A stretch of 64,000 nt of DNA, taken from an uncultured Bacteroides sp. GTDB lineage: Bacteria; Bacteroidota; Bacteroidia; Bacteroidales; Bacteroidaceae. The stretch spans positions 21,545 through 85,544 of the forward strand of contig CAMTOV010000002.1 of the NCBI GenBank assembly GCA_947074235.1, read 5' to 3'. Below, one piece after another: positions 1 through 64,000 of the stretch; positions within the stretch are counted from its first letter, which is position 1; every line of letters starts with the position of its first letter. Below the pieces are notes generated by a model that worked only from the letters and a program-made list of their open reading frames with translations, made no database searches and was not told the origin of the DNA. A program made the translations under genes and the position numbers.

Positions 1-2
1 AT

Positions 3-29
3 GAGTTGATTGCTATTGTTGCTAAATAA
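3..29 (+). CDS. possible C-terminal tail of a CDS entering from the left edge (...ELIAIVAK*)
   Basis: Frame 3 is open from the window edge to TAA at 27-29 and is followed by a strong hairpin at 51-90. Too short to identify. Confidence 0.35.
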   Translation, partial: ELIAIVAK

Positions 30-50
30 GCATTAAACCATTACAATATA

Positions 51-94
51 ACAAACGCCGCTTTGAGTAACTATTCAAAGCGGCGTTTGTTTTA
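51..94. terminator. bidirectional intrinsic terminator downstream of hydF
   Basis: Perfect 16-bp stem ACAAACGCCGCTTTGA / TCAAAGCGGCGTTTGT (51-66 with 75-90), 8-nt loop, flanked by T/A runs. Confidence 0.85.
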
Positions 95-1279
95 CCATTC
101 AATTTTATCTAATATTCCTCCCAGATAGGCAAGAGCTATTCCATAATTGGTCATAGGTATATGTTGTGCTTCAGCTTGTTCAATACGACTTAACACATGT
201 TTCCGATTGAACATGCATGCACCGCACTGGATAACCAAATCATAACCATTTAAGTCTTTGGGGAAATCATTGCCGGCGGTAATATCTATATGAAGCTTTT
301 CTCCAATCTTCTGACGCAACAGCCTAGGCAATTTCACTCTACCAATATCCTCATTGAGTGGTACATGTGTGCAAGCCTCCGCAATAAGCACTTTAGAGTT
401 TTCTGTTAGCTGCCCAATTGTTGGGGCACTTTGCACATAATAATCTATATCCCCTTTGTAAGCAGCAAACAAAACAGAGAAAGAGGTAAGCATACTTTCG
501 GCAGGCTTCAATTCGTATACCGTGTTGAACACTTGCGAGTCGGTGATAATCAATTTCGGAGGATAAGCCATAGCTTGCAGCGTCAACGATAGCTTGTCTG
601 TTGTGCAACTCATCACTAAGCATCGTTTATCTAACAGCTCACGCATGGTTTGCACCTGTGGCAATATCAATCTTCCTTTAGGCGCTTGTAAGTCTTGTGG
701 CATCACAAGTAATACTAAGTCGCCCTCTTCAACCAAAGAGCCTGTAATAGACTGTGCATCATAATCTTCGGGCATGCTAGCAGTAATGGCATTACGAATT
801 TCTTCCATGCCATCACCATTAAGAGCGCTTACTAAAACAGGTCGTTCGCCACACTTTTCTTTAATAACAGCACTATCCCCTTCAGCATTATCTCTGATAT
901 CGATTTTATTTAATATCAATACAACCGGAATCTTTTTACTTTGTAGACGTTTTAACCAAGTTAGCTCTTCCGTCATGTCTGGTTGACAAAGCATTAATAC
1001 GATGTCTGCCTTCTCCATTGCTTTTTCGGTGCGCTCTATACGTTTTTCGCCCAGTTCACTTACATCATCAAACCCTGGAGTGTCAATAAAAGTACAAGCA
1101 CCAATGCCATGTATCTCCATCGATTTCATTACAGGGTCGGTTGTTGTGCCCGGCAGGGCAGAGACCAAAGCCGTGTCTTGCCCTGTCAATGCATTCACCA
1201 GCGATGATTTACCACTATTAGTTCGCCCCATTAAGGCAATGTGCAAACGGTTGGCACGAGGTGTAGCAGGATGTTTCAT
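92..1279 (-). CDS. hydF: [FeFe] hydrogenase H-cluster maturation GTPase HydF
   Basis: N-terminal GTPase motifs (GRTNSGKSS, DTPGF, NKID), C-terminal Cys motif (CGACMFNRK), and position beside hydG/hydE/hydrogenase. Confidence 0.95.
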   Translation of the reverse strand: MKHPATPRANRLHIALMGRTNSGKSSLVNALTGQDTALVSALPGTTTDPVMKSMEIHGIGACTFIDTPGFDDVSELGEKRIERTEKAMEKADIVLMLCQPDMTEELTWLKRLQSKKIPVVLILNKIDIRDNAEGDSAVIKEKCGERPVLVSALNGDGMEEIRNAITASMPEDYDAQSITGSLVEEGDLVLLVMPQDLQAPKGRLILPQVQTMRELLDKRCLVMSCTTDKLSLTLQAMAYPPKLIITDSQVFNTVYELKPAESMLTSFSVLFAAYKGDIDYYVQSAPTIGQLTENSKVLIAEACTHVPLNEDIGRVKLPRLLRQKIGEKLHIDITAGNDFPKDLNGYDLVIQCGACMFNRKHVLSRIEQAEAQHIPMTNYGIALAYLGGILDKIEW

Positions 1280-1284
1280 ATCAA

Positions 1285-2706
1285 TTAAAATCTAAAATCT
1301 CTTTTTCCTTGCGCAATCTCTTGTAGGTTGCGCTTAGCAATTGTTTTTATTTTCTCATTCGGAATTTTCTCTACCTCTTGCTCAATCATATTGATGGCTT
1401 TTTGGCGAGTTTCTTCCGATGCATAATCCATCAGATATTCTTTGAGGGTAATGAGTGAGTTTGGTGCACAACAGTTGGCTATCTGCCCCGATTTAATAAG
1501 CGACATAAATCTGTCGCCTGTACGCCCCATTCGGTAGCAAGCCGTGCAGAAGCTAGGCACATGCCCTAAGTCGAGCAGCCAACTCACAATCTCATCAAGA
1601 GTGCGTTGGTCGCTGATATCAAACTGAGCCGAACTTTCACTTTCGGTTGTAGGTTCAGCATATCCACCTACCGAAGTCTTTGAACCACCACTTATTTGTG
1701 ATACACCTATCTCGAGCACCTCTTTACGAGATTTCTCCGATTCGCGTGTAGAGATTATAATTCCTGTGTAGGGCACTGCAATGCGAGTTACTGCAATGAT
1801 GCGTTTAAATATCTCATCCGATATAGCATTAGGAAAATCATTGGTATTGATATCATCTGCCGGACAGATACGAGGCATGCTAATGGTGTGCGGTCCTACG
1901 CCAAAGCGAGCCTCTAGGTGCTCGGCATGCATCAACAACGCTATAAAGTCATACTTGTAAGTATTCAAACCAAACAATACCCCTATACCTACATCGTCGA
2001 TACCAGCTTCCATGGCTCTATCCATTGCTTCGGTGTGATAAGCGTAGTCACTCTTTGGTCCCGTAGGATGCAATCTTTCGTAATTTTCCTTATCGTATGT
2101 CTCTTGAAACAAGATATAAGTTCCTATCCCGGCATCCTTCAGCTTGCGATAGTTCTCAACCGTAGTTGCAGCAATATTCACATTCACTCGGCGGATAGCT
2201 CCGTTCTTATGTTTAATGCTGTAGATAGTCTTTATAGAATCGAGTATATAATCGATAGGTGCATGTTTGGGGTGTTCGCCCGCTTCAAGAGCCAAACGTT
2301 TATGCCCCATATCTTGCAAGGCAATTACCTCTTTGGCAATTTCCTCTTGCGATAGTTTCTTGCGAGCAATCGTTTTATTCTTAGCATGATAAGGGCAATA
2401 AGTGCAACCGTTTACGCAATAATTTGAGAGATACAACGGTGCAAACATCACAATGCGGTTGCCATAAAAACGCTGTTTTATCTCTCTAGCCAATGCAAAG
2501 ATACGCTCCACTAAATCGGGCTCTTTGCAAAGAAGCAGTACGGCCGCTTCGCGATGGTTCAACCCTTTGCACAAAGCCGCTTTGTCAATGATTTGTTCAA
2601 TCAATGTGCGGTCGTGCTCATGCGCTTTGGCATAAGCCAATGTATCTTCAATCTCAGAATGGTCGATAAATTCTTCGGCTTTATCTGAATTTACTATATA
2701 AGCCAT
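1285..2706 (-). CDS. hydG: [FeFe] hydrogenase H-cluster radical SAM maturase HydG
   Basis: Radical SAM motif CVNGCTYCPYH, C-terminal Cys motif (CTACYRMGRTGDRFM), family-typical length and operon context. Confidence 0.95.
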   Translation of the reverse strand: MAYIVNSDKAEEFIDHSEIEDTLAYAKAHEHDRTLIEQIIDKAALCKGLNHREAAVLLLCKEPDLVERIFALAREIKQRFYGNRIVMFAPLYLSNYCVNGCTYCPYHAKNKTIARKKLSQEEIAKEVIALQDMGHKRLALEAGEHPKHAPIDYILDSIKTIYSIKHKNGAIRRVNVNIAATTVENYRKLKDAGIGTYILFQETYDKENYERLHPTGPKSDYAYHTEAMDRAMEAGIDDVGIGVLFGLNTYKYDFIALLMHAEHLEARFGVGPHTISMPRICPADDINTNDFPNAISDEIFKRIIAVTRIAVPYTGIIISTRESEKSRKEVLEIGVSQISGGSKTSVGGYAEPTTESESSAQFDISDQRTLDEIVSWLLDLGHVPSFCTACYRMGRTGDRFMSLIKSGQIANCCAPNSLITLKEYLMDYASEETRQKAINMIEQEVEKIPNEKIKTIAKRNLQEIAQGKRDFRF

Positions 2707-2718
2707 AGTTTATATTTA

Positions 2719-3753
2719 TCATTTATAGTCGCCTCGCTCCATAGATATTTCATACCCAATGGTTTTCAATTGCTCATTGAGTAGGGTCAATCCCTCCGCA
2801 GCTTCCGCACCTAGCGAGGCTTTATTATTGTATAGTTCATATTTTTTTCGCGTGTTGCTAGGCGAAAGATTGGGCATCACTACATTTGCACCTGCTAGTA
2901 TGCCTTTTAGTCTACCATCTCCACCCAATGAGGCCAGAGCCGTTGTAGATGGAATAAGCACCTGAGGAAACATCAAACGGAAGATAGAAAGAAGTTTCAA
3001 TGTCAACTCTACGCTACCCGCAGGATGCTGCGCAAAGGGCGTATCTTGGTGCGGAATAAAAGGGCCGAGACCAATCATTTGTGGTTTTAGTTGTTCAATA
3101 AACAAGATGTCCTCAATGATGTTATCAATTGTTTGGTGCGGACTGCCAACCATGATACCCGTGCCTGTTTGAAAACCAATCTCTTTGAGCCAACGCAAAC
3201 ATTGTTGCCTATGTTGTGCCGACATCTCTTGTGGATGAAGTTGCTGATAATGGCTCGATTGATACGTTTCGTGGCGCAACAAATACCTATTGGCACCAGC
3301 ATCATACAATCGTTCATAATCTTGATAAGACATTTCGCCTAGAGAGAGAGTAATAGCGCAGTCGGGAAACTCGCTACGTATAGCAGTTACCACCTCTATT
3401 ACCCAATCTACCGATTGTGCTCTATCTTCGCCGCCTTGCATCACAAATGTGCGGAATCCTAGTTTGTATCCCTCACGGCAACAATCAAGAATTTGCTCTT
3501 TCGTCAATCTGTATCGCTCTATATGAGTGTTAGACTTACGGATACCGCAATAGTAGCAATCGTTTTTACAACAATTACTTATTTCAATCAGTCCACGAAT
3601 ATATACTTTATTACCAAATTGAGTCAATGAAACCTCTCTTGCCTGTTGATGCAGATAGTCAGTAACCTCTGCATCTTGGCAAGTTAAGAGTTCATGATAT
3701 GCCTCTGTGGGCAGATGATGCTCATTCCGTAAGCAATCAATCCATATTTTCAT
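2719..3753 (-). CDS. hydE: [FeFe] hydrogenase H-cluster radical SAM maturase HydE
   Basis: Radical SAM motif CKNDCYYCGIR and HydE-like sequence; overlaps the upstream hydrogenase gene by 17 bp. Confidence 0.95.
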   Translation of the reverse strand: MKIWIDCLRNEHHLPTEAYHELLTCQDAEVTDYLHQQAREVSLTQFGNKVYIRGLIEISNCCKNDCYYCGIRKSNTHIERYRLTKEQILDCCREGYKLGFRTFVMQGGEDRAQSVDWVIEVVTAIRSEFPDCAITLSLGEMSYQDYERLYDAGANRYLLRHETYQSSHYQQLHPQEMSAQHRQQCLRWLKEIGFQTGTGIMVGSPHQTIDNIIEDILFIEQLKPQMIGLGPFIPHQDTPFAQHPAGSVELTLKLLSIFRLMFPQVLIPSTTALASLGGDGRLKGILAGANVVMPNLSPSNTRKKYELYNNKASLGAEAAEGLTLLNEQLKTIGYEISMERGDYK

Positions 3754-5203
3754 ACGAGTCTTTACGCTTAATCAGCTCTTGTGCCAATTGGCGACGACCA
3801 GATACAATATCATTGTGAGTACATGGTCCGGTGATACAGCCACCTTCGCAAGCCATTACTTCAATAAACTGTCCGGCAGCTTTGCCTGTTTTGGCGCAAG
3901 CACGTAGCAAAGCGATGTTCTTTTTATTGATATCCGATATCTGAATTGCATTAATCTTGTCAGCTTCTTCTTTCAAATAAGCTTTTACAGCGCCCATCAC
4001 ACCACCTGCTTGAGCAAAGCCATGTGCCTCGCGCACTGAGTTAAATACAACAGAAAATGGAGTAGATTGTTCTAATTGAATATCCATACCATCGAGTACC
4101 GAACCTACTTCTTCGAAAGTAATCATGTAGTCTACTGCACCATCTTTGCGAATCTCTTTTCGTTTAGCTACGCATGGGCCAACAAATACAATCTTTGCAT
4201 CGGGGTGTTTCTCCTTAGCTGTGCGCGCAGTATAGTACATTGGCGAACCGGTAGTAGATACATATGGTTTAAGAGTAGGGATGTGTTTGTCTACCAACTC
4301 TACATAAGATGGACAACAAGAAGTAGTCATAAATGCCTGTCCTTCTTCTAACTTTTCTAGTAATTCGTGCGCTTCGTTTTTGGTAGTATCCATAGCACCT
4401 TGAGCCACTTCAATTACATCGGCAAAGCCCAATTCTTTGAAAGCACCATACACTTGCTCGATGGTTGTTTTAAACTGACCTAAGATAGAAGGTGCAATAA
4501 TTGCCACCATCTTTTCGCCTTTGCGGATGCCTTCAAGCACATCAAATACTTGCGATATTTCGAAGATAGCGCCAAAAGGACATGCATTGATGCATTTGCC
4601 GCAATAGATACATTTCTCTTCGTCAATCTTCTCTATACCATTTTCATCTTTGGTGATAGCTTTTACCGGACAGGTTTCTTCGCAAGGTACTGGTATGTAA
4701 ACAATGGCATGATAAGGACAGCTTTTGTGACAGATGCCACAACTGATACATGCTTCATGGTCTATTTTGGCTTGTCCGTTTTTCTTGAAACGAATAGCAT
4801 CTTTAGGACAATTCATGTAGCAACTGCGTGCTACACAACCACGACAAAGATTGGTGATTTCGTAATTTATCTGAATACATGATGAACAAGCTTCATCAAT
4901 TACACACAGAATATTATCCTTTATTTCGCCTTCTCGGTCTAATGCATCTTTAGCATACTTTGAAAGCGGGTCAAGTTCGTCATGCTCATCAGACATATCC
5001 ATGCCCAAAAGAGGTAAACATTTGTATTTCCATACGGCGCGTTCTTTATGTACACAGCAACGGCCCAAAGCTTTCGATTTTCTAGGGGTTAATTCAAGAG
5101 GAAGTCGGTCTATTTTTTCAACTAATTCATCCTTTTTCCAGAGTTTTACAAGGTCCGCTAGTAGTTTATGGCGGACAATCATCACATTATTAGTAAATGC
5201 CAT
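3737..5203 (-). CDS. monomeric [FeFe] hydrogenase, group-B-like, with N-terminal 4Fe-4S clusters
   Basis: H-cluster motifs TSCCPSYV, GPCVAKRKE and EVMACEGGCITGP; upstream CxxCxxxCP ferredoxin motifs; co-directional with hydE, hydG and hydF. Confidence 0.93.
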   Translation of the reverse strand: MAFTNNVMIVRHKLLADLVKLWKKDELVEKIDRLPLELTPRKSKALGRCCVHKERAVWKYKCLPLLGMDMSDEHDELDPLSKYAKDALDREGEIKDNILCVIDEACSSCIQINYEITNLCRGCVARSCYMNCPKDAIRFKKNGQAKIDHEACISCGICHKSCPYHAIVYIPVPCEETCPVKAITKDENGIEKIDEEKCIYCGKCINACPFGAIFEISQVFDVLEGIRKGEKMVAIIAPSILGQFKTTIEQVYGAFKELGFADVIEVAQGAMDTTKNEAHELLEKLEEGQAFMTTSCCPSYVELVDKHIPTLKPYVSTTGSPMYYTARTAKEKHPDAKIVFVGPCVAKRKEIRKDGAVDYMITFEEVGSVLDGMDIQLEQSTPFSVVFNSVREAHGFAQAGGVMGAVKAYLKEEADKINAIQISDINKKNIALLRACAKTGKAAGQFIEVMACEGGCITGPCTHNDIVSGRRQLAQELIKRKDSYENMD

Positions 5204-5231
5204 ACGTTTAATTAGGTTATATAAGAGACTA

Positions 5232-5239
5232 CAAAGATA
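5232..5239 (-). promoter_or_regulatory. candidate Bacteroides -7 box (TATCTTTG) for the hydrogenase operon
   Basis: Forward strand CAAAGATA = TAnnTTTG on the minus strand, about 30 bp upstream of the hydrogenase start. No well-spaced -33 element seen. Confidence 0.45.
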
Positions 5240-5324
5240 GCAATATGTTTACTTATAACCATAATTTCATTAGTTGCAAATCAATTCTTTTTGCAAATTT
5301 ACCCCCTTTTTAGGGTAATATGTA

Positions 5325-5332
5325 TATCTTTG
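5325..5332 (+). promoter_or_regulatory. candidate Bacteroides -7 box (TATCTTTG) for the PfkB kinase
   Basis: TAnnTTTG match 37 bp before the kinase ATG. Confidence 0.45.
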
Positions 5333-5368
5333 ATATAAAGATGAGTTTTAACTAATAAAAAGAATGGT

Positions 5369-6259
5369 ATGAAAAGCGTGGTAGTTGGTATAGGTGAGGC
5401 ACTTTGGGATATGTTGCCCGAAGGAAAAAAAATAGGTGGTGCTCCGGCCAATTTTGCTTATCACTCTTCACAATTTGGTTTTGATGGTTGTGCCATTAGT
5501 GCTATCGGGAAGGATGCTTTGGGAACGGAAATTATCGAAACCTTTGATAGTAAAAATCTTCACTATTTGTTGCCACAAGTCAGCCATCCCACCGGAACGG
5601 TTCAAGTTATTATTGATAGTGAGGGTATACCTACCTATGATATTGAGCAAAATGTGGCTTGGGATTATATGCCTTTTACCCAAGAAATGAGGCAGCTAGC
5701 TCTATGTGCGCGTGCAGTTTGTTTTGGATCTTTGGCGCAACGAGGCATAGAGAGTCGTCATACCATTATGCAATTTGTGAAATCTATCGCCGATGGTGAT
5801 GGGCAATTTAAGATATTTGATATCAATTTGCGTCAAGAGTTTTATACCAAACAGATAATTGAAGATTCGTTGAAATATTGCAATGTGTTGAAAATTAATG
5901 ATGAGGAATTGATTCTAATTAGTGAAATGTTTGGCCTTCCCGACATTGATATGGAAGATAAGTGTTGGATATTGTTGGCAAAGTATAATCTGAAAATGGT
6001 GATTCTTACTTGTGGGGTGAATGGTAGTTATGTATTTGCTCCAGGCGAAATGTCATTTCAAGAAACTCCTCAAGTAATAGTGGCCGACACAGTTGGAGCA
6101 GGCGATTCGTTTACTGCAACATTTTGTGCCTCGTTGCTTTATGATAAATCAATAAAGGATGCACATAAGCTAGCTGTTGAGGTATCAGCTTACGTATGCT
6201 CTCAGCATGGCGCTATGCCTATTCTTCCCGCTTCGCTTATTAAGAAAGTGAAATCATAG
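5369..6259 (+). CDS. PfkB-family carbohydrate kinase (fructokinase-like)
   Basis: PfkB signatures: GGAPANFAYH at the N-terminus and DTVGAGDSFTA at the C-terminus. Confidence 0.9.
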   Translation: MKSVVVGIGEALWDMLPEGKKIGGAPANFAYHSSQFGFDGCAISAIGKDALGTEIIETFDSKNLHYLLPQVSHPTGTVQVIIDSEGIPTYDIEQNVAWDYMPFTQEMRQLALCARAVCFGSLAQRGIESRHTIMQFVKSIADGDGQFKIFDINLRQEFYTKQIIEDSLKYCNVLKINDEELILISEMFGLPDIDMEDKCWILLAKYNLKMVILTCGVNGSYVFAPGEMSFQETPQVIVADTVGAGDSFTATFCASLLYDKSIKDAHKLAVEVSAYVCSQHGAMPILPASLIKKVKS

Positions 6260-6320
6260 TTGGTTTACTAATGTAAATAAGATGTAACTTCATTGTAAAG
6301 TTATTGTATGGTATCTCCTG

Positions 6321-6328
6321 TATCTTTG
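6321..6328 (+). promoter_or_regulatory. candidate -7 box (TATCTTTG) for the 62-aa ORF
   Basis: TAnnTTTG match about 24 bp upstream of ATG 6352. Confidence 0.4.
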
Positions 6329-6351
6329 TAGTGTCAATAAACTAAAATAAA

Positions 6352-6540
6352 ATGACCATGCGAAAGAAACAGGAGTTGTTGTATCATATGCGTGCCATTA
6401 TGATTGGTACAATGATGCTTATATCGGGAGTGGTATTTTTATGTTATATGGGTAGTTCTTTGATTCGGTTTACAAAGAAGTATCAAAAACAGACGATGCA
6501 AGTGGCGCAAAAACTACCATGGTCTGACATGGAAGAATAA
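6352..6540 (+). CDS. small single-pass membrane protein of unknown function (62 aa)
   Basis: One hydrophobic segment (AIMIGTMMLISGVVFLCYMGSSLI) flanked by basic residues; own candidate -7 box. Confidence 0.6.
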   Translation: MTMRKKQELLYHMRAIMIGTMMLISGVVFLCYMGSSLIRFTKKYQKQTMQVAQKLPWSDMEE

Positions 6541-6616
6541 ACTATATTCTCTATGTAATGGTTGGGATTTATGATATTGATGTGTATAGTTGTTATGAAT
6601 GCTTGCAATGTCAATA

Positions 6617-6678
6617 GTTTCATTGCAGTGAAACAAATGTTTCGCCTTGATGAAACCAAAGTTTCGCCTCAATGAAAC
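6617..6678. repeat. three tandem GTTTC-N8-GAAAC dyads at 22-bp period
   Basis: GTTTC at 6617, 6639 and 6661; GAAAC at 6630, 6652 and 6674; linkers AAAT and CAAA. Confidence 0.85.
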
Positions 6679-6901
6679 TGACTAGAATGATATGGCTAAG
6701 CTATAATAATGCACTGCCTAATGGATAATAACGTAGTGGCTAATGATTAATCTACAGATAACATTATAGTTTTCTTATGCTAAACATTTCGCTCGTATTA
6801 TTGGAGTAGTAATATTCTGATAATTGATGAAGATATTGCATTGTGCTTGTGAAAGTAGCAGTGCAATTTTTTATATATACATTTGTGATGCTCCTGCATT
6901 A

Positions 6902-6952
6902 TATAAAAATAACGGGCTATGCAGTATTAATGCTTAGCCCGTTATTTTTATA
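6902..6952. terminator. bidirectional intrinsic terminator
   Basis: Stem TAAAAATAACGGGCTA (6904-6919) / TAGCCCGTTATTTTTA (6935-6950). Confidence 0.8.
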
Positions 6953-6969
6953 ATAATACTAATTGCTCT

Positions 6970-8217
6970 TTAAAAACTAAATGAAGCAACTCCTACAATA
7001 CGATAGTTGGTTACAGCATTTGTGTCATATACTTTACCGTCGTCTCTTTTTACTGTGCCATACCAAGCAGTAGTTGCTGTAACTTCAGCACCAAACGACC
7101 ATGGTCCGTTATTGTATGATAGCTCTACGCCACCTTCGGTTAATTGATCGATATTTGTTCCTAATCCAACTGTGCGAATGATTCTTTCACTTGTTCCTAG
7201 ATTTTTCATGTAACCGGCAAAGATTCCGGGTCTCCATTTTTTGCCGTAAACAGCATTAATCCAAGTGCTTGAGTTGCGGATAGGGGTGTAGTTCTCTCTA
7301 CCATTGAGCGAGCTAACTGATGTGACACCATAACCACCCAACATACAAAGCTGCGTTAGATTCTCGCCAAATATAGATTTTGCAGACACAAGTAGATTGT
7401 CTGATTTGTATTGCACATAGGCATCATAAGAGATACCAGTTACACGTGCTTTTGTTTTATAAGTTCTTTCGGCAGTTACTCCACCAAGATTGTTAGTGAT
7501 GCTGACTTGTGTTTTGGGCATCATCGACATAAATTCTACGCCTACACCTGCTAACCATCCGTTTTTGCGGTAGTTAATACCTACATATACTTCTGGAATG
7601 CCACTGTTTTTAAGATAATTGACGCTACGCACGTTGTCTGGTCCGATTGAGGTAAACTGTGATTGCCACATTAAAGCTCCTATTGCTTGGAATCCACCAA
7701 ATGAGTGGCGATAACGAATTTGTGGGGCACGGCTAAAAGGTTGGAATGGTGCACCCGTAGAGAGGTTTAATACTTTAGGATATACTTCACCAAACATGGG
7801 ATGCCAAGTTTGTCCTAATAGTAAATCGGCCTTACTCCAATTTAATTGAAAATAAGCATGACGCATGCGAATAGTATATATATTGGAACCTGCTCCACGA
7901 AAATCTCCTTCTACTTTGGCAAATGTAGTTGCATTGCCTAGTTTTGGGCCGGTAATATTGATTCCTAAACGACTAGTTAATACATAGAAATTGCCACTAA
8001 AACGCTCGTTCAAATCTCTACCATTGGCATCGAGCTCTTTATCTAATGGGTAAAGGTAAAATAAACCATCAATCATCTCTTGGCTGGCACGACTATTATA
8101 GAAAATATCGGTGCGAACTTGGCCATAAAAATCGATTTTAAACTTCTTTTCTTGTGCCATAATGTTTAAGGCGCTCAAACAGATAAGCATTGACAACAAG
8201 AGGTTTTTCTTTTTCAT
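6970..8217 (-). CDS. outer-membrane porin-like beta-barrel protein
   Basis: Signal peptide MKKKNLLLSMLICLSALNIMAQ from ATG at 8217 (the ORF-track start at 8256 is probably too long); repeated amphipathic strands ending in a C-terminal F (VASFSF). Confidence 0.75.
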   Translation of the reverse strand: MKKKNLLLSMLICLSALNIMAQEKKFKIDFYGQVRTDIFYNSRASQEMIDGLFYLYPLDKELDANGRDLNERFSGNFYVLTSRLGINITGPKLGNATTFAKVEGDFRGAGSNIYTIRMRHAYFQLNWSKADLLLGQTWHPMFGEVYPKVLNLSTGAPFQPFSRAPQIRYRHSFGGFQAIGALMWQSQFTSIGPDNVRSVNYLKNSGIPEVYVGINYRKNGWLAGVGVEFMSMMPKTQVSITNNLGGVTAERTYKTKARVTGISYDAYVQYKSDNLLVSAKSIFGENLTQLCMLGGYGVTSVSSLNGRENYTPIRNSSTWINAVYGKKWRPGIFAGYMKNLGTSERIIRTVGLGTNIDQLTEGGVELSYNNGPWSFGAEVTATTAWYGTVKRDDGKVYDTNAVTNYRIVGVASFSF

Positions 8218-8435
8218 GATAAATGTGTTGTATTTGTAAATGAAATAATGGCACAAAGGTAGAGATTAATTTTTAATTCTTTACGAATTTTAAGTGTCAT
8301 TTTGGCAGAAGAGATATGACAATGATGATAGAAAACATTTTGGCACGGTTTTGGTTATTATTGTTGTGTCTTTTTTAGGTAAATAGAGAAGACTCAAATA
8401 TACATTTAATATAAATAACATAAAAGTAAACAACT

Positions 8436-8708
8436 ATGAACATTAAACCATTAGCAGATAGAGTGTTGGTGCTTCCTGCTCCGGCTGAAGAAAAAACAAT
8501 TGGAGGTATTATTATTCCTGATACAGCAAAAGAAAAACCATTGAAAGGTGAAGTTGTTGCGGTAGGAAACGGTACGAAAGATGAAGAAATGGTATTGAAA
8601 GTAGGCTATATAGTGCTTTATGGCAAATATGCTGGTACTGAACTCGAAATGGAAGGTACTAAATATCTTATCATGCGTCAAAGTGATGTACTTGCAGTGT
8701 TGGGTTAA
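8436..8708 (+). CDS. groES: co-chaperonin GroES
   Basis: [35 protein letters not shown] is canonical Cpn10; directly upstream of groEL. Confidence 0.98.
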
Positions 8709-8743
8709 TTTATAGTATAGTTTAATTCTTAAAATAGTATTAG

Positions 8744-10387
<1,644 letters not shown>

Positions 10388-10410
10388 TAATCTGTTGATA
10401 CCATATATTA

Positions 10411-10452
10411 AATCCCGCTTTTGGAGTTATCTGAAAGCGGGATTATTTTTTT
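10411..10452 (+). terminator. intrinsic terminator after groEL
   Basis: AATCCCGCTTTT / GAAAGCGGGATT stem followed by a T run. Confidence 0.85.
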
Positions 10453-10606
10453 ATTACAATGTTAAAAGTAGCTGAATTGATGTTTTTTTAAGTGAATTTT
10501 ATAATAATTGAAAATTTTATGCTATTTTTGATAACAAAATAGTGCTATAGTTTGTTATTATATTGTACTGTCTCTTAAATTATACTCATCTCTAAACATT
10601 ATAATT

Positions 10607-10828
10607 ATGAATAAACATGAAATTGGAGTAAATGCAGGAATTGTTTGGAATCTTCTTAGCGATAATGCAAAATGGAGTTTCGCTAAACTGAAAAAAGCGT
10701 CTGGTTTAAACGATAAAGAACTTGCTACAGCTATAGGATGGCTTGCAAGAGAGGATAAAATTGGATTTGAACACAATGAAAAAGATGAAGTTCGAGTTTC
10801 AATGAATATAAATGTATTTATCGGTTAG
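10607..10828 (+). CDS. small winged helix-turn-helix domain protein
   Basis: 73 aa with a wHTH pattern (AGIVWNLLSDNAKWSFAKLKKASGLNDKELATAIGWLAREDKIGFE). Confidence 0.8.
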   Translation: MNKHEIGVNAGIVWNLLSDNAKWSFAKLKKASGLNDKELATAIGWLAREDKIGFEHNEKDEVRVSMNINVFIG

Positions 10829-10859
10829 TAGCATTTAAAGGACTATTTGGCTTATAATA

Positions 10860-10893
10860 GAATAGGGGATAACGTTGTGTTATTCCCTATTTC
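10860..10893. terminator. terminator between convergent wHTH and GNAT genes
   Basis: ATAGGGGATAAC / GTTATTCCCTAT hairpin between convergent ORFs. Confidence 0.7.
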
Positions 10894-11383
10894 TATTTTG
10901 GCTGATAATCAGTTCGTAATCTATTACATCGAGCCATCTACCAAACTTTAATCCTACTTCTTTATAATGAGATACTTGCTTGAATCCAAGCTTAGCATGA
11001 AGATGATTGCTTGCTTGATTGCCAGTGGTGATGCAAGCTATTAAGCTATGATAATCTTGCTTTTTGCAAGCTTCAATAAGTTTGTTCATTAAAACCATTC
11101 CAATACCTTTACCAATAGACTGCGGTGCAAGATAAACGGTAGTTTCTAATGTATATCTATATGCTGCACGCTCTTTCCAATGATGAGCATAACAATAACC
11201 AATGACTTGCCCTTCTTCTTCATAAACGAAATAAGGAAAACGGCTTGATAAAGTGTGAATACGATTTTGCATATCTTCAACACTAACCGGCTCGGTTTCA
11301 AAGGTAATGGTGGTATTTATCACATATTCATTATAAATATCGGCAATAGCTTGTGCATCTTGCAGTGTTACAACTCTTATCAT
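10880..11383 (-). CDS. GNAT N-acetyltransferase (phosphinothricin acetyltransferase-like)
   Basis: MIRVVTLQDAQAIADIYNEYV..., APQSIGKGIGMVLMNKLIEACK acetyl-CoA-binding motif, GFKQVSHYKEVGLKFGRWLDV. Confidence 0.88.
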   Translation of the reverse strand: MIRVVTLQDAQAIADIYNEYVINTTITFETEPVSVEDMQNRIHTLSSRFPYFVYEEEGQVIGYCYAHHWKERAAYRYTLETTVYLAPQSIGKGIGMVLMNKLIEACKKQDYHSLIACITTGNQASNHLHAKLGFKQVSHYKEVGLKFGRWLDVIDYELIISQNRNRE

Positions 11384-11388
11384 TCTTT

Positions 11389-13851
11389 TTATTGTATAGT
11401 AAATTGATAACTCTGTCCTTTTTCTGTATCTATCTCATAAAGATAAGAAGTGGGCTGATTTGATGTATTTATAGGCGCTTTTGGAGAGATTAAAGGTTTC
11501 TTTAATCCTTGCTCTTTCAATAATATATTGTTTGACTCTTGTATTTCCGACAGAGGGCTTAGTTTCTCTCCATTATAATATAACGGAGTTGAACTGCGAA
11601 GTCTTAACAATCCTCCTAACGTAGAATCTAAAGTTACCGATTTCAATTCATTGTCATTCCATTTCATCTCATCAATTAAAAAACCTCCTCTACATCGAAT
11701 TCCTTTTATCTCTCCTTTGCTCCACACATCGGGCAGAGCAGGAAGAAGATGAATAACCCCTGCATGGCTTTGAACTAACATCTCAGCAATGCCTGCAGCA
11801 CAGCCGAAGTTCCCATCTATCTGAAACGGAGGGTGTGCATCGAATAGGTTTGGATAAGTTCCACCATTTTGACCTGTTTCTTCTATTGTAGGAGTTATTT
11901 GATCGGTTATAAGTTTGTAGGCATGATTCCCATCGAGCAATCGTGCCCATAAACAAACTTTCCATCCCATAGACCAACCAGTAGAATGATCGCCTCGTGC
12001 TTCTAAAGAACGCTTTGCTGCTTCCATTAAAATAGGCGTATCTAGTGTGATTTGTCGGCCAGGATATAAACCCCATAGGTGTGATATGTGTCTATGTCGA
12101 TCATTAGGATTGTCCCAATCCTCCATCCACTCTTGTAGTTGTCCCCATCTGCCTATCTGCATGGGTGCTAACTGGTTTACTACCGATTGTAAGCTATCAA
12201 TAAATAGTGGAGATTCATTCATTAATTGAGCAGCTTGTATTGTATTTCTAAATAAATCATCAATCATTTGATTATCCATGGTTGCCCCCGCTACTACCAC
12301 AAAATCACGTTTCCCATTGACAGTTGGTTTATTTTCGGGAGAATACGAAGGAGAAGCTACCAACCAATTGTTTTGCGGCTCCTTCACAAGGAAGTCAAGG
12401 TAAAACTCACATGCACCTCGCATCAATGGATACACTTCTGTTAGGTAATCTTTATCGCCCGAGAATAAAAATCTATCCCATAAATGCTGACTAAACCAAG
12501 CATTGCAAGTGGGCCAAATTCCCCACGCGGCACCATCTACTGATCCAGTAGATCGCCAGATGTCTGTGTTGTGGTGCAATGCCCATCCACGACATCCATA
12601 CATTTCGGCAGTTTGTTTGCCTTGTTCGGCTGTTTCTTTTATCAATTGCAAAAAAGGCTCATGCATTTCGGGGAGGTTAGTTATCTCTGCCGGCCAATAG
12701 TTCATTTCTACATTGATATCGGTAGTGTATTTTCCATCCCAAGGAGCTAGTAGTTTATAGTTCCAAATGCCTTGTAGGTTGGCAGCTTGTCCGCCGGGTT
12801 GCGAACTGCAAATCAATAGATAGCGACCAAATTGAAAATACAAAGTAGCCATTTGCGGATCGAAAGTAGATTGGAACTCTTCCACACGAACATCAGTTGG
12901 TTTCAAAGCTTGTTCATTGCTTCCCAAATCGAGCGACACACGATTGAATAAATTGGTATAATATTGCGTGTGTGCAATCTTCGTCTTTTGATAGTTCTTG
13001 CTCGTTTTTTGTAGATATTCTCGAGCTTTCTTTTGCGAGTCGCCCGAAATATCTTTATAATTTATAAAATTAGTACCAGCCGAAACGTAAATAGTGGCGC
13101 TATTTGCTCCAGATAGATGCAATACGGAATCTCCGTCGGTAGTTAGCTTGCCACCTTGATGGTCTATACGCGTTAAAGTAGTAAAACGAATCTTGCCCTC
13201 TATGCCTTCATGATTGCTAGCTTTGCCATCTAACTGCAATTCCTTTTGTGATGTTATACTTTGTGTTATGTCATTTTTATAAGGGGTAGTATAACTTGCC
13301 TTAAAGGATATTTCTCCTTTTTTGTCGGCTGTTAGGCGAATGATAAGTACATCATCAGAAAAAGACGTGAAGACTTCTCGAGTATAATTTACCCCATTGG
13401 CTGTGAAGCGAGTAGTAGCAATTGCATTTTCAATATTCAAATCACGATAATAGTTAGTGTACTTATCAATTTCATCAAAATCGAGATGTAATGAGCCGAT
13501 GGTTTGATAAGGCATACCATTGCCAGATGTAGAACTAATAGCCTCGCCACATAATTTTTGCGCCTCCATATTTTTTCCTTCAAATATCAGTTGACGAATC
13601 TCTGAAAGTGCATCTTTAGCTTTCGGATTGGTATTGTTGTGAGGCGATCCTCCCCAAATTGTTTCTTCGTTAAGTTGAATCTCCTCATGAATGGGATTGC
13701 CATACACCATTGCGCCTAGTCGTCCATTGCCTAATGGTAGTGCTTCAACCCACTTTTCGGCAGGTTGATTATACCATAGCTTTAACTCAGTAACTTGTGC
13801 TTGTACTATTAGCGTGGTCAATAAGAAAACAAATGCAATTATTCTTTTCAT
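11389..13851 (-). CDS. GH95-family glycosidase (alpha-L-fucosidase / alpha-L-galactosidase type)
   Basis: Signal peptide; LWYNQPAEKWVEALPLGNGRLGAMVYG N-terminus and WAxLLDGNHAYKLI / GGTYPNLFDAHPPFQIDGNFG motifs typical of GH95. Confidence 0.92.
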   Translation of the reverse strand: MKRIIAFVFLLTTLIVQAQVTELKLWYNQPAEKWVEALPLGNGRLGAMVYGNPIHEEIQLNEETIWGGSPHNNTNPKAKDALSEIRQLIFEGKNMEAQKLCGEAISSTSGNGMPYQTIGSLHLDFDEIDKYTNYYRDLNIENAIATTRFTANGVNYTREVFTSFSDDVLIIRLTADKKGEISFKASYTTPYKNDITQSITSQKELQLDGKASNHEGIEGKIRFTTLTRIDHQGGKLTTDGDSVLHLSGANSATIYVSAGTNFINYKDISGDSQKKAREYLQKTSKNYQKTKIAHTQYYTNLFNRVSLDLGSNEQALKPTDVRVEEFQSTFDPQMATLYFQFGRYLLICSSQPGGQAANLQGIWNYKLLAPWDGKYTTDINVEMNYWPAEITNLPEMHEPFLQLIKETAEQGKQTAEMYGCRGWALHHNTDIWRSTGSVDGAAWGIWPTCNAWFSQHLWDRFLFSGDKDYLTEVYPLMRGACEFYLDFLVKEPQNNWLVASPSYSPENKPTVNGKRDFVVVAGATMDNQMIDDLFRNTIQAAQLMNESPLFIDSLQSVVNQLAPMQIGRWGQLQEWMEDWDNPNDRHRHISHLWGLYPGRQITLDTPILMEAAKRSLEARGDHSTGWSMGWKVCLWARLLDGNHAYKLITDQITPTIEETGQNGGTYPNLFDAHPPFQIDGNFGCAAGIAEMLVQSHAGVIHLLPALPDVWSKGEIKGIRCRGGFLIDEMKWNDNELKSVTLDSTLGGLLRLRSSTPLYYNGEKLSPLSEIQESNNILLKEQGLKKPLISPKAPINTSNQPTSYLYEIDTEKGQSYQFTIQ

Positions 13852-13864
13852 ATGATTACTTATT

Positions 13865-16471
13865 TTAATCTACTAGAATTGTTATGCTCTTTAGATCTTC
13901 ATTTCTAGAACTACAACCATATAATATTTCATATTCTCCAGGAATGGTGCGCATGGTGTTTGACTGTGTATCAAACCAGTCGAAATCTTTGTACGAAAGA
14001 GGAATCGATATAGATTGTTTCTCGCCCTTTTTGAGAGAAACACGTTTAAAGCTTCTTAGTGCTTTTGTAGGCCCTTCTTTATCGCCACTTCGTTTTAGAT
14101 AGATTTGCACAATCTCATCTCCATCCATGTTGCCAGTGTTGCTGATAGGTAGGATCATCTCAACAGTATCATCAACATTTATCGAGTTTTGTGTAAGTGT
14201 TGCATAGTCATAGGCAAACTGAGTATAACTCAATCCGTATCCAAATGGGAATAGAGGCTCCTCAGTCATATAACGATAAGTGCGTCCTTTCATCGAGTAA
14301 TCTTCAAAATCGGGTAGTTGATTGGTGTTCTTATAAAATGTTACCGGAAGTCTACCTGCTGGATTATAATCTCCAAACAATACTTCGGCTACAGCTTGAC
14401 CACCAGCTTGTCCTGGATACCAAGCTTGTAAAATAGCATCACAACTTTTAGTTTCGGGTTCTAATGCCATAGCCGATCCTGAGTAATTTACTAATACAAC
14501 TTTCTTTCCAGCCTGTTTAAGTGCTGCAAGTATCTCTCTTTGTATGGCAGGAAGCTCTATATTGGTGCGGTCACCTCCTTTAAAACCTGTTGCATTAACT
14601 GGCATCTCTTCACCTTCTAATAGGGGAGATATACCTCCGGCAAACACCACAACGTCGGCATCTTGTATATCATTAAGTAATGATTGCATATTGAATGGCA
14701 TCTCTTTTACTAAATCAAATTTAAGATACGAGTCATTACGTTTTGATGTATATAATAACTCAATATCATATTTCTCGCCAGCCTTAGCTTGTAGTGTATA
14801 TAGGTTTTGTGGGTTTTTAATATTTGTTTTATCCACTACTTCTTTCCCATTTATCAAAATTCTAATGTTTTCATTAGTCTGAACTCTAAAAATTGCTACG
14901 CAATTATTGGTTGGAGCAAATGTTGTTTGATATTTACCGCTGAAGTTAGTTAAGTTTACCCCAGCTGCAAAGGTAGTAGCGCCTAGCACATTAAACTGAA
15001 AAGGTGTATTGATTTGAAGATTAGCTGCTGCTTCACCTTCAAATTCTCTATTATTCCAATAGGTTGCATTAAATCCAGATAGCTTATTGCTACTACATTG
15101 ATTGAATAGGCTCTCGAAAGTAATTCCATCGGTAGGGCCGCATGCTGTAGTAAATGTTAACTGAGATTCGGGTAGATATTCCTTCATTGCCGATAATAAT
15201 GTAGAGGTTTTAGAAGGAAAACCATTGTAATTGGCCCACTGCATTACAGAGTCATTTGCGTTAGGACCAATCAACGCTACCTTGGTTTTTCTACTCAATG
15301 GCAATACTTGATTGTTGTTTTGCAATAACGTCATTGTCTGACGCGCCATTTCTAGAGCCAATGCTTGATGGGCTTCACAATCTACTACGTTATAGGGTAT
15401 TTGCCAAGGATACTCTTCTTCCATTTCACCCAATTCAAATCTAGCTTTAAGCAAGCGTTTCAACGATACATTAATTTGTTCTTCATCAATATACCCAGCT
15501 TTTACCGCATCCGTTAGTTTGCGATAATCTCCACCACACTCCAAGTCTGTGCCACTAAGCACAGCATCGGCCGATGCATGCGCAGCATCTTTGTGAGTAA
15601 GGTGTCGCTTTTCTCTCCAAAAGTCGCTAATAGCACCGCAATCTGATACAACAATACCATCAAACCCCCATTCATCGCGCAAGATTTGAGTAAGCAGACG
15701 TTTGCTTCCACAACACGGTTCGCCTTCGTAGCGATTGTATGCACACATCACCTCTTTTACATTGCCCTCTTGCACCAACACTTTAAAGGCTGGCAAGTAA
15801 GTTTCCCACAAATCGCGTGGGTCAATATCTTTGGCATCAAAACTATGGCGATTCCATTCAGGGCCTGAATGAACCGCATAATGTTTGGCACAAGCATGTA
15901 ATTTGTTATACTTAGCAGAGTCGGGACCTTGCAAACCATTAACAACTACCAGTCCCATTTGAGTTGTCAAGTATGGGTCTTCGCCGTATGTTTCTTGGCC
16001 TCGTCCCCAGCGTGGATCGCGAAATATATTGATGTTGGGTGTCCACATTGTCAGTCCTTGATAGCGTTTATACTCACCACGACTATTGAAGTCTCGATTC
16101 TTTGCTCGTGCTTCGTCCGAAACCACATTAAATACTTCATATAATAATGAATCGTTGAAAGATGCAGCCATCCCGATAGTTTGAGGAAAGACTGTGGCCA
16201 ATCCCGCACGAGCTACCCCATGCAAAGCTTCGTTCCACCACTCATAGGGCTTAACTCCTAAACGAGGGATGGCAGGTGAGTTATTTTGCATCAATGATAC
16301 TTTTTCTTCCAAAGTAAGTCTATGCATTAAATCTTCGGCACGTTCTTCGGCACTCAATGTAGAGTCTTGATAAGGCAACTGTGCAGCGAGATTACTAAAG
16401 GTAGAAAAGGTAAAAAAGCAAATGCAGGCTTTAAGGCAAAGTCTGCTTGATAAATGGAGAAGTGTTTTCAT
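13865..16471 (-). CDS. GH3 beta-glycosidase with inserted PA14-like domain (beta-glucosidase/xylosidase)
   Basis: GFDGIVVSDCGAI nucleophile region; PA14-like insert (GFNATYWNN...IRILINGKEVVD...ELLYTSKRNDSYLKF); C-terminal FnIII-like domain. Confidence 0.92.
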   Translation of the reverse strand: MKTLLHLSSRLCLKACICFFTFSTFSNLAAQLPYQDSTLSAEERAEDLMHRLTLEEKVSLMQNNSPAIPRLGVKPYEWWNEALHGVARAGLATVFPQTIGMAASFNDSLLYEVFNVVSDEARAKNRDFNSRGEYKRYQGLTMWTPNINIFRDPRWGRGQETYGEDPYLTTQMGLVVVNGLQGPDSAKYNKLHACAKHYAVHSGPEWNRHSFDAKDIDPRDLWETYLPAFKVLVQEGNVKEVMCAYNRYEGEPCCGSKRLLTQILRDEWGFDGIVVSDCGAISDFWREKRHLTHKDAAHASADAVLSGTDLECGGDYRKLTDAVKAGYIDEEQINVSLKRLLKARFELGEMEEEYPWQIPYNVVDCEAHQALALEMARQTMTLLQNNNQVLPLSRKTKVALIGPNANDSVMQWANYNGFPSKTSTLLSAMKEYLPESQLTFTTACGPTDGITFESLFNQCSSNKLSGFNATYWNNREFEGEAAANLQINTPFQFNVLGATTFAAGVNLTNFSGKYQTTFAPTNNCVAIFRVQTNENIRILINGKEVVDKTNIKNPQNLYTLQAKAGEKYDIELLYTSKRNDSYLKFDLVKEMPFNMQSLLNDIQDADVVVFAGGISPLLEGEEMPVNATGFKGGDRTNIELPAIQREILAALKQAGKKVVLVNYSGSAMALEPETKSCDAILQAWYPGQAGGQAVAEVLFGDYNPAGRLPVTFYKNTNQLPDFEDYSMKGRTYRYMTEEPLFPFGYGLSYTQFAYDYATLTQNSINVDDTVEMILPISNTGNMDGDEIVQIYLKRSGDKEGPTKALRSFKRVSLKKGEKQSISIPLSYKDFDWFDTQSNTMRTIPGEYEILYGCSSRNEDLKSITILVD

Positions 16472-16724
16472 GGTTAGGAATTTGTCTTTTCAGCATTATT
16501 ATTCTTATGTGCAATATTACAATTATTTTGTTAATTTTCGTGGTAAATATTGATAGAAATTGGTGAAGATGTGATAGTTGTGTTGTAATTATTGTTAGTG
16601 GAAATATTGATTATGCAAATAATTGGTATGTTATTTTATGAAATTACATGCTTTTGCACACTTTTTCCACCTATTGCATGATATACTTTCTCAGATATTA
16701 GCCATATTATAATGAAAGAAAATT

Positions 16725-16732
16725 TATTTTTG
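16725..16732 (+). promoter_or_regulatory. candidate -7 box (TATTTTTG) for GH28
   Basis: TAnnTTTG match 38 bp upstream of ATG 16770. Confidence 0.4.
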
Positions 16733-16769
16733 TGAAATCTAATTTTAACTAATATACTTAAAAACAAAA

Positions 16770-18299
16770 ATGAAACGTTTATTTGCTTATTTCATAGCAT
16801 TGCTATGTGTGTCGGTTAGTGCATCGGCGCGTATATTTGATATGCAGCAATTAGGTGCTGATACGACAGGTAAAACTATTTGCACTGAATTGATTAATAA
16901 AGCTATCGAACAAGCATCGTCTGAGGGTGGGGATACTATCTATTTCCCGGCAGGAACCTATCTTACCGGTGCTATACAGATGAAGAGTAATATCACACTT
17001 CACTTAGAGTCGGGCTCAGTACTTCGCTTTTCCGATGTGTTTGAAGATTATCTTCCTTTTGTGAAAGTTCGCTGGGAAGGTGTGGTAATGAATGGACTTT
17101 CACCACTTATCCATGCCGAAAATGCTGATAATATCACGATTACCGGTCGCGGTACATTAGATGGTAATGGATTTAAATGGTGGGAATGGTTGAGAGAAAC
17201 TCGTTCGCAGCTGAGCGCTAATAATGGCACATTGCCACAATTGAGCAAAATACAGCAAATGTGGACCGAAGCTAACAAAGATTTAAAGGTTTCTGAGTAT
17301 TATCAACCGACTATCGAAAGACGTATGTTTCGTCCTCCGTTCATTCAGTTTTTTGAGTGTACCAATATCGTTATTGAGAATGTAAAGATAATCAATTCAC
17401 CCTTCTGGACTATCAATCCCGAATTCTGTGACAATATTGTTATTAGTGGCGTGACTATTAATAATCCGGGTAGAGATCCTAAAGGACCTAACACGGATGG
17501 TATCAACCCATCTTCGTGCACCAATGTGCGTATCTCAGATTGTTTTATCAGTGTGGGCGACGATTGCATCACTATCAAATCGGGTAGAGATGAACAAGGT
17601 CGTGAATATGGTAGACCTTGTGAGAATCTTACCATTACAAACTGTGTGATGCTTTCGGGCCATGGTGGGGTAGTTATTGGTAGTGAGATGTCGGGTAGTG
17701 TAAGACGTGTAACTATCTCTAATTGTGTATTCGATGGTACAGATGCAGGTATTCGCCTAAAAGCATCTCGTGGCCGTGGCGGTGTGGTAGAAGATATCCG
17801 CGTAAATAATATAGTGATGCGCGATATTCAAAAGAATGCCTTTATCTTCGACCTGTTTTATGATAAAACATCGGTTGTTGAACCGGTTTCAGAGCGCACG
17901 CCCATCTTCCGCAATATTCATTTGAGCAATATTACAGGTAAGGAAATTGCCAAGATTGGTTACATCAGTGGAATTGAAGAGATGCCGATTGAAGAGATTT
18001 CGTTTACTAATATCAATATGGTAGCTGATAAAGGCTTCTCTGCAGAAACAGCAGTGAATCTTCGTTTCAACAATGTTGATTTTGCTGTAAAACAAGGCCC
18101 TTCTTTCTTCTTCAAAGATTGTAAAGAGGTGGTGCTGAACGATGTTCGATCTAAATCTCCTATACCAGGACAACCGGTAGTGGTGATGGAACAGGTGCAA
18201 GATGCGCTGCTCAACAACTGTTTTCAGATGAAAACATTGCCTGACTTTTTGCAAGAAACCAACTCTAGTGTGATGAAAATGATGAGTGGCACTTGGTAA
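16770..18299 (+). CDS. GH28-family glycoside hydrolase (polygalacturonase-like)
   Basis: Signal peptide; parallel beta-helix motifs NTDGINPSSCTNV, GDDCITIKSG and GHGGVVIGSEMSG. Confidence 0.93.
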   Translation: MKRLFAYFIALLCVSVSASARIFDMQQLGADTTGKTICTELINKAIEQASSEGGDTIYFPAGTYLTGAIQMKSNITLHLESGSVLRFSDVFEDYLPFVKVRWEGVVMNGLSPLIHAENADNITITGRGTLDGNGFKWWEWLRETRSQLSANNGTLPQLSKIQQMWTEANKDLKVSEYYQPTIERRMFRPPFIQFFECTNIVIENVKIINSPFWTINPEFCDNIVISGVTINNPGRDPKGPNTDGINPSSCTNVRISDCFISVGDDCITIKSGRDEQGREYGRPCENLTITNCVMLSGHGGVVIGSEMSGSVRRVTISNCVFDGTDAGIRLKASRGRGGVVEDIRVNNIVMRDIQKNAFIFDLFYDKTSVVEPVSERTPIFRNIHLSNITGKEIAKIGYISGIEEMPIEEISFTNINMVADKGFSAETAVNLRFNNVDFAVKQGPSFFFKDCKEVVLNDVRSKSPIPGQPVVVMEQVQDALLNNCFQMKTLPDFLQETNSSVMKMMSGTW

Positions 18300-18323
18300 T
18301 TTTACCTTCGTGTTATAAATATT

Positions 18324-18366
18324 AATGCGCCCTATTCACAATGTTGAGTAGGGCGCATTGTTGTTT
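18324..18366 (+). terminator. terminator after GH28
   Basis: AATGCGCCCTATTCA / TGAGTAGGGCGCATT stem followed by a T-rich tract. Confidence 0.8.
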
Positions 18367-18528
18367 TGTAAAGTGCTGATATTCAATAGTGCTTTGTTCG
18401 GTTTTAAAACTATATCATTTTACGTTGTATTCCTTTACATTCTACAGATAGAATGCTTCATTTATCATGTATAAATGTAACAGTTTATAATGCGATTATT
18501 ATATGTAGTATAAATTTTAGTTTAAATA

Positions 18529-18562
18529 AAAAAAGCTCCAATGTTTAAAACACTGGAGCTTT
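18529..18562 (-). terminator. terminator after nagB
   Basis: AAAGCTCCAATGTTT / AAACACTGGAGCTTT stem (one mismatch); U tract on the minus-strand transcript. Confidence 0.75.
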
Positions 18563-18584
18563 CTATTTAGTATTGTAAATAGAA

Positions 18585-19397
18585 TTACTGAATCAACTTT
18601 TCAGCATCTAAAAAGTCTGCTTCAATATCTTTGAAATAACGATAAGTACCTACTTTGATTTCGGCAGTTGCAGCATCATCGCAAACAATGATTCCTTTTT
18701 CATGCATTTGCAATGCACTGATTGTCCACATTTGAGTGATAGAACCTTCTACGGCATGGCGCAAAGCACGTGCTTTGTTGTGTCCATTTACGATAATCAT
18801 TACCTCTTTGGCAGATAAAACAGTTCCAACACCTACAGTCAATGCTGTTTTGGGAACTTTGTTGATGTCATTGTCAAAGAAGCGAGAGTTAGCGATGATT
18901 GTATCTGTTGTCAATGTTTTTTGACGAGTACGAGATGATAAAGAAGATCCCGGTTCGTTGAAAGCGATGTGCCCATCGGGACCAATACCACCCATGAATA
19001 AGTCGATACCACCATAGAATTTAATTTTATCTTCGTAACGTTCACATTCTGCATCAAGATCGGCAGCATTTCCGTTAAGAATATTTGTATTTTCTGGTTT
19101 AATATCAATATGGCCAAAGAAATTGTTCCACATGAATGAATAATAACTCTCCGGATGGTTTTGTGGAAGACCCACATATTCGTCCATATTGAAAGTTACC
19201 ACATTGGCGAAAGAAACAATTCCTTTTTTGTTAAGTTCGATAAGCTCTTTGTACATGCCTAGTGGTGAAGAACCGGTAGGACATCCCAAAACAAAAGGTT
19301 TTTCAGGTGTTGGTGCTGCTTGTTTAATCTTAGCAGCCACATAGTGTGCAGCCCACTTAGATATAGCTTGATAGTCAGGTTGAATGATTAATCTCAT
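18585..19397 (-). CDS. nagB: glucosamine-6-phosphate deaminase
   Basis: [56 protein letters not shown]. Confidence 0.97.
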
Positions 19398-19428
19398 AAT
19401 GTTGATTATTTATAGGGGGTTAGTAATG

Positions 19429-20628
19429 TTATTCTCTGTCTGCCTTTAGTCTATCGGCCATAGCGCGTCCTAAGTTAGCACATTGGTCGTATGTTATATC
19501 TTTCATGCCCTGTTTCATCTCTACAGGATCTCCAATCAATTCAAATTTACTCTGTGTAGCAAAGTCGCCCATACGCTTAACGGCTGCTCCTGCCCAAGTA
19601 AATGAGCCGAACAATCCCAAATAGCGTACTTTGATTTCGCGAAGAAGTATTTTAGAAATCAATGACTCAATTTCAGGATATATCTGATTGCTGTAGGTTG
19701 GCGAACCTACTATTAAGCCTTTATATTTAAATATATCGGCAAGAATGTAAGATGGATTGCTCTTGCTTACATTGTGCATTACAATGTTTTTGATGCCTTG
19801 CGCAGAAAGCTCACTTGCTATGGCTTCTGCCATTTGCTCTGTATTGCCATACATGCTACCGTATGCAATCACAACACCCTCTTCGGCTTCGTATTTGCTC
19901 AACTTGTCATAGATACCTACTACTTTGGCAATGTTCTCTTCCCAAATAGGTCCGTGAGTAGAACAAATGGTATTGATGGGTAGCCCACCTAACTTTTGCA
20001 AAGCTCTTTGTACGGGGCTGCCATATTTGCCTACAATGTTAGAGTAGTATCTCACCATCTCATCCCAATACTTATCAGTATTGATGCGACTATCTATGAA
20101 TCCACCATCCAAAGTACCGAAACATCCAAACGCGTCTCCCGAAAATAGGATACCATCGGTTTCATCGAAACTCATCATTGTTTCGGGCCAGTGCACCATT
20201 GGTGTAAGATAAAAGCGAAGTTTATGATGTCCTAATGCTAAGAAGTCGCCATCCTTTACAAGATATTGTTGACCGGTAACACCATAAAAGCCTTCAATCA
20301 TGCCGAAAGTTTGCTTATTGCCTACAATGATAATATCTGGATAATGCTGCTGTATAAGGCGAATAGAACCAGAATGATCGGGCTCCATATGATTGATGAT
20401 AAGATAATTGATTGGGCGATCGCCTATTATCTTTTTAATTTTATGAATATATACTTCAAAAAAGTTTATGTCTACTGTATCAACAAGTGCTATCATATCA
20501 TCATCAATCAAATATGAGTTGTATGATACTCCGTATGGCAATGGCCACATGCCTTCAAAAAGATGCTTATTGCGATCGTTCACTCCAACGTAATGAACCT
20601 TTCCTTTAATTAATGAATTTTGTTCCAT
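19429..20628 (-). CDS. FprA-family A-type flavoprotein (flavodiiron protein)
   Basis: Metallo-beta-lactamase-like diiron ligands (NHMEPDHSGS, H...ETMMSFDE..LFSGDAFG) and C-terminal flavodoxin domain (YGSMYGNTEQMAEAIA). Confidence 0.93.
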   Translation of the reverse strand: MEQNSLIKGKVHYVGVNDRNKHLFEGMWPLPYGVSYNSYLIDDDMIALVDTVDINFFEVYIHKIKKIIGDRPINYLIINHMEPDHSGSIRLIQQHYPDIIIVGNKQTFGMIEGFYGVTGQQYLVKDGDFLALGHHKLRFYLTPMVHWPETMMSFDETDGILFSGDAFGCFGTLDGGFIDSRINTDKYWDEMVRYYSNIVGKYGSPVQRALQKLGGLPINTICSTHGPIWEENIAKVVGIYDKLSKYEAEEGVVIAYGSMYGNTEQMAEAIASELSAQGIKNIVMHNVSKSNPSYILADIFKYKGLIVGSPTYSNQIYPEIESLISKILLREIKVRYLGLFGSFTWAGAAVKRMGDFATQSKFELIGDPVEMKQGMKDITYDQCANLGRAMADRLKADRE

Positions 20629-20662
20629 CTTATTAATCGGATTATATTAGTTTTTCGTTTTA

Positions 20663-20670
20663 CAAATATA
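20663..20670 (-). promoter_or_regulatory. candidate -7 box (TATATTTG) for the FprA gene
   Basis: Forward CAAATATA, 34 bp upstream of the start codon. Confidence 0.4.
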
Positions 20671-20681
20671 TCTTATTTTTC

Positions 20682-21611
20682 TTATATCTTGAGTTTCTTG
20701 CCTTGATAAGCTTCTTTTTCCTTCATTCTTTTTTGAATACGAGCAGTAATTTCAAAGTTTTTGAGTCCCCAGTCGGGTGCAATGAGTAAATTGCGCGGCG
20801 ATTGAGAGATGAATCTTTCTATAACAATGTCCCCACGAAGATGTTCTACATAATCGATGACAAGATTAATGTATTCATCTACCTCGTGAAATAGTTTAAA
20901 ATCTTGCGGCAGCAACTCATACTCATGGGCCATCTTAGTGCCCCGTATTAACTGCAGTTGGTGAATCTTGAGTGTTGCTATAGGCAGTTGAGAAATTAAA
21001 TGTGCTTGTTCTACAATTTCATCATGCTCCTCTCCGGGAAGACCTAGAATGATATGTGCACCTGTAAGAATGCCTCTAGAAGCGGTGCGCTCAATAGCTT
21101 GTTTCGATTCATTAAACGTATGACCACGATTGATTCGCTTTAAAGTGATATCGGATGTACTTTCTACTCCATATTCTACTAATAGAAATGTAGTTTTATT
21201 AAGCTGCTCTAAATAATCTAGAAGTTCATCTGACATACAGTCGGGACGAGTACCTATAACCAACCCTACTACACCGGGCACAGCAAGTGCTTCCTCATAT
21301 TTCTTTTTTAATTCTTCTACCTCTTGATATGTGTTGGTATAAGCTTGGAAATAAGCTAGATATTTCATATCAGGATATTTACGTGCAAAAAACTGTTTTC
21401 CCTCTTCTAATTGTTGAGTGATAGTTTTTTCAGTTTTGCAATAATCTGGATTGAAAGTTTGGTTATTGCAATAAGTACAACCACCTTTTCCTTTTGTTCC
21501 ATCACGATTGGGGCAAGTAAAGCCGGCATTCAAGGATATCTTTTGAACCTTAAACGGGAAGTGCTTTTTTAAGAATTGTGAGAAGTCATTATATAAGAAT
21601 GGTTGTGACAT
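20682..21611 (-). CDS. TIGR01212/YhcC-like radical SAM protein
   Basis: Cys motif CPNRDGTKGKGGCTYCNNQTF and family-typical sequence. Confidence 0.9.
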   Translation of the reverse strand: MSQPFLYNDFSQFLKKHFPFKVQKISLNAGFTCPNRDGTKGKGGCTYCNNQTFNPDYCKTEKTITQQLEEGKQFFARKYPDMKYLAYFQAYTNTYQEVEELKKKYEEALAVPGVVGLVIGTRPDCMSDELLDYLEQLNKTTFLLVEYGVESTSDITLKRINRGHTFNESKQAIERTASRGILTGAHIILGLPGEEHDEIVEQAHLISQLPIATLKIHQLQLIRGTKMAHEYELLPQDFKLFHEVDEYINLVIDYVEHLRGDIVIERFISQSPRNLLIAPDWGLKNFEITARIQKRMKEKEAYQGKKLKI

Positions 21612-21667
21612 ATTTTAGGTGTTATATTGAAATGCAAACTTAATTAATATAAAGTGCACTACAAAAA

Positions 21668-22309
21668 TCAATGTGTTATTAATTCTGTAAGATTGGTCAT
21701 AATAGAATCATGTGGATACTTTTGTAATTCTTGCTTGCCAGTCATGCCATGTAAGACACCTGCAAACTTAACTTCTGCTCGTTGTGCTGCTTCTGCATCT
21801 ACTGTGCTGTCACCAATGTATAGCACCTTTGCTTTATCTACCTTTAATTGCTCTATTGCTCGCAATAAACCTTCGGGCGATGGCTTATGTTCGGATACAT
21901 CCTCTCCGCCAATTACAATATCAAAGAAATCTTGGGAAAAGTAATTACTTAAAAAATCGTTGATGCGATAGCGATATTTAGTAGAGATAATACCGAGTTT
22001 GGCTCCTTGTTGTTTAAGTGATTGTAATACTTGAATAGATTCTGGGTAAAAATGGGTGTTGATGTTCATGTATTGATTGGCCTCATTCTCATACTCTTTT
22101 TTTAATTTGAACAAGGAATTTATATCTGTTATTCCTGTCAATATCGAGAAAGAAGCTTCCAATGTCTTGCCAATGGTACGTTTTATATCTTCATCACTGC
22201 TGTTTTTATAGCCATGTCTATTAAGCACAGTCCTAAAGCACATAACGATTCCTTTAGAAGAATCAGCAAGCGTGTAATCAAAATCGAATAGGTAAGTAGT
22301 ATAATTCAT
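21668..22309 (-). CDS. HAD hydrolase (phosphoglycolate phosphatase-like)
   Basis: DFDYTLADSS motif I, STKYR motif II, GDSTVDAEAAQRA motif IV. Confidence 0.9.
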   Translation of the reverse strand: MNYTTYLFDFDYTLADSSKGIVMCFRTVLNRHGYKNSSDEDIKRTIGKTLEASFSILTGITDINSLFKLKKEYENEANQYMNINTHFYPESIQVLQSLKQQGAKLGIISTKYRYRINDFLSNYFSQDFFDIVIGGEDVSEHKPSPEGLLRAIEQLKVDKAKVLYIGDSTVDAEAAQRAEVKFAGVLHGMTGKQELQKYPHDSIMTNLTELITH

Positions 22310-22325
22310 TTATCACTAGTTTGTA

Positions 22326-22333
22326 CAAAGGTA
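22326..22333 (-). promoter_or_regulatory. candidate -7 box (TACCTTTG) for the HAD gene
   Basis: Forward CAAAGGTA, 16 bp upstream of the HAD ORF start. Confidence 0.35.
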
Positions 22334-22369
22334 TAAAAAAAGTGCCTTTCCATTTCTGAAAAGGCACTC
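22334..22369 (-). terminator. terminator of the methylmalonyl-CoA decarboxylase operon
   Basis: AGTGCCTTTC / GAAAAGGCACT stem with 7-nt U tract on the minus transcript. Confidence 0.85.
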
Positions 22370-22391
22370 AATATCGAATGATTACGATTGA

Positions 22392-23561
22392 TTATAGTAA
22401 GAATCCAAGTAGGATACCGGCAGCTACAGCCGAACCGATTACACCTGCTACGTTTGGACCCATAGCGTGCATCAATAAATAGTTGGTTGGGTCATATTCC
22501 AAACCTACTACTTGCGAGATACGCGCTGAATCGGGCACAGCAGATACACCTGCATTACCAATAAGTGGGTTAATCTTGTTGTCCTTTCTCAAGAATAAAT
22601 TGAAGAGCTTAACAAACAATACACCCGATGTTGTAGCAATTACAAATGAGAATGCACCCAATGCAAAGATCTTCAATGAATCAGCAGTCAAGAACTCTGA
22701 TGCTTGAGTAGATGCACCTACAGTTACACCCAATAGGATAGTGATTGTATCGATAAGCGGACCGCGAGCAGTTTCTGCTAAACGACGTGTTACGCCACTT
22801 TCTTTCAATAGATTTCCAAAGAATAGCATACCTAATAGAGGCAAACCAGATGGCACCAAGAAAGTTGTAAGCAACATACCAACGATTGGGAAGATTACTT
22901 TTTCGGTATGAGATACAACACGAGGAGGTTTCATGCGAATAAGACGCTCCTTGTTTGTGGTAAGAGCACGCATGATAGGAGGCTGGATTACCGGTACGAG
23001 TGCCATATAAGAATAGGCCGATACGGCAATAGCTCCCATTAGGTTAGGTGCGAGCTTGGAAGATAAGAAGATGGCCGTAGGACCGTCTGCACCACCAATG
23101 ATACCAATAGCACCCGCTTGCATTGGATTAAAACCAATAGCCAAAGCAATCATATATGCACCAAAGATACCGAATTGAGCAGCTGCACCAATCAACATTA
23201 ACTTAGGATTAGATATCAATGCCGAGAAATCGGTCATTGCACCAATCCCCAGGAATATCAGTGGTGGATACCATCCGGAACTTACCCCGGAATACAAGAT
23301 ATTTAATACAGAACCCTCTTCATAAATACCAATCTTCAATCCGGCATCCATATTGAAAGGAATATTACCAATCAAAATACCAAATCCGATTGGGATAAGC
23401 AACATTGGCTCAAACTCATAAGCTATGGCCAAATAGATGAAAACTAAGCCGATTACTATCATGGCAAGGTGTTGCCAAGTAGCATTACAGAAACCTGTAT
23501 ATGTCCAGAAATCAGCTAAGTTATTTCCTAAAAAGCTTGCAAAATCTCCCATATTATTCAA
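22392..23561 (-). CDS. mmdB: sodium ion-translocating decarboxylase beta subunit (methylmalonyl-CoA/oxaloacetate decarboxylase type)
   Basis: Polytopic membrane protein; GAIGIIGGADGPTAIFLSSKLAP, GNAGVSAVPDSARISQVVG, DPTNYLLMHAMGPNVAGVIGSAVAAG. Start may be 23552. Confidence 0.95.
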   Translation of the reverse strand: MNNMGDFASFLGNNLADFWTYTGFCNATWQHLAMIVIGLVFIYLAIAYEFEPMLLIPIGFGILIGNIPFNMDAGLKIGIYEEGSVLNILYSGVSSGWYPPLIFLGIGAMTDFSALISNPKLMLIGAAAQFGIFGAYMIALAIGFNPMQAGAIGIIGGADGPTAIFLSSKLAPNLMGAIAVSAYSYMALVPVIQPPIMRALTTNKERLIRMKPPRVVSHTEKVIFPIVGMLLTTFLVPSGLPLLGMLFFGNLLKESGVTRRLAETARGPLIDTITILLGVTVGASTQASEFLTADSLKIFALGAFSFVIATTSGVLFVKLFNLFLRKDNKINPLIGNAGVSAVPDSARISQVVGLEYDPTNYLLMHAMGPNVAGVIGSAVAAGILLGFLL

Positions 23562-23982
23562 TGATTACAAGGTCAGTACCTTCAAGAACAGATTCACCTT
23601 TGCTAACTGGGATAGCTGTAACTTTGCCGTCTTTGTCTGCGTTGATGTTGTTTTCCATTTTCATTGCTTCGAGAATGATAATAGTCTGTCCTTTTTTTAC
23701 AGTGTCTCCAACATTTACTTTGATATCTAAGATTACACCTGGTAGTGGTGATTTAACTCCAGATTTACCAGAACTAGCAGCAGTTGGTTTAACTACAGGT
23801 GCGGCAGCAGGTGCAGCAGCTGGACGAACCACAGGGCGTGCAACTGGAGCCGCCTTAGGAGCCTTTTCCATTTCTACTTTATATGAAGTACCATTTACTT
23901 CAACATGAGCCATGTTATCTTCAATATCTCCTACGGTTACTTTGTATAAGTTACCGTTTATTTTATATTTATATTCTTTCAT
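23554..23982 (-). CDS. biotin carboxyl carrier subunit of the decarboxylase
   Basis: Biotinylation motif EAMKMENNI and Ala/Pro-rich linker. Confidence 0.95.
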   Translation of the reverse strand: MKEYKYKINGNLYKVTVGDIEDNMAHVEVNGTSYKVEMEKAPKAAPVARPVVRPAAAPAAAPVVKPTAASSGKSGVKSPLPGVILDIKVNVGDTVKKGQTIIILEAMKMENNINADKDGKVTAIPVSKGESVLEGTDLVIIE

Positions 23983-24006
23983 TGTTATACGATTTTATTG
24001 AGTCAA

Positions 24007-24942
24007 TTACTTTTTAGGAGTTTCGCGCAATGTATAAATCTTAGAACTCCAAGGTGAGTAAGTACGTTTCACACGATTGATGGTAAGAACAGTATCTTCC
24101 ATATCGTGAACGTCGTTTTGCATTTCATGCATTGCCATTGCAATAGCTGCAAATACTTCACCTGGTGCTTCGCCCAATTTTTTATCTTTTGCTTCTTGCA
24201 TATCTGTGATGCCTTTAGCTCTCATCGCGTTGCGCTTGCTAAGTGATACAGCTGCTTTGCCAATAAGTTTGAAGATGATGAAAAGTAATAATAATCCGGC
24301 AAATACAACACACATGGCAGAAATTGCCATACCTACACCTGCTTTGTCTTTCTCTTCAAAATTCTCCATCTTAGCATTGCTATCGATGGTCAAGTTGTTT
24401 GTATTGGGAGTTACATACTTATGATCACTACCATCCTTAATTTGCCATTCATCTGCTGCATCGCTAACACGAGCGTAAGATTGATCAGCATTTAATAATC
24501 CTGCAGGAATGGTAACTTGATCTAATAGCTTTTTACCAGCATCAAATAATCCAATCCAATTGGAAGTTTCAGGATTTAAGATGAAATTAGTATGAAATGT
24601 ACCACGGCGAGGCTCTCCATCAGCCCAGAATAAAGCATGCTGACGTGGCTTGATAGAGGTTAAAACGTCACCTTTAGGGATAAAATAGGTAACAGTATCT
24701 CCCGGTTGACTACTTACACGTATAAGGTGGGCTGAAAGATCAGCGCTACCAAATGATTTATTGAATATCTCAATCCAAGCACTGTTTACTCCATAGTCGT
24801 CCTGCATGTTACTTTCGTTCTCAAGAAGGACTTCATTGATTAACAGCTTATTGTTTGATCTTTGCTCTTGGCAAGAAGAACAAAACATCAGCAATAATAG
24901 TAAAGATGAGAATATTCCAAATTTTGTTTTATTCATAATCAA
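24007..24942 (-). CDS. OadG-family (gamma) subunit with N-terminal lamin-tail-like domain
   Basis: C-terminal part: single TM segment and OadG-like region in a decarboxylase operon. N-terminal part: lipobox-like signal (LLLLMFCSSCQ) then LLINEVLLENES...SAWIEIFNKS...NWIGLFDAGKKLLDQVTIP. Confidence 0.8.
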   Translation of the reverse strand: MIMNKTKFGIFSSLLLLLMFCSSCQEQRSNNKLLINEVLLENESNMQDDYGVNSAWIEIFNKSFGSADLSAHLIRVSSQPGDTVTYFIPKGDVLTSIKPRQHALFWADGEPRRGTFHTNFILNPETSNWIGLFDAGKKLLDQVTIPAGLLNADQSYARVSDAADEWQIKDGSDHKYVTPNTNNLTIDSNAKMENFEEKDKAGVGMAISAMCVVFAGLLLLFIIFKLIGKAAVSLSKRNAMRAKGITDMQEAKDKKLGEAPGEVFAAIAMAMHEMQNDVHDMEDTVLTINRVKRTYSPWSSKIYTLRETPKK

Positions 24943-24969
24943 TTCTGTTTTTATTATAAATAAGCTTTA

Positions 24970-26523
24970 TTACAATGGAATATTACCATGCTTCTTAGCT
25001 GGATTAGTTAGTTTTTTAGTTTGCAATTGTTGCAATGCGCGAATAATACGGAAACGTGTGTTACGTGGTTCGATTACATCATCGATATAGCCATATTTAG
25101 CAGCATTATAAGGATTAGCAAACAGTTTATTATATTCTGCTTCTTTTTCGGCAAGGAATGCAGCAGGATCTGCTTGATCTTTTGCCTCTCTTGCATAAAG
25201 TACCTCTACTGCACCTGCTCCACCCATTACAGCAATTTCGGCTGTAGGCCATGCGTAGTTCATATCACCGCGAAGTTGTTTACAACTCATTACGATGTGA
25301 GAACCACCATATGATTTACGAAGAGTAACAGTTACTTTAGGTACAGTTGCCTCACCGTATGCATAAAGCAATTTAGCACCGTGTAAGATTACACCATTGT
25401 ACTCTTGACCTGTACCAGGAAGGAATCCAGGAACATCAACCAAAGATACAATAGGTATATTGAATGCATCGCAGAAGCGAACAAAACGACCTGCTTTACG
25501 AGATGCATTGCTGTCAAGTACACCTGCTAGGTATTTAGGTTGATTTGCTACGATACCTACAGATTGACCATTGAAGCGAGCAAAGCCAATAATGATATTT
25601 TTAGAATAATCTTTTTGAACTTCTAAGAATTCTCCATTATCCACAATACTTCCAATCACTTCATACATATCGTATGGTTTATTAGGGCTATCAGGAATAA
25701 TTTCATTTAATGAATCTTCCAAACGATCGATAGGGTCAGTACAATCAACGTATGGAGCCTCTTCTAAGTTGTTTTGAGGAATATAGCTCAATAACTTGCG
25801 TAGCAATGCTAAACCTTCTTCTTCAGTTTGAGCTGTAAAGTGAGTAACACCCGATTTTGTAGAGTGTACACTAGCACCACCAAGTTGTTCTTGAGTAACG
25901 TCTTCGCCAGTTACAGTTTTCACCACTTTAGGACCAGTAAGGAACATATAAGATGTACCTTCCATCATCAGAGTGAAGTCTGTTAAGGCTGGAGAGTAAA
26001 CAGCACCACCGGCACAAGGACCAAAGATACCAGAGATTTGAGGAATCACACCCGAAGCAAGAATGTTGCGTTGGAAAATTTCAGCATAACCTGCCAAAGC
26101 ATTAATACCTTCTTGGATACGTGCACCACCCGAGTCATTGATTCCAATCACTGGAGCACCCATTTTCATTGCTTGATCCATGATTTTGCAAATCTTCAAT
26201 GACATAGTTTCTGATAATGAACCTGCCGAAACTGTGAAGTCTTGTGCAAAGATGTAGATTAGTCTACCTTCGATAGTACCACATCCCGTTACTACACCAT
26301 CACCAGGATAGTGCTTTTTCTCCATGCCGAAGTTGGTACATCTGTGTTCCACAAACATATCCATTTCTTCGAAGCTGCCTTCGTCAAGAAGCATAGCGAT
26401 ACGTTCGCGTGCAGTGTATTTACCTTTTTCGTGTTGCTTAGCAATCGCTTTTTCACCACCTCCGATACGTGCAGCTGCACGACGTTCGATAAGCTCTTTA
26501 ATTTTGTCAAGCTGGTTACTCAT
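24970..26523 (-). CDS. mmdA: carboxyltransferase subunit (methylmalonyl-CoA decarboxylase alpha / propionyl-CoA carboxylase beta type)
   Basis: Crotonase-fold carboxyltransferase: [62 protein letters not shown]. Confidence 0.95.
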
Positions 26524-26611
26524 GATTCTTTATATATTAAAATGGTTATAAACTTTATTGATTTTTTTGAATTGAAAATAGCTTAAATCTAGTTTCAATG
26601 ATTGGATAAGA

Positions 26612-27016
26612 TTAGCACTCGCAAAGTTCTGTAAGTACTCCTTGTGTTGATTTGGGATGAAGAAAAGCAATATTCAATCCTTCTGCACCTTTGCGTGGTG
26701 CTTTATCGATAATCTGAATGCCTTTTTCCTCGCATTCGGCTAAGGCATTAGCTACACCGTCTTCCACTGCAAATGCAATGTGGTGCACACCCATTCCTTT
26801 TTTCTCGATAAATTTGGCGATAGTACTTTCAGGAGAAGTTGGTTCTAATAATTCAATTTTTGTATCACCAACTTTTAAAAAAGCAGTTCTAACTTTTTGA
26901 TCTTCTACTGTTTCAATGTTATAGCATTTAAGACCTAAAACATTCTCGTAGTAGGGGAGGGCCTCTTCAATGCTTTTTACAGCAATGCCCAAATGTTCAA
27001 TGTGTGAAATCTTCAT
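26612..27016 (-). CDS. mce: methylmalonyl-CoA epimerase
   Basis: Glyoxalase-fold: HIEHLGIAVKSIEEALPYYENVLG..., GMGVHHIAFAVED; first gene of the decarboxylase cluster. Confidence 0.95.
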   Translation of the reverse strand: MKISHIEHLGIAVKSIEEALPYYENVLGLKCYNIETVEDQKVRTAFLKVGDTKIELLEPTSPESTIAKFIEKKGMGVHHIAFAVEDGVANALAECEEKGIQIIDKAPRKGAEGLNIAFLHPKSTQGVLTELCEC

Positions 27017-27122
27017 AATAATATTTCCTTATTTTGGCATTAAATTTTGTCTTTGGTTTGTATAAACCAGGACAAAGAAAATCAATTCCTTGTTAATAAA
27101 GAAATATTTCTGCATTTAAATT

Positions 27123-29531
27123 TTAAAAGTCAATCATGATTCTTACATTAATTTGACGAGATGTAAGGTAATTGGGCACAGCAAACTGGTTATTGTATAC
27201 ATCGGTAACCCAATAATAGGAGTTGACATTGCTAATATTTAGCAAATTGAACAAATCTAACCCAAGCCACATGCTTTTTATGTTGCGACCAAAACCTGTG
27301 CGATGCTTATCTGTATTATCTATTAGCACACGCGACATACCTATATCTACACGCTTATAGGCAGGGGTGCGAAATACGGCTAATTCACGTCCACTATGTG
27401 GTGGACCAAAAGGAAGACCTCCGGCAAATGTGCCTTTAAGATTCAATTTCCATTTTTTGCTACCCGGAAAATAATCGGTGAAATATAGTGATACATTATA
27501 TCGTTGGTCAGTTGGCCGGGGTATCCATTTCCCATCTATCTTCTCCTCCGTTTTCATCAGTGAAAAACTAATCCACGAGTCTGTACCCGGCACAAACTCT
27601 CCAAACAATTTCATATCTAGTCCCATGGCATAGCCACTTGCAATATTCTGTCCGTAATAACTTACTCGCACATTATCTACATTGTAAGGTATGAGATTGC
27701 TTAACGCCTTATAATAAATCTCGGCCGATAATTTGAAAGGGCGTCCCACTGCTCTAAAACTATAGTCGCCTCCTGCCACAAATTGAATAGAGCGTTGAGA
27801 TTTAATATTTTTGTTAAGTGTTACTTCTGCTACGCCATCTACCATAGTTGTGTCTCTAAATTCTTTATAGAATGGTGCTTGATAATAGATGCCACTCGCT
27901 ACTCGGAAAGTAAACTGTTCGTTGAATTTAGGAATAAATGCTAAGGAAGCACGTGGACTTGCTATGAATTCTTTATTCCAACTCCAATAGCTGCCTCTTA
28001 TACCTGCTGTTAACGTGAAAAGACCTAACTCAGAATTAAATCTATAGCTATCTTGTGCAAAAAATGAAAGTCTCGTACTACTAATATCATTGCGCGAAGA
28101 AAGACTGTAAACCAACTCAGGGCCATTAGGCACATGTGGTAATGAATAACCTGCTGAGTCTCTTAACTCCCATTCGCGCAATCTGTCTTTGATTACCTCT
28201 TTCTTTACTTCTGCACCCCATTGAAGTGTATGTTGATTTAATTGATGTAGCCCATTCAAGGAGTAGCTTTGTACTGTAGCATTGAGATAATTGCGTGCAT
28301 GTTCCATATAAGTACCAACGCCAATTGTTGCATCTGGGTCGCCTTCACCGGCATTTGTGTCATCTAAATCATTGAGCCAATATTGGCCAGTTATATCATA
28401 AGTCTCTTGCTCTTTGGTTTTAAATGCAGATGCACGAAAAGTGATATTGTTACGATCATTCATCTTATAAGTAATGTTTCCTGCACCAAAAAAAGTTCTG
28501 AACAAATCTCTCTCTTGACCATCAAAATAAACCTTGAATTCTCTCACTGATGCTAGCGTACCAAATTTAGTACTTCTATCTGAAGGCTTAAACGTATATT
28601 TATTATCTGATATATTACCAATAAACCCTATTTCCCAGCGCTTAGAAATATTCCAATTAAAAAAGGTTTGATAATCGATAAAGCGAGGATCATATTCACC
28701 TTTTGTATCAAGCGTTCCAAGTAAATAACGATTGCTTTTATAGCGAAATCCATTAATCCACGACCATTTTTGATTTCCTATACCAATATAACCCGAAAAC
28801 CCTAGTAAACTCACAGATGCTGTAGCTTCAAATTTAGTAGGTTTTTTATAAGTAATGTCTAGTACGGAAGACATCTTATCGCCATAACGGGCTTCAAATC
28901 CACCTGATGAAAAACCTACGTTGGATACCATGTCGGGGTTGATAAAACTTAATCCTTCTTGTTGCCCAGAACGGATTAATAGAGGACGATAAACTTCAAC
29001 TCCGTTGACATATACCATGTTTTCGTCGTAGCTACCCCCACGCACATTATATTGCGAACTCAATTCATTGTTGGAACTAACCCCAGCTTGTGTTGCAATA
29101 ATCGATTCAATATTGCCACCCGAAGCATCGGGCATAAACTTACTTGATTTTACTTCAATGTTTTGAACTGTGTTCATTTGACGTCTATTTTCTGTGATAG
29201 TTACTTCGCCCAGTTCATAACCCAATGCGGGTAGAGTAATATTAAGAGCAATGTTACCCTGCGGTTTTGCTAATGTACGCTTACGTGTATTATAGCCAAT
29301 CATAGAGTATACAATTGTTATTGAATCTTTGGATTGAAATTTTAAAGAATACTGACCTTTCAAGTTACTTACAGTGCCAATAGCAGTACCATCAATGCGC
29401 ACGGTTGCCAATTCTATAGGGTCACCGTTTTCATCTCTGATTGTACCGCCCACTTTAACTTGTTGAGCTAGAACAGGAAGAGTAATAAATAAAAGAAAAT
29501 ATATGATTAAAAGACGATTCTTCATTTGCAT
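27123..29531 (-). CDS. TonB-dependent receptor with N-terminal carboxypeptidase-regulatory-like domain
   Basis: Signal peptide, VKVGGTIRDENGDPIELATVRIDGTAIGTVSNLKGQYSL, plug domain, C-terminal barrel; no adjacent SusD. Confidence 0.92.
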   Translation of the reverse strand: MQMKNRLLIIYFLLFITLPVLAQQVKVGGTIRDENGDPIELATVRIDGTAIGTVSNLKGQYSLKFQSKDSITIVYSMIGYNTRKRTLAKPQGNIALNITLPALGYELGEVTITENRRQMNTVQNIEVKSSKFMPDASGGNIESIIATQAGVSSNNELSSQYNVRGGSYDENMVYVNGVEVYRPLLIRSGQQEGLSFINPDMVSNVGFSSGGFEARYGDKMSSVLDITYKKPTKFEATASVSLLGFSGYIGIGNQKWSWINGFRYKSNRYLLGTLDTKGEYDPRFIDYQTFFNWNISKRWEIGFIGNISDNKYTFKPSDRSTKFGTLASVREFKVYFDGQERDLFRTFFGAGNITYKMNDRNNITFRASAFKTKEQETYDITGQYWLNDLDDTNAGEGDPDATIGVGTYMEHARNYLNATVQSYSLNGLHQLNQHTLQWGAEVKKEVIKDRLREWELRDSAGYSLPHVPNGPELVYSLSSRNDISSTRLSFFAQDSYRFNSELGLFTLTAGIRGSYWSWNKEFIASPRASLAFIPKFNEQFTFRVASGIYYQAPFYKEFRDTTMVDGVAEVTLNKNIKSQRSIQFVAGGDYSFRAVGRPFKLSAEIYYKALSNLIPYNVDNVRVSYYGQNIASGYAMGLDMKLFGEFVPGTDSWISFSLMKTEEKIDGKWIPRPTDQRYNVSLYFTDYFPGSKKWKLNLKGTFAGGLPFGPPHSGRELAVFRTPAYKRVDIGMSRVLIDNTDKHRTGFGRNIKSMWLGLDLFNLLNISNVNSYYWVTDVYNNQFAVPNYLTSRQINVRIMIDF

Positions 29532-29557
29532 GCGTTACCAGATATAAACCTATAACG

Positions 29558-29565
29558 CAAAAATA
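29558..29565 (-). promoter_or_regulatory. candidate -7 box (TATTTTTG) for the TonB receptor
   Basis: Forward CAAAAATA, 26 bp upstream of the receptor start. Confidence 0.4.
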
Positions 29566-29568
29566 CTT

Positions 29569-30564
29569 CTAAACGTATATTTTGGTACATAATTTGTTTA
29601 ACCATTGCCATCTAAAGCGAAACCATCTTCTTGTGCTACTTTGTTTGCCGCCAAACCGTAATACAAAATCTCGATAACCATGTTTCTTGAATGGTAGTCC
29701 TACATCTACAAACTCTAAATGATTATAGCCATTTTCGTAAGCATCCTTTAAGGCTGCCCATACTGCCAATACTCCAGGGTATTGTGGTGCATGAGTTTTG
29801 CGCATTCCTCCTGAAAACCAGAGATAAGCATTGCCATTAGAGTAAATACAAGCTGATCCGCCAATAATTTTGTCCTTGTATTTTACAGCAAATATTTTAG
29901 CTTCCCCATCTTTTATTAAATACTTCTCAAAATGGTTGAAGAAAACAACATTTGGAAAGTGTTTGCGGATATGAGTGGCATAAATTTTATGTAGCAGTTT
30001 TGCTAATTCTTTGATGTCTTCTGGATTTGTGATTTGCTCAATCGTAGCTCCATTTTTTAATCCTTTTTTTATTTGTCTAATACGAGAAGGACTAATTCTG
30101 TCATTCACTGATGCTTGGCTATGAAGTGAATTTCTTACCCTAAGCCAGTTAACAGGAAAATAATTATTTTCTCTAAAATATTTATATCCCCAAAGAGCGT
30201 TTCCCAAGTCTCTAAATTCGATAACAAATGCATCCTTTCGTGCTCTTTTAGTAAAATGTTGAAGCATCTGACCAAATAGATATTCTTTCACATATTTACT
30301 GTTAGGGTATACACCTTTTCCAAAGATGACACAGCGGTTTATGTGAAATGGCGGAAGTAATAATCGATTTTTGCGCACTGTAGCCATCATATAAGAAACT
30401 ACTTCTTGATTCTCATCTGTAGCTATAACCATATAAGGCTTATGTTTTGGAGTTGCCTCATAAATAAGAAACAACTTTTTAGAATGGAAAATATCATTAC
30501 CTGGCAAATCAGGTATATCTCCTCCTTTTGTATATATGTTTATATTTAAGGTCATTCCAAACAA
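29569..30564 (-). CDS. FemAB/GNAT-like acyltransferase
   Basis: GNAT-like fold segments (KIIGGSACIYSNGNAYLWFSGGM..., YPGVLAVWAALKDAYENGYNHLEFVDVG). True start may be 30555. Confidence 0.7.
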   Translation of the reverse strand: MFGMTLNINIYTKGGDIPDLPGNDIFHSKKLFLIYEATPKHKPYMVIATDENQEVVSYMMATVRKNRLLLPPFHINRCVIFGKGVYPNSKYVKEYLFGQMLQHFTKRARKDAFVIEFRDLGNALWGYKYFRENNYFPVNWLRVRNSLHSQASVNDRISPSRIRQIKKGLKNGATIEQITNPEDIKELAKLLHKIYATHIRKHFPNVVFFNHFEKYLIKDGEAKIFAVKYKDKIIGGSACIYSNGNAYLWFSGGMRKTHAPQYPGVLAVWAALKDAYENGYNHLEFVDVGLPFKKHGYRDFVLRFGGKQSSTRRWFRFRWQWLNKLCTKIYV

Positions 30565-30777
30565 AAATATGTTTTTTCTATATATCTACCAAGCTATGCG
30601 GTGTATAAATATTGACCCGTATAAATAAAAGAATAGAAAATGTATATAAAGCAATTGATATTAAAACAAAACAGGAATGATTTTCATCAAAATAGCCTAT
30701 GAATTACTTCATAACTTCCCTAGTTTTTTCAGCTATTTAGTAAGCAAATCGCTTAGTTGCAATGTGTTTAATCAATG

Positions 30778-33700
30778 TTATACAGCTGTATTAATATCCT
30801 CTAAACCAGTTTGCTCTTTCCCTTCATTATTTAATCGGTACTCTGTAGGCGATACACCATACATCTCTTTAAATGAAGAAGAGAAATGTGATAGGGTAGT
30901 AAATCCAGTTGCATATGCAATATCCGAAATGGTTAGGTTTTTCTGCATAAGTAATGTAGCAGATTGTTTTAGTCTTATGTTTTTTATGAAATCTCGTGCA
31001 GAGAGATTAGTCAATTCTTTCAATTTTCTATATATGTGTACACGACTTATTCCCACTTGTTGTGCGAGAGTTTCTACGTTTAAATTTGGATTAGAGATGT
31101 TGTCATTGATTGTTTTCATAATCTTCTCCATCAGAATCTCGTCTGCTGTCTTAATCTCTATTTTTTGTATTTTATCATTTTGCTCTTGCACCCCACTAAA
31201 TTTAGTTTGTAATAAGTGTCTATTTTGTATTAAATTAGTGATAGTACTTTTTAATATTTCTATATTAAACGGTTTCACGCAATATGCATCAGCGCCTATT
31301 TCCATACCTTCTACTTTGTCTTCTAACCTCGACTTTGCTGTAAGTAGAATCACCGGAATGTGATTAATGTTTATATTTTGTTTTATCTTTCTACAAAGCG
31401 TTAATCCATCCATTTCTGGCATCATCACATCGCTAATTATAATATGTGGCGGTTTAGATAATATTGAATCGTAAGCTTCTTTTCCATTGCGGCATGTATT
31501 TATTCTATATTCTTCTCCTAGTTGTAATTGTAGGTAATCACGAATATCATCTTCATCTTCCACAATGAGAAGTCTTAAATTAGTCTTGGTTTTAGCCTTT
31601 TTATTATTGATTGTTGTTTCATCTATTACTTCTAAAGCTTTCTTCAAAGATTGCTCTTGAGAGTTAGGAATAGTAATTATACTAGATTGATTAATATGTT
31701 CAATTTCGCTATGATCTATGTGAGAACACCCTAGAGGAATTCGTATTATAAAGCAACTACCTTGTTTATCTTTTCTATTTTCTGCAATAATCTCTCCTTG
31801 GTGCAACTCTACTAAAGAACGGCATAAGTGTAGTCCTATTCCAGTACCAAAGTTGCTTTGCGTTACATCATTATTAATTTGATAAAAACGTTCAAATATT
31901 CGGTCAATTTTGTTTTTATCTAATCCTATTCCTGTGTCAGAAATTCTTATTTCAAAGTAGTTTTTTAATGCATCTTTAAAGTTAGGATTATAGCCTGATG
32001 TAAGTTTTATATCTATTTCACCATTATCAGGAGTATATTTAAAAGCATTAGAAAGAACATTCATTAATACTTTATCAAAATTGTTGATGTCTATCCAAGT
32101 GTCTAGAGAATCTGTACTATGCTCAAAAGTAAACTTTATCTTCTTTTTTTGAGCCGGATACTCAAATGTGAGCATAATGTCTTTGATAAACTCTATAATA
32201 TCAGTTTTTTGATATTTAAGATACATTTGACCTTTATCAATTTTTCTTATGTCCATTAATTGATTGATAAGCCTAAGGATGCGTTGAGCATTACGATAAA
32301 TCATTGCATATGTTTTCTGATGCTCTTCGTTGTTTTTTTCAACTAATAGTTTTTCTAATGGACTAATTATAAGAGACATTGGTGTGCGAATCTCATGTGA
32401 GATATTAATAAAGAACTGAAGTTTTGCTTCATTTAATTGTTCAATATGCTCTCGTTTCATAAGCTCTCTCTTGTGCAACATTCTAGTTCTAAATATATTA
32501 TACAATCCAAGTAAAATTAGGAAAACAATAAAGATATAAATAGTATATGCCCACCAAGTTTGATACCAAGGTGGTGATATAATAATCTTTATAGAATGAG
32601 CCTCCGAAAATTCGCCATGATTAGTAGTTCTTACATGAAAAGTATATTTTCCAGGAGGCAGGTTGTTGTAAGTTACCTTGTTTTCTCCGCCGCCTGTGAT
32701 TGACCATGAGTTGTCTAACTCCTCTATCATATATTGATAGAATACATGCTCTAAACTATTGTATTGCAGAGTTGAGAAAACTAAAGTAAAGGTGTTGTCT
32801 TGATGCGAAAGTTGAAATAAATTTGCATCCATTACTGGATGATAAACAATGGGTTTTCCTCCCGATTCTAATCCTTTGTATACACGCTTATTTGAAACAT
32901 AAAAATCAGTTATCCATATTCTCGAATCATTTACAATTGGTTCTATTCGTTGAGGCGTAAAATAGGTAATACCATTTGTTCCTCCAAAATAAAGGTTGCC
33001 TTGACTACCTTTATAAAATGCTCCATGGGTAAATTCATTACCCTGCAAACCATCACTAGCATAATAATTAGAAAATCGATTTATATGTGGATCCAATTTA
33101 CTCAATCCCATATAAGTACTTATCCATATATTTCTATCATTATCCTCCGATATGCCACAAATTACATTATTGGGCAGCCCATCTTCTATAGAATACCGCT
33201 TTAAATCTTCAGTTCTTTTATTGAAGTAATAAAGCCCATCTGTTGTTCCAGCCCATATGTTTCCAGCACGGTCTTCTTGAATTACATATCCAACACGGTT
33301 TGTTATGAGTGTGTTTACACCTCTGAAATTTATGAAGTTTTCTGTTTCAGGGTTAAAACAACTTATTCCTTTGTAATGTCCCATCCATATTAAACCATCG
33401 CTATCACAAAAAATATAATTAATCCAGTCGTTGGCCAACTCATTAGCACTTAAATCATTCTTTTCGTCTTTTAGAGATTCATAATGATTAAGCTCTCCAC
33501 TTAATATGTTGTATTTATAAAATCCCGATCCATATGTCGCTATATATAAGTTTTTGTTTTTATCCTCACAAACTGAAAATATTTTCTTGTCCTCAATTTT
33601 TATAGGGAAACTGCATTTTCCAGTTTTGCGATTAAGCTGAGAAATACCACTAGAGTAAGATCCTAGCCATAAGTTCTCTTCAGAATCTTCAAAAATAGAC

Positions 33701-34902
33701 ATGATGGTATTGGGTACAGAGTTTTCTGATGTATTTGGTTTATAATGACGTATCCTTTCTCCTTGAGAATCTATTTCGTAAAGTCCTTCATTGTCTGTTC
33801 CTACCCAGATGTTCGATTTTTTATCTTGATAGATAGACATTACACAACTTTCGCCTATTGGATTGTGAAAAATAGATTTAGCACCAAAATATTGAAATGG
33901 ATTTGTTTGTTGTGGTAAAAAAACAATTCCTTTTTGAAAAAGTCCAATCCATAAGTTTTTATTTTTATCTTGAAGTATGGAATGTATTTTGCCATCCGAA
34001 AAATTGATTGGCGCATAATTAAACTTAACATCATCAAGTGTTTGATTGTGTGCATTATAGATTTTCATTCCTTGCCCATCAGTTCCTACCAATACTCTAT
34101 CGTCCATCATTGAAAGACAATAAATAGATAAATTGCTTTGTGTTACATGTTTAACGGGTATAAAGCGCTTTTGTAATTTATCATATCTTGATAAACCATT
34201 TTTTTGAGTTCCTACAAGAAGGTTTCCATGCGTATCTTCTATTATTGAGGAGATGTTGTTGTCATTTATATCTGGGTATTTAAATAATTGAATTCTATCA
34301 GTTTGGGGAGAATAATAAATCAAACCATTATTTTCAGTCCCAATCCATATATTATTTTCCGAATCTTCATAAATACTGTTGAGATAATAATAATCTAATC
34401 GCTCCATAATATGATTTATGGAGTAAGCTTTGTTTTCAGTTTTGTTATAATTAAATATACCTTGTCCGCTTGTGGAAATCCAAATTTCACCATTGTGTAG
34501 TTCGCACATTTGTGCAACATGGGCGTAAACCTGTTTGTCTTCACGTAACAATGGAATCTCTTGAAATGAATCAGTATCTCTATTATATTGCATTAATCCA
34601 TTAATACATCCTACTAGTAATTTTTGATCACTTGTTTCAAATAGCGTTCTTACATAGTTGTTTTTTATGGTGGTGTTATCATCAGGTTGATGAATATAAT
34701 TAGAAAAACGATATCCGTCATATTTATTCAAACCAAACTCTGTAGCAACCCAAATAAAGCCTCTTTCATCTTGAAAAAGTTGATTAATAAGGCTGTTTGA
34801 TAATTCACTATCTGTGGAGTATAACTTGCCTATTTGTGCTTTAATGTTGAAACAAGACAGTATGAAAATAAGATATATAAATAGATATAACCTTCTGTTC
34901 AT
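30778..34902 (-). CDS. hybrid two-component system (HTCS) sensor/regulator
   Basis: Signal peptide; repeated reg_prop beta-propeller motifs (ENNIWIGTENNGLIYY etc.); Y_Y_Y-like domain; HisKA (FFINISHEIRTPMSLI), HATPase, receiver (ISDVMMPEMDGLTLC), AraC HTH. Confidence 0.96.
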   Translation of the reverse strand: MNRRLYLFIYLIFILSCFNIKAQIGKLYSTDSELSNSLINQLFQDERGFIWVATEFGLNKYDGYRFSNYIHQPDDNTTIKNNYVRTLFETSDQKLLVGCINGLMQYNRDTDSFQEIPLLREDKQVYAHVAQMCELHNGEIWISTSGQGIFNYNKTENKAYSINHIMERLDYYYLNSIYEDSENNIWIGTENNGLIYYSPQTDRIQLFKYPDINDNNISSIIEDTHGNLLVGTQKNGLSRYDKLQKRFIPVKHVTQSNLSIYCLSMMDDRVLVGTDGQGMKIYNAHNQTLDDVKFNYAPINFSDGKIHSILQDKNKNLWIGLFQKGIVFLPQQTNPFQYFGAKSIFHNPIGESCVMSIYQDKKSNIWVGTDNEGLYEIDSQGERIRHYKPNTSENSVPNTIMSIFEDSEENLWLGSYSSGISQLNRKTGKCSFPIKIEDKKIFSVCEDKNKNLYIATYGSGFYKYNILSGELNHYESLKDEKNDLSANELANDWINYIFCDSDGLIWMGHYKGISCFNPETENFINFRGVNTLITNRVGYVIQEDRAGNIWAGTTDGLYYFNKRTEDLKRYSIEDGLPNNVICGISEDNDRNIWISTYMGLSKLDPHINRFSNYYASDGLQGNEFTHGAFYKGSQGNLYFGGTNGITYFTPQRIEPIVNDSRIWITDFYVSNKRVYKGLESGGKPIVYHPVMDANLFQLSHQDNTFTLVFSTLQYNSLEHVFYQYMIEELDNSWSITGGGENKVTYNNLPPGKYTFHVRTTNHGEFSEAHSIKIIISPPWYQTWWAYTIYIFIVFLILLGLYNIFRTRMLHKRELMKREHIEQLNEAKLQFFINISHEIRTPMSLIISPLEKLLVEKNNEEHQKTYAMIYRNAQRILRLINQLMDIRKIDKGQMYLKYQKTDIIEFIKDIMLTFEYPAQKKKIKFTFEHSTDSLDTWIDINNFDKVLMNVLSNAFKYTPDNGEIDIKLTSGYNPNFKDALKNYFEIRISDTGIGLDKNKIDRIFERFYQINNDVTQSNFGTGIGLHLCRSLVELHQGEIIAENRKDKQGSCFIIRIPLGCSHIDHSEIEHINQSSIITIPNSQEQSLKKALEVIDETTINNKKAKTKTNLRLLIVEDEDDIRDYLQLQLGEEYRINTCRNGKEAYDSILSKPPHIIISDVMMPEMDGLTLCRKIKQNININHIPVILLTAKSRLEDKVEGMEIGADAYCVKPFNIEILKSTITNLIQNRHLLQTKFSGVQEQNDKIQKIEIKTADEILMEKIMKTINDNISNPNLNVETLAQQVGISRVHIYRKLKELTNLSARDFIKNIRLKQSATLLMQKNLTISDIAYATGFTTLSHFSSSFKEMYGVSPTEYRLNNEGKEQTGLEDINTAV

Positions 34903-34930
34903 GTTTTTTTATAGTATAGATGATTCTGAA

Positions 34931-34938
34931 CAAAAATA
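34931..34938 (-). promoter_or_regulatory. candidate -7 box (TATTTTTG) for the HTCS
   Basis: Forward CAAAAATA, 28 bp upstream of the HTCS start. Confidence 0.4.
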
Positions 34939-35005
34939 GAAATAATAAGTCTAATAAAGTAATGTTCAGCTAAATTAATTTGCTTTTTCGAATCAATATT
35001 TTTAA

Positions 35006-35052
35006 TGTAACATAAATGAAATGAATTGTAACATTCAGACAAATGGTGTAAC
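35006..35052. promoter_or_regulatory. three phased TGTAAC direct repeats, candidate HTCS operator
   Basis: TGTAAC at 35006-35011, 35027-35032 and 35047-35052 (spacing 21 and 20 bp), upstream of the candidate -7 box at 35106. Confidence 0.5.
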
Positions 35053-35105
35053 GTTTGAATATAATACTAGAAACAAGTATATAATTAAATCTATATAATG
35101 TGTCT

Positions 35106-35113
35106 TATTTTTG
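35106..35113 (+). promoter_or_regulatory. candidate -7 box (TATTTTTG) for the susC operon
   Basis: TAnnTTTG match, 137 bp before ATG 35251. Confidence 0.45.
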
Positions 35114-35250
35114 TATCAAGTGAAATATACTTATTTAATCATAAATTTAAAAGATATGAAAACGTAGTTACCCTTAAACGAAAAAACAGATTATTACCTT
35201 AATTATTAAGAACAAGAACATTGTTGTTATTCATTAAACTAATTTCAATT

Positions 35251-38200
35251 ATGAAATGCACAAATCAATTTCTCATGCCTTTTAGGCTATTATTTCTTTT
35301 CTGCCTGATTCCAATTTGGGCATTTTCACAGGATATAACTGTGAATGGTGTGGTAAAAGATGCCACAGGCGAACCGATAATCGGCGCGAGCGTTGTACAA
35401 AAAGGTACAAGCAATGGTGTTGTATCTAACTTAGATGGTGAATTTAGAATTAAAGTTCCCGGAAATAGTGTAATAGAAGTCTCTTTTGTGGGTTATAAGA
35501 AAGCTGAAGTTCCAGTAAATGGTAAAAATCAGCTTAACATTACTTTAAAAGAAGACGCTGAATTATTAGATGAAGTGGTGGTGGTAGGTTACGGACAAAT
35601 GAAGCGTTCAGATATGACTGGTTCAGTAGTTTCAGTAAACGATGCTGCAATCAAAAAATCAGTTCCTACTTCAATTGATCAAGTACTTCAAGGTCGTGCT
35701 GCAGGGGTTATGATTCAAGCTAACTCAGGTACACCAGGTGCTAGCTCGGCTATTCGTATTCGTGGTATCAACTCGCTTAATGCAACAAATCAACCCATTT
35801 TCGTAATTGATGGTGTTGTTGTTGATTCTGCTACCGATGATGAGGCTAGTAATCCTTTATCAAATATTAATCCTGCAGATATTGTTTCTATGGACGTCTT
35901 GAAAGATGCCTCTGCAACAGCTATTTATGGTGCTCGTGCATCAAATGGGGTAATCATGCTTACAACAAGACGTGGACAAGCAGGAATTGCTACTATCAAT
36001 TATGATGGTTATTATGGATGGCAGTCTATGCCTACTCAAATTGATATGATGAACTTGCAAGAATATGCAATGCATCACAATGCACGTGCAGAAGCTGGTA
36101 TCGTAACACAAAGTAGCGCATTTGTTCGTCCTGATTTGTTGGGCAAAGGTACTAACTGGCAAGATGAGCTCTTTAGAAATGCTTTCACTACAGGTCAGAA
36201 CCTTTCTATTACTGGGGGTTGCGAATCAATGACTTATGCCATCAGTGGTGGTTTCTTAGATCAAGATGGTATAGCAATTGGCTCTGGATTCAAACGTTTG
36301 TCACTTCGCTCTAACATTGACGCTCAAATGCGTAAATGGTTAAAAGGGGGTATTAGTTTCTCTTTAGCCGATTCTAAGCAACAAGTTGGTACAGATCAAG
36401 GAGTTATTATGAACGCTTTGACACAACAACCATCTGTAGCTGTGTCTAATCCTGATGGTTCATTCGATGGCCCAGATGATGTTTGGATGCCTGTTAACTC
36501 GGTAGCTATCGCAACTATTCGAGATAACTATAATAAAAAGGTTAATTTCCGTACTAATGTATATTTGGAAGCTACTATTATTGATGGACTTAAATTGAGA
36601 ACGGAGTTAAGTGCCGACTACAATAATAATAAGTTTTATTACTACGAACCAGATTATAAATTAGGTGTATTGGTCAATAATACTCGTACAAGTAAATGGA
36701 CGGCCGTTAATTCTAAGTATTGGAGCTGGAGAAATATACTTACCTACGATAAAACAATCAAAAAGAACTATATTCAAGCAATGGTTGGTCAGGAAATGAG
36801 TCACTCTCATTGGGAAACTCAAACAAGTGCAGCTACTGGATTTCTTTCAAATTCGGCAACTGATCCAAGTGCTGGTGACTTGACTAAGTCTAGTGGTACA
36901 GGTATGAAAACCAACAGTTCATTGTTGTCTTATTTCGGACGTGCATTCTACTCTTACGATGATCGCTATTTGCTTACTGGTACAATTCGTAGAGATGGTT
37001 CTTCTAAGTTTGCAAAAGGTAATCGCTGGGGATGGTTCCCATCAGCTGCAGTCGCTTGGAAAGTAAGCAACGAGAGTTTCTTGAAAGAAAACGATGTGTT
37101 GAATAACTTAAAAGTTCGTTTTGGTTGGGGTGCTACTGGTAACCAAAATGTTGAAAACTGGGCATACATGGCTTTGTTGTCTTCTAAAACAACTCCTTGG
37201 GGAACAGGTGTATTAAATGGTAATACAGCCAATCCTGATTTGAAATGGGAAACTACTCACTCTACAAATATTGGTCTTGATGTAAATTTATTCAATAACC
37301 GTATTGAGTTTATTGCTGATATCTATTATAAAAAGACAAAAGATCTATTGCTTCAACTTCCATTGCCTTCTTATCTTGGCTCTGATGGTGCAGGTGCAGC
37401 ATCAAATCCTTGGGCTAATGTCGGTTCTTTGCGCAATAAAGGTATTGAGTTGACTTTAAATACAGTTAATATCGATCGTAAAGGTTTCCAATGGCGTTCA
37501 AATTTAGTATTCTCACTCAATCGTAATAAAGTATTGAGCTTAGATACTGAGAGTGCTTCAATTGAAAAATCATTCAGAGTTGGAGATGATAACAATGTTG
37601 TTACTCGCACTGTAGTTGGTCAACCTATCGGACAGTTCTGGGGCTATAAAGTAATTGGCCGTTTTGACAAAGCTGAAGATTTCTACTATAAAGATGGAAA
37701 TGGTAATGTTAATCAAGTTGCTATTCCAGAAGGTTCTTCTATTGAAGAGGGAAAAACGTGGATTGGCGATTATATGTTTGCCGATTTAAACGGTGACGGT
37801 GTAATCAACAATAGTGACTGTACATTCATTGGCAATCCAGAGCCTAAATTTACTTGGGGTTTTGGTAATACTTTATCTTGGAAAGGTTTTGATTTAACTA
37901 TATTCTTATCAGGTTCTTATGGCAATGATGTTATGAACTACAACCGTCGTTGGATTGAGAATGTACGTGTAAACAGTAACTTGATGAAAACTGCAGCCAA
38001 TTATGCACGCGTAGAAATGATTGATCCTAACGGACCTAATGACTATAGAAATCTATATGTAGCTAATGCTGGTAGTACTTCTTTACCACGTATTTCGGCT
38101 TCAACAACCAATGCTAACAATCGTGTGAGTGATTTATATATAGAAGATGGTTCATTTATTCGTATACAAAACATTTCATTGTCTTACAACTTCCCTAAAA

Positions 38201-38394
38201 GTCTTGTTAGCAAAATTTCTTTGCAAAATTTGAAGTTGTATATGAATTTGCAAAACGTATATACTTGGACCAATTACAAAGGTCTAGATCCAGAAGTAGG
38301 CTGTATGTATGGTGATGCTTTGATGAGTGGACTTGATTATGGACGCTATCCTTCACCTCGCATGTATACATTTGGTTTAGGTATCACTTTCTAA
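35251..38394 (+). CDS. SusC-family TonB-dependent transporter
   Basis: CPD domain (VKDATGEPIIGASVVQKGTSNGVVSNLDGEF), VVVGYGQMKRSDMTGSV plug motif. Start reassigned to ATG 35251 (signal peptide MKCTNQFLMPFRLLFLFCLIPIWAFSQ). Confidence 0.97.
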   Translation: MKCTNQFLMPFRLLFLFCLIPIWAFSQDITVNGVVKDATGEPIIGASVVQKGTSNGVVSNLDGEFRIKVPGNSVIEVSFVGYKKAEVPVNGKNQLNITLKEDAELLDEVVVVGYGQMKRSDMTGSVVSVNDAAIKKSVPTSIDQVLQGRAAGVMIQANSGTPGASSAIRIRGINSLNATNQPIFVIDGVVVDSATDDEASNPLSNINPADIVSMDVLKDASATAIYGARASNGVIMLTTRRGQAGIATINYDGYYGWQSMPTQIDMMNLQEYAMHHNARAEAGIVTQSSAFVRPDLLGKGTNWQDELFRNAFTTGQNLSITGGCESMTYAISGGFLDQDGIAIGSGFKRLSLRSNIDAQMRKWLKGGISFSLADSKQQVGTDQGVIMNALTQQPSVAVSNPDGSFDGPDDVWMPVNSVAIATIRDNYNKKVNFRTNVYLEATIIDGLKLRTELSADYNNNKFYYYEPDYKLGVLVNNTRTSKWTAVNSKYWSWRNILTYDKTIKKNYIQAMVGQEMSHSHWETQTSAATGFLSNSATDPSAGDLTKSSGTGMKTNSSLLSYFGRAFYSYDDRYLLTGTIRRDGSSKFAKGNRWGWFPSAAVAWKVSNESFLKENDVLNNLKVRFGWGATGNQNVENWAYMALLSSKTTPWGTGVLNGNTANPDLKWETTHSTNIGLDVNLFNNRIEFIADIYYKKTKDLLLQLPLPSYLGSDGAGAASNPWANVGSLRNKGIELTLNTVNIDRKGFQWRSNLVFSLNRNKVLSLDTESASIEKSFRVGDDNNVVTRTVVGQPIGQFWGYKVIGRFDKAEDFYYKDGNGNVNQVAIPEGSSIEEGKTWIGDYMFADLNGDGVINNSDCTFIGNPEPKFTWGFGNTLSWKGFDLTIFLSGSYGNDVMNYNRRWIENVRVNSNLMKTAANYARVEMIDPNGPNDYRNLYVANAGSTSLPRISASTTNANNRVSDLYIEDGSFIRIQNISLSYNFPKSLVSKISLQNLKLYMNLQNVYTWTNYKGLDPEVGCMYGDALMSGLDYGRYPSPRMYTFGLGITF

Positions 38395-38412
38395 TCTAAA
38401 ATACGAAAAACA

Positions 38413-40125
38413 ATGAAAAGAAAATATTTATATATATTAATGATGGCGGGAGGTATTTCTTTAAATAGTTGTGAAGACTTCCTAGACCAAAACAATAGCA
38501 CCAATTTGAATCAAGAGTCATTTTTCGATTCAGATAAGGCTGTAGAGGCAGCAACTGCTCCTCTATATAATTATGTGTGGGCCAACTTCAATGATAAGTT
38601 CTACTATGGTATGGGCGATGGACGTGCAAATAATATCACAGCACAATGGTCATCATACATCTATCCCTATACTAATATGAATGAAACATCTTTAAGCGAT
38701 GGATTGGATGGTGCATGGGGTTCGTTGTACTCTGTGATTGCTCAATCAAATAATACAATCAATAATATTAGAAACTTCTCGGCAAGCACTGTTTCAGAAA
38801 CAGCAAAACAGCAAGGTGTAGCTGAAGCACGTTTCATGCGGGCTACTGCTTATTGGTATTTAGGCTCCTTGTGGGGTGCAGCTATTATTTACGAAAATAC
38901 TTCTGATTTAGTAAATAACTATGTAGTCCCAGCAAGCCGTCGTTCAGATGTGTTTGAGTTTGCAGTACGTGATTTAGAATATGCAGCAAAATATTTGCCT
39001 AAAACAGCTTCTGCTACCGGACGTTTAACACAAGCAAGTGCTTACGGCATGTTGTCTCGTATATATCTATCAATGGCTGGTGTTACTTCAGAGGGTTCTT
39101 ACGATGGCAATAATTTGGCTACCGATTTTAATAGAGGTACGCGTAACTCATACTATTTAAACTTAGCAGCTAAGGCAGCTCAAAAAGTAGTTACTAATTC
39201 AACTTATAGCTTAATGCCCAACTATGGCGATTTGTTTACTATCGAAAATAATAACTGTCAAGAGGTGCTTTTCCAACTTCAATGGCTTAAAGGCTCGACT
39301 GATGCAATTGGTTGGGGCGCAAATCAAGCTATAACAGCATTTTTCGGATGGTCTACAATGGTGGCCGATGGAACAAACTGGGGTGGTGCAACTTGTTGCT
39401 CATGGGATTTATTCCAAGAATATGATCCACAAGATGAAGTCAGAAAGCATCACTCAATAGCTAGTTATGGTGCACATTATCCTGATTTATACAAAAAGGG
39501 TGGTGGTTATACTTATGGTGTGACTGAATCAGCAAGTACTAATGGGGCTAACATCAAAAAATATGTTGTCGGTACTAATGAAGATAATGGGGTGAGCTAC
39601 AAACAAAGTAGTGGTATTAATACCCACATGTTACGTTTGGCTGAAGTTTATTTAAACCTTGCTGAGGCAGTATTAGGTAATAATGCCTCAACCTCAGATG
39701 CAACTGCACTTTACTACTATAATGAAGTTCGCAAACGTGCTGGTATGCCAACAAAATCTTCAATTACTTACGATGATATTCGTTACGAACGTCGTATAGA
39801 ACTAGCATTCGAAGGACAATATTGGTATGATTTGATTCGTCGTTCTTACTACAAACAACAAGAGGTGATCAATTATTTGAATAATCAAAATAGAAATGCA
39901 GGATACTCATATAGTTCTGAAGTTGGTGAGTATGAAATTAGCGAATCGTATGTTGCTCCAGGTAAAGGAGTAGCAATTGCTACAGCAAAGAGTTTGACTT
40001 TGCCTGTTTCAGATGTAGACCAAAACAAGAACCACTATCTTAAGTCGAATACGGCTGGTGAGTTGGAAACAGTTGCTTATGCTTTCGGTGAAAAGGAAGT
40101 AGTTACAGAAGATTTATACAAATAA
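38413..40125 (+). CDS. SusD-family outer-membrane lipoprotein (RagB/SusD)
   Basis: Lipobox SLNSCEDFLDQ; AEARFMRATAYWYLGSLWG and YERRIELAFEGQYWYDLIRR motifs. Confidence 0.97.
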   Translation: MKRKYLYILMMAGGISLNSCEDFLDQNNSTNLNQESFFDSDKAVEAATAPLYNYVWANFNDKFYYGMGDGRANNITAQWSSYIYPYTNMNETSLSDGLDGAWGSLYSVIAQSNNTINNIRNFSASTVSETAKQQGVAEARFMRATAYWYLGSLWGAAIIYENTSDLVNNYVVPASRRSDVFEFAVRDLEYAAKYLPKTASATGRLTQASAYGMLSRIYLSMAGVTSEGSYDGNNLATDFNRGTRNSYYLNLAAKAAQKVVTNSTYSLMPNYGDLFTIENNNCQEVLFQLQWLKGSTDAIGWGANQAITAFFGWSTMVADGTNWGGATCCSWDLFQEYDPQDEVRKHHSIASYGAHYPDLYKKGGGYTYGVTESASTNGANIKKYVVGTNEDNGVSYKQSSGINTHMLRLAEVYLNLAEAVLGNNASTSDATALYYYNEVRKRAGMPTKSSITYDDIRYERRIELAFEGQYWYDLIRRSYYKQQEVINYLNNQNRNAGYSYSSEVGEYEISESYVAPGKGVAIATAKSLTLPVSDVDQNKNHYLKSNTAGELETVAYAFGEKEVVTEDLYK

Positions 40126-40144
40126 ATTTTAAAGAAAAACTGAT

Positions 40145-41533
40145 ATGAAAAATTTAAAATATATAGGACTATTATCATTAACATTGCTTGCATTGTGCTT
40201 TACATCGTGCAACGATGATGATGATAAAATACAAAGTACAACCATCAATGTTGAGCAGATTTATCTTGAAGATTATAAATCTCTAGTTCCCGATCGTCCG
40301 GTAGATTTTGCTCGATTAGGTCAGCTAATCAGAATTGAAGGCGAAGGCTTCTTAGGTTTAAAGAAGCTGTATATTAACGGTTACGATACTTACTTTAATA
40401 CAGCATACATCACAGATCGCTCTATGTTAGTGACAATACTTCCTAAAACACCAGTAGTTGAGGCAGAAGAGGATGTACGCAATACAATTCGTTTTGTAAA
40501 AGATAATACTGAGTTAGTTTACTCTTTTGTAATTCGTTCAGCTTCTCCATCTGTATTAAGTATTAATAACACGCTTCCTTTAGCAGGCGAGAGGGTTATT
40601 GTTTATGGTAGTGGTTTGCACGAAACATCTTTGGTCACTCTTCCCGATGGAACAACGGTTACAGATATCGATAGTGATGAAGATGGCGAATGGTATGCAT
40701 TTACTATGCCTTCGGGTGTGGCTAAAGGTGGATCAATATACTCAGAAGGAGCAAATGGCACAGCAGCTAGTCCTGAATACTTTAATAATAGCGATTGCAT
40801 CGTTCTTGATTTTGATGGCAATGGATCACAAGGGTTTTGGAGCTGGAGCGAAACAGGTTCTATGATCAATGGAGATGATTTAGTAGATGATCCAACAAAT
40901 AGTGGTCGTGGCAAATGTGTCCCAATTATACCAGAACGCTTGTTGGCAAATGGTATTGCAGCAGGTAAATCGCGTGCAACTGAGTGTTGGACTGCAGGAA
41001 CTGGCAATGAGCATGATGATTGGACTCGTATGTTTGATTATATCCCATCTACTACTCCTTTGACAGATGTGGCATTTCAATTTGATGTTTATGTACCTGA
41101 AGCATGGGTAGGCTCTGGTCATTTGCAAATCTGTTTATTCAATAACTTCAATTATGGAGGTATTGGTTCTGATGATGATGCAGATAATAAACAAACAGCT
41201 TTTTATGTACCTTGGATAGATGATGGTGCAGCTGTACCATTTACTACAACAGGCTGGCAAACAGTGACTATACCATTTAGTCAGTTCTGTAAATACGCTG
41301 CTGCCATTGCAGACAAGGAAGTAACTGACCCAACATTTCAAACAGTGGTTGATGAACGTAATGCAGCTACATATATGAATTTTGGAATTGGCTTTATAAA
41401 TACCGATTTTACCTATCAAGGTCTATCAGTTACGGCTGTTACATGCTCACCTAGAATCTATTTAGATAACTGGCGTATAGTACCTTGTGCAAGCATTTTA
41501 GTTTCTGATTTTAACGATGAAGAAGCTGAATAA
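40145..41533 (+). CDS. surface glycan-binding lipoprotein (IPT/TIG-like, SGBP of a xylan PUL)
   Basis: Lipobox FTSCNDDDDK; TIG-like IRIEGEGFLGLKKLYINGYD and VYGSGLHETS; position directly after susD. Confidence 0.85.
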   Translation: MKNLKYIGLLSLTLLALCFTSCNDDDDKIQSTTINVEQIYLEDYKSLVPDRPVDFARLGQLIRIEGEGFLGLKKLYINGYDTYFNTAYITDRSMLVTILPKTPVVEAEEDVRNTIRFVKDNTELVYSFVIRSASPSVLSINNTLPLAGERVIVYGSGLHETSLVTLPDGTTVTDIDSDEDGEWYAFTMPSGVAKGGSIYSEGANGTAASPEYFNNSDCIVLDFDGNGSQGFWSWSETGSMINGDDLVDDPTNSGRGKCVPIIPERLLANGIAAGKSRATECWTAGTGNEHDDWTRMFDYIPSTTPLTDVAFQFDVYVPEAWVGSGHLQICLFNNFNYGGIGSDDDADNKQTAFYVPWIDDGAAVPFTTTGWQTVTIPFSQFCKYAAAIADKEVTDPTFQTVVDERNAATYMNFGIGFINTDFTYQGLSVTAVTCSPRIYLDNWRIVPCASILVSDFNDEEAE

Positions 41534-41558
41534 TTAATAACCCATAAAACGTTTAAAT

Positions 41559-43844
41559 ATGAAACTACATAAAATAATCCTTCCTATAGTGGCATGTGCA
41601 TTTGCTGTTGGCAGTTGCGATGACGATAAGATGGAATGGGGTAGACCAGAAGGCTATGGAGACGTTTCTCTCTCTGAAATTCCTCTTGGTTTGTCAGAAA
41701 AAATAGCGAACTACGATTTTATAAAGAACTATGTTCAAAAGTATGCATCACACATGAGTGTAGGTATTGGTTTAGGAGCCGATCTTTATATCAATGATGC
41801 TGAATATAGACAAGTGGCAAATGATAACTATCAAATGATAACTACTGGTAATGCTATGAAGCATTCGTCAGTAGTAAAAAATGATGGTAGTTTAAACTTT
41901 ACAACTATTGATGCTTTTCTTGAAGCTATTCCAGCAGATATGAAAGTCTATGGACATAATTTTATTTGGCATACTCAACAAAAACAAACGTACTTGAAAA
42001 CACTGATTGCTCCCGAAGTAATTGTGGAAACTGGCGATGATGATGTTTGTGAAAATGTAGTAACAAACTCTGGTTTCGAAGATGGTACAACAAATCCATG
42101 GGGTTGTTGGGGTGGCAATGGGCCATCAAAGAACTTGTCTGAGGCGGGTCAAGGATATAATGGCGATTATGCCATGATATTATCAAACCCTAAAGATGGT
42201 AATATGTGGGATGCACAAGCTGCAGTAACTTTTGATACTTATTTAGTGTCGGGCGAAACCTATGTATTCCAATTCTGGGCTCGTTCTACATCTCCTGCAG
42301 GTCAATTGCAAGTTCAAGTGCAAAATAGCTCTACCTATCAAAGCCAAGAAGGTTATAATACTTTTGAAGTTGGAACAGAGTGGATTTTATGTCAACACGA
42401 ATATACTTGTTCGAAAGATGATGTAGACCGCATACTTATTAACTTTGGTAAAATAGGTGCAGACTATTATATTGACGACTTTAAATTTGGTAAGAAGATT
42501 GAAGAAACAATGGTTAATCTTCTAGGCAATAATGGCAAGTTTGAAGATGGTACACTCAATTCATGGGGCGGTTGGGGCAATAGTTCAACTCGTGCAATCT
42601 CAGAAAAGGGCGAAGGATACAATAGTGATTATTGTATGGTGATGGTGAATCCTACTGATGCAGATTCTTGGAGTGCTCAAACAGCTTATACGCTACCTGA
42701 GAACTTAGTTGTGGGTAAAACTTATGTTTATCAAGCTATGATTAAAGCTACAGTAGAAAACCCAGATTTTACTTTCCAAGTACAAAATCCATCCACTTAT
42801 GCTGGCGAAGGGTATCAGAGTTTAACAACTGTAGTTGATACTTGGATTCCATTTGAAGGTGAGTTTACAGTAACTAAAGAAGAAATGTCAAGATTATGTA
42901 TCAACTTTGGTAAAGTGGCTGGTACTTACTATATAGATAATATTAAGTTTGGCGAGAAGGTAGAAAAAGCACCAATAACTCGTGCTGCTGGTGATATTAC
43001 TTATAAATTCAAAACAGCCGAAGAGAAGAAAGAGGCTCTATTGGGTGCTATGGAATCATGGATTAAAGGCATGCTAGAACATACTGATGGACGCATTAAA
43101 GAATGGGACGTTATTAATGAACCAATCTCTGATAACAATCAATGGCGTGGTATTGAAGGTAACTTCATGAGCAATGGTGATGATGCTCCAGATACAGCTC
43201 CAGTAGAAGATCCTGCTACAGGCTTTAACTTAAATTGGGCTGACGATCATTTCTATTGGGGATATTATATTGGCAAAGAATATGCAGTGAAAGCATTTGA
43301 ATATGCTCGTAAATATGCTCCTACTGATGCAGTGTTGTATGTGAACGATTACAACCTTGAAACTAACCCAGGAAAGTTGGCTACTTTGATTGAGTTCGTA
43401 AACTATATTGAACAAAATGGTCAAAAGGTTGATGGCATTGGTACTCAAATGCACGTATCATTAAGTATTACTCGCGAAGAAATTGATGCTATGTTCAAAA
43501 CGATGGCAAATACTGGCAAGTTAGTTCGTGTAACTGAGTTGGATGTTAGAACAGGTACTGCCACTCCATCAGCTGGTCAACTTGAAGAGCAAGCCAATGT
43601 CTATCAAATGATTTTCGATTCTTTCAGAGAAAATGTGCCTCAAGCACAACAATCTGGCATCACTATTTGGTCCTTGACCGATCATAAACGTGAGCATGAA
43701 TATTGGTTGCCAGATGAAAGTCCTAATATTTTCGATGCATCATATGGTCGCAAACATGCTTACAAAGGTGTTTGTGATGGTATAGCAGGTTTCGATATTA
43801 GTACAGAGTTCGATGGAACTGATTGGAACATTAGCAATGAATAA
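41559..43844 (+). CDS. GH10 endo-beta-1,4-xylanase with two CBM4/9-like modules nested in the catalytic domain
   Basis: GH10 halves HNFIWHTQ and EWDVINEP / VTELDVRT are separated by two related modules (NSGFEDGTTNPWGCWGGNG..., NNGKFEDGTLNSWGGWGNS...). Confidence 0.93.
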   Translation: MKLHKIILPIVACAFAVGSCDDDKMEWGRPEGYGDVSLSEIPLGLSEKIANYDFIKNYVQKYASHMSVGIGLGADLYINDAEYRQVANDNYQMITTGNAMKHSSVVKNDGSLNFTTIDAFLEAIPADMKVYGHNFIWHTQQKQTYLKTLIAPEVIVETGDDDVCENVVTNSGFEDGTTNPWGCWGGNGPSKNLSEAGQGYNGDYAMILSNPKDGNMWDAQAAVTFDTYLVSGETYVFQFWARSTSPAGQLQVQVQNSSTYQSQEGYNTFEVGTEWILCQHEYTCSKDDVDRILINFGKIGADYYIDDFKFGKKIEETMVNLLGNNGKFEDGTLNSWGGWGNSSTRAISEKGEGYNSDYCMVMVNPTDADSWSAQTAYTLPENLVVGKTYVYQAMIKATVENPDFTFQVQNPSTYAGEGYQSLTTVVDTWIPFEGEFTVTKEEMSRLCINFGKVAGTYYIDNIKFGEKVEKAPITRAAGDITYKFKTAEEKKEALLGAMESWIKGMLEHTDGRIKEWDVINEPISDNNQWRGIEGNFMSNGDDAPDTAPVEDPATGFNLNWADDHFYWGYYIGKEYAVKAFEYARKYAPTDAVLYVNDYNLETNPGKLATLIEFVNYIEQNGQKVDGIGTQMHVSLSITREEIDAMFKTMANTGKLVRVTELDVRTGTATPSAGQLEEQANVYQMIFDSFRENVPQAQQSGITIWSLTDHKREHEYWLPDESPNIFDASYGRKHAYKGVCDGIAGFDISTEFDGTDWNISNE

Positions 43845-43850
43845 TGAATA

Positions 43851-43898
43851 AAGAAAAGAGTTTCGGTAAGCGAAATATCTTATCGAAACTCTTTCTTA
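43851..43898 (+). other. intra-operon hairpin after the surface GH10 gene
   Basis: AAGAAAAGAGTTTCGGTAAG / CTTATCGAAACTCTTTCTT stem, not followed by a clean U tract. Confidence 0.65.
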
Positions 43899-43937
43899 AA
43901 ACTACCTTAAAACATACTTATCAAACTCTAATAACGA

Positions 43938-45662
43938 ATGAAAAACCTTTTAATTCTTCTTTTTACTGTCTTAATGGCTACTGCTAATTTGAACGCTCAA
44001 AAAAGTAAATTGCAAAATCAAGGAAGTGCCATTCAACTACTCATAGATAATGTTCCAACTTTGGTTTTAGGAGGTGAGTTAGGCAATTCATCAGCTTCTT
44101 CTGTTCAAGATATTGAAATGATATTTCCTAAGTTAGAGCGTATGGGGCTTAATACCGTTTTAGTTCCAGCCTATTGGGATTTGATAGAACCTATAGAAGG
44201 AGAGTTTGATTTTACATTAACCGATAAAGTAATTGCTCAAGCGAGAGCAAACAATCTTAAAGTGATTTTTTTATGGTTTGGAGCATGGAAAAACTCAATG
44301 AGCTGTTACACTCCATCTTGGTTTAAAGAAGATTATAAAAAGTATCCTCGTGCATATACTCAAGAAGGTAAACCATTAGAAATTGCCAGCGCATTTTCAG
44401 ATAACGTATTACAAGCAGACAAGAATGCTTTTTCTCAATGGCTGAATCATATTGCATCCATTGATAAAGAGGATGGCACTGTCGTCATGATACAAATAGA
44501 AAATGAAATAGGCATGCTCGAAGATGCACGTGATTACTCAAAACAAGCCAATCGTTTGTTTAACTCTCAAGTACCTTTGGTTTTAATAGAATATTTAGAA
44601 ACAAATAAGAATACACTTCATCCAATAATGAAGCAAAAGTGGTCAAATAACGGATTTAAGAAAAAAGGCACTTGGAGTGAGATATTTGGAGCAGATGTTT
44701 ATACAGATGAACTATTCATGGCATGGCAATATGCCAATTATGTAGAGCAATTGGCCCAATCAGCTAGATCAATTTATAACGTTCCCTTATTCGTAAATGC
44801 AGCTATGAATAGTCGCAATCGCAAGCCCGGAGAATATCCTTCAGCAGGTCCTTTGGCGCATCTAATTGATGTGTGGCACTGTGGGGCTCCTAGTATCGAC
44901 TTTCTCGCACCCGATCTTTATGACAATGGTTTCGTAGATTGGACATCTCAATACAAACTACACAATAACCCACTTTTTATACCTGAAAGCAAAGCTACTG
45001 AGAATAACGGAGTACGAGCTTTCTATATTTTTGGTGAGCACGATGCTATTGGCTTTAGTCCCTTTTCAATCGAAGATTGTTCCGATGCACCTTCATCATC
45101 CTTTGTACAAGGTTATGCTAAGATTAATGAAATAATGCCCCTTCTTACAAAGTATCAAGGTAAAGGTGTTATGAAAGGTTTGCTATTTGATCAAAATGAA
45201 AAAGAGCGAATCATCAATCAAGATGGCATGAAAATTACATGTCGCCACAACTTCACATTACCTTGGGATGCACGTGCTACCGATGGAAGTGTTTGGCCCG
45301 AAGGTGGAGGGATTTTATTAAAATTATCACCTACCGAGTATATTGTAGCAGGCAATGGCATTGTCGTAGAGTTTGAAAAAGAGAACGATTTAGAAAACAA
45401 TAATATATCATTGGGCGAAGATGGCTTTCTTCAGCAAGGAAACTCCTCACAAGAAATTTCATCTTCTAACCGTAAGTCTTCCAAATGGAATGGAAAAAGT
45501 CGTATCGGGCTTGCTAGCGTTGACGAAGTAAAAGTTAATGAAGATGGTACATGCTCGTATGTGAGGCGCTTAAATGGTGATCAAACTCATCAAGGACGAC
45601 ATGTTCGCATCTCGGTAGGAGACTATAAAACACTCTATGTTAAACTCTACGAATATAAATAG
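43938..45662 (+). CDS. GH35-like glycosidase with DUF5597-type C-terminus
   Basis: Signal peptide; TIM-barrel beta-galactosidase-like motifs (MGLNTVLVPAYWDLIEPIEGEFDF, VVMIQIENEIG, FIPESKATENNG). Confidence 0.8.
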   Translation: MKNLLILLFTVLMATANLNAQKSKLQNQGSAIQLLIDNVPTLVLGGELGNSSASSVQDIEMIFPKLERMGLNTVLVPAYWDLIEPIEGEFDFTLTDKVIAQARANNLKVIFLWFGAWKNSMSCYTPSWFKEDYKKYPRAYTQEGKPLEIASAFSDNVLQADKNAFSQWLNHIASIDKEDGTVVMIQIENEIGMLEDARDYSKQANRLFNSQVPLVLIEYLETNKNTLHPIMKQKWSNNGFKKKGTWSEIFGADVYTDELFMAWQYANYVEQLAQSARSIYNVPLFVNAAMNSRNRKPGEYPSAGPLAHLIDVWHCGAPSIDFLAPDLYDNGFVDWTSQYKLHNNPLFIPESKATENNGVRAFYIFGEHDAIGFSPFSIEDCSDAPSSSFVQGYAKINEIMPLLTKYQGKGVMKGLLFDQNEKERIINQDGMKITCRHNFTLPWDARATDGSVWPEGGGILLKLSPTEYIVAGNGIVVEFEKENDLENNNISLGEDGFLQQGNSSQEISSSNRKSSKWNGKSRIGLASVDEVKVNEDGTCSYVRRLNGDQTHQGRHVRISVGDYKTLYVKLYEYK

Positions 45663-45671
45663 TATTAGATT

Positions 45672-47303
45672 ATGAAAAACAAAATAAATGATAAGGTTAG
45701 TATGTGTTTGGTAGTGTTGTTTTGCCTTTGCATTCAGTATAGCAATGCAAAGGTGAAACTTCCTACCATTATTTCCGATGGAATGGTTTTGCAACGTGAA
45801 GCTCCTATTAAACTTTGGGGTACTGCCGATGCTGGAGAAACGGTCGACGTTCAATTTCTAGGATCTACATATCAAACAAAAGCTAACGAAGCTGGTGATT
45901 GGAAGATAATACTGCCTGCACAAAATTATGGTGGGCCATATTCACTTCAAATAAACGATGTGTTATTAAGTGATATTTTAATTGGTGATGTATTTCTTTG
46001 TTCAGGTCAATCAAATATGGAATTGCCAGTTAATCGAGTTACCGACATGTTCTTGACAGAGATTAACGACTATGAAAATTCACAGATACGGCATATTAAG
46101 GTTCCCAATGTTTACAATTTTCATGCTCCTCAGTCAGATATGGCAAAAGTAGAATGGAAATCAGCTACACAGCCCGATGTAATGAACTATTCGGCTTTAG
46201 CTTATTTCTTTGCAAAATCACTTTACGATAAAACCAATATACCTATCGGACTCATTAATGCAAGTTGGGGTGGCACTCCAGTTGAATCATGGATGAGTGA
46301 AGAGGCCATCACTGCTTATCCAAAATATCTTCACGATAAATGGCGTTTTGAAGATGATGAATATATTCAAAAGATAAAAGATTTAGAAGGACAAAACAAT
46401 TACCGCTGGAACACTTCTTTATATAAAGGAGATGTAGGTCTGCATGATACACCTTCTTGGTATGCTGCCAATTTTGATGATAGATCTTGGCATACAGTAG
46501 ATCTATTCTCAAATCAATGGGCAAGCAATGGATTGAATCCAATTAATGGCTCACATTGGTTTCGCAAAACAGTAGATATTCCTCAGTCGTGGAGTGGGCA
46601 AGAGGCAACTCTACGTTTAGGATGTGTGGTTGATGCCGACTCTGTATATATAAATGGAGTATTTGTGGGAACTACTTCTTATCAATACCCTCCTCGTATA
46701 TATAAAATACCTTCCGGGGTACTTAAAGCAGGAAGTAATAATGTCACCGTTCGACTCATTAGTCAAAATGGTAAAGCTCACTTTGTAAAAGACAAACCAT
46801 ATAAAATAATATGTGGTAATGAAGAAGTTTCATTAGAAGGAGATTGGAAATATCAGTTGGGTTGTGCTATGCCGCAGTCTCCCTCTACCACCTTCTTCAA
46901 TTACAAACCTGTGGGACTTTACAATGCTATGATTTCACCTTTAAAGAATTGCTCTTTCGCAGGTGCTATCTGGTACCAAGGCGAATCTAATGTCTCAAAC
47001 AGAAACGAGTATTGTGATCTTCTTACCACTATGATTGCAGATTGGAGATTCACTTTCAACAACCAGGAACTTCCATTTTATATTGTAGAGTTAGCTGATT
47101 TTCTTGCTCCTAATGATTATGCCAGACCAGCTTGGGCCGAGATGCGCCAAGTACAGGCCAAAGTAGCCGAACACAATTATAAAACAACGCTTATACCTAA
47201 TAGCGATTTAGGTGAATGGAACGATATTCATCCATTAGATAAAAAAACATTAGGCAATCGTGTCGCAGATAAAATCTGGTCCGATATGCAATCAAATAAA
47301 TAA
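45672..47303 (+). CDS. SGNH esterase, annotated class sialate O-acetylesterase; likely acetylxylan esterase by context
   Basis: CSGQSNMELP, GTPVESWMS, AIWYQGESNV, NDIHPLDK; inserted jelly-roll domain. Confidence 0.87.
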   Translation: MKNKINDKVSMCLVVLFCLCIQYSNAKVKLPTIISDGMVLQREAPIKLWGTADAGETVDVQFLGSTYQTKANEAGDWKIILPAQNYGGPYSLQINDVLLSDILIGDVFLCSGQSNMELPVNRVTDMFLTEINDYENSQIRHIKVPNVYNFHAPQSDMAKVEWKSATQPDVMNYSALAYFFAKSLYDKTNIPIGLINASWGGTPVESWMSEEAITAYPKYLHDKWRFEDDEYIQKIKDLEGQNNYRWNTSLYKGDVGLHDTPSWYAANFDDRSWHTVDLFSNQWASNGLNPINGSHWFRKTVDIPQSWSGQEATLRLGCVVDADSVYINGVFVGTTSYQYPPRIYKIPSGVLKAGSNNVTVRLISQNGKAHFVKDKPYKIICGNEEVSLEGDWKYQLGCAMPQSPSTTFFNYKPVGLYNAMISPLKNCSFAGAIWYQGESNVSNRNEYCDLLTTMIADWRFTFNNQELPFYIVELADFLAPNDYARPAWAEMRQVQAKVAEHNYKTTLIPNSDLGEWNDIHPLDKKTLGNRVADKIWSDMQSNK

Positions 47304-47333
47304 TATGAAACGATAACATTTAAAAGAAATAAT

Positions 47334-48827
47334 ATGAACACGCTCAATCAAAAAGTATCATTAGCCGAAAAAATAGGTTATAGTTTAGGGGATTGCTCTG
47401 CGAACTTTGTGTTCCAGATGATGATGATTTATCAAACAAAATTTTATACTGATGTATTTGGGCTGGAAGGGGCCATAGCCGGCACAGTTATGTTAGTTGC
47501 ACGTATAGTCGATGCTTTTATAGATCCTACAGTTGGTCTTTTGTCCGACCGCACCAAATCGCGTTGGGGAAAGTATCGTCCATGGGTTCTTTGGACAGCT
47601 TTACCATTCATGGTATTTTATGTACTTGCATTCTACAATCCGGGTATCGAAGAAAAAGGTATGGTTGCACTCTATGCCACAATTTCTTATACATTATTAA
47701 TGACCCTTTATTCTTTCAATAATACGCCCTACGCTTCACTTGGAGGAGTTATGACCAGCGATATTAAAGAGAGAACAAGCATTACTTCTATTCGCTTTGT
47801 GGCAGCTACTGTAGCTCAGTTTGTAGTACAAGGCTTAACACTACCACTAGTAGGGAAATTTGCCGGAGCAAGCGGAGATAAAAATCATGGTTGGCTATGC
47901 ACCATTTCCATTTTCGCTGTTATAGGTTTCATTTTCCTTGTCATCACTTTCTTTTCGAGTAAAGAACGTATTACGCCACCTGCCAATCAGAAGAGTGATA
48001 CCAAGCAAGATATCAAAGATATCTTCAAGAGTATACCATGGCGTGCTATGTTTATACTAACACTTTTCATCTTTACTACTTTAGCCATGTGGGGTAGTGC
48101 TATGAACTTTTATTTCGAAAACTATGTAGATAAAGGGGCTCTATATGTTTTCTTAGGCAAGATGGGTTTAGTAGCAAACAATGGGGGAGGAGTGTGGTAC
48201 TCTATACTCGATTCATTTGGGTTGATAGTTAGTAGCCCCGATAGATCATACGAAGTAGGATTCGGGCTCTTTAATATGCTTGGAGCATTAGTTCAATTTG
48301 TAGGTGTAATTTTGCTTTCTAGATATTTAGCCAATCGCTTTGGAAAAAAGAAAGTTTTTATCATCTGTCTCACGCTAACGGCTGTATTTACTGCACTCTT
48401 CTATTTCCCTAATGAAACAGATATAGAAACAATGTTTATTCTTAATTTCTTGAAGAGTTTAGCCTATGCACCTACTGTGCCTTTACTTTGGGCTATGATA
48501 GCCGATGTAGCCGATTATTCCGAGTATGTCAATTATCGTCGAGCTACAGGTTTTGTTTTTGCAGGTATAGTATTTGCACTCAAAGCCGGATTGGGTATTG
48601 GTGGAGCAATCTTAGGTTTCTTACTTTCTGGCTTCGGGTATGTTTCTGGAGCAGGGGTAGAGCAACCCGATTCAGCCATCAATGGCATTATGCTTTCTTC
48701 AAGTATTATTCCTGCAGTATGCTTCTTTTTAGGTGTAATTGCTCTTTATTATTATCCAATCACCAAAGAAATGAATGAAAAAATGCAGGCTGAATTGACA
48801 GAACGCAGAAAAGGAGACAACTATTAA
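47334..48827 (+). CDS. MFS/GPH-family glycoside:cation symporter
   Basis: Multiple TM segments; DPTVGLLSDRTKSRWGKYRPWVLW motif of the GPH family. Confidence 0.92.
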   Translation: MNTLNQKVSLAEKIGYSLGDCSANFVFQMMMIYQTKFYTDVFGLEGAIAGTVMLVARIVDAFIDPTVGLLSDRTKSRWGKYRPWVLWTALPFMVFYVLAFYNPGIEEKGMVALYATISYTLLMTLYSFNNTPYASLGGVMTSDIKERTSITSIRFVAATVAQFVVQGLTLPLVGKFAGASGDKNHGWLCTISIFAVIGFIFLVITFFSSKERITPPANQKSDTKQDIKDIFKSIPWRAMFILTLFIFTTLAMWGSAMNFYFENYVDKGALYVFLGKMGLVANNGGGVWYSILDSFGLIVSSPDRSYEVGFGLFNMLGALVQFVGVILLSRYLANRFGKKKVFIICLTLTAVFTALFYFPNETDIETMFILNFLKSLAYAPTVPLLWAMIADVADYSEYVNYRRATGFVFAGIVFALKAGLGIGGAILGFLLSGFGYVSGAGVEQPDSAINGIMLSSSIIPAVCFFLGVIALYYYPITKEMNEKMQAELTERRKGDNY

Positions 48828-48857
48828 TCGATTATTTATATTAGCTTTAACACAATT

Positions 48858-49988
48858 ATGAAACTCAAAACAATCATTCAATTAACTTTTATTCTTGCTT
48901 TCTGTGCATCTTGTCATCATGCCAAAAAGCAGGAGATTGCCGAACAGCCATCACTAAAAGAGGCCACATCAGGTTCTTTCATGATGGGAGCTGCAATCAA
49001 TACCAACCAAGCGGCTGGAAAAGATTCTGCAGCTGTTGAATTAATATGTCGTCACTTTAACTCCATTGTAGCAGAAGACTGTATGAAAAGTGAGACTATT
49101 CATCCCGCAGAAGATGTCTATAACTTTGGTCCGGCAGATGAATTTGTACAGTTTGGAGAAGATAATAACATGTTCATCGTGGGGCATAACCTTATTTGGC
49201 ACTCACAATTAGCTCCATGGTTCTGTGTAGACGAAGAAGGCAATAATGTTACCCCCGAGGTGCTTAAGCAACGAATGAAAGATCATATTTACACCATTGT
49301 AGGTCGCTATAAAGGTCGCATTCAAGGTTGGGATGTAGTAAACGAAGGCATCAATGATGATGGCACTTATCGCAATAGTAAGTTTTATCAGATTTTGGGA
49401 GAAGAGTATATCCCTCTAGCTTTTCAATATGCTCACGAAGCCGATCCCGATGCAGAACTATATTATAATGACTATTCCATGTTTCTTCCTTCACGCAGAG
49501 ATGGTGTGATAAAACTAATAAATAGTTTAAAAGAAAAAGGCTTAAGAATAGATGCCATTGGCATGCAAGGACACTATGTAATGGGAGATCCTACTCCTGA
49601 GCAAGTAGAGGAAAGTATTATTAAATTTGGCGAAACAGGCGTTAAGGTTATGTTTACTGAATTTGATATGGCAATACTTCCACGTAATGCACAAGGAGCT
49701 GATATCTCAGCCCGCGAAGATGGGCGTGATGCTGTTAATCCATATGCTGATTCTTTACCTCAAGAAGTTTCCGAACAATGGAATAATTGGATGAAATCAT
49801 ATTTTGACATGTTTGCTCGTCATAGTGATATCATCACCAGAATCAATATGTGGGGAGTTACTGATGGAGATTCATGGTTAAACAATTGGCCAATTAAAGG
49901 TCGTACCGATTATCCACTTCTCTTCGATCGTAATTTCGAGCCCAAACCATTTATTGCAGAAATCATACAACAATCCAATAACAACTAA
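48858..49988 (+). CDS. GH10 endo-beta-1,4-xylanase (second copy)
   Basis: HNLIWHSQLAPWF, GWDVVNEGIND, FTEFDMA; lipobox-like CASCHHAKKQE. Confidence 0.96.
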   Translation: MKLKTIIQLTFILAFCASCHHAKKQEIAEQPSLKEATSGSFMMGAAINTNQAAGKDSAAVELICRHFNSIVAEDCMKSETIHPAEDVYNFGPADEFVQFGEDNNMFIVGHNLIWHSQLAPWFCVDEEGNNVTPEVLKQRMKDHIYTIVGRYKGRIQGWDVVNEGINDDGTYRNSKFYQILGEEYIPLAFQYAHEADPDAELYYNDYSMFLPSRRDGVIKLINSLKEKGLRIDAIGMQGHYVMGDPTPEQVEESIIKFGETGVKVMFTEFDMAILPRNAQGADISAREDGRDAVNPYADSLPQEVSEQWNNWMKSYFDMFARHSDIITRINMWGVTDGDSWLNNWPIKGRTDYPLLFDRNFEPKPFIAEIIQQSNNN

Positions 49989-50001
49989 TACCTAAATAGA
50001 A

Positions 50002-50976
50002 ATGAAAACAGAAAAAAGATATTTAGTACCACACGATTATATGGCAGACCCTGCCGTTCATGTATTCAACGGACGTGTTTATATTTATCCCTCTCACGAC
50101 TGGGAAAGCGGCATAGAAGAAAATGACAATGGCGATCATTTCAATATGAAAGATTACCATGTATATTCTACCGATGATATTATGAACGGAGAGATAGTAG
50201 ATCACGGTGTAGTGCTAGAAGTAAAAGATATTCCTTGGGCAGGCCGACAATTGTGGGATTGCGATGTGGCTTTCAAAGATGGCAAATATTATATGTACTT
50301 TCCACTGAAAGATCAAAACGATATTTTTAGAATTGGTGTTGCCATCAGTGACAAACCTGAAGGACCATTCATTCCACAGCCCGATCCTATTAGAGGAAGT
50401 TACAGCATCGACCCTGCAATCTTTCACGAAGATAAAAATTACTACATGTACTTCGGTGGTTTATGGGGCGGACAACTTCAGCGTTATCGCGATAATAAAG
50501 CTTTAGAAAGTGCCGAGTTTCCCGCCGACAACGAACCTTCTATTCCAGGTCGTGTAGTTAAACTATCCGATGACATGCTACAATTCGCCGAAGAACCTCG
50601 TCCTATTGTTGTATTAGATGAAGAGGGCAAACCCTTAACAGCAGGCGATAACGAACGTCGTTTCTTTGAAGCATCTTGGATGCATAAATATCAAGATAAA
50701 TATTATTTTTCCTACTCTACAGGCGATACACATAATCTATGCTATGGTATTAGCGATAATCCTTACGGTCCTTTCACATATCAAGGTGTTATTATGACTC
50801 CTGTAGTGGGGTGGACTACCCATCATGCTATTGTAGAGTTTAAAGGAAAATGGTATCTATTTCATCACGATTGCGTACCTTCAAATGGTAAAACATGGTT
50901 GCGCAGTTTGAAGGTTTGCGAACTTCAATATGATGAAAATGGTAAAATTATTACGATTAACGGCGAAAGCGAATGA
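50002..50976 (+). CDS. GH43-family glycosidase (beta-xylosidase/alpha-L-arabinofuranosidase), no signal peptide
   Basis: DPAVHVFNGRVYIYPSHD, WDCDVAFKDGKYYMYF, YSIDPAIFHED, FEASWMHK. Confidence 0.92.
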   Translation: MKTEKRYLVPHDYMADPAVHVFNGRVYIYPSHDWESGIEENDNGDHFNMKDYHVYSTDDIMNGEIVDHGVVLEVKDIPWAGRQLWDCDVAFKDGKYYMYFPLKDQNDIFRIGVAISDKPEGPFIPQPDPIRGSYSIDPAIFHEDKNYYMYFGGLWGGQLQRYRDNKALESAEFPADNEPSIPGRVVKLSDDMLQFAEEPRPIVVLDEEGKPLTAGDNERRFFEASWMHKYQDKYYFSYSTGDTHNLCYGISDNPYGPFTYQGVIMTPVVGWTTHHAIVEFKGKWYLFHHDCVPSNGKTWLRSLKVCELQYDENGKIITINGESE

Positions 50977-52967
50977 AGATAAAAACTATATTAGTATGTG
51001 TGATGATCATGACTTCTTTCATCGGTTTAAAAGCCGATGAAGGGAGTCATCTTTGGTTAAAACATCAAACAGGAGCAAATGGTAATATAAAAGTACTTGG
51101 TCGCCTGACACCCACTTTATCATTGGCAGTTCACGAACTACAAAACGGTTGGACGGGCATGCCCATTGTTCTAAAAAAACAAAAAGATAAAAGTCTACAA
51201 AACGAAGGATTTCGTATCAATCCTCAAAGTCATAATATATTAGTCACGTCACCTTCCGATGTAGGCCTATTATATGCAGCTTATTACTTACTTCGCAGTC
51301 AGTCTTGCAATCAACCCCTAACAAATACGGTTATAGACAACCCCTTTTATGAAAGACGCCTACTCAATCATTGGGACAATCTCGATCGAACAGTTGAAAG
51401 AGGATATGCTGGTAAGTCAATATGGGAGTGGGATGTCTTGCCCGATAGTGTATCCGATCGGTATGAAGCATATGCGCGCGCCAATGCTTCAATAGGTATC
51501 AACGGCACTGTACTCAATAATGTAAATGCCTCTCCCGAGATGTTATCAAAAGAGTATTTGCAAAAAGTTGAAACAATTGCCAATATTCTTCGTCCTTATG
51601 GCATAAAGGTCTATTTATCTGTTAACTTTGCCTCGCCCATGGTTATTGGTGGATTACCTACGGCCGATCCATTAGACAAGCATGTTGTTAAGTGGTGGAA
51701 AGATAAAGCGAAAGAAATCTATCAGATAATTCCTGATTTTGGGGGTTTTCTCGTTAAAGCCAATTCTGAAGGGCAACCTGGTCCATGCGATTATCAACGT
51801 ACCCATGCCGAAGGAGCTAACATGTTGGCAGACGCTTTAAAACCCTATAATGGTATTGTGATGTGGAGGACTTTTGTTTATAATCCCGAAGATGCTGATC
51901 GTGCTAAGCAAGCCTATCTCGAGTTCTATCCGCTTGATGGAAAATTTAGAGATAATGTAATATTGCAAGTAAAAAACGGACCGGTCGATTTTCAGCCACG
52001 CGAACCCTATACCCCTCTGTTTGGAGCAATGAGTCATACCAAAACTATGCCCGAGTTCCAAATCACGCAAGAGTATTTGGGTCATGCCAATCACTTAGCC
52101 TATCTAGCTCCAATGTGGGAAGAGTTCAACCAACAGGTCAATCCCGCTTCTCAGAAAGCATTGGCCGGAGTAGCTAACATTGGAACCGATACCAATTGGA
52201 CAGGACATCCATTCGGACAATCCAATTGGTATGCCTTTGGACGTTTGGCTTGGAATCCATATTTAACATCTGAGCAAATTGCCGACGAATGGTTAAAGCA
52301 AACCTTTACAACGGATAGCGCTTTTGTAGAGCCCGTAAAAGCAATGATGCTTGATAGTCGCGAAGCAGTAGTCAACTACATGATGCCATTAGGATTGCAT
52401 CACTTGTTTGCCTTCGGACATCACTATGGGCCCGAACCTTGGTGCGATGTGCCCGGTGCTCGTCCCGATTGGTTGCCATCATATTATCATAAAGCCGATA
52501 AACAAGGATTAGGATTTGATAGAAGTAGTACAGGTAGTGGAGCAACAGCTCAATATCCCGATAGTTTGGCAAAACTATACGATAATATTAATACTTGTCC
52601 TGAAGAATATATTCTTTGGTTTCATCATACACCTTGGGGGCATAAGATGAAAAACGGAAGAACACTTTGGGAAGAACTTTGCTATAAATACAATGAAGGA
52701 GTGCAACAAGCGCGTAGCTTTCAGCAAACTTGGGATGCCGCTCAGCCCTATGTAGATGCCGAAGTTTTTCAACAGGTACAAGAAAAGCTAAAGATGCAAA
52801 CACTCGATGCAATGTGGTGGCGCGATGCTTGTCTGCTCTATTTTCAACAATACTCCGAGATGCCTATTCCATTAGAACTAGAGCGCCCGGTGTATAATTT
52901 AGAAGAGATGAAACAGTTTAAAATAAATATTGACAACCATGAGAATGCACCTCATGGATTTAAATAA
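50973..52967 (+). CDS. GH67 alpha-glucuronidase
   Basis: Signal peptide; RRLLNHWDNLDRTVERGYAGKSIWEW and GHPFGQSNWYAFGRLAWNP are GH67 hallmarks; ATGA overlap with the GH43 gene. Confidence 0.96.
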   Translation: MKIKTILVCVMIMTSFIGLKADEGSHLWLKHQTGANGNIKVLGRLTPTLSLAVHELQNGWTGMPIVLKKQKDKSLQNEGFRINPQSHNILVTSPSDVGLLYAAYYLLRSQSCNQPLTNTVIDNPFYERRLLNHWDNLDRTVERGYAGKSIWEWDVLPDSVSDRYEAYARANASIGINGTVLNNVNASPEMLSKEYLQKVETIANILRPYGIKVYLSVNFASPMVIGGLPTADPLDKHVVKWWKDKAKEIYQIIPDFGGFLVKANSEGQPGPCDYQRTHAEGANMLADALKPYNGIVMWRTFVYNPEDADRAKQAYLEFYPLDGKFRDNVILQVKNGPVDFQPREPYTPLFGAMSHTKTMPEFQITQEYLGHANHLAYLAPMWEEFNQQVNPASQKALAGVANIGTDTNWTGHPFGQSNWYAFGRLAWNPYLTSEQIADEWLKQTFTTDSAFVEPVKAMMLDSREAVVNYMMPLGLHHLFAFGHHYGPEPWCDVPGARPDWLPSYYHKADKQGLGFDRSSTGSGATAQYPDSLAKLYDNINTCPEEYILWFHHTPWGHKMKNGRTLWEELCYKYNEGVQQARSFQQTWDAAQPYVDAEVFQQVQEKLKMQTLDAMWWRDACLLYFQQYSEMPIPLELERPVYNLEEMKQFKINIDNHENAPHGFK

Positions 52968-52975
52968 ATAGAATT

Positions 52976-54151
52976 ATGGAAAAGACCTGGAGATGGTTTG
53001 GGCGCAAAGATAAGATTACGCTCGACATGTTACGCCAAATAGGCGTGGAGGGCATCGTTACAGCTCTTCACGACATCCCTAACGGAGAAATATGGCCGTT
53101 AGAAAAAATTATAGAACTCAAAGATTACATTGAGTCATACGGTTTGCGCTGGTCGGTAGTAGAAAGCCTACCTGTGAGCGAAGCCATCAAGTATGCCGGT
53201 CCCGAACGCGACCAACTTATCGAGAACTATAAAGTTAGTTTGGCCAATTTGGGCAAGGCTGGTGTTACTACCGTTTGCTACAATTTTATGCCTGTGCTCG
53301 ATTGGGCTCGCACTGATATCTTTCATCGCTTGGCCGATGGCACTTATACACTTTACTTCGATAAAGTGAAGTTTGCCTATTTCGATTGCTTTATTCTTGA
53401 ACGTGCCGATGCTTACAAAGATTACGATTCCGAGATATTAAAACAAGCCGAAGAATTGGCTCTTACTATTAGTGAAGAAGAGAAGAATGAACTCATTGAT
53501 ACCATCATTGTTAAAACACAAGGATTTGTCAATGGCAATATCACCGAAGAAGACCGTCATCCGGTAGCTTTGTTTAAGAAGCTATTGCAACTTTATGATG
53601 GAATAGATCGTGATATGCTTCGCGAAAATCTAGTTTACTTTCTTTCATCTATTATGCCTACGTGCGAGCAATATCAAGTCAAGATGTGTATCCATCCCGA
53701 CGATCCTCCATTCCAACTGCTAGGTTTACCACGCATCATCACAAGTGCTAGCGATATTGAATGGATGCTCAAAGCCGTAGACAATCCTCTCAATGGACTC
53801 ACATTCTGTGCAGGTTCGCTCAGTGCCGGACTTCAAAATGATGTGCCAGAGATGGCAAAACGCTTTGCTTCTCGCACCCATTTTGTACATCTCCGCTATA
53901 CAGGGGCTACACCCGATGGTAATTTCATGGAAGTTTCTCACCTCAATAAACGATTAATAGAAGTGATACGTGCCTTCGAATTTACGAATCCCACTTTACC
54001 CATGCGAGTAGACCATGGTCGATTGATGCTAGGCGACGAAGACAAAGGCTACAATGCAGGATATTCTTTCCATGGACGAATGCTCGGTTTGGCTCAAGTA
54101 GAAGGGATGATGGCTGTGATAGACGATGAAAAAAATAATTTAAAACAATAA
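52976..54151 (+). CDS. uxuA: mannonate dehydratase
   Basis: MEKTWRWFGRKDKITLDMLRQIGVEGIVTALHDIPNGEIWPLEKI; CIHPDDPPFQLLGLPRIITSASD. Confidence 0.97.
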   Translation: MEKTWRWFGRKDKITLDMLRQIGVEGIVTALHDIPNGEIWPLEKIIELKDYIESYGLRWSVVESLPVSEAIKYAGPERDQLIENYKVSLANLGKAGVTTVCYNFMPVLDWARTDIFHRLADGTYTLYFDKVKFAYFDCFILERADAYKDYDSEILKQAEELALTISEEEKNELIDTIIVKTQGFVNGNITEEDRHPVALFKKLLQLYDGIDRDMLRENLVYFLSSIMPTCEQYQVKMCIHPDDPPFQLLGLPRIITSASDIEWMLKAVDNPLNGLTFCAGSLSAGLQNDVPEMAKRFASRTHFVHLRYTGATPDGNFMEVSHLNKRLIEVIRAFEFTNPTLPMRVDHGRLMLGDEDKGYNAGYSFHGRMLGLAQVEGMMAVIDDEKNNLKQ

Positions 54152-54155
54152 TATC

Positions 54156-54968
54156 ATGAACGAAATATTTAGTATTGCCGGCAAAACTGCCATTATCACA
54201 GGAGGCTCAGGTGTTCTAGGCAGCAACATCGCACGTGGGTTTTTACAAGCAGGAGCTAAAGTGTTTATTGTAGGTTCACGTCAAGAAACAGTGCAAAAAG
54301 CATTAGACGAACTAAGCCCATTGGGTACAGTTGCTGGTAGCGCTTGTAATGTGCTCAATATCGAAGAACTTAAACAGGTGAAAGACAAAGTCTTAAATCT
54401 ATGGGGAAACATTGATATCCTTGTCAATGCAGCCGGTGGCAATATTCCAGGTGGTACACTCACTACAGAGCAAACTTTCTTTGATATGAAGGTGGAAGAT
54501 TTTGACAAGGTTGTCGATCTCAATCTCAATGGTACTGTATATCCTTGCATGGTGTTTGGCGAAGTCATGGCAAAACAAGGCAAAGGCAGCATTGTCAATG
54601 TCTCATCCATGGCAGCTACCCAGGCTCTTACACGAGTTCCCGGTTATTCTGTTGCTAAGAGCGGTATTGAAATCTTTACTAAATGGCTTGCCACAGAAAT
54701 GTCCTTAAAGTTTGGCGATAAAATACGCGTCAATGCTATTGCCCCAGGTTTCTTTATAGGAAATCAAAATCGTGCAATATTAATCAATCCAGATGGCAGC
54801 CTCACTGAACGCAGTCAGAAAGTAATTGCCAAAACACCAATGCGTCGCTTTGGTGATATTAGCGAGCTAAATGGAGCAGTACAGTTCTTATGCAGCGATG
54901 CAGCAAGTTTCATTACCGGCATATCCATGTCTATTGATGGCGGTTTCAATGCCTTCACTAGCGTATAA
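54156..54968 (+). CDS. SDR oxidoreductase, probable D-mannonate oxidoreductase (fructuronate reductase role)
   Basis: Rossmann TGGSGVLGSNIA, YSVAKSG catalytic motif; directly after uxuA. Confidence 0.88.
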   Translation: MNEIFSIAGKTAIITGGSGVLGSNIARGFLQAGAKVFIVGSRQETVQKALDELSPLGTVAGSACNVLNIEELKQVKDKVLNLWGNIDILVNAAGGNIPGGTLTTEQTFFDMKVEDFDKVVDLNLNGTVYPCMVFGEVMAKQGKGSIVNVSSMAATQALTRVPGYSVAKSGIEIFTKWLATEMSLKFGDKIRVNAIAPGFFIGNQNRAILINPDGSLTERSQKVIAKTPMRRFGDISELNGAVQFLCSDAASFITGISMSIDGGFNAFTSV

Positions 54969-55022
54969 TAACAAAGAATAAAAAGAATCTTTCACCAACC
55001 AAGAGTGTGTTATCTTTCTTTT

Positions 55023-55085
55023 TAAAGCTTTTGCCAATAAGAGTATTCCTTCATTTGCTTACTGTTGGCAAAGCTTTTTTTTATT
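55023..55085 (+). terminator. terminator at the 3' end of the xylan PUL
   Basis: AAAGCTTTTGCCAA / TTGGCAAAGCTTT stem (one bulge) followed by a T tract. Confidence 0.75.
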
Positions 55086-55088
55086 ATT

Positions 55089-55397
55089 TTATTCAATAAT
55101 ATCTCTTAGCAACTTTTCTACCTCTGGTTTATAAATACCCCCTTCGTGCACTTTTTGTCCATCTACATAAAACGTAGGCACGTAATAGTAGTCAAACGTA
55201 TCTGCCAGTTCTGGCTCTTTCAGTTCATCCACTGTTTCTAGCACAATGTCTTTAAACTCAGGATGTTCCTGTTTTAACTCGTCAATAAATCGAAATGCCA
55301 TTTTGCAAAATGGGCATCTCTCTTGATAGAACACTTTCACTTTTTTCATATTCATCTTTTCTTTAAAAACTTCTTTATATAACGGTTTTTGCACCAA
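55089..55397 (-). CDS. thioredoxin/glutaredoxin-like protein
   Basis: KVKVFYQERCPFCKMAFRFIDEL CxxC motif. Start may be at the internal MNMKKVKVFY or MKKVKVFY. Confidence 0.85.
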   Translation of the reverse strand: MVQKPLYKEVFKEKMNMKKVKVFYQERCPFCKMAFRFIDELKQEHPEFKDIVLETVDELKEPELADTFDYYYVPTFYVDGQKVHEGGIYKPEVEKLLRDIIE

Positions 55398-55783
55398 AAA
55401 CGTTTGAGCAAAAGTAAATAATAACTTTTCAACTTTGGCAATTGTAAAACAAAAGAGTCACACATACATTTATAAAAATGCAGTGCAACTCCTTCTACCC
55501 AACCAATAGTTCTAAATAACCAATAAATGTAATGCGTTTTGCAATAATTAAAAACAACTGCTTACAAATTCAACATCCTATAGTAATTGTTTTTGTTAAG
55601 TCTTTGATGTTTCTTTAATCTAGAACCATTGTCTTTGTTAAAATCGCTTCCTTCATAAAAATCAAATACAAATCTCTTTATCTCAATCCCTGGGTCTTAT
55701 ATTATAAAAAGCCCTACTTTAGTTTCTTTATCGATACAAAATTAACTCATGCTTTTGACATTTACTGTCAATGCAAATAAAAC

Positions 55784-56692
55784 CTATAGAATATTCTTTT
55801 TTATGAAATTGTTGATATGCTCTTTCAATTCAAGAGGTTCAATAATAGTAATATCATCTGCCAGCCCAAGTACAAAGCGAGTCACACCCACAAAGTTGCA
55901 AACTTCCGTTTCTAGTATCCACTTATTAGTACCACACGCCTTAATTTCTTTCTCAGCAAGCGGAAACTCCTCCAATAGCAAATTGTGTGATAAAATGCCA
56001 AGTTCCAATTTTATCTTTATCCTGTTGTGACTACTCATTCTGAAGATATCAATAAAACCCACCTTGTGTTCATCACCATACTGCCAGTCTACATTGGTTA
56101 GCTCTGCCTTCTCTATGCGTGCCGTTTTAAAAAGCTTATTGCAATGATCCTTTGTGTCATAGCACCACACCTGAATATAATTCGTAGTAAAAGCAAAAGG
56201 TTCCACTAGTCTATCATTCACCTTAGCACCATTTGCCGATGCGTAGTCATGAAATAGCACCTGTTTCCTCTTCTCTATGCTATCTATTATCACATTGATG
56301 TTATCCGCATTTTTGCCCTTTACCACACAATCAGCCAGCGAAGTCACATTATAAACCGAGGCCAATTTCTTGCGTAAGTTCTGTTTCAGCAGATTATTAT
56401 CATGCAGTCCATCCAGCAATTTCGCAATGATATACGCCTCCTCTTCTGTAAAATGAATCAATTGCGATATATCCTTGAAGTACTTACTCTCTGTACCTAG
56501 TTTATAGATGTTTCCCTCTTTATATACCACAAATCCCACTTCTTTAAATGTGTCCAGATACCGATAGATTGAACGGTTAGATGTTTCCAATGCCTCCGCC
56601 ATCTCCTCAATAGTGTAGTTCACATTGCCAATAAGCATTTTCATCAATCGCAGCAGCCGTTCAAGTTTGGGTTGATCCATAGTAGCGTTCAA
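55784..56692 (-). CDS. HTH/WYL-domain transcriptional regulator
   Basis: N-terminal HTH (NYTIEEMAEALETSNRSIYRYLDTFKEVGF) and WYL-type effector region (DRLVEPFAFTTNYIQVWCYD). Confidence 0.85.
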   Translation of the reverse strand: MNATMDQPKLERLLRLMKMLIGNVNYTIEEMAEALETSNRSIYRYLDTFKEVGFVVYKEGNIYKLGTESKYFKDISQLIHFTEEEAYIIAKLLDGLHDNNLLKQNLRKKLASVYNVTSLADCVVKGKNADNINVIIDSIEKRKQVLFHDYASANGAKVNDRLVEPFAFTTNYIQVWCYDTKDHCNKLFKTARIEKAELTNVDWQYGDEHKVGFIDIFRMSSHNRIKIKLELGILSHNLLLEEFPLAEKEIKACGTNKWILETEVCNFVGVTRFVLGLADDITIIEPLELKEHINNFIKKNIL

Positions 56693-56892
56693 GTTTATAT
56701 TCGCACCTGTATTATAATTGTTATTGTGTAAATATAATTATTGTTTTTATAATATCAATAAGTCGTATCAATTATCTTAACAATTTAGATGATTTTACTT
56801 TGTCATTTTTTGAGATGTAGTGGTTTTTTGTTTTTTCAATAACATTCTAATCTGTTTTTACAACTCCATTAATCTTCACTTTTCCGAGATGT

Positions 56893-56947
56893 ACAAAAAA
56901 AAGGCACTGTCCAATAAATTATATCTATTCATTAGACAGTGCCCTTA
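56893..56947 (-). terminator. terminator downstream of the repeat lipoprotein
   Basis: AAGGCACTGTCCAAT / ATTAGACAGTGCCCTT stem; U8 tract on the minus transcript. Confidence 0.8.
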
Positions 56948-56967
56948 AATTATATATCGTCTAGTTA

Positions 56968-58443
56968 TTATTCCATATTAATAAGTTCAATCAGTTCTGG
57001 AGTTTCCCGGTCTCCAATTATTCCATCAGGAGTAAAATGTAATATAGATTCACTAGCATACATATACTGACTATTACTATTATAATATTTAATATGCAAA
57101 GATTGATTTTTAACCGAAGATCCTATTATATCTACCATATAACAATATTTTGAATTGGATTGATAAGCAGTACCAATACCAACACATTTATTGTCACAGA
57201 ATACAGCAAACTGATCACTACTACTAACTCCCTTTTGAAGATTATCAGGTAACATGAAATAAGCTTTCATAGAGAATGGGTAAATAGTCTCAAGATTAAA
57301 AGGAACATTGCTAGGCTCATCAAATGAACCATAATTGCCGTTAGGTACAAAAGGTATCAAGCTTGGCATTTGAAATAAATAAGAGTTGTATGAAGAGTAA
57401 TATCTAACATCAAGTTTTCCAGATGAAGAAATATTCTTCACTAAGATTTTATATATTACTTCATTCTCTTTGTTAGTGATAATCTCTGCTACTCCACAAC
57501 ATTTATTGTCTGCAAACACAGCCATCATATCATTATTTACATCTTGATATTTTTTTAATTCCTCTGGTAGTTGAACATAGACCCACATACTCGATTCAGG
57601 CATAATTGTTAGAACTATAGGATTATCTAAGCTGCCATAAGAAGTTTCTTTACTAAACTGAATTTCTTGATTCACATGATAGTATATTTTTAAATCAGCG
57701 TTATAGTAATTGAACCTTATTATAGGGTTTTCATTTAGTTTTGTCCCAATTTCAAAACTATAAACCTTCTCTCCGTTTAAGTTTACAGATGCTTCTCCTA
57801 CACCTCTACATTCTCCATCTACAAACACAGCCAATACATCATCATTATGTTGTTTTGCATTCGATGGAATAGTAACATGTGCATACATTATATCAGGAAA
57901 TTTACCAGTATTGTCAATGGGCAAAACAATAGGAATTTCAAGTGAACCATACTTTGTGTTCAACTTAAAATCTACCACATCATCACAATAATAGATATGA
58001 TTTAGACTATCATTATAGAATTTAAAAGACAGTTTACCTTTGTCGGTAGACTCTCCCGCTATCATTATAAAATAATACTTTTTATCATCAATAATTCTAG
58101 TTGTTGCCACACCTCTACACTCATCATTTAAAAAAACTGCCATTTCATCTTTATCAGTTTCAAAGCGCGATAGATAATCGGACAAAACAACAACAGCAGT
58201 CATTGAAAAAGTATATTTAGCAGCTTGCCAGGATGGGGCTGCATCACTACTCTTCATGTTGTAAACCCAATTTGGAGTATCTTCACTTCCTGCGAAAGAA
58301 ATATTCCATGCAGGCTTTTCTTGGTATCCGGCTTTATCTACACTCCATGTTGGAGCGTCAAATGTTGTATACTTCTCATCGTCCGAGCAAGAGAACATGA
58401 CAAATGATAATAAAGCAATATAGATTAATGTTATTTTTTTCAT
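56968..58443 (-). CDS. putative surface lipoprotein with 13-aa PxW repeats and four repeated beta-type modules
   Basis: Signal and lipobox VMFSCSDDEK; four ~100-aa repeats with consensus D.[ML]AVF.[DN].[EK]C.G[VI] ... YGS.[DE].P. Confidence 0.85.
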   Translation of the reverse strand: MKKITLIYIALLSFVMFSCSDDEKYTTFDAPTWSVDKAGYQEKPAWNISFAGSEDTPNWVYNMKSSDAAPSWQAAKYTFSMTAVVVLSDYLSRFETDKDEMAVFLNDECRGVATTRIIDDKKYYFIMIAGESTDKGKLSFKFYNDSLNHIYYCDDVVDFKLNTKYGSLEIPIVLPIDNTGKFPDIMYAHVTIPSNAKQHNDDVLAVFVDGECRGVGEASVNLNGEKVYSFEIGTKLNENPIIRFNYYNADLKIYYHVNQEIQFSKETSYGSLDNPIVLTIMPESSMWVYVQLPEELKKYQDVNNDMMAVFADNKCCGVAEIITNKENEVIYKILVKNISSSGKLDVRYYSSYNSYLFQMPSLIPFVPNGNYGSFDEPSNVPFNLETIYPFSMKAYFMLPDNLQKGVSSSDQFAVFCDNKCVGIGTAYQSNSKYCYMVDIIGSSVKNQSLHIKYYNSNSQYMYASESILHFTPDGIIGDRETPELIELINME

Positions 58444-58459
58444 TATACGTAGTTTTTAT

Positions 58460-58485
58460 TTTTGGGGGAATTACTTCCCCCAAAA
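58460..58485 (-). other. intercistronic hairpin between the large LamG gene and the lipoprotein gene
   Basis: TTTTGGGGGAA / TTCCCCCAAAA perfect 11-bp stem, 4-nt loop, 17 nt before the lipoprotein ATG. Confidence 0.75.
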
Positions 58486-58491
58486 TGTTTG

Positions 58492-61400
58492 TTACTTCTT
58501 TTCTACTTTTTTATTTATCACTTCATTATTTGTAATAACTCTAACTAGATATATGCCTTCCACACAATTTGGAGTACAATTAAATGAAGCATAGCCATGG
58601 CTAGTATTCACTTTGTCACTTTGCCACATCATTCTTCCACTCATATCAAATAGTTGTACCATTACATCTGTTTCATAATCTACACTTACTGTAACTGTGA
58701 ATGATTCAGAGAATACAGTTGGATAAACATTAATACCGTTTTCTGTTATAAAGTTAATTGATATAGGTTTCGAAATAGTACCCTTCACATCGTTTGTATT
58801 ATAATTTATAACAGTATTCGATTTAGAAATAATATTACCATCTTTTTGATATCTAAATTCTATATTACCATCATTCTCTTCTCCTCCAATTGTCATGAAG
58901 AATAAATTATTTGAGCCTTGATTGTAAACCTCGAATTTACCTCTTATATCTCCATCAACATATGCCAAAATCATATCTCCCGTAGTTGGTTCTATGCCTT
59001 CAACATCTGCTACTATCGTCATATTGCCCGAGAAGTTTGAATTTACATTATCTAAACTTGTCGATCTAGTTGGAACTATCACATTTTGTCTAATAGTCAA
59101 GTATGGATAAGTCAATTTCGCTTCTCCTCCATTACGTAGCAACATATATCCTTGTCCCGGTCTCATATACTCTAGTCCACCTAGCCATCCTGTAGCAGAT
59201 GTATACATTGCAAATGCATTCTGCGATTTAATGATATCATTTTCTTGCGCTTCATAACTCGACAATGCATCTTTTACAGTTAGATTAGAATAAGGCAAGT
59301 AACTAATGTAATTCCATCCCGAATTGATTTCAAGAGATGTTTTTGATGCATCTATTTCGTCACCATCAATCAATATATCTTGATCTATCGACGATTTTAT
59401 CATAAACATAGATATGTTATCAAAACCTTGAGCTTTTCCTACTGAAGATGTCCAACCATTAGCAGAAGAATATTCCCAGAACTCTTTTTGCTCAGCTTTT
59501 ACTTGATCTGTATTAGTCCATGAGTTATTTGCAAGTATCATTGGTACATTAGCCAAGTTTTCATTTTCAACATTAAATGATACCCAGTTCCAACCTGCTA
59601 CCAAAGGAACACTAGCATAAATAGTCTCTTTAGCATCAAAAATTATAGGGCTTGCAGGGGTACCATAGATTCCATCGTTTATAAACTTAATATAATCTAA
59701 GCTACCATCAATTTCACCTCTATATACAATTCCTGTACTAGCATCATAAATGCGCATTTCAAATACCTCTGAAGAGTTGTCTTTGCTATAAATCGTCAAG
59801 AACGAATAATACATATCATTCAGTGCCTTATACGAGTTGTTGGCTACACCAACACATTCTCCATTATAGAACGCTGCTAACAAATCTTCCTCATCGGTTG
59901 AGAATACACCATTTATTCTGATTTTACCATATACAGACATGTTAAAGTCAAAATCAGCAGGATTAACTGTCCAGTTTGGTACTTCACCATTTACTTTCAA
60001 AGTAAGCTCCATGGTTTCAGATACACCATTTTCACCAGTCAGATAAATGTATTCAGAGTATCTACCTACATTTACTCCTTCATCAATTGTAAACTCTACA
60101 TTTTGTCCCTTTTGTGGTTCCAATTCACCCTTTTCAGGTTTTACCGACAACCATGAAGGTAGTCCATTGATAGTATAAGATTTATTTGTACCACCATTGT
60201 TTACAATTCTTGCATTAAACTTAGCACCTTTATATTTATCAATTGTTAGGTCTACTTCATTGTCAGCCCATCTCAATTGGTTTCTATTAATATATGCACT
60301 CCATCTAATTGTTCCAGCAAGTTCATTTCCATTTACATCTCTCACTCCATCAACTGCAAATGTTACAATCGATTTCTCTAAAGTTTCAATGTCTTTCAGA
60401 TTAATAATTAACCCATCTTCACTGGTTACAAAATCGTATTCAATATTCTGAACCGGTCCTGTTGAGGTAATAGGAGCAGCTTGTGAAGTTCCACCTTCGT
60501 ATAAACCAATCGGGTTACCTTTTAGGCTAATATACTCTGCATCAATACTACTACCAGTATTATCCGACAATGAGAATACTAACTCTTGTTGATTAGCAGG
60601 ATTGATTACATATTCTTCGAATGGATAATACGCCAACAAACCTAGTTCTTTACCACTTGCTGCTACATTACTATTTGAAGATATCAAAGAGTTTGTTAAT
60701 GGAGATTCCCAAATTCTGAATTCATCAATCGACCCTGTTAGGCAATTGCTAAATGTCTCTATTTCCCCATTTTCTCCCGAAGATTTCTTCAAAGCACCAA
60801 TATACATTCTACTTTCAGCAATTGATCCTAATTCCGTACTATTGAAATAAGTTCTCAATTCATTATCAATAAATATCTGAGCATTGCCCACATTTCTATT
60901 TACCGATAAAGCAAAATGATGCCATTCATTATCAAGATAATCACCGTCAACGTCTACTTTATAATTATTGTTTTTGAAGAAAAGTTCTCCATTTTCAAAT
61001 CCAATAAAGAATCGTCGTGAAGCATCTCCAACTTCCGTATCATCACCAGTACCATTGCATATCAATGCAGCATTACCTTGAGATTTGTCAGCTCTGAACC
61101 AGAATTCCATAGTGAAATCTCTTTCCTTTTCAATCGGCATTTCCGAGCTATTGATTGCAACATAACTATTGCCGTCTAGGCTTAAAGCAAAACCTTCTGG
61201 AGTAGCCCACGATGCAGTCATCAATGCATTGTTTGCTCTTGCCTTATCTTTCACTATATCACCTTTACCTTCGTTCATCGGATAGTAGTTGACCAATGCA
61301 GGTTCCATACCCGAAAGAATTGACAATTGTTCTGACTTAACCTTAGCTTTTGTTTTAGCCTTTTCCCAAAGTCTCAGTTCGTGCATTTTTCCCGAGTAAT

Positions 61401-63909
61401 ACTTATCTTGATTAATGCTACGTCCAATCTCAATATTTCCTATTCCCTTATAAGAGTTCTTCAATACTTGCGGTGCATCAGCATCGGCGTTGTAGTACAA
61501 TTCAACAGTCTTATTACTATTGTTTACCACAGCTGCCACATGTGCCCACTCATTTACTTTAAGATCTATCGGAGTAGACAAATAATCATCTTTCGATATA
61601 GAAAGTTTCAATCTATTATCTGCAGTCAATCCAAAGTTTATATACTTAGACACATCACCGTGGCTAAACAATACAGCTTCTCGATTGATTTCATCCGGAT
61701 TAATCCACAACTCAATAGTTAAGCTCTTTTCTGCTAAATTCTTAGCAAATTCATTCTTAATGAAGTTAGATTCACCATTGAATGATACAGATGTACTATG
61801 ATCACCTTGCGAACCATTCTTAATCGCAGTCACCTGAATATTAGAAGAAGTAAGATAACCACCCTCTATAGGTTCATTAAATGTCAATCTTATTTCATCC
61901 TCTATATCCAATACACCATCAGCAGGTTGAGTATTTCCATACAGAGTAGGCAATACCATGTCTTTTACACCGCTTACAATAGGCGATTCGTAGCTAACCT
62001 CGGTTGCTTCACTTATAACACAATAGCTGACCGCCCTAATATCATAAGCCTGATCTTCTTTTCCTACAAAATTGCACGATACAGTAGCATCTTCAATTAA
62101 TTCATGTATGTTTGGATCTACCACTTTAATAGAATCCGCATAGAATGTTTTTAATACTGTCCATAAGCCAGATTCAGATGCTGGTTTGTATTGAACTTCA
62201 ATTCTATCAAAATTTCGGTAGTTCACATCAAAACCATCCACTATGATTGGCAGATACGCAATACCTTCACTGTTCTTATTACTTTTCGTATTCAATACCC
62301 ACTTGTCAGTAGGAGTCTTAATGTTAACAGGAGTACTACCTGGAACAAAATGAGCATTAATCTTCACAGTATCAATTATATCATCACATTGACATTGTGA
62401 ATGCAATAAAAGTTCCAAGTTTTCATAATCATAGGCCATAGCGCCCATTTTTACTTCTAGCGTTTTTATCAATAAATCACCTGCTTTAACCAAGAAAGAG
62501 CGACCATCCGATAATGGCACACCATCTATCGACAATTTTGCACCATTTGGATTCGAAGCATCATTCAGTCTTAGCGTGTACCAAGCATCTGCTTTAGCTT
62601 CCGATTCATTCGACATTTTCAATGTGAAAATTGCAGGTTCGCTAGATGGTACATTCTTCACAGTAAAAGGTTCAGCATCAATTTTTGGCACTTCAACCTT
62701 TACAGTACTGTTATTGATTAGCGTACCAGGCATATAATACTCAGTGTATACAGGCCCTTCATATGGACAAGACGTTGCTCCACCTTCTGTGTAGAATATA
62801 AAGCTACCACCTCTTTTATCGAATGCTTCATCATTGCCAAGAGTGTTATCTGTATCTATTCCATCGCCTGAGTTTAGTCCTCCAGTATTTCCCTCTTTTA
62901 CAACAGAAACACTCAAGTAGTCAAAGCTACCTTCTTCTGCTAGTACAAAACCTATTGCTTCAGAAATACCGTCACCTGTAGAAGAGGAGTAACCTCCTTT
63001 ACCTCCTGCTTTTTCTGAGAACGCAACTTTTGCACCAAATCCGTCTATATGGAAACCAAGTTGACCTAATAAACCAGCACCTGCTATAAATTCATAATTC
63101 TTAGTGTTGCTATAGCTATAGTTATACTCTTCCGAATAGTTGATAGTAGCACCAGCTTGGAATGAATAATTTTTTCTTGTAGGATTATTCTTATTTTCAG
63201 CTTTGATTCTTTCATTTTCAGCTAATATTTTAATCCAGTTTTCAATCGAGTGATTGTAGTAACTAATGGAATCTGTAAGATTATTTCTTTCATCTGCAGT
63301 TAAATTAGCAGGTATAATAGTTTTATAACTATTGCCATCAAATGTACTTGCATCTAAATTTGAACTACCAAACAACTGATCGTCAGGTTCGAATTTCGAT
63401 AAATATAAAACAGTCTTTAGGCTATCAGCTGCGAATTGAGCTTCTGCCTCCGAAACACTTGGTAATAAAAGATAGCTATTTCTCGTTTCTTTCAATTTGG
63501 GCATTAATACATTTTTAATATGTATCTGAGGGTATGCAAACAAAGTACCAAAGTCCTTACCTACCGATAGAGCCTCTCCTTGATACAATACTAGGTCATC
63601 AGCAAAGTATTTTATTATTCCATTTCTATCTGAGGCTTTCAAATCAGAATAATATCCTAAAGCTATCTCATCTACTATACCTACTAACATGTTGGTTGCA
63701 TTTCCTATTATCAAGTCACCATCAGCACCAACAAATAGAGGATCTTCACTTGTTTGGAATCCCGTAATGAAAGTTATATTTTCTGTTGTCATTTTTTCAT
63801 CATGACCCTCTTCTTTGTTTACAACTTGTTCTCCAATGTTATTTTCATTTTCTATTTCAGTTATTTTCATTTCACTAACTCCTGTGCTTTTTGTTGCCTT
63901 AATTCTCAT
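58492..63909 (-). CDS. large LamG-domain protein with T9SS type A C-terminal sorting domain; N-terminus apparently incomplete
   Basis: Two LamG-like domains (SLTIELWINPDE..., DFTMEFWFRADKS...), BACON-like segment, two copies of the D.[LI].A..[NV][GD].[CI].G module, C-terminal VYPTVFSESFTVTVSVDYETDVMVQLFDMSGRMMW...GIYLVRVITNNEVINKKVEKK. No signal peptide in the ORF. Confidence 0.88.
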   Translation of the reverse strand: MRIKATKSTGVSEMKITEIENENNIGEQVVNKEEGHDEKMTTENITFITGFQTSEDPLFVGADGDLIIGNATNMLVGIVDEIALGYYSDLKASDRNGIIKYFADDLVLYQGEALSVGKDFGTLFAYPQIHIKNVLMPKLKETRNSYLLLPSVSEAEAQFAADSLKTVLYLSKFEPDDQLFGSSNLDASTFDGNSYKTIIPANLTADERNNLTDSISYYNHSIENWIKILAENERIKAENKNNPTRKNYSFQAGATINYSEEYNYSYSNTKNYEFIAGAGLLGQLGFHIDGFGAKVAFSEKAGGKGGYSSSTGDGISEAIGFVLAEEGSFDYLSVSVVKEGNTGGLNSGDGIDTDNTLGNDEAFDKRGGSFIFYTEGGATSCPYEGPVYTEYYMPGTLINNSTVKVEVPKIDAEPFTVKNVPSSEPAIFTLKMSNESEAKADAWYTLRLNDASNPNGAKLSIDGVPLSDGRSFLVKAGDLLIKTLEVKMGAMAYDYENLELLLHSQCQCDDIIDTVKINAHFVPGSTPVNIKTPTDKWVLNTKSNKNSEGIAYLPIIVDGFDVNYRNFDRIEVQYKPASESGLWTVLKTFYADSIKVVDPNIHELIEDATVSCNFVGKEDQAYDIRAVSYCVISEATEVSYESPIVSGVKDMVLPTLYGNTQPADGVLDIEDEIRLTFNEPIEGGYLTSSNIQVTAIKNGSQGDHSTSVSFNGESNFIKNEFAKNLAEKSLTIELWINPDEINREAVLFSHGDVSKYINFGLTADNRLKLSISKDDYLSTPIDLKVNEWAHVAAVVNNSNKTVELYYNADADAPQVLKNSYKGIGNIEIGRSINQDKYYSGKMHELRLWEKAKTKAKVKSEQLSILSGMEPALVNYYPMNEGKGDIVKDKARANNALMTASWATPEGFALSLDGNSYVAINSSEMPIEKERDFTMEFWFRADKSQGNAALICNGTGDDTEVGDASRRFFIGFENGELFFKNNNYKVDVDGDYLDNEWHHFALSVNRNVGNAQIFIDNELRTYFNSTELGSIAESRMYIGALKKSSGENGEIETFSNCLTGSIDEFRIWESPLTNSLISSNSNVAASGKELGLLAYYPFEEYVINPANQQELVFSLSDNTGSSIDAEYISLKGNPIGLYEGGTSQAAPITSTGPVQNIEYDFVTSEDGLIINLKDIETLEKSIVTFAVDGVRDVNGNELAGTIRWSAYINRNQLRWADNEVDLTIDKYKGAKFNARIVNNGGTNKSYTINGLPSWLSVKPEKGELEPQKGQNVEFTIDEGVNVGRYSEYIYLTGENGVSETMELTLKVNGEVPNWTVNPADFDFNMSVYGKIRINGVFSTDEEDLLAAFYNGECVGVANNSYKALNDMYYSFLTIYSKDNSSEVFEMRIYDASTGIVYRGEIDGSLDYIKFINDGIYGTPASPIIFDAKETIYASVPLVAGWNWVSFNVENENLANVPMILANNSWTNTDQVKAEQKEFWEYSSANGWTSSVGKAQGFDNISMFMIKSSIDQDILIDGDEIDASKTSLEINSGWNYISYLPYSNLTVKDALSSYEAQENDIIKSQNAFAMYTSATGWLGGLEYMRPGQGYMLLRNGGEAKLTYPYLTIRQNVIVPTRSTSLDNVNSNFSGNMTIVADVEGIEPTTGDMILAYVDGDIRGKFEVYNQGSNNLFFMTIGGEENDGNIEFRYQKDGNIISKSNTVINYNTNDVKGTISKPISINFITENGINVYPTVFSESFTVTVSVDYETDVMVQLFDMSGRMMWQSDKVNTSHGYASFNCTPNCVEGIYLVRVITNNEVINKKVEKK

Positions 63910-64000
63910 TGTGCCATAACCATTTTTTTCTCATCTTTCAACCACACCGTTTCCTATTTTTGTTCTTGTTGCTTTTTTGTGATCTTTTTCTTTTGTGTTT

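Follow-up and report, generated by a model that had tools for sequence, protein, structure and literature searches.

A giant type A T9SS protein and its module-sharing neighbour form a gene pair conserved across the Bacteroidota

The window, which is the whole stretch of 64,000 nucleotides analysed here, ends at the end of contig C2 of its source assembly (G000:C2, 85,544 bp). Close to that end, a giant ORF is followed by a 48-bp gap and a partner ORF, both on the minus strand, and the ORFs, strand and spacing of this co-directional pair are all as originally claimed. The features of the locus are listed below.

58492..63909, minus strand: giant gene, 5'-incomplete, 1,805 aa visible (ORF)
61945..63837, minus strand: giant-specific core, used as the probe for finding relatives (no Pfam family)
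61339..61743, minus strand: LamG domain 1 (Laminin_G_3; Pfam)
60700..61122, minus strand: LamG domain 2, approximate limits (second Laminin_G_3 stretch, with Laminin_G_2 at residues 988-1057; Pfam)
59992..60207, minus strand: BACON-like stretch, under the family cut-off (Pfam)
59638..59946, minus strand: giant module copy A, residues 1322-1424 (HMM)
58747..58986, minus strand: giant module copy B, divergent, Cys lost, residues 1642-1721 (HMM)
58495..58728, minus strand: T9SS type A C-terminal sorting domain (TIGR04183, 35.4 bits against a cut-off of 23)
58460..58485, minus strand: intercistronic hairpin without a U-tract in the 48-bp gap (dG -17.2, z -4.2)
56968..58443, minus strand: partner gene, 491-aa lipoprotein with four modules (ORF; four HMM domains)
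58387..58443, minus strand: lipoprotein signal peptide with Cys at residue 19, MKKITLIYIALLSFVMFSC followed by SDDEK (sequence, pattern match and inspection by eye)
57910..58215, minus strand: lipoprotein module 1, residues 77-178 (HMM)
57598..57900, minus strand: lipoprotein module 2, residues 182-282 (HMM)
57289..57594, minus strand: lipoprotein module 3, residues 284-385 (HMM)
56971..57282, minus strand: lipoprotein module 4, residues 388-491 (HMM)
56900..56946, minus strand: terminator-like hairpin with a T8 tail, closing the transcription unit (z -8.7)

The LamG and T9SS assignments that had been read from the giant protein are borne out by Pfam and TIGR04183, and the sorting domain is of type A; the PF18962 score of the same protein (24.7 bits) falls just below its cut-off of 27. 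The T9SS translocon is encoded in the genome of the window (SprA_N, 692 bits, contig C57), as is one PorP (contig C3). The giant of the window is 5'-incomplete, since its ORF starts 91 bp from the contig end, no signal peptide is found in the visible ORF (P0002), and complete relatives are longer, with 3,203 aa (L030), 2,712 aa (L031) and 3,207 aa (L036, Coprobacter secundus). Relatives range from about 2,100 to 4,900 aa, with most complete ones at about 2,700-4,150 aa, and in directly aligned loci they reach about 900-1,450 aa farther upstream than the window giant. The contig stops short of the 5' part of the gene, which puts any Sec signal peptide out of view. An in-frame stop just 5' of the giant ORF is either real or a contig-end error, and no homology is detected in the last ~137 bp.

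The source assembly comprises 316 contigs and is 78% complete. It contains a second giant on contig C75 (L032), a paralogue of 1,691+ aa that is 67% identical to the window giant across 314 residues and ends exactly at a 55-nt exact repeat common to both, a break pattern as expected from an assembly fork between paralogues. The giant on C75 is preceded by a TPR/AraC-type regulator and by a TPR protein that has an aspartyl-protease-like end; AraC-type regulator genes are located upstream of the giant in both C75 and L036.

The partner in the window (P0001) has no Pfam family above its cut-off. A SoxZ match (Pfam, 1.1e-3, below the cut-off) corresponds to a stretch within a module, has no other support and was rejected. 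The Cys that ends MKKITLIYIALLSFVMFSC follows a short hydrophobic stretch, as judged by pattern and by eye, so that the protein carries a lipobox, and the acidic SDDE after this Cys resembles known Bacteroidota surface-export signals, in line with a predicted surface exposure. No TIGR04131/CHU_C domain (the type B CTD) is found in P0001 with Pfam or NCBIfam. Four module copies were originally described in the lipoprotein, and the HMM recovers all four across residues 77-491, the highest count among the lipoprotein partners here.

The module is about 100 aa long and is present in two further copies in the giant, which lie at about 59946-59638 and about 58986-58747 in agreement with the original prediction. 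An HMM built from the four lipoprotein copies only finds both giant copies, with i-Evalues of 1e-12 (copy A) and 1.1e-7 (copy B), which indicates that module sharing is not due to chance. Pairwise z-scores against shuffles are 13-22 among the lipoprotein copies, 7-14 between these and copy A, and 2.5-9 between these and copy B. The two giant copies had been described as related modules; both match the lipoprotein HMM, but they are of different types, as the Cys of the GECRG loop is present in 85% of giants for copy A and in only 15% for copy B. A disulfide link between partner and giant through this conserved cysteine was considered and rejected as a general mechanism, because modules devoid of any Cys make up 20% of those in partners and 12% of those at copy A. 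Neither the module nor the giant core is covered by any Pfam or NCBIfam model.

The original prediction named neighbourhood in relatives as its test. A scan of one genome per species yielded 159 loci with giant relatives, 80 of which were read, and loci from sampled relatives were added. A module-bearing gene lies directly downstream on the same strand in 75 of the 80 loci with visible downstream DNA (73 from ORF calls and two, L052 and L108, from a six-frame search), mostly after a gap of 1-260 bp, while the module occurs in 4 of 835 other ORFs of the same loci. The partner is absent from five loci (L070, L080, L084, L096 and L113), three of which are copies in one MAG, and the partner region of L040 is lost to a contig end. 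When the giants are clustered at 40% identity, the partner is kept in 22 of 27 clusters. The pair ranges over Bacteroidales, Prolixibacteraceae, Cytophagales, Flavobacteriales, Saprospiraceae and others, and its carriers include the non-pathogenic isolates Cryomorpha ignava (L114) and Coprobacter secundus (L036). The pair is thus real and phylum-wide, and it probably belongs among T9SS surface-adhesin assemblies. No description of it was found in literature searches of open-licence papers, and the combination of a giant with a module-sharing partner appears not to have been described before.

In a phylum-wide sample, in which a limited number of candidates was considered per genome so that counts are lower bounds, the giant core is found in at least 12 of 396 genomes and the module in at least 9 of 297, seven of the latter with a giant core. 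The module occurs without a giant core in a 2,661-aa ORF with two modules in G188 and in one ORF in G279. Among the loci of this sample, a module gene adjoins 8 of 13 module-bearing giants (L160 via module positions) and none of five giants without modules, and the partner is also missing from several distant loci (L154, L155 and L158). Among the sampled congeners of the window genome (G001-G018), no giant core match of the window is found; SprA is present in the window genome and in only 2 of these 18 species.

Nearly every complete giant contains two modules by HMM, and partners contain one, two or four. The module tree splits partner, copy A and copy B modules with 5 label changes, compared with 49.5 in shuffles, and the three types hold their positions across the phylum. 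A single origin of the partner modules, as one clade, is not rejected (p-AU 0.41), and the tree gives no support to the partner module being a recent copy from its own giant. These results also bear on domain shuffling, in which the module would serve T9SS proteins as a generic spacer and the pair would simply be two adhesins with no joint function. The occurrence of the module in a few unrelated proteins (among them a dockerin-like protein in L033 and a short T9SS protein in L034, with a further case in L035) favours such an explanation, but the adjacency in 75 of 80 loci, the near-confinement of the module to giant-bearing genomes and the phylum-wide retention of the three module positions make it quite improbable.

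The intercistronic hairpin of the window has counterparts elsewhere. In 22 of 26 loci with gaps of 45-260 nt, the gap between giant and partner folds much better than shuffles (median z -5.5), as do 26% of 155 same-strand control gaps in the same loci (p 2e-9, which is nominal because the loci are related). The stems occupy the same position with unrelated sequences across lineages, and of 24 long stems only 2 have a T-run; where the gap is just a few bases long, a hairpin does not fit. Strong hairpins without a U-tract are seen in the window and in L030, L036, L055, L060, L083, L086, L098, L100, L105 and L112. The gap hairpin is probably an mRNA-stability or processing element through which different levels of giant and partner could arise from one transcript.

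A comparison of the partners reveals differences in their attachment. All look secreted; about 48 carry a lipobox, 14 a type B CTD and six a type A CTD, and five are unclassed owing to start-codon or truncation problems or an unclear signal. The original description of the partner as a lipoprotein therefore applies to the window and to gut Bacteroidales partners generally, and it names one of several anchors. A PorP/SprF gene directly follows 13 of 13 type B partners whose contig continues (the 14th lies at a contig end) and directly follows no other partner (Fisher p 1.6e-13, nominal since the loci are related); in L031, the PorP/SprF and type B identities are confirmed by Pfam and NCBIfam. 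In nine lipoprotein loci, a protein with an OmpA C-terminal domain follows the partner instead of PorP/SprF. No PorP/SprF gene adjoins the partner of the window, whose downstream neighbour is a regulator-like ORF.

In a tree of the giant core, the lipoprotein loci of gut Bacteroidales fall in one supported clade along with several partnerless loci, with the window sister to Coprobacter secundus, and the distant pair L156/L157 has lipoprotein partners as well. The three anchor states require at least six changes on this tree, although the exact counts are soft because the tree is a quick one with long branches. The anchor differs while the module stays, and the data do not reject a single origin of partner modules, so that on sequence grounds the partner looks like an old gene whose mode of attachment changed and whose module was retained.

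In published work, PorP-like proteins serve as binding partners, and probably as anchors, of type B CTD proteins (PMC9143113), and substrates with a type A CTD end up statically anchored or released (PMC12618676). Given a type A giant beside a module-sharing neighbour that mostly has a type B/PorP or lipid anchor, an anchoring or organising role of the neighbour towards the giant, exerted through the modules, is the most economical reading. We therefore propose, with moderate confidence, that the partner acts as a surface anchor or an assembly factor for the type A giant, contacting it by way of the modules they share, with these two genes at the core of a T9SS-dependent operon for a surface adhesin. 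The giant, with its LamG domains and type A CTD, would be exported by the T9SS. The partner, made from the same transcription unit, would be held independently at the outer surface, by a lipid anchor here and by a PorP/SprF-bound type B CTD elsewhere, and would display the giant's own module there. Its modules may then dock on the giant, with copy A or the region around it as the likeliest site, and so retain or organise a type A substrate that would otherwise be set free or depend for its placing on the generic PorV/PorU route alone; the intercistronic hairpin would probably permit different levels of giant and partner from one message. Co-transcription, module-module docking, retention and an adhesive function are what we infer from the locus. 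The structural part of the original prediction is confirmed, and its functional part, in which the two proteins would bind each other or a common ligand, is plausible.

Several observations count against an anchoring role. The six partners with a type A CTD add no different anchor, and there are partnerless loci, both the five of 80 and the distant ones, as well as modules in unrelated proteins. Additionally, type A proteins of P. gingivalis are anchored through A-LPS without a partner.

A transient role can also be considered, in which the partner caps the giant's modules during export and helps T9SS exit or folding without serving as a lasting anchor. The tight linkage within one operon, the possible need of very large substrates for a dedicated factor, and the arrival of type B partners with their own PorP shuttle are consistent with this role. 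It nevertheless seems improbable, because a transient factor has no need of the surface anchor that is kept in most lineages, and the known type A route requires only PorV (PMC12618676).

Structure predictions bear on a further alternative, which is the main rival to the anchor model: giant and partner would be co-expressed and would separately bind the same external target, such as a glycan, through the module, with no contact between them. The AlphaFold2 model of the module 2 segment (57592-57912) is all-beta with a pLDDT of 93, and it has weak matches in the PDB, the best of which include several CBM20 starch-binding domains (TM about 0.5, E 0.013 or worse). This fold, the frequent binding of ligands by LamG domains, and partner copy numbers of 1, 2 and 4, like those of avidity-tuned binders, point to a common ligand. 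On the other hand, the resemblance to CBM20 is weak, no aromatic binding residues are conserved in the module consensus, and a pure binder would have no need to adjoin the giant at almost every locus or to be almost restricted to genomes with a giant. We consider a common ligand unlikely. Membership of the module in CBM20 was rejected on the same two points, no significant fold match and no conserved aromatic residues, and the similarity is limited to an all-beta topology on present evidence.

The model of the giant core (pLDDT 78) shows long strands and helices followed by Ig-like domains, and its Foldseek matches are mostly Ig-like tandem proteins. The long strands have low-confidence tips (residues 232-299), where the alternation of polar and apolar residues peaks, as might be found in a toxin-like protein with a pore-forming core from which the partner protects the producer. 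Equal alternation peaks occur within Ig-like strands, however, which makes this signal non-specific, and the top 50 PDB matches include a single pore-former, a binary-toxin translocase with a TM of 0.10 and an rmsd above 40. With no killing or immunity gene context seen, a pore-forming core was rejected and the toxin-like explanation is very improbable. As predicted models, neither the module nor the giant core gives a function.

The original term "two-component" holds for the conserved pair and is too narrow for some loci, where a MAT-like fibre gene is added upstream and a gene for an OmpA-domain or PorP/SprF protein downstream. A MAT-like N-terminal domain is encoded by 22 of the locus ORFs; every one of these genes lies beside or near a giant, 19 of them directly upstream of it (18 once a duplicate locus is removed). 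The upstream genes carry a collar, VGIGT repeats or an S74-like end. Upstream fibre genes of this kind are seen in L031, L036, L037, L044, L049, L060, L063, L074, L078, L083, L146-L151, L156 and L157. The best match to NF053851 (MAT) scores 50.6 bits (E 1.8e-13) over the N-terminal half of the model only, below the cut-off of 60 bits, so that, as judged from sequence, the upstream genes carry a homologous domain and are not curated MAT members. The MAT fibre was rejected as an exclusive part of the system: of 297 genomes, 85 have MAT-N domains and most of these 85 lack a giant, which makes the fibre an accessory.

Similar N-terminal domains are found in the MAT fibres of Bdellovibrio bacteriovorus, where the surface element that they bind awaits identification (PMC10769870). 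In comparison with those fibres, the scores of the upstream genes in the relatives studied here are below the NCBIfam cut-off, and in the window the contig stops before any such gene could be seen. For Bacteroidota, the adjacent giant is a candidate for this surface element. A broader possibility is a general docking platform, in which the partner anchors the giant and the giant carries the upstream-encoded trimeric fibres, giving a phylum-wide fibre-bearing assembly. We regard this extension as rather doubtful; if true, it would offer a candidate for the kind of surface element thought to be bound by MAT N-terminal domains. The pair connects T9SS giants with MAT-like fibres.

The closest known systems are SprB-SprF and other pairs of type B CTD and PorP-like proteins (Flavobacterium johnsoniae; P. 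gingivalis PG1035-PorP-PorE). One branch of the present system likewise has a type B partner followed by PorP/SprF, sometimes with an OmpA/PorE-like gene near, and a very large T9SS surface protein in the locus. Unlike in those pairs, the giant carries a type A CTD in the loci most similar to that of the window, a type B CTD is found on its smaller neighbour, and in gut Bacteroidales a lipoprotein replaces the type B/PorP part. The type A adhesin RemA resembles the giant in combining a type A CTD with lectin-like domains; the giant differs in its conserved module-sharing neighbour and in a core without a Pfam family. The module and the giant core are thus two protein regions without a Pfam or NCBIfam model that are retained across the phylum. 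The current type A/type B scheme leaves the placing of a type A substrate unexplained. The same partner module attached by a lipid tail, a PorP-bound tail or a type A tail constitutes a natural experiment, and a constant module with a varying anchor gives a testable model of how a type A T9SS substrate could be held at a specific place.

Beyond the terminator, the next gene downstream of the partner is the regulator-like ORF at 55784-56692 on the minus strand, of WYL type by eye. On the strand opposite to the pair, 50002-54968 (plus strand) appears by eye to be a hexuronate/xylan-use gene run, with glycosidase-like, alpha-glucuronidase-like, mannonate dehydratase-like and short-chain dehydrogenase genes.
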